Position numbers and translations under genes: made by a program. A stretch of 38,566 bases of DNA from Bacteroidales bacterium (GTDB lineage Bacteria > Bacteroidota > Bacteroidia > Bacteroidales > P3): NCBI GenBank assembly GCA_016280915.1, contig JAEEHQ010000145.1, forward strand, positions 1 to 38,566, written 5' to 3'. Numbering within the stretch: position 1 is the first letter of the stretch; each line of letters starts with the position of its first letter. Positions 1-38,566 of this stretch are shown here, one piece after another. The notes beneath the pieces are model-generated. The model had not been told where the DNA came from and did not search any database. It worked only from the letters and a program-made list of their open reading frames with translations.

Positions 1-9
1 GAAATTGTG

Positions 10-18
10 TATCTTTGC
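10..18 (+). promoter_or_regulatory. Bacteroidota -7 promoter element near window edge
   Basis: TATCTTTGC matches the TAnnTTTGC -7 consensus of Bacteroidota. The matching -33 element would lie outside the window. No coding frame follows before the terminator ending at about 107, so it may drive only a short transcript. Confidence 0.45.
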
Positions 19-77
19 TCTTTGGTAAGGTGATTATATCTTTTCATTTGACAACACAAAAGTAGTCATTTTACCTG

Positions 78-107
78 AGAGTACCAAATTTTGGTACTCT
101 TTTTTTC
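78..107 (+). terminator. Rho-independent terminator
   Basis: A perfect 10-bp inverted repeat (78-87 with 91-100, arms AGAGTACCAA/TTGGTACTCT) has a 3-base loop and is followed directly by a run of T. It terminates plus-strand transcription, either from a gene left of the window or from the promoter at 10-18. Confidence 0.8.
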
Positions 108-170
108 TACTTAGTGTTGCACTTGTAACTGGAATTTAGGAACTGTCCACTCGGTGACACTATATATGAC

Positions 171-205
171 ACAAAAAAGCCCCATTTGCTGCAAACAAAT
201 GAGGC
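171..205 (-). terminator. Rho-independent terminator of hppA
   Basis: Arms 179-188 and 196-205 pair over 10 bp when read on the minus strand, with one G-U wobble and a 7-base loop. A T-run follows at 178-173. It lies about 40 bases past the hppA stop codon. The wobble becomes a C-A mismatch on the plus strand, so the structure is better suited to minus-strand termination. Confidence 0.85.
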
Positions 206-247
206 TTTTGTTAGTATTTAACATTTATTAGGTCTTGCCTATTGGTG

Positions 248-2668
248 TTATTTTTTGTCTTTAATGCGCATGCGGTAGAACGAGCGATAGACAAAGTAGA
301 GAGCGATGACCAAGAAGATGATACCTACCCAAGGAGCTGCATGGCGGAATCCTTCGCTGATGGCAATTTCCATAGCCAGCACACCAAAGAGGGTGGTGAA
401 TTTGATGATGGGGTTCAGAGCCACTGAGGAGGTGTCCTTAAAGGGGTCGCCAACGGTGTCGCCGACAACACTGGCTGCATGTAGGGCAGAACCCTTGGCA
501 TCCATGTCCACCTCAACAACTTTCTTGCTATTGTCCCATGCACCACCGGCATTGGCCATATAGACGGCTTGGAAGAGGCCGAAAACGGCAATACTGATAA
601 GGTAGCTGATGAAGAGGCATACAGCGTTCTGACCTCCGATGCTCTCGGGAGAGGAGAAGCAAGCAAAAGCCAAGGCAAAGCAGAAAATGGCAATGAAGAT
701 ATTTATCATGCCCTTTTGAGCATACTGGGTGCAAATCTTAACGACTTCCTGCGACTTGGCGGTGTCGGCCTTCTTAGGAGCGTTGGGGTCCAAACGGATA
801 TTGTCCTTGATGAACTCAACAGCACGGTTGGCACCCGTGGTGACAGCCTGCATGGATGCACCTGTGAACCAGTAGATGACGCAACCACCCAAGATGAATC
901 CGATGAGCGAATAGGGGTTGAGCAGGTTGAGAATATTCTCGGGCTCAATGTTAAGGGTCTTCTGAATCATCAGAATGAGGGAGAAAATCATGGTAGTGGC
1001 ACCCACCACGGCAGTACCAATCAGCACGGGCTTGGCAGTTGCCTTAAAGGTATTACCTGCACCGTCGTTGGCCTCGAGGTAGTGCTTGGCCTTTTCGAAA
1101 TCAGGAGTGAAACCAAATTCTTCCTTCACCTCCTTGGTGGTTTTTTCCACATCATCCTCGATGAGGGAGAGCTCGTAGACAGACTGGGCATTGTCGGTAA
1201 CAGGGCCATAGCTGTCGACAGCGATAGTGACAGGACCCATGCCAAGCATACCAAAGGCTACAAGACCGAAAGCAAAGATAGAATAGTAAGTGCCAAAGAT
1301 GTCACCGATGCCGAAGGCAGTAGAAGCCAGATAGGCCAACACCATAAGGAAGACGAAGACCAGTCCTGTCCAGAATGCGCCCATGTTACCAGCGACGATA
1401 CCGGAGAGGATGTTCAGCGAAGCACCACCCTGCTCAGAAGCCTTGACAACTTCCTGCACATGCTTGGAGGTGGGGGAGGTGAAAAGTTTGGTAAGTTCGG
1501 GGATAAGGGCTGCGCCCAAGGTGCCGCAGCTGATGATAACTGCCAGGGCAAGCCAGAGGTTCTCTTGGCCAGGTATGCCGCTGAGCATAAAATAGGAGGC
1601 AAAGAAAGTACCAATAATGGAGAGAATGGAAGTAATCCAAACCAATACCGAAAGAGGGGTCTCGAAGTTTAGGTCGTCAGCACTACCGTAGCGGGCTTTG
1701 GAGATGGCTCCATTGATGTAGTAAGCCAGTACGGAGGCAATGATACCGAGGATGCGCATGACGAAAATCCAAGCCAACAGTTTCACCTGCATGGAAGGAT
1801 CGGGAACAGCCAGAAGAATAAAGCTGACCAAGGCCACACCTGTAACACCATAGGTCTCGAAACCGTCGGCTGTAGGTCCAATGCTATCACCTGCATTGTC
1901 GCCAGTGCAGTCAGCAATAACGCCGGGGTTGCGGGGATCATCCTCGCCAATTTTGAAGACCACCTTCATCAGGTCGCTTCCTATATCGGCAATCTTGGTG
2001 AAAATACCACCTGCAATACGAAGGGCACTTGCTCCAAGGCTCTCACCGATGGCGAAGCCGATGAAGCAGCTGCCTGCCAAGTTCTCAGGCATAAAGAGCA
2101 GGATAACCAGCATCAGCACCAACTCGATGCAGATGAGGACGATGCCAATGCTCATGCCGGCACGCAGGGGAATGTTTAGTAGGTCGAGGGGCTTGCGACG
2201 CAGGGAGGCAAAAGCCATTCGGGCATTGGCATAGGTGTTCATGCGGACACCGAACCAAGCAACACTGTAAGAGCCCAGAATACCGATGATAGTCCATGCC
2301 AATACCAGAAGGACTGCGCCAAGGCTCATGTGCGAGAGCACTCCGAAATAGAGAGCAATGGCGGCACCAATAAAGACAAAAAGGATAATAAGGAACTTGC
2401 CCTGCTGCTTGAGGTAGGTGGAGCAGGTCTTGAAGATGACGTTGCCGATTTCCAACATCGACTTATGGGCGCCAAGTTTGCGTACCTTGTTGTACTGCCA
2501 GAAACCAAAAAGGAGTCCAAGGACTACGATTAAAAAGCCCCAATAAAGAATTTTAGCAGAAGGATCTTGGGCGAATCCTGTGGGCATTTGCAGTTCTGCC
2601 TCACTTGCAAAGGAGAAAAAGGGAAGTGCAAGCGCTGTAAGTAATAAAGATAACTTCTTCACTTTCAA
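248..2668 (-). CDS. hppA: Membrane-bound ion-translocating pyrophosphatase
   Basis: An 806-residue multi-spanning protein that couples hydrolysis of inorganic pyrophosphate to export of Na+ and/or H+. It begins with a signal-like hydrophobic stretch (residues 6-22). The substrate-binding region starts at D243 with DDPRNP and continues DNAGDSIGPTADGFETY. This differs from the common DNVGDCAGMAADLFE form and, from memory, is the version usual in Bacteroidota. A second conserved loop near the C-terminus reads GDPFKDTSS. K542 in GNTFKA occupies the position where, in characterised family members, Ala marks K+-dependent and Lys K+-independent enzymes; K+-independence here is inference. Ion specificity cannot be read from sequence by eye. 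It is longer than the usual roughly 700 residues. It is divergent from argS, has its own promoter, and ends at a clear terminator. Confidence 0.95.
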   Translation of the reverse strand: MKVKKLSLLLTALALPFFSFASEAELQMPTGFAQDPSAKILYWGFLIVVLGLLFGFWQYNKVRKLGAHKSMLEIGNVIFKTCSTYLKQQGKFLIILFVFIGAAIALYFGVLSHMSLGAVLLVLAWTIIGILGSYSVAWFGVRMNTYANARMAFASLRRKPLDLLNIPLRAGMSIGIVLICIELVLMLVILLFMPENLAGSCFIGFAIGESLGASALRIAGGIFTKIADIGSDLMKVVFKIGEDDPRNPGVIADCTGDNAGDSIGPTADGFETYGVTGVALVSFILLAVPDPSMQVKLLAWIFVMRILGIIASVLAYYINGAISKARYGSADDLNFETPLSVLVWITSILSIIGTFFASYFMLSGIPGQENLWLALAVIISCGTLGAALIPELTKLFTSPTSKHVQEVVKASEQGGASLNILSGIVAGNMGAFWTGLVFVFLMVLAYLASTAFGIGDIFGTYYSIFAFGLVAFGMLGMGPVTIAVDSYGPVTDNAQSVYELSLIEDDVEKTTKEVKEEFGFTPDFEKAKHYLEANDGAGNTFKATAKPVLIGTAVVGATTMIFSLILMIQKTLNIEPENILNLLNPYSLIGFILGGCVIYWFTGASMQAVTTGANRAVEFIKDNIRLDPNAPKKADTAKSQEVVKICTQYAQKGMINIFIAIFCFALAFACFSSPESIGGQNAVCLFISYLISIAVFGLFQAVYMANAGGAWDNSKKVVEVDMDAKGSALHAASVVGDTVGDPFKDTSSVALNPIIKFTTLFGVLAMEIAISEGFRHAAPWVGIIFLVIALYFVYRSFYRMRIKDKK

Positions 2669-2704
2669 ATCTTTTTGATTTATACTCTTTTTTATTTAAG
2701 TGTT

Positions 2705-2735
2705 ACAAATATACTAAATTTTGTGATGATACAAA
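2705..2735 (-). promoter_or_regulatory. Promoter of hppA
   Basis: On the minus strand TATATTTGT (2713-2705) matches the -7 consensus, and a TTTG at about 2735-2732 is 18 bases upstream. It lies in the 131-bp divergent region with argS. Its -33 element overlaps the spacer of the argS promoter. Confidence 0.6.
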
Positions 2736-2753
2736 AAAAAAATGTATTTTTGC
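2721..2753 (+). promoter_or_regulatory. Promoter of argS
   Basis: TATTTTTGC at 2745-2753 is a good -7 element. TTG at 2721-2723 is 21 bases upstream as the -33 element. The start codon is 47 bases downstream. Confidence 0.7.
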
Positions 2754-2799
2754 AAAACTTTTTTTTCAGACAACAACAATAATATTTTATCTAACATCC

Positions 2800-4587
2800 A
2801 TGATTGAAAACAAACTCCAACAAGCAGTTGCTACCGCACTAAAGAATCTATATAATATTGAAGCCACTCCTGAGTCGGTGGTTCTACAAACTACTAAGAA
2901 AGAATTTACAGGTGATTATACCGTAGTTGTCTTCCCCTATGTCAAACAAGCCCGCAAGTCTCCCGAAATGGTGGCTAACGAATTGGGCGCTGCAGTTAAA
3001 GAACTAGTGTCGGAAGTGAGTGATTTTAATGTAATTAAAGGTTTCCTCAATTTTGCCATAGCCGACAGTTATTGGGCAGCCTTCATTGGCGAAAATCGCA
3101 ATAATCCCAACTATGGACTTAAAGCTGCTTCTGCAGATGCCAAACCCATCGTGGTGGAATATTCTTCCCCCAACACCAACAAGCCTCTCCATCTCGGCCA
3201 TATCCGCAACAACCTACTGGGTTGGTCGGTGAGTGAGTTGCTTGCTGCTAATGGTGCCAACGTCAAGAAGGTCAACTTGGTCAATGACCGTGGCATCCAT
3301 ATTTGTAAATCCATGTTGGCATGGCTAAAGTATGGCAATGGCGAGACTCCTGAGAGCTCAGGCATGAAGGGTGACCATTTAGTGGGCAAGTACTATGTCG
3401 AATTTGACAAGCATTACAAAGAGGAAGTCAAGCAGTTGATGGCGCAGGGTATAGAGGAGGAAGAGGCTAAGAAACAGGCCCCTCTGATGATTGAGGCCCA
3501 GCACATGCTAAAAAGATGGGAAGAGGGTGACCAAGAGGTGCGTGATTTATGGAATAAGATGAACTCATGGGTTTATGCCGGTTTTGATGAGACCTATAGT
3601 CGATTGGGTGTCAGCTTTGATAAAATATATTATGAGTCCAATACTTATTTACTTGGCAAAGAGCTGGTGCAGAAAGGATTGGATATGGGCGTACTCTTCC
3701 GCAAGGAGGACGGTTCGGTGTGGTGCGACCTCACGGCCGACGGTCTTGACCAGAAACTACTCCTGCGCAAGGATGGCACATCAGTTTATATGACCCAGGA
3801 TTTGGGTACCGCCCTACTGCGTACCCGGGATTTCGATGCCAAACAACTTATTTATGTTGTTGGTAACGAACAGGACTATCATTTCAAAGTCCTCAAGCTG
3901 GTGCTTGGCAAACTGGGTTTTGACTGGGGAGAGAAACTCTACCATCTCTCTTATGGTATGGTGGAGCTGCCAAACGGCAAGATGAAATCGCGCGAAGGTA
4001 CCGTGGTTGATGCTGACGACCTCATCACCGAGATGGAGGCCACGGCCGAAGAGATGAGCCGCGAGCATGGCAAGAACGACGGTATGAATGACCAACAGCT
4101 CAAAGAGCTGTACCATATGTTGGCTTTGGGTGCCCTCAAATATTTCATCCTCAAAGTCGACCCTGTCAAGAACATGCTGTTCAACCCTGCCGAGAGTATC
4201 GACTTCAATGGCAATACCGGCCCCTTCATCCAGTATACCCACGCTCGCATCCGTAGCATCGTCCGCAAGGCCGAAGAACAGGGCATCCACGACCAAGAAC
4301 CTGTTGCCATTGCCACCCTTAATGAGAAAGAGCGTGCAGTCATCAAAAGTCTGCACAGCATGCCGGGAATCATTGCTTCAGCAGCTGAGAATTATAGTCC
4401 TGCCATGATAGCCAACTACGCATATGAACTGGCCAAGAACTTCAACAGCTTCTATCAGGACACCCCCATCCTACGTGAAGAAGATACCGCTGTTAAGACT
4501 TTCCGTGTGCAGCTCTGCGCCGTTGTGGCACAGGCTATTAAGAACACTATGCACATCCTCGGCATCGACGTTCCGGAGAGGATGTAA
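2800..4587 (+). CDS. argS: Arginyl-tRNA synthetase
   Basis: A 595-residue class I aminoacyl-tRNA synthetase that charges tRNA-Arg in the cytoplasm. The ATP-binding HIGH motif appears as HLGH (131-134), followed by the arginyl-specific pattern IRNNLLG. The KMSKS loop appears as KMKSREG (K394). The roughly 100-residue N-terminal domain typical of ArgS precedes the catalytic core, and the C-terminal helical DALR-type anticodon-binding domain ends in the expected hydrophobic pattern. Length is normal for the family. The ATG at 2800 follows the promoter directly and matches the usual N-terminus. A 61-bp gap separates it from the thioesterase gene, so the two may be co-transcribed. Confidence 0.97.
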   Translation: MIENKLQQAVATALKNLYNIEATPESVVLQTTKKEFTGDYTVVVFPYVKQARKSPEMVANELGAAVKELVSEVSDFNVIKGFLNFAIADSYWAAFIGENRNNPNYGLKAASADAKPIVVEYSSPNTNKPLHLGHIRNNLLGWSVSELLAANGANVKKVNLVNDRGIHICKSMLAWLKYGNGETPESSGMKGDHLVGKYYVEFDKHYKEEVKQLMAQGIEEEEAKKQAPLMIEAQHMLKRWEEGDQEVRDLWNKMNSWVYAGFDETYSRLGVSFDKIYYESNTYLLGKELVQKGLDMGVLFRKEDGSVWCDLTADGLDQKLLLRKDGTSVYMTQDLGTALLRTRDFDAKQLIYVVGNEQDYHFKVLKLVLGKLGFDWGEKLYHLSYGMVELPNGKMKSREGTVVDADDLITEMEATAEEMSREHGKNDGMNDQQLKELYHMLALGALKYFILKVDPVKNMLFNPAESIDFNGNTGPFIQYTHARIRSIVRKAEEQGIHDQEPVAIATLNEKERAVIKSLHSMPGIIASAAENYSPAMIANYAYELAKNFNSFYQDTPILREEDTAVKTFRVQLCAVVAQAIKNTMHILGIDVPERM

Positions 4588-4648
4588 ATAATAATGATAC
4601 AATATATATTATTGCTTCATATAAATCATTTGCTTCTTTTACCAGACA

Positions 4649-5374
4649 ATGTACTACACCTTACCCTACACCATTCCCAATTTTATCTGCGACAACCACG
4701 ACACCCTAACCGCGTGGGGATGTGCCCGATTGCTTCAGCAGGCTGCCGACAACCACACTAAGTTGTTTGGCATTGGTTTTCAGCAGCTTCAACAACAGCA
4801 CAAAGCTTGGGTGCTCTGCCGTACTTATTATGACGTGCGCCGTCTCCCAGTTGATTACGAGGAGGTTACTGTCCGCACTTGGTCTCGTGGTACCGATGGC
4901 CTATATGCTTGGCGTGACTTTGAAATGACCGACAAGGAGGGCACCGTCATCGTAGCCGGCACCACCAGTTGGGTAATCATTGATACCAACGCCCGCCATG
5001 TGGTACGCTTGGGTTCCATTATTCAAGGCTTCGAACATCATCCCGACAAAGCCACAAGTCTCGATCGGTTGGGACGCATCCGTTTTCCGAAAGGGGAGGA
5101 GGGTGAGTTGGTGGTAGAACATCAGCAGGTCAAGCACTCTATGCTCGACCACACCCAGCATGTCAATAATGCTGAGTACATCAAGTGGGTCTTCGACAAT
5201 CTGCCTGAGGACATGACCACCGAGGCTCCCTTCATCCTTGACGTTGAATACTTACAGGAAACCCGTCCGGACGAATCGGTAGACATCCACCGATTGGCCT
5301 TGCCCGACGGTACCCTGATGTTTAAGATTACCAATAACCGAACCACCGCCGTAGTGGCCACACTTAAAAAGTAA
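4649..5374 (+). CDS. Acyl-ACP thioesterase (FatA/FatB-like)
   Basis: A 241-residue protein of the bacterial acyl-ACP thioesterase family (Pfam Acyl-ACP_TE), with two tandem hot-dog folds. It should release free fatty acids from acyl carrier protein in the cytoplasm. The first hot-dog begins with the pattern around CARLLQQAADNH, and the mid-section has RTWSRG. The second hot-dog carries DHTQHVNNAEYIKW (about residues 168-181), whose HVNN corresponds to the catalytic segment of plant and bacterial homologues. It is shorter than plant enzymes, as expected without a transit peptide. It follows argS on the same strand. Chain-length specificity cannot be judged. Confidence 0.88.
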   Translation: MYYTLPYTIPNFICDNHDTLTAWGCARLLQQAADNHTKLFGIGFQQLQQQHKAWVLCRTYYDVRRLPVDYEEVTVRTWSRGTDGLYAWRDFEMTDKEGTVIVAGTTSWVIIDTNARHVVRLGSIIQGFEHHPDKATSLDRLGRIRFPKGEEGELVVEHQQVKHSMLDHTQHVNNAEYIKWVFDNLPEDMTTEAPFILDVEYLQETRPDESVDIHRLALPDGTLMFKITNNRTTAVVATLKK

Positions 5375-5435
5375 AAAACAATCCCATTCCTTTAACACAA
5401 TCCAATTTATTCCCTTATATCGATTAGCACATTAC

Positions 5436-7052
5436 ATGAAACGACTTATCCTACTCTGCTTAACCACATTAATTGTCACAGGCCCCATTTGTGCACAGTC
5501 AAAATTCTCACTTTTAAAAAAGAAACCTTCCCATTCTGTAGCCGACACCTCAGTACCCGGGGTGCAACGGGTCCTGGAGACCTTCGATCTCATTAACAAC
5601 TACTATGTTGTTGATCCTAAGACCGACCATCTTTCCGAGACGGCCATTCGTGCCATGCTCACCAGTCTCGACCCCCACAGTGTTTATATACCTGCCAAGG
5701 ATGTGGAACGTACCAACGAAGCCCTTCAGGGCAACTTCGAAGGGGTGGGCATCTCTTTCACCATTCTCAACGACACCATCTGTGTCTCAGAAGTGATTGC
5801 CGGAGGACCCTCTGAGAAAGTGGGCATCCTCAGCGGTGACAAGTTCCTGCGTATTGATGGCATACAAGCCACTGGAGATAGTGCACGCCAGCCTTTCGTC
5901 TTCCGACATCTCCGTGGCAACAAAGGCACCGTGGTGGTGGTTGACATGCTTCGTGGACGCGATACCCTTACTTTCGACATCACCCGCGACCGTATCCCTA
6001 TCCATTCTGTCGAGGTCTACTTCATGGAGGACGACTCCATTGGCTATATCAGTTTGCTCCGTTTTGCCCGCAATTCGGTCACCGAGTTCCGCAGGGCTGT
6101 GCATGATCTCAAAAAACAGGGCATGCAGAGCCTCATTCTCGACCTCCGTGGCAATACCGGTGGATTTCTTGACATTGCCTGCGGCATGGCCAATGAGTTC
6201 ATTTCCCCCAACCGTCTGCTTGTCTATCAGGAAGGACGAGCTCAGAAACGTCAGGACTTCAAGTCGGTATATAGTGGTTCGTTTCGCAAGGGTGACTTAG
6301 TGGTGCTCATCGATGAGAACACCGCCTCGGCATCCGAGATTGTTAGTGGAGCTGTGCAGGACTGGGATCGGGGCACCCTCATCGGGCGGCGCACCTTTGG
6401 CAAGGGTCTGGTTCAGCGCATGTTTGAACTCTCCGACGGCTCACAAGTGCGCATCACAACAGCCCGTTACTTTACCCCTTCGGGCCGCTGCATTCAGAAA
6501 CCCTATGAGAAAGGTACCGACGAATACAACAACGAACTGAACAACCGCTACAAGCATGGCGAACTCTTCTCAGCCGACTCTGTCCATTTTCCCGATTCGC
6601 TGAAATATAAGACCCATGGCGGCCGCACCGTCTATGGGGGAGGCGGCATCATGCCCGACCTTTTCATCCCCCTCGACACCACGCCGGCCTCCAAGTACTA
6701 CCAGGTTTGTCGCCGCAAAGGCCTCCTCAATCAGTTTCCCCAGTATTATGCCGATCACCATCGTGCAGATACGCTGATTGCCGACTTCGATGCTTTCTTG
6801 CGCAACTACCCCCAGTTGCAGCTCGACTCAGTCTTCGATGCCTTTGCTGCATCCAAGGGGGTCTACCGCGACTCTATTCAGGAAACTGCCACCGACAGCA
6901 TCGTTCAGTTCAACGCTCATTTTCTCTCCCTGCAAGTGAAGGCCTTGGTTGCCGATCGTCTGTATGGACGTGGCCACTACTACCGCATTATGAAGGATGA
7001 AGATAAATTTTATCAGGCTGCTCTCGTCGAATTGAGAAAGAAAAAGAAATAG
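5436..7052 (+). CDS. S41-family C-terminal processing protease (CtpA/Prc type)
   Basis: A 538-residue periplasmic serine protease. A signal peptide (residues 1 to about 20, ending around CAQ) is followed by a helical region and a PDZ domain (roughly 90-180, GVGISF and GGPSEKVGILSGD). The S41 catalytic domain follows. The catalytic serine is S298 in TASASE and the general-base lysine is K323 in TFGKGLVQ. The 25-residue spacing matches Ser430/Lys455 of E. coli Prc. The C-terminal 100 residues are a helical extension. Such proteases trim or degrade envelope proteins from their C-termini. It is followed after 3 bases by the lipoprotein gene at 7056, so the two are probably translated from one message. 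Confidence 0.95.
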   Translation: MKRLILLCLTTLIVTGPICAQSKFSLLKKKPSHSVADTSVPGVQRVLETFDLINNYYVVDPKTDHLSETAIRAMLTSLDPHSVYIPAKDVERTNEALQGNFEGVGISFTILNDTICVSEVIAGGPSEKVGILSGDKFLRIDGIQATGDSARQPFVFRHLRGNKGTVVVVDMLRGRDTLTFDITRDRIPIHSVEVYFMEDDSIGYISLLRFARNSVTEFRRAVHDLKKQGMQSLILDLRGNTGGFLDIACGMANEFISPNRLLVYQEGRAQKRQDFKSVYSGSFRKGDLVVLIDENTASASEIVSGAVQDWDRGTLIGRRTFGKGLVQRMFELSDGSQVRITTARYFTPSGRCIQKPYEKGTDEYNNELNNRYKHGELFSADSVHFPDSLKYKTHGGRTVYGGGGIMPDLFIPLDTTPASKYYQVCRRKGLLNQFPQYYADHHRADTLIADFDAFLRNYPQLQLDSVFDAFAASKGVYRDSIQETATDSIVQFNAHFLSLQVKALVADRLYGRGHYYRIMKDEDKFYQAALVELRKKKK

Positions 7053-7055
7053 TCC

Positions 7056-7886
7056 ATGAAGTGTTTGCTCCCCATACTGCTTGTGGTCTTATTGGCCACC
7101 GCCTGTGTCCATTCCGACAACTCCTCAGAACCCTCATTCCCCGACCCTGTCTACCCCAGAGTAGTCCTAACCCGTCAGATGCTCAGCATCGAAGGTGTCG
7201 ATACGGTGTGGGGCGACAAGGTCATCCATGAATATGATGCTGCGGGTCGCTATCTCACCTATTCACGCTACAATAACCAAGGAATGTTGCAGCAGCGAAT
7301 CACACACACCTACGCGGGCAAGGTGGATACCATTCACGAATATGACGGGGCAGGCAATCTGACCCATGTGATTGTCTATTCCTATCTCGATGATGCATAT
7401 CTGCATGATCCTAACTATAGTGACAATTATTATCGCAATCCCGTCAAGATAGAGGTCTTCAACTCCAACGGAGTCTTGCTGCAGATGCGCAACAGTTCCT
7501 ACGACATTTATGACAGACTCACCCAGGCTGATGGCTTAGATGTGGTTGACAGCAGCACCTTTGTCTGTATGCACGTCTTTTCTCCCTATAAATGTGAGAG
7601 CAGCCAAGTAAATAATCCGGGAACCGAAAGGGAGTCTACTATTACTTATTCCAGCACCTATTATGACAGCCTTTGCCACTACATGCAAAGCAGCACTTCC
7701 GCATTGAGCCGTGGCGACTTGGTTACGGAATATAAATATGATTCTTTAGGTCGCCTTGTTACGAAAGAAACCACAGCTGCCGGCATCCAGATTGAGCGCA
7801 TCGAATATGACTACTATCCCGACCATGAATGCGAAATTATTTTCGACGACAAACCTCTTCGAGGCTATATTCGCTATTATCAATAG
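7056..7886 (+). CDS. Lipoprotein with YD-repeat-like motifs
   Basis: A 276-residue predicted lipoprotein. The signal peptide ends in a lipobox LATAC with the lipidated Cys at residue 17. The mature part contains at least three YD/RHS-like motifs: EYDAAGRYLTY, EYDGAGNLTHV and KYDSLGRLVTK. These suggest a small beta-rich repeat protein on the outer membrane or cell surface. I do not recognise a specific family and assign no function. Its start codon is 3 bases after the S41 protease stop, which implies co-expression and possibly a processing relationship; that link is inference. The N-terminal signal and tight spacing support the ATG at 7056. Confidence 0.8.
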   Translation: MKCLLPILLVVLLATACVHSDNSSEPSFPDPVYPRVVLTRQMLSIEGVDTVWGDKVIHEYDAAGRYLTYSRYNNQGMLQQRITHTYAGKVDTIHEYDGAGNLTHVIVYSYLDDAYLHDPNYSDNYYRNPVKIEVFNSNGVLLQMRNSSYDIYDRLTQADGLDVVDSSTFVCMHVFSPYKCESSQVNNPGTERESTITYSSTYYDSLCHYMQSSTSALSRGDLVTEYKYDSLGRLVTKETTAAGIQIERIEYDYYPDHECEIIFDDKPLRGYIRYYQ

Positions 7887-8368
7887 GATAATCGAGCATC
7901 ATCTTCGTTTCTTTTTGCTTTTCTCCCAAAAGATTCTTGGTAACTGATAGTACGGTATCGAGCACAGATTTGTATTTTATTTTGATAATGCAGGTTCTCA
8001 AATGGATGGGCAAGACGTTCCTTCCTTAGGGGAAGCTTGTACTTGTGGTTAGGAACTGACTTTAAGGTACTTGGCAGATGATTGCGTAGATCTTGTTTGT
8101 TGATAATGAAAAGAGCATGATGTTAGCGAGAAGATAGCGAGGAGTAAGCGCTAAAGAGTTGGAACTGCCCATAACCATTGGTCGGACATCCTGTTTTATT
8201 GATGGGTAGGGTAGAGGACGGTGGTGTGTAGAATGACCCGTTGATTGTTCTTTGTTCGCTAGCCGGTGAACAAGATGTGAAGATAGGACGAAGGAAGAAA
8301 GAAGGAAGTAGGTTGATAATTTTGTTTAAAGATATGTTTGTTTTTTCGGTGGTATCGAAAAAATTATG
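7887..8368. other. Gene-free region before arcA
   Basis: About 480 bp without a convincing gene. Open frames here (e.g. 8123-8452 minus) have no recognisable domain and run through the arcA promoter. The part around 8099-8150 contains short repeats described separately. No clear terminator was seen after the lipoprotein gene. Confidence 0.6.
8099..8150 (+). repeat. Iteron-like TAGCGAG repeats, copy 1
   Basis: A 52-bp segment that aligns without gaps to 29977-30028 at about 75% identity. Inside it TAGCGAG occurs twice about 11 bases apart, followed by a related TAAGCG. The 11-bp spacing is close to one helical turn, as in protein-binding iterons. Function unknown. Confidence 0.5.
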
Positions 8369-8377
8369 TATATTTGC
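8369..8377 (+). promoter_or_regulatory. -7 promoter element of arcA
   Basis: TATATTTGC is a perfect TAnnTTTGC match 68 bases before the arcA start. No convincing TTG lies at the expected -33 position, so it may need an activator. Confidence 0.65.
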
Positions 8378-8381
8378 ATTG

Positions 8382-8426
8382 CCCCCGATAGTGCCTATCG
8401 TGGGTGAAAGACGCTGTGTTGCAGCG
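8382..8426 (+). promoter_or_regulatory. Two hairpins in the arcA leader
   Basis: Hairpin 1 pairs 8382-8391 with 8395-8404 (10 positions, one mismatch, 3-base loop TGC). Hairpin 2 pairs CGCTG 8412-8416 with CAGCG 8422-8426. Together they fill most of the roughly 60-nt leader. Neither has a T-run, so they are not ordinary terminators. A role in mRNA stability or translation control is possible but unproven. Confidence 0.5.
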
Positions 8427-8445
8427 CCTAACATTGTTTTAGTAT

Positions 8446-9699
8446 ATGACACTAACTAAAGATATAATCCAAACGACAGTAAATGTCCAATCGGAGTACG
8501 GTCACCTCAACGCCGTCTTACTCCATCGGCCCGGCATAGAGATAGAGCGCATGACTCCCTCCAATGCCGCCGAAGCGCTTTACAGCGACATTCTGAGCAA
8601 ACACATTGTGGATAAGGAATATGCCTCTTTTAGCGGCGTGTTTGAGAAATGGTGCAAGGTGTTCTATGTTGAAGACCTCCTCACCCTGATGATGGAGGAG
8701 GATGACATTCGCCAGCGGCTGGTGATGAAAAGCTGCTTGGCTGACCATTGTGAGCATTTAGAAGACTGGCTGCTTCAGCTGCCTAGTGCCGAACTGGCCA
8801 AATATTTGATTGAGGGCGTGCCGTATCATGGCGACACCGACCCCATCCAGTTTCAAAAGGAACATTTCAGCCTAAAGCCGCTCTACAACCTCTTCTTCAC
8901 GCGTGATGCCTCCTCTTCGCTCTACAACGAGGTGCTTATCAACTCGATGTCCTTTCCTGTTCGCGAGCGAGAGACGCTGATTTTCCGAGCCATCTTCGAT
9001 CAGATTTTCCATGCCAACACCATCTGCGCCAAGGAGCAGTTGAGTAGTGCCCGTACAGAGGGCGGTGATGTGCAGGTGGCCGGACCCGACCTGCTTTGCA
9101 TCGGTCAGGGCATCCGCACCAATACCAAAGGTATCGTCTACTTGGCCGAGAAATTTGCCAGAGAGCGTGACAATTTCCGCATCTTGACTCAGGAATTGCC
9201 ACATCACCCCGATTCGTTCATCCATTTGGACATGGTGCATACCTTCTTGGGTGCCCACCAGGTGATGGTGTACCAACCCATGATTGAAAAGACTGGCGTA
9301 TTTGCAGGAAAGGCCACCACCCTCATCACGTGTGACCATGGTAAGACCAGCACCAAGGAGTACCCCAACATGCTGGAAGGCCTGAAAGCTTGCGGCATGG
9401 AGGTGGAGCCCATTTTCTGTGGTGGCTATGAGAACTGGTATCAGGACCGTGAACAGTGGCATAGCGGCGCCAACTTCTTTGCCCTCGATGACGGAAAGAT
9501 TATTGGCTACGAGCGCAATGTCTACACCATCGAGGCGTTGGACCATGCCGGTTTTGAGGTGTTGGATGCCGACGATGTGTGCAGTGGCAAAGTGAACATG
9601 CATGACTATAAGAAATTTGTTGTAGCCTTCAAGGCTTCAGAACTGCCCCGTGCAGGTGGTGGAGCCCGCTGCATGACCATGCCCATCAATCGCGACTAA
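8446..9699 (+). CDS. arcA: Arginine deiminase
   Basis: A 417-residue cytoplasmic enzyme that hydrolyses L-arginine to citrulline and ammonia. Family signatures are in order: LNAVLLHRPG near the N-terminus, FTRD around residue 152, EGGD around 205, HLDMVHT around 262, and the catalytic cysteine C409 in GGARCMTMP at the C-terminus. Length is typical. The usual ornithine carbamoyltransferase, carbamate kinase and arginine-ornithine antiporter genes are not adjacent, so this is not a complete arc operon. The enzyme may serve nitrogen release or acid resistance, or the partners may be elsewhere. The ATG at 8446 fits the promoter at 8369 and the leader hairpins. Confidence 0.92.
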   Translation: MTLTKDIIQTTVNVQSEYGHLNAVLLHRPGIEIERMTPSNAAEALYSDILSKHIVDKEYASFSGVFEKWCKVFYVEDLLTLMMEEDDIRQRLVMKSCLADHCEHLEDWLLQLPSAELAKYLIEGVPYHGDTDPIQFQKEHFSLKPLYNLFFTRDASSSLYNEVLINSMSFPVRERETLIFRAIFDQIFHANTICAKEQLSSARTEGGDVQVAGPDLLCIGQGIRTNTKGIVYLAEKFARERDNFRILTQELPHHPDSFIHLDMVHTFLGAHQVMVYQPMIEKTGVFAGKATTLITCDHGKTSTKEYPNMLEGLKACGMEVEPIFCGGYENWYQDREQWHSGANFFALDDGKIIGYERNVYTIEALDHAGFEVLDADDVCSGKVNMHDYKKFVVAFKASELPRAGGGARCMTMPINRD

Positions 9700-9765
9700 G
9701 TCCCAAATGAATTTTGTTCGCTGGTAGAAAAGCTAAAAAACACAATTAATAACACTAACAACTTT

Positions 9766-12700
9766 ATGAAAAAGTACCATCTGATGAACAACATTATAGG
9801 CTGGGTGGTTTGCATCATAGCTTGTGTTGTTTACATCCTTACTGCCGAGGCCACCGCTTCGTGGTGGGACTGTGGCGAGTACATTGCCACGGCAAACAAA
9901 CTGCAAGTGGGACATCCTCCTGGAGCCCCCTCGTTCCAACTGATAGGACGTATTTTCTCCATGTTCTCCACACCGGAGAATGTGGCTCATGCCGTCAACG
10001 TGATGTCTGCTCTCTGCAGCGGTTTCACCATTCTGTTCCTCTTCTGGGGAATTACCTTGTTGGGCAAGCACCTGCTTCCCGACCCCAAGAATCCTGACGT
10101 GAAAGATTGGCGCACATGGGGTGTTTTTGCCGCCGGTGTGGTTGGTGCCTTGGCCTATACTTTTAGTGACACCTTCTGGTTCTCAGCTGTTGAGGGCGAG
10201 GTCTATGCCATGTCGTCCTTCTTCACAGCCGTGGTGTTCTGGGCAATCCTCAAATGGGAGGAGCAGGCCGACGACCCACGCTCTTTGCGTTGGCTGGTAT
10301 TTGTCTGCCTTCTGGTAGGTATCGCCATTGGCGTGCACCTGCTCAACCTGTTGACTGTGCCTGCCATTGTTTATGTGGTTTATTTCCGCAAATGGCCCAA
10401 AACCACGTTCAAGGGTTTTCTCTGGAGCGGTGTGCTCAGCGTGGTGCTTCTGGCCTTGATATTGTGGGGCATCATCCCCGGAATCGTCAATGTCGACTCT
10501 GCCTTTGATGTCTTTTTTGTCAATGTGCTGGGTCTTCCTTTCAATAGTGGTACCATTGTTTTCTTCCTGCTGTTGGCAGCCTTCATTGCTTGGGCGCTGT
10601 GGTTCACCTCGCCCAAGAAAAAGAACAAACCCGTTTGGAATGCTGCCGCATTGGGACTGCTGATGCTGATTATTGGCTATAGCACCTTCTTTGTGCTGGT
10701 AATCCGTGCCAACACCAATACCCCGCTGAATGAGAACGCCCCCAAGGATGCCGTTGCCATGCGTGCCTATTTGGGTCGTGAACAATACGGCGACACGCCT
10801 TTCCTCACCGGTCAGTACTATACTGCTGGCGACCCCATTGATGCCGAGCGTGGCTACACCAAGTATGTGCGCGGCACCAATGAAAAGGGTAAAGACCGCT
10901 ACATTCCTGCCTCCTATCAGCAGAAATTTGTCTATCGTCAGAACCATACCGGTGTCTTCCCCCGCATGTATAGTAATGACAATCAACGCCATCACCCCCA
11001 GTACTATGAATATTGGGCAGGCAAGGTCAGTGGCGACCACAAGCCCTCGGCTGCTCAGAACCTTAAGTATTTCCATGGCTACCAGATGGGCTTTATGTAT
11101 TGGCGTTACTTTATGTGGAACTTTGCTGGCCGCCAGAACGACATCCAAGGCCATTATTTCAATACTGATGGCACTCGTGACTACATGAACGGCAACTGGA
11201 TTTGTGGCATTAAAGCCATCGATGAGGCACGCTTAGGACCTCAGGACAACCTGCCTGACCACATGAAGAACAATAAGGCTCGCAATGTCTATTACCTGCT
11301 GCCTCTGTTGCTGGGTATCGTGGGTCTTGTCTATCATATCCGCAAAAAGAAAAAGGATGCCTTTATCGTGTTCATCATGTTCTTCATGACGGGTATTGCC
11401 ATCGGCATCTATCTGAACATGCCTCCCTGTCAGCCCCGTGAGCGTGACTATGCCTTCGTTGGTTCCTTTAGTTTCTTTGCCATCTGGATTGGCTTGGGCG
11501 TGATGGCCCTTGCCGACTGGTTGACCAAACTGTTCAAAAAGGAGCAGCTTTATAAAATCATCATGCCGGTGGTATTCGTGCTCTGCATGCTGGGTGTTCC
11601 GGTATTGATGGCAGGTGAGAACTGGGACGACCACGACCGTTCGCAGAAGTATGCCGCCCGCGATTTTGCTGAGAACTATCTGGCCTCTGTGGATGAGAAC
11701 GGCGTTCTGATTACCTTCGGCGACAACGACACTTTCCCCCTGTGGTATGCCCAAGAGGTTGAAGGTTTCCGTACAGACGTGCGCATCCTCAACTACACTC
11801 TTAGCGGTATGCACTGGTATTGTGAACAGTTGTACAACAAGCTGTATGATAGTGAGCCGATAGCCTTTACCTTGCCGAAGGAATTTTATGGCCTGGGCAA
11901 AGACATCGTTTATCTGCAGGACCGCAGCGATGAGTACTTCGAAGTGGCCGACTTGCTGGCCCTTCTGCGCGACCATCCCGACAAATTCTTGGCTAGAGAC
12001 GGCCGTGGCGAAGAGGTCACCCTCATCCCCACCAGTCATTTCAAGATTACCCTCGATATCCCTGATTTGGTTAAACGTGGTGTCATCCCGGCAGAGATTG
12101 CCAACGAGGTGGACCCCGTCATTCAGTGGACAGTCACCAAGGGTAGCCTGATGCGCCATGAGCTGATGATTCTCGATATGCTGGGAACTAATAAGTTCGC
12201 CCGCGATATCAATATTATGAATCCCAGCTACATCCAGCGTGTGTTCACTCCCATCCGCCAGTACTGTGTGCAGGACGGAATGAACTTCAAACTGGTTCCC
12301 TATAAGGCTCAGCTGGCACAGCCCATCCTCTTTGACAAACGCGACAACAGATACGTCATGCAGCAGTTCACCGAGGAGACTTATGACTTCTTCCTGAACG
12401 GCTACAAAGACAAGAACGGTGAGATGCACCCGCTGCAGTGGGGTAATCTCAATGCCGACATTTATGTGGACCCCGTCAGCATCAACATGGGTACCGTGCA
12501 GCGTCAGACCTTCAGCCTTGCAGCTCAAGAACTGCTGGAAAAGGGCGACACCGCTCGCGCGCGCCAGATGGTGGAAATTAGTGAGAAGTACTTCCCCGAA
12601 AAGAATTTCTGCTATGACAAGTACAGCATGATGCTGATTGACCTCTACAATTCTGTCTATGGTAAGGAAAAGGCCACCCAGGTGTGGGACAGCATCTTCA

Positions 12701-12894
12701 AGTACTATAGTCAGAATATGACCTACTACACCCAGTACACAGGTACCAGCAAGGCTGCTGGCGTGAACGAGCTGTTGCAGGAAACCGCTCAGTTGCTCTA
12801 TGGTTTGAACCAAATGGCAGAGGGTGTGCTTCAAGACAAGGATCGCGCCAACCAGTGTCTGGAACTGTTGCAAAGACAAGGTTACCAATTCTAA
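9766..12894 (+). CDS. DUF2723 membrane glycosyltransferase (PMT-like)
   Basis: A 1042-residue integral membrane protein of the DUF2723 family, related in design to GT-C protein O-mannosyltransferases. About a dozen hydrophobic segments occupy residues 10 to about 620. The first periplasmic loop has WWDCGEYIATA with D35 and E38, the acidic pair expected near the GT-C active site, followed by GHPPGAP. The remaining roughly 400 residues are soluble, and the last 120 look like TPR helices (e.g. LLEKGDTARARQMVEISEKY). Such proteins are thought to use lipid-linked sugars in the envelope, possibly for protein O-glycosylation; donor and acceptor are not predictable here. It is followed immediately by the small ribbon-helix-helix gene. 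Confidence 0.88.
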   Translation: MKKYHLMNNIIGWVVCIIACVVYILTAEATASWWDCGEYIATANKLQVGHPPGAPSFQLIGRIFSMFSTPENVAHAVNVMSALCSGFTILFLFWGITLLGKHLLPDPKNPDVKDWRTWGVFAAGVVGALAYTFSDTFWFSAVEGEVYAMSSFFTAVVFWAILKWEEQADDPRSLRWLVFVCLLVGIAIGVHLLNLLTVPAIVYVVYFRKWPKTTFKGFLWSGVLSVVLLALILWGIIPGIVNVDSAFDVFFVNVLGLPFNSGTIVFFLLLAAFIAWALWFTSPKKKNKPVWNAAALGLLMLIIGYSTFFVLVIRANTNTPLNENAPKDAVAMRAYLGREQYGDTPFLTGQYYTAGDPIDAERGYTKYVRGTNEKGKDRYIPASYQQKFVYRQNHTGVFPRMYSNDNQRHHPQYYEYWAGKVSGDHKPSAAQNLKYFHGYQMGFMYWRYFMWNFAGRQNDIQGHYFNTDGTRDYMNGNWICGIKAIDEARLGPQDNLPDHMKNNKARNVYYLLPLLLGIVGLVYHIRKKKKDAFIVFIMFFMTGIAIGIYLNMPPCQPRERDYAFVGSFSFFAIWIGLGVMALADWLTKLFKKEQLYKIIMPVVFVLCMLGVPVLMAGENWDDHDRSQKYAARDFAENYLASVDENGVLITFGDNDTFPLWYAQEVEGFRTDVRILNYTLSGMHWYCEQLYNKLYDSEPIAFTLPKEFYGLGKDIVYLQDRSDEYFEVADLLALLRDHPDKFLARDGRGEEVTLIPTSHFKITLDIPDLVKRGVIPAEIANEVDPVIQWTVTKGSLMRHELMILDMLGTNKFARDINIMNPSYIQRVFTPIRQYCVQDGMNFKLVPYKAQLAQPILFDKRDNRYVMQQFTEETYDFFLNGYKDKNGEMHPLQWGNLNADIYVDPVSINMGTVQRQTFSLAAQELLEKGDTARARQMVEISEKYFPEKNFCYDKYSMMLIDLYNSVYGKEKATQVWDSIFKYYSQNMTYYTQYTGTSKAAGVNELLQETAQLLYGLNQMAEGVLQDKDRANQCLELLQRQGYQF

Positions 12895-12903
12895 TTGTTG
12901 TCT

Positions 12904-13170
12904 ATGATCCCAAGGTCAAAAATGAGAAGATTAAAGAAGATAACCATCACCCTCTCGGAGAAAGAGGGTGAATGGTTGTCTTTATATGCTCAGGACTTGG
13001 GAATATCTCGTCCGGACGTTGTGCGTCGCCTAATGCGCGAAGGACTGCGACAGTATAAGGCTTCGCGTGGCGGTTCTGTCGTACCTGAAAACCAGTTAGA
13101 GCTTTTCGACTCCATACAGGTAGACATCTTTAACAATACTACTAAGACGGAAAAACTGTCAGAAAACTAA
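12904..13170 (+). CDS. Small ribbon-helix-helix DNA-binding protein
   Basis: About 88 residues if it starts at the ATG at 12904; an ATG at 12922 is equally plausible, and an in-frame TTG at 12895 is less likely. The core KKITITLSEKEGEWLSLYAQ, then a helix and ISRPDVVRRLMREGLRQY, fits a MetJ/Arc-type ribbon-helix-helix fold: one beta strand for DNA contact and two helices for dimerisation. The C-terminal 30 residues look disordered. It starts within 10 bases of the DUF2723 stop and ends 7 bases before atpB, so all three genes are likely co-transcribed. No partner toxin is adjacent, so it looks like a stand-alone regulator. Confidence 0.7.
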   Translation: MIPRSKMRRLKKITITLSEKEGEWLSLYAQDLGISRPDVVRRLMREGLRQYKASRGGSVVPENQLELFDSIQVDIFNNTTKTEKLSEN

Positions 13171-13177
13171 CTTCACT

Positions 13178-14380
13178 ATGAAACGTATATCCTTATTATT
13201 AATTGTATTGTTTTTATCGATGGGCATGAAGGCCCACGCTAATCAATTCTTGTTTTTGCCATCCGACGATATTGTCCCGGTTGAGATGATTGCTACCGAC
13301 GATTTGGGCGAGGATGCGTTGGGGGCAGAGGATATACAGGATGGCGAAGCGTCCGAAGGGAATTTCAACCCCGGCTCCGTCATCATTGGTCACGTCACCG
13401 ATGCCCATTCGTGGCACTTGTTCGACTATTATTCCAAAAATGGCCAAGAACATGCCGTGGCCATCCCCCTGCCGGTTATTCTTATCAACAATGGTCACTT
13501 CGACTGCTTCTTGTCTTCCAAGTTCCACCATGGCCATGCCGACTATAAGGGCTATCGCTTAGTGGGAGGAGGAGCCGAGAAAGAAGAAATCATTTGTGTT
13601 GATGAGGCTGGTCAGCCCAAGCTCGATGTCTCGGGCAATGTGGTCAAACCGCTCGATTTCTCCATCACCAAGGTGCCTGCCGCCATTATGATTATCGTGG
13701 CACTGCTTATCGTCATCGTCATGGTTGCCAAGAATGGCTACAAAAAACGTGAAGGTCAGGCTCCCAAGGGCCTTCAGTCGCTGGTAGAGATGCTGGTGGT
13801 CTTTGTGCGCGACAGTATTGTCCGACCGATGATAGGCGAGGAGCATTATCAGAAATACTTGCCCTACATGCTAACCCTCTTTTTCTTCATCTTCTTTAGC
13901 AATTGTATGGGTCTGATACCGTTCTTCCCTGCCGGTGCCAACGTGACTGGAAATATAGCCGTTACGGGCATCTTGGCTCTTATCACCTTCTTCATCACCA
14001 ACATCAGTGGTAATAAGCATTACTGGATGGACATCTTCAACACACCAGGCGTACCCGCATGGTTGAAGATTTTCCCTCTAATGCCAGTTGTTGAGCTGAT
14101 GGGCGTGATTACCAAACCCGTAGTGCTGATGATACGACTTTTTGCCAACATGACCGCTGGACATATCGTTGTCCTCGGTTTTGTGGTTATCATCTTCATC
14201 ATCAGCAACACCCTTTCTGTGGGGGTGGGAGCCGGTGTGTCAGTACTCTCGGTCATCTTTAGTGTCTTTATTGATGTGCTGGAGTGCTTAGTGGCCTACA
14301 TCCAGGCTTTCGTCTTTACCATGCTTTCATCGTTGTACATAGGTATGGCGGTACAAGAACCTCACCACGCAAAAGCTTGA
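13178..14380 (+). CDS. atpB: F1Fo ATP synthase subunit a
   Basis: A 400-residue Fo subunit a, the stator channel that passes protons or Na+ to the c-ring. A signal-like N-terminus (1-21) and an unusually long periplasmic N-terminal region of about 150 residues precede the membrane domain, as is common in Bacteroidota. The essential arginine is R320 in MIRLFANMTAGH, in the fourth to fifth hydrophobic segment. Usually atpE, atpF and atpH follow; here the next gene is pgk after 34 bases. The ATP synthase genes are therefore split, or a rearrangement has moved this one. Reading frame and key residues are intact, so it appears functional. Confidence 0.94.
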   Translation: MKRISLLLIVLFLSMGMKAHANQFLFLPSDDIVPVEMIATDDLGEDALGAEDIQDGEASEGNFNPGSVIIGHVTDAHSWHLFDYYSKNGQEHAVAIPLPVILINNGHFDCFLSSKFHHGHADYKGYRLVGGGAEKEEIICVDEAGQPKLDVSGNVVKPLDFSITKVPAAIMIIVALLIVIVMVAKNGYKKREGQAPKGLQSLVEMLVVFVRDSIVRPMIGEEHYQKYLPYMLTLFFFIFFSNCMGLIPFFPAGANVTGNIAVTGILALITFFITNISGNKHYWMDIFNTPGVPAWLKIFPLMPVVELMGVITKPVVLMIRLFANMTAGHIVVLGFVVIIFIISNTLSVGVGAGVSVLSVIFSVFIDVLECLVAYIQAFVFTMLSSLYIGMAVQEPHHAKA

Positions 14381-14414
14381 AAATAAATATCAATACTAAT
14401 TTAATTTTTCTATT

Positions 14415-15611
14415 ATGAAATCAATAAAAGACATCAACTTCAAAGGCCGCAAGGTCTTAGTGCGCGTCGACTTCAATGTTCCCATGGATGAGAACAAAAA
14501 TATTACCGACGATACCCGTATTCGCGAATCGCTGCCCACCATCGAGAAACTGCTCAACGACGGTGCCTCCGTCATCATCATGGCCCATTTTGGTCGTCCC
14601 AAGAAAGGCGGTTTCGAGCCCGAACTCACGCTGAAACCTGTGGCTGAATATTTGGAGAAGATGATCAACCGTCCTGTCCAATTCACCCAGGCGCTGCTTG
14701 GCGAAGGCAAGGTGGAGGAGATGGCTAAGAATCTCAAGCCCGGCGAGGTAATGCTGCTGGAGAACATCCGTTTCTATCCCGGCGAAACCAAGGGCGATGT
14801 GGCATTGGCTGAGCAGTTGGCCAAACTGGGCGACTGCTATGTCAACGACGCCTTTGGTGCTGCCCATCGTGAGCACAGTTCCACTGCCACCATTGCCAAG
14901 TTTTTCCCCAACGACAAATACTTCGGTCTCCTCATGGAGAACGAGGTGGTCAATCTGGAGAAACTCATGCACAATGCTCCCCGTCCATTTACCGCCATCA
15001 TTGGCGGCAGCAAGGTCAGCAGCAAGATTGGCATCTTGGAGAACCTGATCGACAAAGTGGACAACATGATTATCATTGGCGGTATGCGCTACACTTTCAC
15101 CAAGGCTATGGGTGGTAAGATTGGCAACAGCATCTGCGAGGACGATAAGATGGAACTGGCTCTGGAACTCATGAAGAAGATGGATGCACACGGCGTGAAG
15201 TACTATCTGCCCGTCGACAGCGTCATCGGTGACAAATTTGGCAACGATGCCAACACTCAGGTCGTTCCTTCTGGCGAGGTACCCGATGGTTGGGAGAGCA
15301 TGGATTGCGGCCCCGAGAGCTGCAAGGCTATCCGCGACATCATCATGTCCTCCAAAACAATTCTTTGGAATGGTCCTGCCGGCGTTTTCGAACTCAGCAC
15401 CTTCGCCAAGGGTACCAACCATATAGCACAGAGTGTGGCCGATGCTTGCAAGCAAGGTTGCTTTGCTGCTGTTGGCGGTGGTGACTCGGTTGCCGCTGTC
15501 AAGCAGATGAAACTGGCTGACCAGATGAGTTATGTATCCACTGGTGGTGGTGCCATGCTCGAATATCTCGAAGGCAAGGCTCTCCCTGGCATCAAGGCTA
15601 TTCAGGACTAA
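14415..15611 (+). CDS. pgk: Phosphoglycerate kinase
   Basis: A 398-residue cytoplasmic glycolytic enzyme that transfers phosphate from 1,3-bisphosphoglycerate to ADP. The N-terminal domain shows VRVDFNVP and the MAHFGRP segment for substrate binding. The middle has GGSKVSSKIG and GGMRYTF. The C-terminal nucleotide-binding domain has GGGDSVAA and STGGGAMLEYLEG. Length is typical of bacterial PGK. It lies 34 bases after atpB and ends 20 bases before a strong terminator, so it closes the transcription unit that may begin at arcA or the DUF2723 gene. Confidence 0.97.
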   Translation: MKSIKDINFKGRKVLVRVDFNVPMDENKNITDDTRIRESLPTIEKLLNDGASVIIMAHFGRPKKGGFEPELTLKPVAEYLEKMINRPVQFTQALLGEGKVEEMAKNLKPGEVMLLENIRFYPGETKGDVALAEQLAKLGDCYVNDAFGAAHREHSSTATIAKFFPNDKYFGLLMENEVVNLEKLMHNAPRPFTAIIGGSKVSSKIGILENLIDKVDNMIIIGGMRYTFTKAMGGKIGNSICEDDKMELALELMKKMDAHGVKYYLPVDSVIGDKFGNDANTQVVPSGEVPDGWESMDCGPESCKAIRDIIMSSKTILWNGPAGVFELSTFAKGTNHIAQSVADACKQGCFAAVGGGDSVAAVKQMKLADQMSYVSTGGGAMLEYLEGKALPGIKAIQD

Positions 15612-15623
15612 TTATCCCCATTC

Positions 15624-15659
15624 AAAAAAACAGTTGGCCGTTTGTGCCAACTGTTTTTT
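15624..15659 (+). terminator. Rho-independent terminator of pgk
   Basis: CAGTTGG (15631-15637) pairs with CCAACTG (15647-15653) around a 9-base loop. A-run and T-run flanks extend the stem, and six T follow. It lies directly after the pgk stop. Confidence 0.9.
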
Positions 15660-15990
15660 ATTTGTATATAGCTATTTCTAACAACACCACTAAGTGGTGA
15701 AACCAATTAAAACAAACCCACCTCAGTCGGCATCCACTATTTCATATCCGCTACTATCAATTGTATACCAATCAAAGTTTCAAATTCTTGTCAAATTCAA
15801 AAAAGGCAATTTGTTAATTCTCCAATTCTTGATTAATAGAAATCTCTGCATATCCGATGTTTTCGTTTTTTCATGTCACTCATACTATAAATTGATTTCC
15901 TGCGTTAACCTAATTACAATTGTTGAACAGCAACCCTTTTGATGAGAGTAATGATGCAATTGCTTTTTTGCAGATAGCTCTTAGTTTTTT
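15660..15990. other. AT-rich gene-free region before the YgiQ gene
   Basis: About 330 bp, markedly AT-rich, with no credible gene: the 82-codon frame at 15694-15942 has no family features. A weak promoter-like CTTTTTTGC at 15963-15971 precedes the radical SAM gene but misses the conserved TA. Nothing else was recognised. Confidence 0.5.
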
Positions 15991-17820
15991 ATGGCTCATT
16001 TTTTGCCTATAACATTGGACGAGGTTAAGCAACTCGGTTGGGATCAGGTGGACATTATCATCGTTAGTGGCGATGCTTATGTCGACCATCCTTCTTTTGG
16101 TACCGCTGTGATCGGGCGTACACTGGAGGCTGCCGGTTATCGCGTGGCCATTCTCCCTCAGCCTAACTGGCGGGACGATTTGCGCGATTTCCGCAAGTTT
16201 GGCCAGCCAAGACTATTCTTTGGGGTCACCTCTGGTGTGATGGACTCTATGGTGAATCATTATACTGCTGCCCGTCGGTTACGTCACGACGATGCCTACA
16301 CACCGGGGGGTGCTTTTGGTTTCCGACCCGACTATGCCACCTATGTCTATTCTCGCATCCTCAAGCAACTCTACCCCGACACTCCTGTGGTGATAGGAGG
16401 TGTGGAAGCCTCGATGCGCCGTCTTTCACACTACGACTATTGGAGCGACAGCCTCAAGCCTTCCATCCTTTTTGATTGTCCAGCAGACTTATTGGTTTAC
16501 GGCATGGGGGAGAAACCCATGGTGAATATCGCCAACATGTTGGCAGACAATGAGCCACTCTTTCGGCTGCATTCTATTCCGCAGGTAGGTTATAAGGATA
16601 AGCGGCCTCCCAAGGGCAACAACCTTATCATGCTCCACAGCTATGACGAATGCCTTGACTCCAAACGCTGTCAGGCGGAGAATTTTCATAAGATAGAAGT
16701 AGAAAGTAACAAGATTGAAGCCGCAACCATCGTGCAACCACATGGCGACCAGTTTGTTGTCATCAATCCTCCCGAGCCGCCCATGACAACGGAGGAGATG
16801 GATGCCTCTTTTGACCTGCCCTATACTCGTCTGCCCCATCCCAAATACAAGAAACGCGGCACTGTGCCGGCTTATGAGATGATTAAAAACTCTGTGAATA
16901 TCCACAGAGGTTGTTTTGGTGGTTGCTCTTTTTGCACCATCTCGGCCCATCAGGGCAAACAGATTGTTTCGCGCTCGGAGGAGTCCATCCTTCGAGAGGT
17001 GAGGATGCTGACACAACGCCCCGATTTCAATGGCGTTATCAGCGACCTTGGCGGTCCTTCGGCCAATATGTACCGTATGGCTGGCAAAAACAAACAACTG
17101 TGCAGGAAGTGTCCCCGCTACAGTTGCATACAGCCCACCATGTGTAAGAACCTCAATTCCGACCATGGTCCCTTGCTCTCACTCTACCAACGAGTGATGG
17201 CAGTGCCAGGAGTGAAACATGTCTACATTGGTAGCGGTATCCGCTGCGACCTTTTTACTGACACTAACCGCGGTTGGGACTATTTCCGTCAGGTAGTGCT
17301 GCACCATGTGGGCGGCCGCCTAAAGGTGGCACCCGAGCATACCAGCTCAAAAGTGCTATCCTATATGCGCAAGCCCAAGTTCGACATCTTCCTGCAGACT
17401 AAAAAGCGCTTCGATGCCATCTGTCGGCAGGCAGGAGTCAATTATCAGCTGATACCCTATTTCATCAGCTCTCATCCGGGCTGTCAACTTAAAGATATGG
17501 CCGATTTGGCCGTGGAAATGAAACATTTGGGCTACCGCCTCGAACAGATACAGGATTTCACGCCCACCCCTATGACACTCAGCACCGAGATGTACTACAC
17601 CGGCATTAATCCCGAAACCATGGAGCCTGTCTATGTGGCCACCACGCCTAACGAAAAGAAAGAACAGAATCAGATGTTCTTCTTTTATAAAAAAGAATGT
17701 CAGCAATCCATCCGTCAAGCACTTCATAACCATCATCTTGAAGGCTACATCTCCCAACTGGGACTCTCCAATGCCAAAGCAACCACTATTAAAAACAAGA
17801 AGTCTCCGTACAACCGATGA
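15991..17820 (+). CDS. YgiQ-family radical SAM protein
   Basis: A 609-residue member of the UPF0313/YgiQ family. The N-terminal domain (to about residue 250) is the family-specific cobalamin-binding-like region, with GDAYVDHPSFG. The radical SAM domain carries the iron-sulfur cluster motif as C308, C312, C315 in HRGCFGGCSFC, followed by the YgiQ pattern ISAHQGK and, later, VAPEHTS. The C-terminal region has TPTPMTLSTEMYYTG. The substrate of this family is not established to my knowledge. The gene stands alone, converges on the HerA-like gene, and shares the intergenic region containing that gene's terminator. Confidence 0.93.
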   Translation: MAHFLPITLDEVKQLGWDQVDIIIVSGDAYVDHPSFGTAVIGRTLEAAGYRVAILPQPNWRDDLRDFRKFGQPRLFFGVTSGVMDSMVNHYTAARRLRHDDAYTPGGAFGFRPDYATYVYSRILKQLYPDTPVVIGGVEASMRRLSHYDYWSDSLKPSILFDCPADLLVYGMGEKPMVNIANMLADNEPLFRLHSIPQVGYKDKRPPKGNNLIMLHSYDECLDSKRCQAENFHKIEVESNKIEAATIVQPHGDQFVVINPPEPPMTTEEMDASFDLPYTRLPHPKYKKRGTVPAYEMIKNSVNIHRGCFGGCSFCTISAHQGKQIVSRSEESILREVRMLTQRPDFNGVISDLGGPSANMYRMAGKNKQLCRKCPRYSCIQPTMCKNLNSDHGPLLSLYQRVMAVPGVKHVYIGSGIRCDLFTDTNRGWDYFRQVVLHHVGGRLKVAPEHTSSKVLSYMRKPKFDIFLQTKKRFDAICRQAGVNYQLIPYFISSHPGCQLKDMADLAVEMKHLGYRLEQIQDFTPTPMTLSTEMYYTGINPETMEPVYVATTPNEKKEQNQMFFFYKKECQQSIRQALHNHHLEGYISQLGLSNAKATTIKNKKSPYNR

Positions 17821-17835
17821 TTATTTGGAAACATC

Positions 17836-17870
17836 AAAAAAAAGTGCCAACTGGTTATCCCAGAGGCACT
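17836..17870 (-). terminator. Rho-independent terminator of the HerA-like gene
   Basis: AGTGCC (17843-17848) pairs with GGCACT (17865-17870), with an inner CTGG/CCAG stem. Read on the minus strand it is followed by eight T (17843-17836). It lies 22 bases past the stop of the minus-strand gene. Confidence 0.85.
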
Positions 17871-17892
17871 CAAATGTAATGATGATTCCAAA

Positions 17893-19455
17893 TTACTTAC
17901 CCTTTATCAACGAGCCAAGCAGGCCACGGCCGAGTTTGAAAGCTGTATTTACTAGTTCGCGCTTGGCTTTCTGTTTGGCCATCTTGGAGATGCTGCCCAC
18001 CAAGCTGTTGTCTTTCTCGCGTTGGCGTTCGCGTTCCTCGGCTTTGCGTTTGCGTTCTTCGGCAGCCTGCAAACGTTCTTCCTCGCGTTGTTTCTTGGCT
18101 TCCTCCTTCTGCAGTCGTTCTTCCTCCTTTTGCTGTTGAGCTAAGGCTTTCTCTTCCTGCTGTTTGTTGAGTTTCTCGGTGAGTAACTCATAGGCCGAAA
18201 CGCGGTCGACCATAGTGTCGTATTTACCATACACCATCGAAGTGCGGATAATCTGTTGGCGGTCTTCGGCTGGGATGGCTCCGGCCTGTCCTTCGGGAGG
18301 AAGGATGCGGGCGCGTTCCACCATGGTGGGGATGCCTTTGGCGTCCAAGAACGACACAAGCGCTTCGCCCACACCCATCTGGGTGATAACCTCGGCGGTG
18401 TTGAAAGCGGGATTGGCGCGAAAAGTTTCAGCCGCAGTCCTCACAGCCTTCTGGTCGCGAGGAGTGTAGGCACGGAGGGCGTGCTGCACGCGGTTGCCCA
18501 ACTGGCCCAGAATGGTGTCGGGTATGTCGTCGGGGTTCTGGGTGCAGAAATAGATGCCCACCTCTTTAGAACGTATGAGACGAACCATTTGTTCAATTTT
18601 CTCCAAGAGCGATTTGTTTATGTTGTTGAACAGCATGTGGGCCTCATCGAAGAAGAAAACCAGCTTGGGCTTGTCAAGGTCGCCCACTTCGGGCAGTTGC
18701 TCATAAAGCTCGCTCAATAGGTAGAGTAGGAAAGAGGTGTAGACCTTGGGGGAGTTGACAATCTTGTCGGAAGCCATGATGTTGATAACCCCCTTGCCCT
18801 GACGGGTCTGCATGAAGTCATATATGTCAATAGCTGGCTCCCCAAAGAACTTGTCACCTCCTTGGTCTTCAAGACTCAGCAGGCTGCGCTGAATGGCGCC
18901 GATGGTGGCCACGCTGATGTTGCCGTAGGCGGTGATGTAGTTGGCGCGGTTGTTGCCCACCTCTTCCAGCATCTTGCGCAGGTCTTTCAGGTCTATGAGC
19001 AGCAGCTGTTGGTCGTCGGCAATACGGAAGACCATGTTCAGCACATCGCTTTGAGTGTCGTTGAGGTCTAAGATGCGAGAAAGCAGCATGGGACCCATCT
19101 CCGACACAGTGGTGCGCAGCGGATGCCCTTGCTCGCCAAAGACATCCCACAGGCAGACGGGATAGGCCTTATAGGCAAAACCGAAGTCGGCCAACTTATT
19201 GTCGGCAATACTTTTCTCGAAATGAACGTTGCCGCCTCCAGCCTTTCCTACACCGGAGAGGTCGCCTTTGATGTCGGTAGCAAACACCGGAATGCCCATG
19301 GCACTGAAGGTTTCGGCCAGGTTTTGCAGGGTGCAGGTCTTGCCAGTACCTGTTGCACCGGCAATGAGGCCGTGCCGATTGGCCATGGCAGGGATGATGC
19401 CCAAATGTTGTTCGCCGCTGACGGCGTTGAAAGGTGTACCAGTGTTGTCAATCAT
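17893..19455 (-). CDS. HerA-like ATPase/helicase, DUF853 family
   Basis: A 520-residue P-loop ATPase of the DUF853 (HerA helicase C-terminal-like, YjgR) family. Walker A is GATGTGKT (33-40). Walker B is in [10 protein letters not shown] around 263. Sensor-type motifs follow, with [27 protein letters not shown]. Residues about 425-490 form a highly charged coiled coil rich in Glu, Lys, Arg and Gln. HerA proteins are hexameric DNA-pumping motors, usually with NurA nuclease; no NurA or other partner is next to this gene. The specific role of the DUF853 branch is unknown. It ends at a good terminator; no promoter consensus was found upstream. Confidence 0.9.
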
Positions 19456-19748
19456 AAGAATGTGTGTTTATTGTATATTGCTATAACGTAACAACCCATT
19501 TTTTATTGTTTCCAACAGAACATTAATTTAGATTGGGCGTGATAGTGTTGGGAGGGCAGTGGTCGAATAGGCCGAAGGTGAGTCCTGTCTTGACTAGACG
19601 GTGTTGTGTGATGAGCTTACATTGATGGGTTGTCCATATAAGTAGTTGTCTGTTGCAAATGCAGATATAAAGGCTTAACAAAAAGTGATGCGCAAAATGT
19701 GAAATAATGGGAAGAAAAATAGTATACGGCAATAATAATATTGTATAT
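19456..19748. other. Divergent gene-free region
   Basis: About 290 bp between the minus-strand HerA-like gene and yggS. It has no credible gene and no perfect TAnnTTTGC element on either strand. The best near-match is TGCATTTGC on the minus strand, around 19660-19652. The part next to yggS is a tandem repeat listed separately. Confidence 0.45.
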
Positions 19749-19811
19749 TCTGCGTTATTAAATATACTATCTGCGTTATTAAATATACTATCTGCGTTAT
19801 TAAATATACTA
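19749..19811 (+). repeat. Three perfect 21-bp tandem repeats abutting yggS
   Basis: The unit TCTGCGTTATTAAATATACT plus A occurs three times without a mismatch at 19749-19769, 19770-19790 and 19791-19811. The last A is the first base of the yggS start codon, so the array forms the whole proximal leader. The unit length is about two helical turns. Copy-number change would alter leader length without affecting the coding frame. Confidence 0.95.
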
Positions 19812-20494
19812 TGATAAAGGAAAATCTTGCAAAGGTGCGTTCGACTCTTTCCGACGGGGTGCGGCTGGTGGCCGTATCGAAAACGAAGCCTGTGGAGATG
19901 CTACAGGAGGCTTATGACGCAGGACAGCGTCTATTTGGTGAAAATAAAGCATTGGAAATGCGTGATAAACACCAAGTTCTGCCCAGCGATATTGAGTGGC
20001 ACTTTATAGGTCATCTCCAAACCAATAAGGTCAAATATATAGCCCCCTACGTGAGCCTAATCCATAGCATTGACAGCCTTAACCTGCTGCAGGTTGTCAA
20101 CAAAGAGGCCGTTAAGCATAACCGAGTGATTGACTGCCTGCTGCAGTTCCATATAGCTACAGAGGAGACCAAGTTCGGCTTAGATATGGAGGAGGCCAAA
20201 GCATTGCTGGATTCGCCTGAATTTACTCAGCTAAAGAATGTCCGTATTGTGGGTTTAATGGGAATGGCCACCAATACCCCCAACCGCGACCTCATCCGTC
20301 AGGAGTTCCATACACTACATACATATTTCGACCAACTGGCTGATACTTATTTCAAAGGACACCCTGAATTCAAGGAATTGTCGATGGGTATGTCGCACGA
20401 CTATGACATCGCCATGGAGGAGGGTAGTACCCTGGTGCGTTTGGGTACTTCCATTTTTGGTGCTCGCGACTACGGCATCCCTGTCAATGATTAA
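19811..20494 (+). CDS. yggS: YggS-family PLP homeostasis protein
   Basis: A 227-residue cytoplasmic pyridoxal-phosphate-binding protein of the YggS/PROSC family, which maintains free PLP and affects amino-acid pools. It is a single-domain TIM barrel. The PLP lysine lies in VAVSKTKP (about residue 25), with HFIGHLQTNK around 72 and the phosphate-binding GMSHDYDIAMEEGSTLVRLG near the C-terminus. Length matches the family. The start ATG is fused to the end of a triple 21-bp repeat, and no Shine-Dalgarno is visible, as is usual in Bacteroidota. It heads a plus-strand run extending to 26534. Confidence 0.95.
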   Translation: MIKENLAKVRSTLSDGVRLVAVSKTKPVEMLQEAYDAGQRLFGENKALEMRDKHQVLPSDIEWHFIGHLQTNKVKYIAPYVSLIHSIDSLNLLQVVNKEAVKHNRVIDCLLQFHIATEETKFGLDMEEAKALLDSPEFTQLKNVRIVGLMGMATNTPNRDLIRQEFHTLHTYFDQLADTYFKGHPEFKELSMGMSHDYDIAMEEGSTLVRLGTSIFGARDYGIPVND

Positions 20495-20556
20495 TACTCA
20501 TTAGTTTTTACTTCTAATTATTCGGGCCTCTCCATAAACTCCAAAACAACCCATCC

Positions 20557-21441
20557 ATGCAAATATTCAAGAAAAAACGACAAATAATTTTTTCCTATGT
20601 GATTATCACATTGGGCATACTCATCTACACCTTTGCGTGGTCAGCGGTGATGCTTCCAGCCAAGATTGTGGGTGGCGGCGTGAGTGGTATCTGTTCCGTC
20701 CTCTACTATGCTGTGGGAATCAAAATCCCAATTGGTGTCATGAGTTTAATCATCAATGCCGTTCTGGTACTTGTTGGCTTCAAGTTCCTTGGTTCTAAGT
20801 TTGGGGCCAACACCATCTACGGCATCATCATGTCCTCTCTTGGCTTTATTCTCTGGCAACAGGTATTGCATGTTGAGAACCTATTTGATGTCAGTCAGTT
20901 TGGTGGCTTTATGTGTGCCATCATTGGCGGTGCCCTTTGTGGTGCGGGTATTGGTATCACCTTCTCTCGAGGTGCCAACTCTGGTGGAACCGATATTATT
21001 GCACTGATACTCAGTAAATATTACAATATTTCCCCAGGCAAGGTCATCATGTATCTCGACATCTTTATCATTGGCTCCTCTTTCTTTGTTTCGCACAAGT
21101 TAGAGAATGTTGTTTTTGGCTATATTGTGATGGTTACCATGACCTATGTGCTGGATATGATTCTCGATGGCAACAAACAGTCCTATCAGGTGCTGGTCTT
21201 TTCAGAGAAAAATAGCGAGATAGGCGAAGCCATCACCTCGCAGGTGGGTCGCGGAGCCACATTGCTTGATGCTAAAGGCTGTTACAGCCAGCAGGACCGC
21301 CCAGTGCTCATTGTGATGGTGCATAAGTCCGACAAGCCCCACGTGATGCAGATTATTCATCGCATCGATCAGAATGCGTTCATTTCTGTCACCAAGACGC
21401 AGGGTGTTTATGGTCGTAATTTTGAAAAACTGAAACTATAA
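20557..21441 (+). CDS. YitT-family membrane protein
   Basis: A 294-residue inner-membrane protein. Five to six hydrophobic segments (residues 10-200) carry the YitT pattern GGGVSGICSVLYY and GITFSRGANSGGTDIIALI. The last 80 residues form the soluble DUF2179 domain, with GRGATLLDAKGCYSQQDRPVLIVMV. The family is widespread and largely uncharacterised, and no substrate is known. The gene is 62 bases after yggS and 57 before rpe, on the same strand. Confidence 0.92.
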   Translation: MQIFKKKRQIIFSYVIITLGILIYTFAWSAVMLPAKIVGGGVSGICSVLYYAVGIKIPIGVMSLIINAVLVLVGFKFLGSKFGANTIYGIIMSSLGFILWQQVLHVENLFDVSQFGGFMCAIIGGALCGAGIGITFSRGANSGGTDIIALILSKYYNISPGKVIMYLDIFIIGSSFFVSHKLENVVFGYIVMVTMTYVLDMILDGNKQSYQVLVFSEKNSEIGEAITSQVGRGATLLDAKGCYSQQDRPVLIVMVHKSDKPHVMQIIHRIDQNAFISVTKTQGVYGRNFEKLKL

Positions 21442-21498
21442 ACGGCGAGTTGCCGGTGACAGTCAAGGCTGACGCAAAGAAAATAAACTATATTACTT

Positions 21499-22146
21499 AT
21501 GATGAAACTAATATCACCCTCACTGCTTAGTGCCGATTTCGGCAATCTGCAACGCGACATAGAGATGCTCAACAAGAGCGACTGCGACTGGCTGCATGTG
21601 GATGTGATGGACGGTGTGTTTGTGCCGAACATCAGTTTTGGACAGCCTGTGGTTAAGCATATAAAAAAGCATGCACAGAAGCCACTCGACGTGCATTTAA
21701 TGATTGTGGACCCTGGCCGCTATGTGAATGACTTCAAAGAGGCGGGTGCCGATATCCTCACGGTGCATTATGAGGCGTGTACCCATCTGGACCGTACGCT
21801 CCATGCGATAAAGGACAGCGGCATGCGTTGTGGCGTGGTGCTGAATCCTGCCACTGCTGTAGCCTTGCTTGAGGATTCCATCCAGCTCTGCGATGTGGTG
21901 CTGCTTATGTCTGTCAACCCCGGCTTTGGCGGTCAGAAATTCATTGAAAATACTTACAATAAAGTCCGTCAGTTGCGTGACCTCTGCAACCGCAAGAATC
22001 CTAACTGCCTGATTGAGGTGGATGGCGGCGTGAATACCGACAACGCCCCCAAGCTCTTTGCTGCAGGAGCCGATGTGTTGGTGGCTGGTAGCTCGGTCTT
22101 CAAGTCCACCAATCCTATTGAAACGATAAAAGAACTCAAGAAGTGA
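21499..22146 (+). CDS. rpe: Ribulose-phosphate 3-epimerase
   Basis: A 215-residue TIM-barrel enzyme that interconverts ribulose-5-phosphate and xylulose-5-phosphate in the pentose phosphate pathway. Family motifs: SPSLLSADFGNL at the N-terminus, HVDVMDG with metal ligands, DVHLMI, VNPGFGGQKFI, and the phosphate-binding EVDGGVN followed by AGSSVF. Either of two adjacent ATG codons (21499, 21502) could start it. Its TGA stop overlaps the GTG start of the methyltransferase gene, indicating translational coupling. Confidence 0.97.
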   Translation: MMKLISPSLLSADFGNLQRDIEMLNKSDCDWLHVDVMDGVFVPNISFGQPVVKHIKKHAQKPLDVHLMIVDPGRYVNDFKEAGADILTVHYEACTHLDRTLHAIKDSGMRCGVVLNPATAVALLEDSIQLCDVVLLMSVNPGFGGQKFIENTYNKVRQLRDLCNRKNPNCLIEVDGGVNTDNAPKLFAAGADVLVAGSSVFKSTNPIETIKELKK

Positions 22147-23327
22147 ATCGACCCGCATTGATATTGGCTCCAGGCAAGGATAAGGCTGTGCTACGTCACC
22201 ATCCGTGGATTTTCTCGGGTGCCGTGCGCAAACGGGTGGGCGACCCACAGGAGGGCGACATTGTGGATGTCCTCGGGAGCGACGGCCAATGGCTGGCAGT
22301 CGGTCATTTCCAAGATGATAGCATCATCTGTAAAGTGCTCAGTTTCGACACACCCGACATCGACCCCGAGCAGCATCCTGATTTTTGGCGCGAGCGGGTG
22401 CATCAGGCTGTGCAATACCGCCGTCGTCTGGGCTTTTTTGACCTCAGCGACACCAATGTCTTCCGCCTGGTGCATGCCGAAGGTGATTTCTTGCCTGGCT
22501 TGGTAGCTGATTACTATAATGGTGTGCTGGTACTACAAGCCCATAGTGAGGGTATGCACCGCACATTCCCACTCCTTACCCAGCTGTTTGCAGAAGAGCT
22601 GCCTCTCAAGTCTGTCTTTGACAAGAGTTCCACCACCATCCCTGGGGGTGGGGTAGAGGATGGCTATATCTGGGGCGAGGAGCCTGAAGAATGGGAAATC
22701 TGCGAGGACGGCAACCGCCTGCTTATTAATTTCTTTGAGGGACAGAAGACGGGCTTTTTCGTCGACCAGCGCGAAAATCGGCATTTAGTTGCCTCCCTTT
22801 CGCGTGGACACCGTGTGCTCAACTGTTTCGGCTACACGGGTGGTTTCTCTTTGGGAGCGCTCAAGGGAGGTGCCGAGTATGTTGAAACGGTGGACATCAG
22901 CAAGAAAGCCATCGACCTCTGCAACCGCAATGTCTTGCTTAATTTTGGCCCCGATGCTCCACATAAAGGGGTTGTGGCCGATGTGCTGCATTACCTCGAC
23001 ACAGTCAGCGACCAGTTCGACTTGATTATTCTTGACCCACCAGCATTTGCCAAAAACCACCGCAGCTTGCAAAACGGTCTCAAGGGCTACCGCAACATCA
23101 ATCAGAAGGCAATGGAGAAAATCCGTCCCGGCGGACTTCTCCTCACTTTCAGCTGTTCACAAGCCGTCAGCCGCGACGATTTCCAAACCATGTGCTTCAC
23201 TGCTGCTGCCAATGCCCACCGTCGGGTACGCATTGTGCGTCAGCTGCCCCATGCCATGGATCATCCCGTTAGTATTTATCATCCCGAGGGCGAGTACCTG
23301 AAAGGCCTGCTTTTGTACATCGAATAG
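22143..23327 (+). CDS. rlmI: Class I rRNA large-subunit methyltransferase, RlmI-like
   Basis: A 394-residue SAM-dependent methyltransferase of the RlmI family, which in E. coli makes m5C1962 in 23S rRNA. An N-terminal PUA domain (residues 1-75) is followed by a linker with KTGFFVDQRENR. The Rossmann methyltransferase domain has LNCFGYTGGFSLGALKGGA as the SAM-binding motif, ILDPPAFAK as motif IV, and TFSCSQ with the putative catalytic cysteine. The start is GTG, sharing bases with the rpe stop codon (GTGA overlap), and this matches the family N-terminus. Assignment to RlmI rather than a close paralogue is by similarity of motifs only. Confidence 0.9.
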   Translation: MNRPALILAPGKDKAVLRHHPWIFSGAVRKRVGDPQEGDIVDVLGSDGQWLAVGHFQDDSIICKVLSFDTPDIDPEQHPDFWRERVHQAVQYRRRLGFFDLSDTNVFRLVHAEGDFLPGLVADYYNGVLVLQAHSEGMHRTFPLLTQLFAEELPLKSVFDKSSTTIPGGGVEDGYIWGEEPEEWEICEDGNRLLINFFEGQKTGFFVDQRENRHLVASLSRGHRVLNCFGYTGGFSLGALKGGAEYVETVDISKKAIDLCNRNVLLNFGPDAPHKGVVADVLHYLDTVSDQFDLIILDPPAFAKNHRSLQNGLKGYRNINQKAMEKIRPGGLLLTFSCSQAVSRDDFQTMCFTAAANAHRRVRIVRQLPHAMDHPVSIYHPEGEYLKGLLLYIE

Positions 23328-23408
23328 CAAGATTTCACAAAAAAAGATACATAATAAATAAGCCGCAGAATAATAACTGGCAATAAAAAACAAAAAACAC
23401 ACTTGTCT

Positions 23409-24023
23409 ATGTGCGATACAGATAAAGGTTATCTCAAAATTGACCAATATGATGAGAATTGTGTGGCCGAGCTGGCCAAACATTATAGAGAAATCCTCCG
23501 CCTGTTGGGTGAAGACCCCGACCGCGAAGGGCTGCTGAAGTCGCCGGAACGCATTGCCAAGGCCATGCTTTTCTTCACCAATGGCTATGACCTTGACCCC
23601 GAGGAGATTCTGCGTTCAGCCCTCTTCCATGAGGACTACAAGCAGATGGTAGTGGTCAAAAACATTGAGCTTTACTCGCTCTGCGAGCATCACATGGTTC
23701 CCTTTGTGGGCAAAGCCCATGTGGCTTATATACCCAATGGCACCATAGTGGGACTCAGCAAGATTCCCCGCATCGTAGATGCATATGCTCGCCGCCTTCA
23801 GGTGCAGGAACGCCTCACCCGTCAAATCAAAGACTGCATCCAAAACACCCTTAACCCGTTGGGTGTGGCCGTGGTTATCGAGGCCCAGCACATGTGCATG
23901 TCTATGCGCGGAGTGCAGAAGCAGAACAGCGTCACCACTACCAGCGACTTTACGGGTGCTTTTATCAAAGACCCCAAAACGCGCGAGGAATTCATGAACA
24001 TCATTGGACAAAATCTGCACTAA
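23409..24023 (+). CDS. folE: GTP cyclohydrolase I
   Basis: A roughly 204-residue enzyme that converts GTP to 7,8-dihydroneopterin triphosphate, the first step of folate (and possibly queuosine) synthesis. Zinc ligands are visible as C92 and H95 in LCEHHMVPF and C163 in HMCMSMRGV. The [13 protein letters not shown] segment typical of FolE is near the N-terminus. The frame stays open two codons upstream to a TTG at 23403, but the ATG at 23409 is the natural start. An 81-bp AT-rich gap separates it from rlmI. Confidence 0.96.
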
Positions 24024-24059
24024 TTGTAAATATTCTCTCTAAACATAATTGAAAACATC

Positions 24060-24707
24060 ATGAAAAAGATATTTGCACTAACCGTAGCGTTTCTTTTGTT
24101 TTTGTCAGCAGCTAACGCCCAGCTGACCCATACCGCCAATGGCACCATCGATGTGAACGCCACCAACATCATCAAGAAAGCTTCTGCTAAGATGTCGGGC
24201 ACCGTTTCTTTCACGGTCACCGTGGTCAACTACGACGCAAATAAGAAAGAGACTTTTCGCCAGAAGGCCGATGTGCTCTACAATGCTCCCCGCTACCGTG
24301 TGAAGGCCGGCACCCTTGAGATTTATTGCGACGGAAAGTCTGTCTGGCAGGTAAACAAGTCGGCCAAAGAGGTGGTGGTGAGCCCCATAGCCGATAGCGA
24401 CGACGACCTCACCAATCCCGCACGCCTTTTGGCCAACTACAGCAAGAATTACCGTGCCAAGTTTATCCGCGAGGAAAAAGATGGTACCGCCATCATCGAC
24501 CTCCAGCCCAACAAAGGCCGCAGCTACCACAAGGTGCGCATCTATATTGACAAGAACGGTCAGCTGAAAAAACTCGAGCAGCATAACTATGACTCCTCCC
24601 GCAGCGAATATACCGTTTCCAACTTCAAGAATGCCACTGCTTCCGACGGTGACTTTACATTCGATTCCGCCGTCAACTCTAGCTATGAACTGATCGACAT
24701 GCGCTAA
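24060..24707 (+). CDS. LolA-like outer-membrane lipoprotein carrier
   Basis: A 215-residue secreted protein with a clear signal peptide (1 to about 20, cut after ANA). The mature part has the LolA-like layout, a single incomplete beta barrel: ASAKMSGTVSFTVTV, then KADVLYNAPRYRVKAGTLEIYCDGKSVWQVN and a later KLEQHNYD strand. LolA family proteins carry lipoproteins through the periplasm. Bacteroidota have several divergent versions, so the exact role is uncertain. It is 36 bases after folE and 47 before tsaB, probably in the same operon. Confidence 0.82.
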   Translation: MKKIFALTVAFLLFLSAANAQLTHTANGTIDVNATNIIKKASAKMSGTVSFTVTVVNYDANKKETFRQKADVLYNAPRYRVKAGTLEIYCDGKSVWQVNKSAKEVVVSPIADSDDDLTNPARLLANYSKNYRAKFIREEKDGTAIIDLQPNKGRSYHKVRIYIDKNGQLKKLEQHNYDSSRSEYTVSNFKNATASDGDFTFDSAVNSSYELIDMR

Positions 24708-24754
24708 CCGATAAACAAGCTATTGCAGAGGAGCGCACACCAACTTCAATTACC

Positions 24755-25441
24755 ATGTTACTACTCATAGAAACCGCCACTCCAGTTTGTTCCGTTGCCC
24801 TTGCTCGCGACGGTGAGATTATTGCCGAGTTGCATTCCGATGAACAGAATGCCCATTCCTCCAAGCTCTCTCCTTTCATCAGCCAAATCCTCAAACAGTG
24901 TGGGCTCAGGCCTGCACAGCTCGATGCGGTATGTGTCTCCAGCGGTCCGGGCAGCTACACAGGTCTCCGTATCGGTATCAGCACCGCCAAAGGTCTTTGC
25001 TATGCGTTAGACAAGCCTCTCATTGCCGTTCCTACCCTTCAGGGCATGGTGGCCCAGTACTTAACTGCCCACCCCAACTATCAAGGTTTTGTCTGTCCCA
25101 TGATAGATGCCAGGCGTATGGAATGCTATACCGCCATCTATAACCGGCAAGGTGAGGTGAGACCAGTCGATGCTGACATCATCGTCCCTGCCATCTACGA
25201 CAACTACCTCAATCAGAATGAGGTTGTCTTTTTTGGCGATGGTGCCCAGAAGACCCGCGACATCTTGGGTGTTCACCCCAATGCCCGTTTTGCCCCCGAC
25301 TTCCTGATATCTGCTAGCGGCATGCTTCCCATTGCGCAGCAAAAACTACGCAATCATCAAACCGAAGATGTTGCCTATTTCGAACCTTACTACCTCAAGG
25401 ACTTTGTTGCCAAGAAATCCGTCGTTAGGGGCCTTCGCTAA
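24755..25441 (+). CDS. tsaB: tRNA threonylcarbamoyladenosine synthesis protein TsaB
   Basis: A 228-residue ASKHA-fold protein, partner of TsaD and TsaE in making t6A37 on tRNAs that read ANN codons. The N-terminal ETATPVCSVAL and the AHSSKLSPFI segment precede the hallmark SSGPGSYTGLRIGISTAKG, the TsaD-contacting region. The C-terminal half has PMIDARRMECYTAIY. Length is normal. It is 13 bases ahead of the permease gene. Confidence 0.95.
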   Translation: MLLLIETATPVCSVALARDGEIIAELHSDEQNAHSSKLSPFISQILKQCGLRPAQLDAVCVSSGPGSYTGLRIGISTAKGLCYALDKPLIAVPTLQGMVAQYLTAHPNYQGFVCPMIDARRMECYTAIYNRQGEVRPVDADIIVPAIYDNYLNQNEVVFFGDGAQKTRDILGVHPNARFAPDFLISASGMLPIAQQKLRNHQTEDVAYFEPYYLKDFVAKKSVVRGLR

Positions 25442-25454
25442 GTAATTAACTCAT

Positions 25455-26534
25455 ATGCTACGCTACACTGTCAAACGTCTTCTCTACGGCCTCTTAGTAC
25501 TCTTAGGGGTGGTGACGTTGGTGTTTTTCCTTTTCAATATCCTTCCGGGCGACCCTGCCCGCATGATGTTGGGTCAGCGTGCCGATGCCGAGAGTATTGC
25601 CATCATCAACAAAGACCTCGGCCGCGACAAACCGGTGGGCATGCAATATCTCAACTACCTCAACGACCTTGTGCCCATTTCTTTACACAACAACGCCGAC
25701 CCAGACAATTATTTCTATCTCTCGGACGAGAAATATGCTCCCTACACCACTCTCCTCACAGCAGGACACACCTCGGTAATCCTAAAGGCTCCCTATCTGC
25801 GGCGTAGCTACCAATCGAAACGGAAAGTTTCGGAAATCATCTCTGCAGCTTTTCCACAAACAGCCTTGTTGGCCGTGGTGGCCCTTTCTTTTGCTTTGGT
25901 CGTTGGCATCCTCTTGGGTGTCCTGTCTGCCCTTTACAAGGATAGCTGGATCGACCGTCTCACGCTGGTGCTCTCAACGCTGGGAATGTCGCTGCCCTCG
26001 TTTTTTGCGGCCATCCTCATCGCTTGGTTTTTTGCCTATGTATTGGCGGACTATACCCACCTCAATATGTTCGGTAACCTATACACCGTAGACGATTACG
26101 GTACAGGGGAGTACCTCGACATTAAAAACTTGATTCTGCCTGCTTTTACTTTAGGTATACGTCCATTGGCCACGCTAACCCAGCTTACCAAAAACAGTAT
26201 GCTCGAGGCTCTAACGCAAGACTATATCCGCACGGCTCGGGCTAAAGGCTTGCCTTTCCGTCGTGTGGTTTTCCATCATGCCCTCCGCAATGCCATGAAT
26301 CCTGTTGTCACATCAGCCTCGGGTTGGTTGGCAGGACTGTTGGCGGGTGCTGTCTTTGTAGAGTATGTCTTCGACTGGAAGGGTATGGGTATTGTCATTG
26401 TAGACGGCCTTGACAAATATGACTTTCCTGTTGTCATGGGTTCTATCCTCTTTATCTGTGTGTTGCTGATAGTCATCAACATCATCACCGATATCCTTTA
26501 CGGTCTCCTCGACCCCCGCGTCCGTATTCAGTAA
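25455..26534 (+). CDS. OppB/DppB-type ABC transporter permease
   Basis: A 359-residue inner-membrane permease of peptide/nickel-type ABC importers. The N-terminal helix LLYGLLVLLGVVTLVFFLFN and ILPGDPA are typical of OppB. An enlarged periplasmic loop (about residues 50-135) and five further hydrophobic segments follow. The EAA loop that contacts the ATPase reads DYIRTARAKGLPFRRVVFHHALRN. No second permease, ATPase or solute-binding gene is adjacent, so its partners must be elsewhere. The substrate cannot be inferred. It is the last gene of the plus-strand run and converges on lnb. Confidence 0.9.
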   Translation: MLRYTVKRLLYGLLVLLGVVTLVFFLFNILPGDPARMMLGQRADAESIAIINKDLGRDKPVGMQYLNYLNDLVPISLHNNADPDNYFYLSDEKYAPYTTLLTAGHTSVILKAPYLRRSYQSKRKVSEIISAAFPQTALLAVVALSFALVVGILLGVLSALYKDSWIDRLTLVLSTLGMSLPSFFAAILIAWFFAYVLADYTHLNMFGNLYTVDDYGTGEYLDIKNLILPAFTLGIRPLATLTQLTKNSMLEALTQDYIRTARAKGLPFRRVVFHHALRNAMNPVVTSASGWLAGLLAGAVFVEYVFDWKGMGIVIVDGLDKYDFPVVMGSILFICVLLIVINIITDILYGLLDPRVRIQ

Positions 26535-26571
26535 GTCCAACCCATCGCAGAAGTATCATTTATCATTTCTG

Positions 26572-26618
26572 CAATACGGCCCGTGCTATCACCCCCCCAT
26601 ACCATCTCACCCGTATTG
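26572..26618. repeat. 8-bp inverted repeat between convergent genes
   Basis: CAATACGG (26572-26579) is perfectly complementary to CCGTATTG (26611-26618) across a 31-base, C-rich loop. It lies between the convergent permease and lnb genes. No T-run follows on either strand, so a terminator role is doubtful. Confidence 0.3.
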
Positions 26619-26631
26619 GTAACCGCAGTGC

Positions 26632-27798
26632 TTAATTATTATTTCTGAACTTGATGTCGCTCAGCAGTCGGCATACCAATATCAGTGCGATAGGCAATAT
26701 AGCCATATTCAAACGCTGGGGGAGAGGCCCTATGGTCATCACCATGGCAGCAAAGAGCATCAGCAGCTGCAGGCAGATTACCCATTTGCTGCTTTTTTGT
26801 TGTGCTATGGCAAAATAGATAAACAGTGGCGAAGCCCAGAGGATGTTGAAGTTTGGCTTGGTGCAGTAATGCTCGGTGAAGAACCAGAGGAAGATGACCA
26901 ACACCGAAACTACGAAGGTAATGCCATACACCACGGCATCCAGCCACCCCATCTTCCAGCTCTTTTTCCATTCCAGCAGGGTGAGCAGCAGCACAACCAC
27001 ATAGACAAGCCAAAACAGCAGGGTGGGGGAGAAGCTTTGGGGTGCAGGCTCCCGAGTTTCAGTAAGCACCACTTGGGCCTTCTCTACCAGTGGCTGGTGT
27101 GTATCGCTCATTTGCATGGTGTCCAGCAGTTGCATCATTTCAATGGGGTGGAACATATACTCGTAGTTGCTGCATCGGATGTCGCAACGTTGCCCAAGCG
27201 CAATGTCCACACCTAACCGCCACCATAGCAGGTTTCCCTCGGTACTCTTGTACACCATGTCGCGGTAGCTCATATTGGTGTCGGCAACCGTTTCGACACC
27301 CAGCTTGCGGTGGTCCAAACAGTTGGCCACCATATCGCGCACACGTGTGGCGCAGTTGTCGCGGAAGAAATCATACCAGTAGTAGCGATAAGCTGGCAGA
27401 TTGTTGTTCTCCAGCAGCACAAAAAGGTTGTTCAACTCTTGATTGCTGATGCGCAGTTTCTGCTCCCAAACGGCACGGCCTTCATATGCGTACTCAAACA
27501 GAAAATTGTCGTATGTGGTGCGGCTCAGGCAGTAATGCAACCTCCCGCAGGCAAAAGACCAATAGAAATGGGGCATGCCAAAGTCGAAGGTACCGTAGTT
27601 GTATACAAGGTCCAACTTCAAGGTGCTGTCGCAAATACGGATGGCGCTGTGGCCGAAAGAGGTGTAGAACTCCTCACCCGGCCCACAGGTCAGCACACTG
27701 GCAAAGGCCGAGTCGGAAAGATGTGCTTCATATTTCTGTGCCCGCATCGTAGGAGCAAGAAACAATAAGGCAATCAGTATCAGGGTTAGTTTCTTCAT
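26632..27798 (-). CDS. lnb: Lipoprotein N-acyltransferase Lnb (DUF4105)
   Basis: A 388-residue membrane protein. After a signal peptide (1 to about 20) comes a periplasmic domain of the former DUF4105 family, with TSFGHSAIRI (H50), NYGTFDFG and RDNCATRVRD (C149). The His/Cys pair suggests a papain/NlpC-like thiol active site. The C-terminal third has about five hydrophobic segments (from residue 255). To my knowledge this architecture was shown in Bacteroides to add the third acyl chain to lipoproteins in place of Lnt; applying that here is by family resemblance. It lies 48 bases downstream of the mechanosensitive channel gene on the same strand and is probably co-transcribed. Confidence 0.85.
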   Translation of the reverse strand: MKKLTLILIALLFLAPTMRAQKYEAHLSDSAFASVLTCGPGEEFYTSFGHSAIRICDSTLKLDLVYNYGTFDFGMPHFYWSFACGRLHYCLSRTTYDNFLFEYAYEGRAVWEQKLRISNQELNNLFVLLENNNLPAYRYYWYDFFRDNCATRVRDMVANCLDHRKLGVETVADTNMSYRDMVYKSTEGNLLWWRLGVDIALGQRCDIRCSNYEYMFHPIEMMQLLDTMQMSDTHQPLVEKAQVVLTETREPAPQSFSPTLLFWLVYVVVLLLTLLEWKKSWKMGWLDAVVYGITFVVSVLVIFLWFFTEHYCTKPNFNILWASPLFIYFAIAQQKSSKWVICLQLLMLFAAMVMTIGPLPQRLNMAILPIALILVCRLLSDIKFRNNN

Positions 27799-27846
27799 TC
27801 CAATAATCGGTTAACCGTAATAAGGATGATATAATAAAGTTTATTG

Positions 27847-28932
27847 TTAATTCTCAGTTCTTTGGGGCATAGATTCTATATCTGGCACATGGGCCATTTC
27901 GGTGCTTGTGGGCATGGGTGCCCGTGGCGATGCAGGATCCAAGTGCACATCCAATTGTGGGAAAGGAATAGAGATGTTGTTGGCGTAGAAGGCTTTGTAA
28001 ATGTTTTCGTTCAGCCGTAGCCACACTGTCCAATAGTCTTCCACCTTAACCCATAGCCATAGGGCGATGTCTACCGAACTGTTTCCCAACTCCTTCACGG
28101 CAATGGTAGGTGCCTTGGGCTCATGCAGAATCAGCGGGTCGTTGTCCACAACTTCTTTCAGCACGGACTTGGCTTTATCCAAGTCGGTGCCATAGGCAAC
28201 GCTGGCCACTGCGTCTAAACGGATGATGGGCTCTTTGGTGTGGTTGATGATGGACTTGTTTGAGAGTTCGCTGTTGGGTACGATGATGCTCCTGCCGTTG
28301 AAGGGCTGAATGGTAGTGTTGAAGATACGTATTTCGCGCACATAGCCTTTGTAATTGCCACTCTCTATGTAGTCGCCAACCTTAAAGGGCTTCATGAGCA
28401 GGATGATGACTCCGCCAGCAAAGTTTTGGAGGGTACCCTGAAGGGCCATGCCGATGGCAAGACCCATGGCACCGAGGAGGGCGATGAAGGAGGTGGCCTT
28501 GATGCCAATGACATCCATGGCCATGATGATGATCATGGCTTTGAGAAGTACGTCGACGAGTGAGCCGAGGAAGGTCTTGAGCGAAGGCTCTGCATTGCGT
28601 TTGTCGAGAGTGCGGACGATTAATTTCCTGAGCATCTTGGCAAGCTTCATGCCTACCCAGAGAATGAGGATGGCGATGAGTAGCTTGGGTATAAAGCTGA
28701 CTGTGAGCTCGGTGAGGGCGTGAAGACCATCTTGGACAATGGTGTTGCGACCCGTCACAACGTCTTTCAGGTCGGTGAGATCCATGCTTTTGAGGCTGTC
28801 TGCCATGGTGCGCGTGATGCTGTCCTGCTTCAGGATGGTTTGTCCAAATTCGTCTTGAAGTATAGGCGGTGCAGCGTTTTGTGTTCCAGCTGCCACCAAA
28901 AGGGTGGGGGTGTTGTCGTCTAATAAAATCAT
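27847..28932 (-). CDS. Small-conductance mechanosensitive channel (MscS family)
   Basis: About 361 residues from the ATG at 28932. The frame extends upstream to 29052, but that part is low-complexity, lies over the promoter of the divergent gene and lacks family similarity. About three transmembrane helices lie at residues 85-185. The pore helix and beta domain follow: GAMGLAIGMALQGTLQNFAGG, KPFKVGDYIE, then NTTIQPFNGRSIIVPNSELSN, all classic MscS. The channel releases solutes on hypo-osmotic shock. The roughly 80-residue N-terminal segment before the first helix is soluble or periplasmic. It is followed by lnb. Confidence 0.93.
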   Translation of the reverse strand: MILLDDNTPTLLVAAGTQNAAPPILQDEFGQTILKQDSITRTMADSLKSMDLTDLKDVVTGRNTIVQDGLHALTELTVSFIPKLLIAILILWVGMKLAKMLRKLIVRTLDKRNAEPSLKTFLGSLVDVLLKAMIIIMAMDVIGIKATSFIALLGAMGLAIGMALQGTLQNFAGGVIILLMKPFKVGDYIESGNYKGYVREIRIFNTTIQPFNGRSIIVPNSELSNKSIINHTKEPIIRLDAVASVAYGTDLDKAKSVLKEVVDNDPLILHEPKAPTIAVKELGNSSVDIALWLWVKVEDYWTVWLRLNENIYKAFYANNISIPFPQLDVHLDPASPRAPMPTSTEMAHVPDIESMPQRTEN

Positions 28933-28975
28933 TTTTTTAATGTTATTGTCAGATAACGTTAGAGGATAGAAAAAA

Positions 28976-29006
28976 TTGTATTGTTGAAGAAAAAACGTAT
29001 CTTTGC
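28976..29006 (+). promoter_or_regulatory. Promoter of the AlkZ-related gene
   Basis: TATCTTTGC (28998-29006) has a TTG (28976-28978) 19 bases upstream, a near-ideal Bacteroidota promoter. The first gene downstream starts at 29172, leaving a leader of about 160 nt. Confidence 0.75.
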
Positions 29007-29171
29007 AGGTTGTAAAGAAAGTGTAGATTTTTGTTATAGATTTCAGTAACATAGAGTTGCCCAGAGGGGTGCCTCACACAGTCTTTTCTATGACTCTGCA
29101 TCGGGGGATTATACCTTTACTGCTGTGGTTCCGGAAAAATGTAAAAGAATAAATAATTAAAAACTAATAAG

Positions 29172-29861
29172 ATGTCTGCCGCACAACTATCTATCAATAA
29201 TATGCAACCAATACGTACCTGCCCGGACCTGATGGATGCTATTCAGCACATCGGGATTATGCCACTGCTTGACAGTGGCATTAAGGGTTTTTCGGCCGAT
29301 GAGTTGGTGGCACCCGAGTGCCGCTATGTGGTAACCGACGAGGGATGGGACTGGCCATTATGGGATTGGAAGGGACCTATCGTGACGGAAGGACATTTTG
29401 CTTACGGCAAGGTATTCAACGGCAAGGCTGGATTTGTTTCGATGGATTGGTGGCCCGACTTGTGTAACTACCGACGAGCCAAATATCCCGAACCAGCTGA
29501 GGATAGCATCGAGGGCGTTATTTTGGAGGTGCTACGTGTGAACGGCAAAATGATAACACGCGATTTGCGCAACGCCTGTGGCTTCACAGGTGCGAAGATG
29601 CGTAGTCGTTTCGACAGCTATGTGACACGGCTGCAGATGGCGTGCCGTGTGGTGACTGAGGATTTTGTCTACCCACACGACAAGCACGGCAAGCAATACG
29701 GCTGGGGTTGGGCATTGCTCAATATGCCCGAGCATCTGTTTGGAAGAGAATCGTGTGAATGTGACCGCACGCCAGAAGAGTCGTTGGCACGGATTATAGA
29801 ACATCTTAGCCGCTTGCTTCCTAATGCCAGCCAGAAGCAGCTGATGAAGATGATAGGATGA
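29172..29861 (+). CDS. AlkZ/YcaQ-related protein
   Basis: A 229-residue cytoplasmic protein without signal or membrane segments. The Trp-rich segment DEGWDWPLWDWKGPIV (about residues 56-71) and the helical part with GKMITRDLRNACGFTGAKMRSRFDSYVTRLQM resemble proteins annotated as AlkZ-related, i.e. distant relatives of the YcaQ/AlkZ DNA glycosylases that excise alkylated or cross-linked bases. The winged-helix-like middle fits. The glycosylase catalytic QxQ motif is not evident, so activity is doubtful. Starts at 29172 or at an internal ATG (29202) are both possible. It has its own promoter and a long untranslated leader. Confidence 0.6.
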   Translation: MSAAQLSINNMQPIRTCPDLMDAIQHIGIMPLLDSGIKGFSADELVAPECRYVVTDEGWDWPLWDWKGPIVTEGHFAYGKVFNGKAGFVSMDWWPDLCNYRRAKYPEPAEDSIEGVILEVLRVNGKMITRDLRNACGFTGAKMRSRFDSYVTRLQMACRVVTEDFVYPHDKHGKQYGWGWALLNMPEHLFGRESCECDRTPEESLARIIEHLSRLLPNASQKQLMKMIG

Positions 29862-30334
29862 GTGAAATTGGACATGTCAACGGAAGGCCAGATCATGCCT
29901 TCCTGGGTGGTAGCTTGTAGTCATGTTAGAGAACAGACTCCTCTGAATTTGGGCTGAACTTGGGCTGAACATGCTCGTTGAGAGATAAAATAGCGAGCAG
30001 TTAGTGAGATGATAGTGAGGAGTAAGTGAGAATGAGGAGATGCTAGGGTTGAGGAGGCAATTCCTCATGTTCTCCTGAAACAGCATGTCTGTTTCTGTAG
30101 GTATAACTGATTTGTTTGTCAAACTGCGACGCGGGTATGCTGTTGTGTCATCTTGTGTCATTAAGTGTTGATGGCTAATCACATGTTCCATATAATAGAT
30201 ATGGTTATAGCCGACTATTCTTGCCAAACCAAACAATCTTGAGATAGTGTAAAAAATGAGCATTCAATTGCTTTACTTCCCCAATCAGTATTGTGAAAAC
30301 TAAGTTTTTTTTATGCTATATGAAAAAAAATCTG
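29862..30334. other. Gene-free region upstream of ncRNA copy A
   Basis: About 470 bp with no credible gene. It contains two perfect copies of TTGGGCTGAAC (29949-29959, 29960-29970), the iteron-like array at 29977-30028, and a pair of TTGTGTCAT boxes around 30145-30162. No promoter consensus before 30335. Confidence 0.55.
29977..30028 (+). repeat. Iteron-like TAGYGAG repeats, copy 2
   Basis: TAGCGAG, TAGTGAG, TAGTGAG and TAAGTGAG follow each other at about 11-bp spacing from about 29991. The 52-bp segment aligns without gaps to 8099-8150 at about 75% identity, 22 kb away. Regular spacing and dispersal suggest protein-binding sites or a small dispersed element. Confidence 0.55.
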
Positions 30335-30343
30335 TATCTTTGC
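30335..30343 (+). promoter_or_regulatory. -7 promoter element of ncRNA copy A
   Basis: TATCTTTGC, a perfect -7 consensus; transcription would start around 30350, just before the structured RNA. The -33 region is T-rich without a clear TTG. Confidence 0.65.
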
Positions 30344-30349
30344 AATCGG

Positions 30350-30566
30350 TTTGAGAGAAATATCTCATGCCGAAAGTTTTTTTAATAGAAGCGTTATGCT
30401 TCCTTGTACTTGAGAACGTCGGAACTTTTCAAGTGGAATTATCAAGGTTGTATAATGGCTTCACGCTTATAGCGTGGGCTGTTATTACATTTGATAATTC
30501 AGGTTTCCGACGACCTTCAAGTACAATGTGAGACATACAGACCCACGCTTCTTTTGTATAATGCTG
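30350..30566 (+). ncRNA. Structured RNA element, copy A (family unrecognised)
   Basis: A roughly 210-nt element that folds into a long interrupted hairpin. Pairings: a 5' hairpin TGAGA/TCTCA; closing stem 30387-30394 with 30545-30552 (8 bp); 30404-30413 with 30517-30526 (10 bp); 30417-30424 with 30505-30512 (8 bp); 30436-30445 with 30491-30500 (10 bp); and an apical stem CACGCT/AGCGTG (30462-30467, 30471-30476). The closing stem is followed by TTTT, as in a terminator. A second copy at 37505-37707 keeps every stem with compensatory changes. It lies just upstream of the FISUMP lipoprotein gene, so it could be an independent small RNA or a leader. General shape recalls 6S RNA, but I cannot confirm that. 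Confidence 0.8.
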
Positions 30567-30603
30567 TTGCGGGTCGGACGGTATAAATGTTATTCATTAG
30601 ACA

Positions 30604-31107
30604 ATGAAAAAACTGTTTTTATTAAGTATTATGTGCCTGATGGCACTATCGATGATTGTATTGCCCGCCTGTACGAGGGAAGAAGGCGAGGTGTCTGGAA
30701 ATTATATCGATTTGGGGTTGACTAGTGGAACAAAGTGGAAAGCAGTCAATGAGAAGAATACAGCAGATGCCGAGTTGGATTTATACACATACGACGAGGC
30801 AATTGCAGCTTTCGGTAACAATTTGCCGAGTTATGACCAGTGGATGGAACTTATCAATGAATGTAGTTGGACATGGACAGGTATGGGGTACAAAGTGGTT
30901 GGATCTAATGGAAAGAGTATCGTGTTGCCCGCCTCGGGCTACCGCGGCCAAGGTGGTGTCTACGACGTGGGGTACCGCGGCTGCTATTGGTCGTCTACGC
31001 CCGAAGGCTCCGCTTACGCGTGGTTCCTCGACTTCATTTCCAACGGAGTGTTCGTGAACGACTACTACCGTGACTACGGTCGGTCCGTCCGGCTTGTCAA
31101 AGATTAA
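30604..31107 (+). CDS. FISUMP-type lipoprotein, possible DGR target protein
   Basis: A 167-residue lipoprotein. The signal peptide ends in the lipobox LPAC (Cys 23). The mature protein has the FISUMP/DUF1566-like C-type-lectin-type fold: GNYIDLGLTSGTKWKAVNE, then YTYDEAIAAFG, LPSYDQWMELINECSWTW, LPASGYRG, CYWSSTP and the terminal YGRSVRLV. The last 45 codons are unusually rich in NNC codons (tac, gac, ttc, aac) and GC-rich compared with the AT-rich first half. That is the pattern expected when a variable region is copied by a diversity-generating retroelement from an AAC-rich template. No reverse transcriptase or template repeat is in this window. It could equally be an ordinary paralogue of this large surface-protein family. 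Confidence 0.8.
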   Translation: MKKLFLLSIMCLMALSMIVLPACTREEGEVSGNYIDLGLTSGTKWKAVNEKNTADAELDLYTYDEAIAAFGNNLPSYDQWMELINECSWTWTGMGYKVVGSNGKSIVLPASGYRGQGGVYDVGYRGCYWSSTPEGSAYAWFLDFISNGVFVNDYYRDYGRSVRLVKD

Positions 31108-31133
31108 TGATTGCGCGCGCAAGAGTGCAATCA
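31108..31133 (+). repeat. Inverted repeat immediately after the FISUMP stop codon
   Basis: TGATTGC (31108-31114) pairs with GCAATCA (31127-31133) around a GC-rich 12-base loop. There is no T-run, so it is a poor terminator. In known diversity-generating retroelements a hairpin just after the variable region helps retrohoming; the position here is suggestive only. Confidence 0.45.
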
Positions 31134-31218
31134 CAGGACATACACAATACTTTGTTATCTCATCATTAACGGATATATGACCTAAACGAAAAGTCATCGC
31201 TGTTAGGAGAATTTGAGA

Positions 31219-31285
31219 AATACGATGTGAAAAACATGTCTAATGAAAAAAAATGCGTATTTTTGCAAAAATTTTCAGTAGGATA
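31219..31285 (+). repeat. Left direct repeat flanking the ATPase gene, with promoter
   Basis: About 67 bp matching 32592-32656 at high identity with small gaps; the shared end ATTTTCAGTAGGATA is perfect. This copy includes a good -7 element TATTTTTGC (31258-31266), placed to transcribe the ATPase gene, and ends at the first base of that gene's start codon. Confidence 0.8.
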
Positions 31286-32541
31286 TGTACGAGGTTTCAA
31301 GGACAGACTATATCGATTGGCTGGATCGTAAGCAAGGTAATGGTTTGATAAAGATTGTCACAGGTGTTCGCCGTTGTGGCAAATCATATCTGCTTTTTAC
31401 ACTTTTTCGCAGACATTTGATAGAGAAAGGTGTGCAGGATGACCACATTGTGGCATTGGCATTGGATGATTATGACAACAGACAGTATCTTGAAGCAGAT
31501 GAGTTGTACAGGTATATTCGTTCCAAGGTGAACGACGGTGGACACTATTTTATTCTGTTGGATGAAATACAACTTGTAAAAGGTTTCGAGGCCGTACTGA
31601 ATGGTTTTCTTCACTGGAAGAATGTGGATGTGTATGTGACGGGGAGCAATTCGCGCTTTTTGTCGTCGGACATTGTTACGGAGTTCAGGGGGCGTGGAGA
31701 TGAGATAAGGGTGTATCCGTTTAGTTTCGCTGAGGTGTATAGTATATATGAAGGGGAGAAGCAACGTGTTTGGCCAGCCTATTGTCGTTATGGCGGGATG
31801 CCTCTTGTATGGTCGACAGAAAGAAATGACGACAGGGAACAGTATTTAAAGAATCTGTTTGAACAGGTTTATTTGGCAGACATCATAGGACGTTATGACC
31901 TGCGTGGGAAGGCGGAAATCGGCGATTTGGTCAACATCCTTGCTTCATCGGTGGGTTCGTTGACAAATCCACTGCGACTGACCAACACATTCAAATCTGA
32001 ATTGGGCAAGGTTATATCGCAAAACACGGTGAATGCATATATCGAGTATCTTGTGGATTCATTTCTTGTGTCACGAGCCAACCGTTATGATGTGAAAGGG
32101 TTGAAATACATTTCGTCACCCTTAAAATATTACTTTACTGACATCGGACTACGCAATGCCCGGATTAATTTCAGGCAACAAGATGAATCTCATATTATGG
32201 AGAACATTATCTACAATGAACTTCTACGCCGAAGGTATAGTGTGGATGTGGGTAGTGTGACAACAAATGCAAAAAACGCTGAAGGGAAAATGGTCCGCAA
32301 AAATCTTGAAGTGGATTTTATCGCCAATAAAGGGGATAAGCGCTATTATATTCAGTCGGCTCTTGAATTATCTACAGAGAAGAAATGGAAACAAGAAGAG
32401 CGGTCTCTGCTTTCCATCTCTGACTCCTTCAAGAAAATAGTAATACAACGTCAGATGGTTGAGCCGTGGTACAACAATCACGGGATTCTGTGTATCAGTG
32501 TGGAAGACTTCCTGTTAAATCAGGATAGTTTAGATTGGTAA
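31285..32541 (+). CDS. AAA_14/DUF4143 family ATPase
   Basis: A 418-residue protein of the AAA_14 plus DUF4143 family, common in many copies in Bacteroidota. Walker A is GVRRCGKS (27-34). Walker B is FILLDEIQ (around 91-98). The sensor segment is VTGSNSRFLSSDIVTEFRGR. The C-terminal DUF4143 half has a winged-helix-like linker (GSLTNPLRLTNTFK) and a restriction-endonuclease-like patch with EVDFIANKGDKRYYIQ, where the ExD and Q-x positions suggest a PD-(D/E)xK relic. Cellular role unknown. It is flanked by diverged direct repeats (31219 and 32592), so the gene with its promoter may have been inserted or duplicated as a unit. Confidence 0.9.
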   Translation: MYEVSRTDYIDWLDRKQGNGLIKIVTGVRRCGKSYLLFTLFRRHLIEKGVQDDHIVALALDDYDNRQYLEADELYRYIRSKVNDGGHYFILLDEIQLVKGFEAVLNGFLHWKNVDVYVTGSNSRFLSSDIVTEFRGRGDEIRVYPFSFAEVYSIYEGEKQRVWPAYCRYGGMPLVWSTERNDDREQYLKNLFEQVYLADIIGRYDLRGKAEIGDLVNILASSVGSLTNPLRLTNTFKSELGKVISQNTVNAYIEYLVDSFLVSRANRYDVKGLKYISSPLKYYFTDIGLRNARINFRQQDESHIMENIIYNELLRRRYSVDVGSVTTNAKNAEGKMVRKNLEVDFIANKGDKRYYIQSALELSTEKKWKQEERSLLSISDSFKKIVIQRQMVEPWYNNHGILCISVEDFLLNQDSLDW

Positions 32542-32591
32542 TAATCTATAAAGAACGCGCAAGAAGCCATCTTAGTTGGCTGTAGTTGGGG

Positions 32592-32656
32592 AATACGATG
32601 CAAGATGTATGTCTATTGAAAAAATGCGTATTATTGCTAAAATTTTCAGTAGGATA
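32592..32656 (+). repeat. Right direct repeat flanking the ATPase gene
   Basis: About 65 bp, the counterpart of 31219-31285. Its promoter-equivalent reads TATTATTGC, one base off the consensus, and no plus-strand gene follows, so it is probably a decayed copy of the promoter region. Confidence 0.75.
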
Positions 32657-32660
32657 ACAG

Positions 32661-32686
32661 AGCCCCATTTGTGAGGATGGGGCTTT
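32661..32686 (+). terminator. Probable terminator after the ATPase gene
   Basis: AGCCCCAT (32661-32668) pairs perfectly with ATGGGGCT (32677-32684) around an 8-base loop, followed by only three T. It sits between convergent genes and may act weakly in both directions. Confidence 0.55.
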
Positions 32687-32707
32687 GGGTTGTGCTTAGT
32701 TGTTGTT

Positions 32708-33328
32708 TTATTGCAGCGGCAGGGCGATGGCAGGCCAGCCGGGGTCTTGAAGGTGGGTGGCGGTGAGATTATGCTCCTGCACGTATTGAGCCACCATGGC
32801 AAGACGGACGGAGTCGCGTATCTCTTGGTTGCTGTTGATGGCGTGGAAGTCCTCGTAGGAGTCGCCAAAGATACGTTTGGCAGAGGGGAGGTTGCGGGAG
32901 CCGTCCTCCACTTGGTCGAAGGCAAAGACCTTGAAGGCATCGCCATCTTTTTCCAAATGGAACATGCCAGGATGGCTACCTCCGGAGACACATTTGAGTG
33001 TGTCGCCCACGATGTTGTAGTTGAAGATCCACCAATCGCCCCATACTTTGATGTCGGTAGCGGTGATAACTTCGGTTGAGTCGGAGGGTTCGCCGGGTTC
33101 TTCAATGTTGATGACGCTGTAGGCGGGGATGCATACTTCGCCGGGGGAGTAGTTCTTGCCGAGAGAGTCGACAAGATAGCTCTCAATAGCGACGAGGTAG
33201 GGGTTCTGTGGCACTTCGAGGGTGACTACATTTTCTATTGTTTCGGCAACTTTCTGTTTGCAGCAGGTCATTCCGGCAATGAGAAGGATGACGGTTGTGA
33301 GGGTAATGTATATCTTTGTGTTTTTCAT
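32708..33328 (-). CDS. Hypothetical lipoprotein
   Basis: About 206 residues from the ATG at 33328, which gives a normal signal peptide with lipobox-like AGMTC followed by CKQ. The frame continues upstream to 33358, but that would overlap the preceding gene and spoil the signal. The mature protein has no motif I recognise. It contains a segment rich in Trp and Tyr (IKVWGDWWIFNYNIVGDTLKCVSGG) and looks like a mixed alpha/beta extracytoplasmic domain. It follows the gene at 33343 by 14 bases, so the two are co-transcribed. Confidence 0.7.
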   Translation of the reverse strand: MKNTKIYITLTTVILLIAGMTCCKQKVAETIENVVTLEVPQNPYLVAIESYLVDSLGKNYSPGEVCIPAYSVINIEEPGEPSDSTEVITATDIKVWGDWWIFNYNIVGDTLKCVSGGSHPGMFHLEKDGDAFKVFAFDQVEDGSRNLPSAKRIFGDSYEDFHAINSNQEIRDSVRLAMVAQYVQEHNLTATHLQDPGWPAIALPLQ

Positions 33329-33342
33329 TATGTTTCTTGTGT

Positions 33343-33897
33343 TTAGTGAATCTGACATGGTTGATAGCTTTCGTTGCCGTCAGCGATTGGTTTCAGGTTG
33401 TTGGAGATGGCGAAAGGCTGAAGGTAGTGGTTACCATCAGGGGTGACGAAGGAGATGTTGTCGTGGTCGGTGTCGTCCTTGTCAACGTACATCATGACGG
33501 TTTGGTTGCTGAAGGGTTGTTTCACACCATTAATTTCCACATCACCGAAGGGGTACCAGCCATATACTTTGTAGCGTTTCTGTTTTTCCTCGTCGGAGTA
33601 GACGAGGAAATTGACCCAGTAGCAGAAGGATATGTAGTCGGTCTCGGGGGTGAATGTCAGGCGGAAACCGCCATCTTCTGCTTCAATTGAGGAAATTTCC
33701 TGCTCGCTGATGTCGGAGAAGTGTTCGTAGGCTTCCTTCAAGGTCTCTTTGTCTATGTCGTAGATTCGGATGATGCGCTCAGCAGGTGACATGGTCAGCT
33801 CTTTAATGGATCCGGAACTGTTGATTTTTCCCCGACGTGCAAAATATAAACACACCGCGGCAATTGCTGCCAGGATTAGTAGATAACTAGTATTCAT
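33343..33897 (-). CDS. Hypothetical membrane-anchored protein
   Basis: A 184-residue protein with one N-terminal membrane anchor (residues 4-19), then a soluble, acidic domain with several aromatic residues (YISFCYWVNFLVYSDEE, KVYGWYPFGDVEING). I do not recognise the family. It starts 14 bases after the DUF1015 terminator hairpin and has no clear promoter of its own, so it may depend on read-through. It pairs with the lipoprotein gene at 32708. Confidence 0.65.
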   Translation of the reverse strand: MNTSYLLILAAIAAVCLYFARRGKINSSGSIKELTMSPAERIIRIYDIDKETLKEAYEHFSDISEQEISSIEAEDGGFRLTFTPETDYISFCYWVNFLVYSDEEKQKRYKVYGWYPFGDVEINGVKQPFSNQTVMMYVDKDDTDHDNISFVTPDGNHYLQPFAISNNLKPIADGNESYQPCQIH

Positions 33898-33911
33898 GTG
33901 ATATTTTGATA

Positions 33912-33950
33912 AGAAAAACGGGTTGTCACAGAGGCTGTGGCAACCCGTTT
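33912..33950 (-). terminator. Rho-independent terminator of the DUF1015 gene
   Basis: AAACGGGTTG (33916-33925) pairs with CAACCCGTTT (33941-33950), and the inner arms continue to a 3-base loop with one wobble. Read on the minus strand it ends in a T-run. It starts 12 bases after the DUF1015 stop. Confidence 0.9.
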
Positions 33951-33961
33951 GGTGTCTACTG

Positions 33962-35227
33962 TTAGCAGAGTTCGTGAATCACAAGGCCGGAGCGCAGCTT
34001 AGGCTCGAACCATGTGGTCTTCGGGGGCATGATGTTGCCGGTGTCGGCAATGTCGATGATCTGCTTCATGCTGACGGGATAGAGGGCGAAGGCGACTTTC
34101 ATCTCGCCGTTGTCAACGCGTCGTTTCAGCTCGCCGAGGCCACGGATGCCGCCAACGAAGTCGATGCGCTTGTCGGTGCGGAGGTCTTTGATGCCAAGCA
34201 CCTTGTCCAGCACGAGGTTGGAGAGGATGGTGACGTCGAGGACTCCGATGGGGTCGTTGTCGTTGTAGGTGCCGGGCTTGGCGGTCATCTTGTACCAGTG
34301 GCCGTCGAGGTACATGCTATGTTCATGCAGTTTGGTGGGTTTGTAGATTTCGGTGCCCATGTCCTGCAGGTCGTAGCTTTCACCAACAGCAGCGATGAAC
34401 TGCTCTTTGCTGAGGCCGTTGAGGTCTTTGACCACGCGGTTGTAGTCGATGACGTTGAGCTGGTTGTCAGGGAAAATAACGGTCATGAAGTAGTTGTACT
34501 CTTCCTTGCCGGTGTGTTTGGGGTTCTGCTCTTTCTTCTCCTGTCCCACGAGGGCGGCAGCGGCACTGCGGTGGTGGCCGTCGGCAATGTACATGGCGGG
34601 CACTTTCTTGTCGAAGAGTTCGACCAGTTCGGCAATCATGGCCTTGTCGTCGATGACCCAGAAACGATGGCCGAAGCCGTCTTCCTTGGCGATGAAGTCG
34701 TAGATGGGCTTCTGAGCTGTGACGGTGGCAACGATTTCGTCAATGCGGGCCACGGCGGGATAGGCGAAGAAAACGGGCTCGACGTTGGCGTTGGTGATGC
34801 GGACGTGCTTCATGCGGTCCTCTTCCTTGTCCTTGCGGGTCAGCTCATGTTTCTTGATGACCTTGTTCACATAGTCCTCGCTATAGGCGCAGGCCACGAT
34901 GCCGTACTGCCATTTGGCGTGGGCATCTTTGGGGTTCATGCTCTGGGCATAGATGTAGAGTTTCTCCTCTTCGTCCTTGACCAGCCAGCCGAGGTCCTTG
35001 AACATATTGTAGTTCTTCACCACCTGGAGATAGACTTCGGGCGAATGCTCGTCAGTGCCTTTGGGGAGGTCGATCTCAGCCTTGGTGACATGGAGCAAGC
35101 TGTAGGGGTTGCCCTCGCATTCTACGCGGGCTTCTTCAGAATTCAAAACGTCGTAGGGACGTGAAGCCAGTTTCTCAACGATGTCCACCGGGGGGCGGAA
35201 TCCTTTAAAAGGTTTGATAACGCTCAT
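33962..35227 (-). CDS. DUF1015 family protein
   Basis: A 421-residue cytoplasmic protein of the DUF1015 family. Family features: KPFKGFRPP at the N-terminus followed by RPYDVL, a central region with YIYAQ, and the most conserved motif YIADGHHRSAAA around residue 214, then DPIGVLDVTIL and the C-terminal VDNGEMKVAFALYPVS. The family is widespread and sometimes called a SerB- or HipA-adjacent uncharacterised protein; its reaction is not known to me. It has its own promoter (35272-35304) and a strong terminator, so it is a separate unit despite lying behind nhaC. A long antisense frame on the plus strand is not real. Confidence 0.93.
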   Translation of the reverse strand: MSVIKPFKGFRPPVDIVEKLASRPYDVLNSEEARVECEGNPYSLLHVTKAEIDLPKGTDEHSPEVYLQVVKNYNMFKDLGWLVKDEEEKLYIYAQSMNPKDAHAKWQYGIVACAYSEDYVNKVIKKHELTRKDKEEDRMKHVRITNANVEPVFFAYPAVARIDEIVATVTAQKPIYDFIAKEDGFGHRFWVIDDKAMIAELVELFDKKVPAMYIADGHHRSAAAALVGQEKKEQNPKHTGKEEYNYFMTVIFPDNQLNVIDYNRVVKDLNGLSKEQFIAAVGESYDLQDMGTEIYKPTKLHEHSMYLDGHWYKMTAKPGTYNDNDPIGVLDVTILSNLVLDKVLGIKDLRTDKRIDFVGGIRGLGELKRRVDNGEMKVAFALYPVSMKQIIDIADTGNIMPPKTTWFEPKLRSGLVIHELC

Positions 35228-35271
35228 ATTTGTGTCTTTTTAATTGTTGATTTATACATTAAATTGGAACT

Positions 35272-35304
35272 GCAAAGATACACATTAAATTTGACGTGGA
35301 CAAA
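35272..35304 (-). promoter_or_regulatory. Promoter of the DUF1015 gene
   Basis: On the minus strand TATCTTTGC (35280-35272) has TTTG (35304-35301) 20 bases upstream, almost touching the nhaC stop codon. Confidence 0.75.
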
Positions 35305-36741
35305 TTATTTTTCTTCATTGCGGAAAATCTTGTAGCCTAGCATGGCGATGGTGATGGACATCAAGGGCGAGATGAGGTTGAAGAAGCAGTAGGGTAGATA
35401 CTCTAAGGTTGGCACCTTGAGCACCAGCGATTGGGTCATGCCGCAGGTGTTCCAAGGGACAAGGACCGAGGTGACTGTGGCGGAGTCCTCGGTGGAGCGG
35501 CTCAGCAGGCGTCCTTCAAAGCCTTTCTCTTTGTAAAGCTTTTTGTAAATGTTGCCAGTCAGGACGATGCTAAGGTATTGATCGCCGGTTACCATGTTGG
35601 ATAATAGGCCTGTGGCAACGGTGGTGGAGACAAGCGAACGCCGCCCGCTAATGCCCTTGGCCAATGCCGAGGTGATGCTTTGTATCATGCCTGTGCCTGT
35701 CAGTGCCCCACCAAAGGCAGCGGCACAGAAGATGAGGAACACGGTGCTCAGCATCCCCCTCATGCCACGTGTCTGCACAAGGCTGGTGAGGGCTTCATTG
35801 CCGGTGTCAATGGAGGTGGAACTATAATAGGTAAGCATCAGACCACGAAAGTTGTTGCCTTCTCCTATTTGGTTGATGATGTCGGGTTGGGCAGTGAGCA
35901 TTACCATGCCAGCTATGAATGCCGAGAGGAACAGCACGATGGCAGCAGGCAACCGCAGGGCAATTAATATGCCGGTAACCACCGGTACAAGGAGTAGCCA
36001 AGGACTGATGACAAATACTCTATCCAACCCTTCGGCAAAGAGGTCTGCTTGTATGCCGCTGTCGGTGGAATGGCATAGACTTGCCACGAGGAATATGACA
36101 AGGGCGATGGTGAATGATGGCACGGTGGTGATGAGCATGTAGCGGATGTGTTTGAACAGCGGCACCTCGCCGACCGATGAGGCCAGCACGGTTGTGTCAG
36201 AGAGCGGGGAAATCTTGTCGCCGAAATAGGAACCAGAAATGATGGCTCCCGCTGTCCACCCAATCGAGTAGCCGTGTGCGGTACCGATGCCCATCAGGGC
36301 GATGCCAATGGTGGCGACGGTTGTCCAAGAACTGCCGGTGACTACCGATACCAAGGCGCATATCAGACAGGCGACAAAGAGGAACACCGAGGGACTGACA
36401 ATCTTCATGCCGTAGTAAATCATTGTCGGCACCACGCCGCTCATCATCCAGCTGCCCGACACGGCGCCGATCAAGAAAAGTATTAGGATGGCTGACCCGA
36501 TGGTCTTCACGTTGTTGGAAATGGCTTTGTCGATGTTGCTCCAGGGTACCCGGTAGCCAATCATCGCAATAGCCACCGCCACACCCGCCGAAAGAAGCAA
36601 AGCCGTCTGGCTGGCCCCGTCCAAAGCGTCGGAGCCGAACACCCGAATTACGACTACCTGCAATGCAATCAGCACAGCAAGGGGTATCAATGCTACCGTC
36701 CAGTGGATGTGGGGGGAGGGAGTGGGGGAGGTTGTCTCCAT
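35305..36741 (-). CDS. nhaC: NhaC-family Na+/H+ antiporter
   Basis: A 478-residue inner-membrane antiporter with about 11-12 hydrophobic segments. The NhaC family signature GSYFGDKISPLSDTTVLAS lies around residue 171. Other conserved parts are VTGSSWTTVATIGIALMGIG and, near the C-terminus, STEDSATVTSVLVPWNTCG. It should exchange Na+ for H+ (or related organic ions) across the membrane, fitting with the ion-pumping pyrophosphatase at the other end of the window, although the two are not linked genetically. The start codon follows the stop of the preceding small gene by one base, so it is translated as part of that operon. Confidence 0.93.
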   Translation of the reverse strand: METTSPTPSPHIHWTVALIPLAVLIALQVVVIRVFGSDALDGASQTALLLSAGVAVAIAMIGYRVPWSNIDKAISNNVKTIGSAILILFLIGAVSGSWMMSGVVPTMIYYGMKIVSPSVFLFVACLICALVSVVTGSSWTTVATIGIALMGIGTAHGYSIGWTAGAIISGSYFGDKISPLSDTTVLASSVGEVPLFKHIRYMLITTVPSFTIALVIFLVASLCHSTDSGIQADLFAEGLDRVFVISPWLLLVPVVTGILIALRLPAAIVLFLSAFIAGMVMLTAQPDIINQIGEGNNFRGLMLTYYSSTSIDTGNEALTSLVQTRGMRGMLSTVFLIFCAAAFGGALTGTGMIQSITSALAKGISGRRSLVSTTVATGLLSNMVTGDQYLSIVLTGNIYKKLYKEKGFEGRLLSRSTEDSATVTSVLVPWNTCGMTQSLVLKVPTLEYLPYCFFNLISPLMSITIAMLGYKIFRNEEK

Positions 36742-36742
36742 A

Positions 36743-37075
36743 CTATAGAGCTATCTTGTGGCGAAAAAAAATGTCGAAGCTATGCTGTAGTTTAGAGGGG
36801 TCGGTCTGATATGAGTTGTCGCCATAGTAGCAATCGGCCAGCACTTCATAGAGTCGGCAGAATTCACCGAGGTCGTGCTTGCCTCGTTGTGCATCAATGG
36901 TGAGCGAAAGCAACTCCAAAGCACGGTCAGCAGCACGATGGCATTGTTCTATGTTGCCCTTATTCTTCCATCGATTGGCTCGCGATACCTCGCTGCCGAT
37001 GTTCAGCATCTGCTCCGCCAATGACATTTCTGCCCAGCGTCCAGCGGCCAATTCCGTGTGTTGGTATTCGCTCAT
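36743..37075 (-). CDS. Small conserved hypothetical protein paired with DUF5674
   Basis: A 110-residue, mainly helical protein. It begins MSEYQHTELAAGRWAEMSLA, a start I recall in a widespread uncharacterised family, and has a helical repeat-like middle (RAADRALELLSLTID). It has no membrane segment or catalytic motif. It overlaps the DUF5674 gene by 4 bases (ATGA) and is separated from nhaC by one base. Function unknown; the strict coupling suggests it works with DUF5674. Confidence 0.75.
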   Translation of the reverse strand: MSEYQHTELAAGRWAEMSLAEQMLNIGSEVSRANRWKNKGNIEQCHRAADRALELLSLTIDAQRGKHDLGEFCRLYEVLADCYYGDNSYQTDPSKLQHSFDIFFRHKIAL

Positions 37076-37410
37076 ATAATCAAAGAGTTTACAATATTAA
37101 CTATTTGTTTCCGAACAATAGGGTCCAATACGTCGCGACTTCGGTTTCCTTGGAAAGGACGGATATTGATGAGAGAGTCGAACTCAATAAAATCATCCCC
37201 ATCCATCTCAGGGTACAGATTGATACCCCACAAATCTGCCAGCATCGAGCCTTGCGACAACATCTCTTTTTCAATATCGGCATGCAGTTCGGCATCAAGT
37301 CCGAGGGTTCCCTTCTTCACATCTACAACAGCTTTAATCATGTCGCCAAAATAGCCGGGCAACATGTCATTCAGTTCGCTGTGTTTGATAGGTTGCGAAA
37401 TGATTATCAT
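37072..37410 (-). CDS. DUF5674 family protein
   Basis: A 112-residue protein that matches the DUF5674 pattern: MIIISQPIK at the start, MIKAVVDVKKGTLGLDAELHADIE, LWGINLYPE and the C-terminal FDSLINIRPFQGNRSRDV. It is an alpha/beta single domain with conserved acidic and basic residues, but no known activity. First gene of a three-gene unit with the MSEY protein and nhaC. A promoter-like element lies 25 bases upstream. Confidence 0.85.
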   Translation of the reverse strand: MIIISQPIKHSELNDMLPGYFGDMIKAVVDVKKGTLGLDAELHADIEKEMLSQGSMLADLWGINLYPEMDGDDFIEFDSLINIRPFQGNRSRDVLDPIVRKQIVNIVNSLII

Positions 37411-37434
37411 ATTAAAGATTGTTATTTATTGATT

Positions 37435-37443
37435 GCAAAAATA
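37435..37443 (-). promoter_or_regulatory. -7 promoter element of the DUF5674-nhaC unit
   Basis: On the minus strand TATTTTTGC (37443-37435) is a perfect -7 match. No clear TTG at -33. Confidence 0.6.
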
Positions 37444-37470
37444 CGATTTTTTCGTGACATGGGAAATAAA

Positions 37471-37503
37471 TTTGGCTGAATGGGAAAAACTTCGTAATTT
37501 TGC
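37471..37503 (+). promoter_or_regulatory. Promoter of ncRNA copy B
   Basis: TAATTTTGC (37495-37503) with TTTG (37471-37474) 20 bases upstream. Transcription would start around 37510, at the first hairpin of the RNA. Confidence 0.7.
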
Positions 37504-37504
37504 A

Positions 37505-37707
37505 AACGATTTCAACGGTGAAATCACGAAGCGTTATGCTCGTTCTGTGTATGGGAACGTAGGAAACTTCCATCGAAAAGCAGAATCTGTGTAATGGCTT
37601 ACGCTGTATAGCGTGGGCTTTCTGCATCTTCTCTTTTCAAGGTAATTCCTACGACCTCCATACAAGAAGGGTGTACGGCACCACGCTTCTTTTATTGTAT
37701 AATGCTC
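37505..37707 (+). ncRNA. Structured RNA element, copy B (family unrecognised)
   Basis: The second copy of the element at 30350-30566. A 5' hairpin GATTTCA/TGAAATC precedes the closing stem 37528-37534 with 37683-37689 (7 bp). Further stems: 37548-37554 with 37658-37664 (7 bp, extendable with one bulge); 37558-37565 with 37646-37653 (8 bp); GAAAAG/CTTTTC (37575-37580, 37633-37638); CAGAA/TTCTG; and the apical ACGCT/AGCGT (37601-37605, 37610-37614). Conserved primary sequence: GAAGCGTTATGCT, TAATGGCTT, TAGCGTGGGCT, CCACGCTTCTTTT and TGTATAATGCT. The helices differ from copy A mainly by paired changes. It ends about 55 bases before an unrelated membrane-protein gene. Confidence 0.8.
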
Positions 37708-37762
37708 AACGGGGTGCGGGAGAGGACAGAACTGATGAGCCGACAGAAAACGGCATATTATT

Positions 37763-38245
37763 ATGAATGAATATGTGCAAAAGTACCTAGAAAAACGCGA
37801 TGCTCAAAGAAAAGAAGATTTAATGAGGCAGGCACAACAACAGATGAATAACTTGCGAATAGGAGTAAGAGAATACCCAAAAGATTCTGAATATGACCGC
37901 AATGATTATCCATATTGGGACACTGAGAAGGGAAAGCATTATCGATACAATGTGGGAGAAATATCGGAAGAAGAGTGCAGACTCCTTGTTCAGGATACTC
38001 CTGAAGAAAAGATATTTGTAGAAAAAAATGAGAGAAGTGTTTGGTATGTATTTGCAACATTCATATTAATTCTTTCATCCATTGGTCTACTTGTTTTGAG
38101 TATTTTTAGTATTACTGAAGAAACTGTGTTGTATTTTCTTATAGGATTGGGTGAGTTTTTCGTGGTGTCGCTCTTTTGTGCAATTGTACAATTACTTGCG
38201 AACATTAAACAAGATGTTGACAATCTATTATCAATGCAAGAGTAG
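37763..38245 (+). CDS. Hypothetical two-helix membrane protein
   Basis: A 160-residue protein. The N-terminal 90 residues are hydrophilic and charged, with a likely coiled coil (YLEKRDAQRKEDLMRQAQQQ). Two transmembrane helices follow (about 94-113 and 121-146) and then a short tail. No family is recognised. The topology suggests a cytoplasmic domain anchored by a hairpin of two helices. It is preceded by ncRNA copy B and followed by an inverted repeat. Codon use is more AT-rich than in the housekeeping genes, as might be expected for an acquired gene. Confidence 0.65.
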   Translation: MNEYVQKYLEKRDAQRKEDLMRQAQQQMNNLRIGVREYPKDSEYDRNDYPYWDTEKGKHYRYNVGEISEEECRLLVQDTPEEKIFVEKNERSVWYVFATFILILSSIGLLVLSIFSITEETVLYFLIGLGEFFVVSLFCAIVQLLANIKQDVDNLLSMQE

Positions 38246-38296
38246 ATCTTCCGATATCTCTGTTTTTTCACTAGTTAGGATATTCGATAGATAAGG

Positions 38297-38323
38297 CTGA
38301 GGCGGATTTGCGATCCGCCTCAG
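38297..38323. terminator. Strong inverted repeat between convergent genes, possible bidirectional terminator
   Basis: CTGAGGCGGAT (38297-38307) and ATCCGCCTCAG (38313-38323) are perfectly complementary over 11 bp with a 5-base loop. T-runs are short on both sides. It lies between convergent genes, which fits a bidirectional terminator. Confidence 0.55.
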
Positions 38324-38383
38324 TTGTAATGTGGACCTATAATCCACTATGAAATACATATAACTAAACTAATAAGATTAGTC

Positions 38384-38566
38384 CTATTCCCTCCACCTCT
38401 TCAGCTGGGGGAAGTAGCCGCGCAACATCTCTTTGTATTCTTCGCGGGTTAGGGGTTTGGGCATCTGCTTGTTCACTTCGTCGACAAATTGGGAGCAGTG
38501 CTCTATCATTTCTTCCATGGTGCAGTCTTGGAGGAATTTGCCGTCTTGGTAGCAATAGCGGCAGTA
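38384..38566 (-). CDS. Putative zinc-ribbon protein, 3' end only
   Basis: The window cuts this minus-strand gene; only the last 60 residues are present. They read YCRYCYQDGKFLQDCTMEEM, a helix with IEHCSQFVDEVNKQM, then LTREEY and the end FPQLKRWRE before TAG (38386-38384). This matches the small putative zinc-ribbon family (zf-ribbon_2 type) found in Bacteroidota and Firmicutes: CxxC and a downstream Cys for metal binding, then a conserved helical tail. The other cysteine pair should lie beyond the edge. Function unknown. Frames on the same bases in other phases are not real. Confidence 0.8.
   Translation of the reverse strand, partial: YCRYCYQDGKFLQDCTMEEMIEHCSQFVDEVNKQMPKPLTREEYKEMLRGYFPQLKRWRE

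Follow-up and report, generated by a model that had tools for sequence, protein, structure and literature searches.

The window analysed here, the whole stretch of 38,566 nucleotides, contains two copies of one folded element, A and B, both on the + strand and each followed by a gene. In copy A a -7 promoter-like box, TATCTTTGC, can be read at 30335..30343, and the minimum free energy fold places a 5′ hairpin at 30346..30373. The core, defined by folding and covariation and made up of the closing stem P1, the inner helices and an apical hairpin, occupies 30388..30551; its P1, GAAGCGT/ACGCTTC, pairs 30388-30394 with 30545-30551. By complementarity and by the rule of the family, GACCC (30540..30544) is the 5′ partner of a docking helix, the 3′ partner of which is GGGTC (30571..30575), 28 nt before the start codon. 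The gene that follows (30604..31107) encodes 167 aa, by eye an exported lipoprotein. This product had no Pfam match, and its end is one we take to be FISUMP-like; it aligns at 38% over 92 aa with a 308-aa protein behind another copy (L360), and relatives of the gene were not found in viral contigs.

Copy B is arranged in the same order, with the box TAATTTTGC read at 37495..37503, a 5′ hairpin (GATTTCA/TGAAATC) placed by the minimum free energy fold at 37508..37525, and a core at 37528..37689, likewise defined by fold and covariation, comprising P1, inner helices and apical hairpin. P1, again GAAGCGT/ACGCTTC, pairs 37528-37534 with 37683-37689. The docking partners are GCACC (37678..37682) and GGTGC (37713..37717), the latter 45 nt before the start codon of a gene at 37763..38245. 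Its product of 160 aa has hydrophobic stretches by eye and scores 17.9 bits against Pfam Frag1, for which the cut-off is 30.3.

The original prediction described two loci sharing one element behind separate TAnnTTTGC promoters and closed by GAAGCGT/ACGCTTC, and each of these parts was located in both copies where it had been claimed. The closing stem, two inner helices and the apical hairpin are common to A and B, and 3′ of the closing stem both have a third hairpin and then the gene. The paired helix changes, CGTCGGAA/TTCCGACG in A against CGTAGGAA/TTCCTACG in B and GTACTTGA/TCAAGTAC in A against TGTATGG/CCATACA in B, were also confirmed. The minimum free energy is -83.9 kcal/mol for copy A (z -8.7) and -73.5 kcal/mol for copy B (z -5.9), values that none of 200 dinucleotide-preserving shuffles equalled in either case. 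What had been presented as a matter of two loci, however, is a phylum-wide family, and the closing stem does not as a rule run into TTTT: the U-run after P1 is not conserved (e.g. CTTCGTGG, CTTTGTAC, CCTTCGTA), for which reason a terminator reading of the element's end was rejected.

Between the two copies a 38-bp promoter-like repeat, 95% alike, occurs at 31248-31285, before an AAA_14 gene, and at 32619-32656, 1.37 kb further on. The segment 31196-31299, before the AAA_14/DUF4143 gene, is 89% identical to another genome, G028. The core of copy A is identical to that of a G028 copy with a different 5′ hairpin; between the two genomes the AlkZ-related gene next to it has 68% DNA identity, and different genes are carried. 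Since 31196-31299 matches G028 and the intervening genes do not (one here, five in G028), what lies between two conserved flanks is a different cargo in each genome. A G119 copy in front of another gene is almost the same as copy B (0.99, with no core difference).

Size and spread of the family

Copies A and B belong to a large RNA family without an Rfam entry. The source genome has four copies. The third, on contig C73, was found by BLAST and lies on the strand opposite to the BLAST match, because the element is nearly palindromic. The fourth, on C85, is more distant and was found as a covariance model match; by eye this copy (G000:C85:3080-3242, L356) is closer than copies A-C to a distant, class-level type with a CTGGTAAA/TTTACCAG helix.

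With copy B as query, BLAST at E<=0.01 had matches in 33 of 61 related genomes, in some of them confined to short pieces. A covariance model built from 29 copies matched 112 of the 119 genomes of the genus at E<=0.001; its match numbers per genome are inflated, because the near-palindrome also matches the opposite strand, a doubling by which 80 loci gave 136 matches. When 295 genomes of the order and 392 of the phylum were searched at E<=1e-9 with a further model, built on 84 copies, 110 of the former and 36 of the latter matched. Four of these 36 belong to the same order (source genome included), 31 to other orders of the class and one to another class. An exact pattern was found in at least 120 stretches of named genomes; among the matches listed (80 titles) are Bacteroides, Phocaeicola, Prevotella, Leyella, Xylanibacter, Butyricimonas, Alistipes and Sunxiuqinia, and none of these 80 is from outside Bacteroidota. 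A text pattern recovered 16 of the 18 loci of a distant draw, some printed on the opposite strand, and the stem, apical hairpin and docking loop are visible by eye in L310, L313, L316, L319, L321 and L323. Further homologues with conserved pairing, sought with the exact pattern and with covariance models in genomes of the genus, order and phylum, are present in large numbers. A pattern scan of viral sequences gave six stretches and phage records gave one; plasmids gave none with copy B as query and seven with a B. gallinarum copy. In Bacteroides muris the Rfam small RNA BTncRNA_FopS lies at L066:4662-4728, 0.4 kb from a copy of the element.

For the counts that follow, 196 candidate copies were reduced to 187 with a good 5′ end (167 distinct), and the addition of copy B and removal of near-duplicates gave a set of 134. 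One candidate, L050_+7357, lies inside a gene and is probably a false copy; it is included in the 134-copy tree-based null, the first docking count and the 861:100 count, and was left out of the 132-copy docking count and the 165:125 count. The 84-copy alignment holds 84 of 86 selected copies, without L097 and L149.

At gathering score Rfam had no match on the window, and below it (E<5) each copy had one chance-level match, E 0.87 and 2.8 (snoR64a, MIR2871). Eighteen named loci gave seven matches, none on the element, and 17 of the 18 distant loci gave one unrelated tRNA only at E<=0.5. With no family reaching threshold on the element in either the window or the homologues, the earlier description of it as an unrecognised family holds as far as Rfam goes. 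The suggested parallel with 6S RNA fared less well: neither the Rfam 6S models nor Bacteroidales-1 matched, and the element is multi-copy and lies before genes. 6S-flavo and Bacteroidales-1 are RF01685 and RF01693 (PMC2864571), and Table 1 of that paper gives two Bacteroidetes motifs without an Rfam number, GUCCY-hairpin and Bacteroides-2, the latter reported from one sequenced organism. The family is new to Rfam, with the Bacteroides-2 and GUCCY-hairpin motifs outside the comparison. In the parts of the literature covered, including those of PMC2864571, PMC7366714 and PMC10989005, no description of the element was recognised; supplementary 5′ UTR tables could hold it.

Conserved structure and a strand with two partners

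Two copies alone cannot prove covariation, and the claim that covariation argues for selection on RNA structure therefore needed the sets of 84 and 134 copies. In the 84 diverse copies 93.6% of the helix cells of the nested structure are paired, a share that falls to 39-51% when the partners are slid as a control, and there are 423 double-change cells compared with 133 in shuffles, the structure tested being derived from this same alignment. Two of the five measures are weak, with 20 pairs showing any double change against 17.3 in shuffles (31 of 500 shuffles) and 71 pair types against 67.1 (38 of 500). In the 134 copies, 15 column pairs lay above every value of 20 replicates of a tree-based substitution null; 13 are helix pairs and two are off-by-one echoes of one helix. 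The RNA structure is supported beyond chance, and the shuffle test and the tree-based null both sustain the original argument from covariation.

With helix pairs chosen by Watson-Crick share alone, G-U cells outnumber A-C cells by 165 to 125, an excess so modest that it does not prove selection at the RNA level; over the 45 predicted pairs before selection the count was 734 to 150. A strand count of 861 G-U to 100 A-C was dropped as strong evidence because it is biased, the pairs having been picked with G-U counted as pairing and three columns being fixed wobble pairs. The consensus fold has -58.7 kcal/mol on the sense strand and -46.4 kcal/mol on the complement. Invariant sequence blocks lie in the apical part and in P1. 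The apical GCGTGG could pair with a terminal CCACGC in most copies, both being nearly invariant, and a variable position beside them is A-T in 93, G-T in 13, G-C in 1 and T-T in 14 (n = 121).

Two further features are absent from the original prediction, a second pairing within the core and a docking helix. In the former, columns 35-37, part of the long helix, have additional partners in columns 51-54, a short way downstream. In the 84 copies this local hairpin is 92.0% paired and has 52 double-change cells compared with 12.9 shuffled; none of 500 shuffles was as high on pairing, double changes or covariation score, and on the weak measures, pairs with a double change and pair types, 165 and 244 of 500 were. 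Column 36 follows both partners: columns 36/174/53 read GCC in 37 of the 84 copies and AUU in 31. The local hairpin and the long-range helix share bases and exclude each other, unless a base triple forms. Covariation at shared bases is a mark of a switch and is evidence for one here, although a base triple could mimic the two-partner signal; that possibility aside, the element has the mutually exclusive conserved folds looked for in a riboswitch or other cis-regulatory leader.

The nucleotides just before the 3′ strand of P1 (e.g. GUUCC) are complementary to a loop about 20-30 nt further on (e.g. GGAAC). This docking complementarity is present in 99 of 132 copies (shuffle mean 48, max 59), in 57 when Watson-Crick pairs only are counted (mean 14.5, max 24), and under a first rule in 100 of 134 (mean 58, max 70). 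At each of two inner docking positions six pair types occur. Under the rule used docking fails in 33 of the 132, and L019, L025 and L109 have no docking partner. A stem of at least 4 bp could close the docking loop in 95 of the 99 copies; since 50 shuffles reach a mean of 80 and a maximum of 88, this stem is moderately supported.

Leader position, carried genes and recombination

A co-directional reading frame of at least 60 aa starts 25-140 nt downstream of 150 of 159 copies, at a median of 52 nt; the divergent direction gives 83 of 159 and shuffled DNA 13. Upstream, a TAnnTTTG -7 box is found in 145 of the 159, and a second -7 motif between core and start occurs in just 4 of the 150. The element thus has the position of a leader, behind a promoter and 5′ of a co-directional gene. 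The earlier idea of a discrete small RNA is at odds with these counts and with a docking partner that lies beyond the supposed end of the RNA. To judge from the sequences, a stand-alone small RNA is unlikely and the element is most likely the leader of an mRNA. The stretch from leader to start codon contains a further recurring segment, GTTGCGCCCGACACGTATTAGGG or a variant of it, in L006, L013, L016, L024 and L027, among others; other copies of the genus have CTGATGAGCC...ACGGC instead.

Plasmids carry the same arrangement. In Bacteroides uniformis the mobilizable plasmid pBUN1 (NZ_AP019725.1, L351:3001-3254) has the leader directly before annotated blaMUN-1, with 51 nt between the element and this beta-lactamase MUN-1 gene. 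A DUF4433 gene begins at +15 nt after the match on a Parabacteroides distasonis plasmid and a hypothetical gene at +53 nt on one of B. finegoldii; the gap to the following gene is 381 nt at the plasmid match H8, and the record of H7 is unannotated at the match. About 1.4 kb from the element at one plasmid locus there is a recombinase gene, and at another an IS256 transposase follows the carried gene. The plasmid records have no feature annotated on the element, which says little, as the annotation table is without RNA genes.

The carried genes are mostly unrelated and often exported. Their products are small (median 187 aa, n = 139), and by a crude rule 84 of 139 have a signal-like start; among 581 reading frames nearby, not all of which need be genes, 182 do (p=4e-10). 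By blastp 157 carried proteins fall into 97 clusters, the largest of 14, 13 and 10. For Pfam 119 of the 139 representatives were used; they contain 80 families, none in more than four proteins, and PADLOC gave 30 families among the 119, each of the 25 listed matching one member. Neither Pfam nor PADLOC gave a pathway common to these 119, which is a usual, not a strict, mark of riboswitch-controlled genes. A recurrent exported family with a FLGIPVDG-type motif accounts for 14 of 164 carried genes (L060, L109 and 12 others); it has no Pfam domain listed and 5005 relatives in the protein database at E<=1e-5. Relatives of the copy B gene have the leader, by text pattern, at 14 of 18 readable loci. 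L331, L332 and L342 are without the standard leader, and L337 (G110) has a short variant, in which the closing stem and docking partner are kept, and the interior is different and much shorter.

Cores appear to recombine apart from genes, to judge from pairs of similar copies, metagenome misjoins being possible. Homologous genes (blastp) were found in 4 of 17 leader pairs at least 95% identical and in 15 of 95 pairs at 90-95%; one of the four is the window's own locus fetched twice, another (L145/L158) probably likewise, and some further pairs at the higher level likewise contain a single locus counted double. Where cores are at least 93% identical (70 pairs), the gene regions are less than 70% identical in 60 and at least 0.70 in 10. 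Median identity in these pairs is 0.95 in the core, 0.83 just upstream (random 0.60), 0.77 in the 3′ hairpin (random 0.60), 0.66 around the promoter (no random value for this region) and 0.605 in the gene region (random 0.59), so that neighbouring parts of the leader are partly shared and the genes mostly not. In L063/L096, L002/L184 and L042/L077 identity drops right at the ends of the core, and L082/L044, from B. gallinarum and a Porphyromonadaceae MAG, have cores 99% and flanks about 75% identical. Many loci come from short-read metagenome assemblies, in which a 165-bp repeat can be misjoined; isolates are among them, e.g. B. gallinarum L082, Leyella lascolaii L042 and Xylanibacter rarus L079, and the pairs are pooled irrespective of isolate status.

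One site, beside a DUF5674 gene and followed by a gene that is presumably gcvT-like, was compared across genomes. The leader is present there with two other genes in G002 and G068 and, in G027, with a gene whose start resembles that of the copy B gene; the site is empty in G078, and in G021 the promoter region remains but the RNA does not. The scan used a loose pattern that also gave many false RNA places, and only places with a promoter or previously established (G027) were retained. At this site in G067 (L251:600-1060) there is a strongly diverged element, which keeps GCGTGGACT, CCACGC and the long helices, has a changed 5′ end and may represent a sister family. Most copies are dispersed, but in G094 and in G146 a pair of leader-gene units is arranged head to tail. 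In G146:C18 (L361:1724-1899, 3173-3345) the two cores agree fully in their 5′ halves and diverge in their 3′ halves, and the second one pairs poorly; it is either a half-and-half recombinant or an assembly error. In the pair alignments no target duplication was seen by eye at the core ends, and inverted ends are present.

A possible switch and its relation to known systems

The element may be the leader of an mRNA that sets translation by switching between two folds and has been recombined onto unrelated genes, a reading that, taken whole, we consider about evenly poised between right and wrong. Transcription would start behind the TAnnTTTGC box, and leader and gene would form one transcript. 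Its order would be a short 5′ hairpin, the core of about 165 nt closed by GAAGCGT/ACGCTTC, and a small docking hairpin with a loop that would dock back onto the base of the core. One strand of the core could pair with a nearby strand, in a local hairpin that could form first co-transcriptionally, or with a distant strand in the long helix, and the two folds would interconvert. A signal common to many cell states may select between them, and the choice would open or close the docking hairpin near the start codon, translation being the step presumably controlled. Since such a core would work with any gene, recombination, including between species, could have placed it before many unrelated accessory genes. 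A leader of this kind would explain the position, the docking loop, the two folds and the indifference to cargo. Counted against it are the want of a pathway shared by the carried genes, unlike most riboswitches, the 33 of 132 copies in which docking fails, the two weak covariation measures, the derivation of the structure from the alignment on which it was tested, the base triple that could mimic two partners, and the relatives of the copy B gene that are without the leader (L331, L342).

The fold might instead be static, a stabiliser or insulator that would secure expression of any gene behind it, bound by a housekeeping protein or the ribosome and not switching. The varied cargo would fit such a general-purpose expression module, and the invariant apical and P1 blocks could be a protein site; two exclusive helices kept by compensatory change would be superfluous in it, although a base triple could mimic them, and a constitutive leader appears unlikely. 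The free-standing small RNA of the original prediction, 6S-like or antisense, acting in trans and lying before genes by chance, would account for the promoter, the strong closed fold and the U-run that follows some copies. The orientation and spacing of genes at 150 of 159 copies, a docking partner located past the closed fold, the unconserved U-run, the multiple copies and the lack of a 6S match in Rfam all tell against it, and we regard it as quite improbable.

A further possibility is that selection on RNA is secondary and that the 165-bp core moves or recombines as a DNA element in its own right, with GAAGCGT/ACGCTTC as its end repeats. Several observations are consistent with this: the 70 pairs of near-identical cores, outside which the medians fall, to 0.605 in the gene region, the loss of identity right at both core ends (e.g. 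L042/L077, L063/L096), the empty site in G078 that is occupied elsewhere, the head-to-tail units of G094 and G146, and the modest G-U excess of 165 to 125. Sharp core edges need no transposition, however, because recombination tracts end where homology ends, and the half-and-half core of G146 fits homologous recombination rather than transposition. The orientation and spacing to promoter and gene are fixed, the fold is more stable on the sense strand (-58.7 kcal/mol) than on the complement (-46.4 kcal/mol), and target duplications were not seen by eye; we rate this explanation as rather unlikely. The switching leader explains the two-partner strand that a static fold would not require.

Rfam has no entry for this large candidate class of regulatory RNA, which in a dominant gut phylum stands before many genes, among them one annotated for drug resistance on a Bacteroides plasmid. 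The near-identical cores before unrelated genes make the horizontal spread of a regulatory RNA directly testable. If the switching leader senses a common signal, discovery of that signal would expose a shared control of an accessory, largely exported gene pool. More speculatively, and with a low likelihood, the family could be a phylum-wide RNA module for gene capture, its switch-like core spreading horizontally and putting accessory genes under one common control. The cargo would then range from lipoproteins to toxins and a resistance gene, and the module would be an RNA-level counterpart of the DNA-level integron platforms.

6S RNA, 6S-flavo and Bacteroidales-1 are RNAs of about 170-200 nt in Bacteroidota that form a long irregular hairpin, and the element resembles them in size, shape and phylum. 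It differs in having no Rfam match, in being multi-copy and placed before genes, and in its docking hairpin downstream. Riboswitches with heterogeneous regulons are known, the cyclic-di-GMP GEMM type among them. The element is like these in its 5′ position, its conserved fold with loop docking and alternative pairing, and its several copies per genome before varied, often exported genes, and it may work like a riboswitch. It differs in that it has no Rfam match and no known ligand, its genes are more diverse, and near-identical cores lie before unrelated genes; with no known ligand or shared pathway, membership of the riboswitches is unproven. Miniature inverted-repeat elements share with it inverted ends, dispersed copies and near-identical cores in unrelated places. 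The element differs from them in its compensatory changes in several helices, in keeping one orientation relative to promoter and gene, and in that no target duplication could be made out by eye. Integron gene cassettes differ from the element, which lies 5′ of the gene with its own promoter, folds on the sense strand and is mostly dispersed; in both, interchangeable and unrelated accessory genes stand beside a conserved folded sequence, and the head-to-tail units of G094 and G146 may be a further parallel, to tandem arrays.
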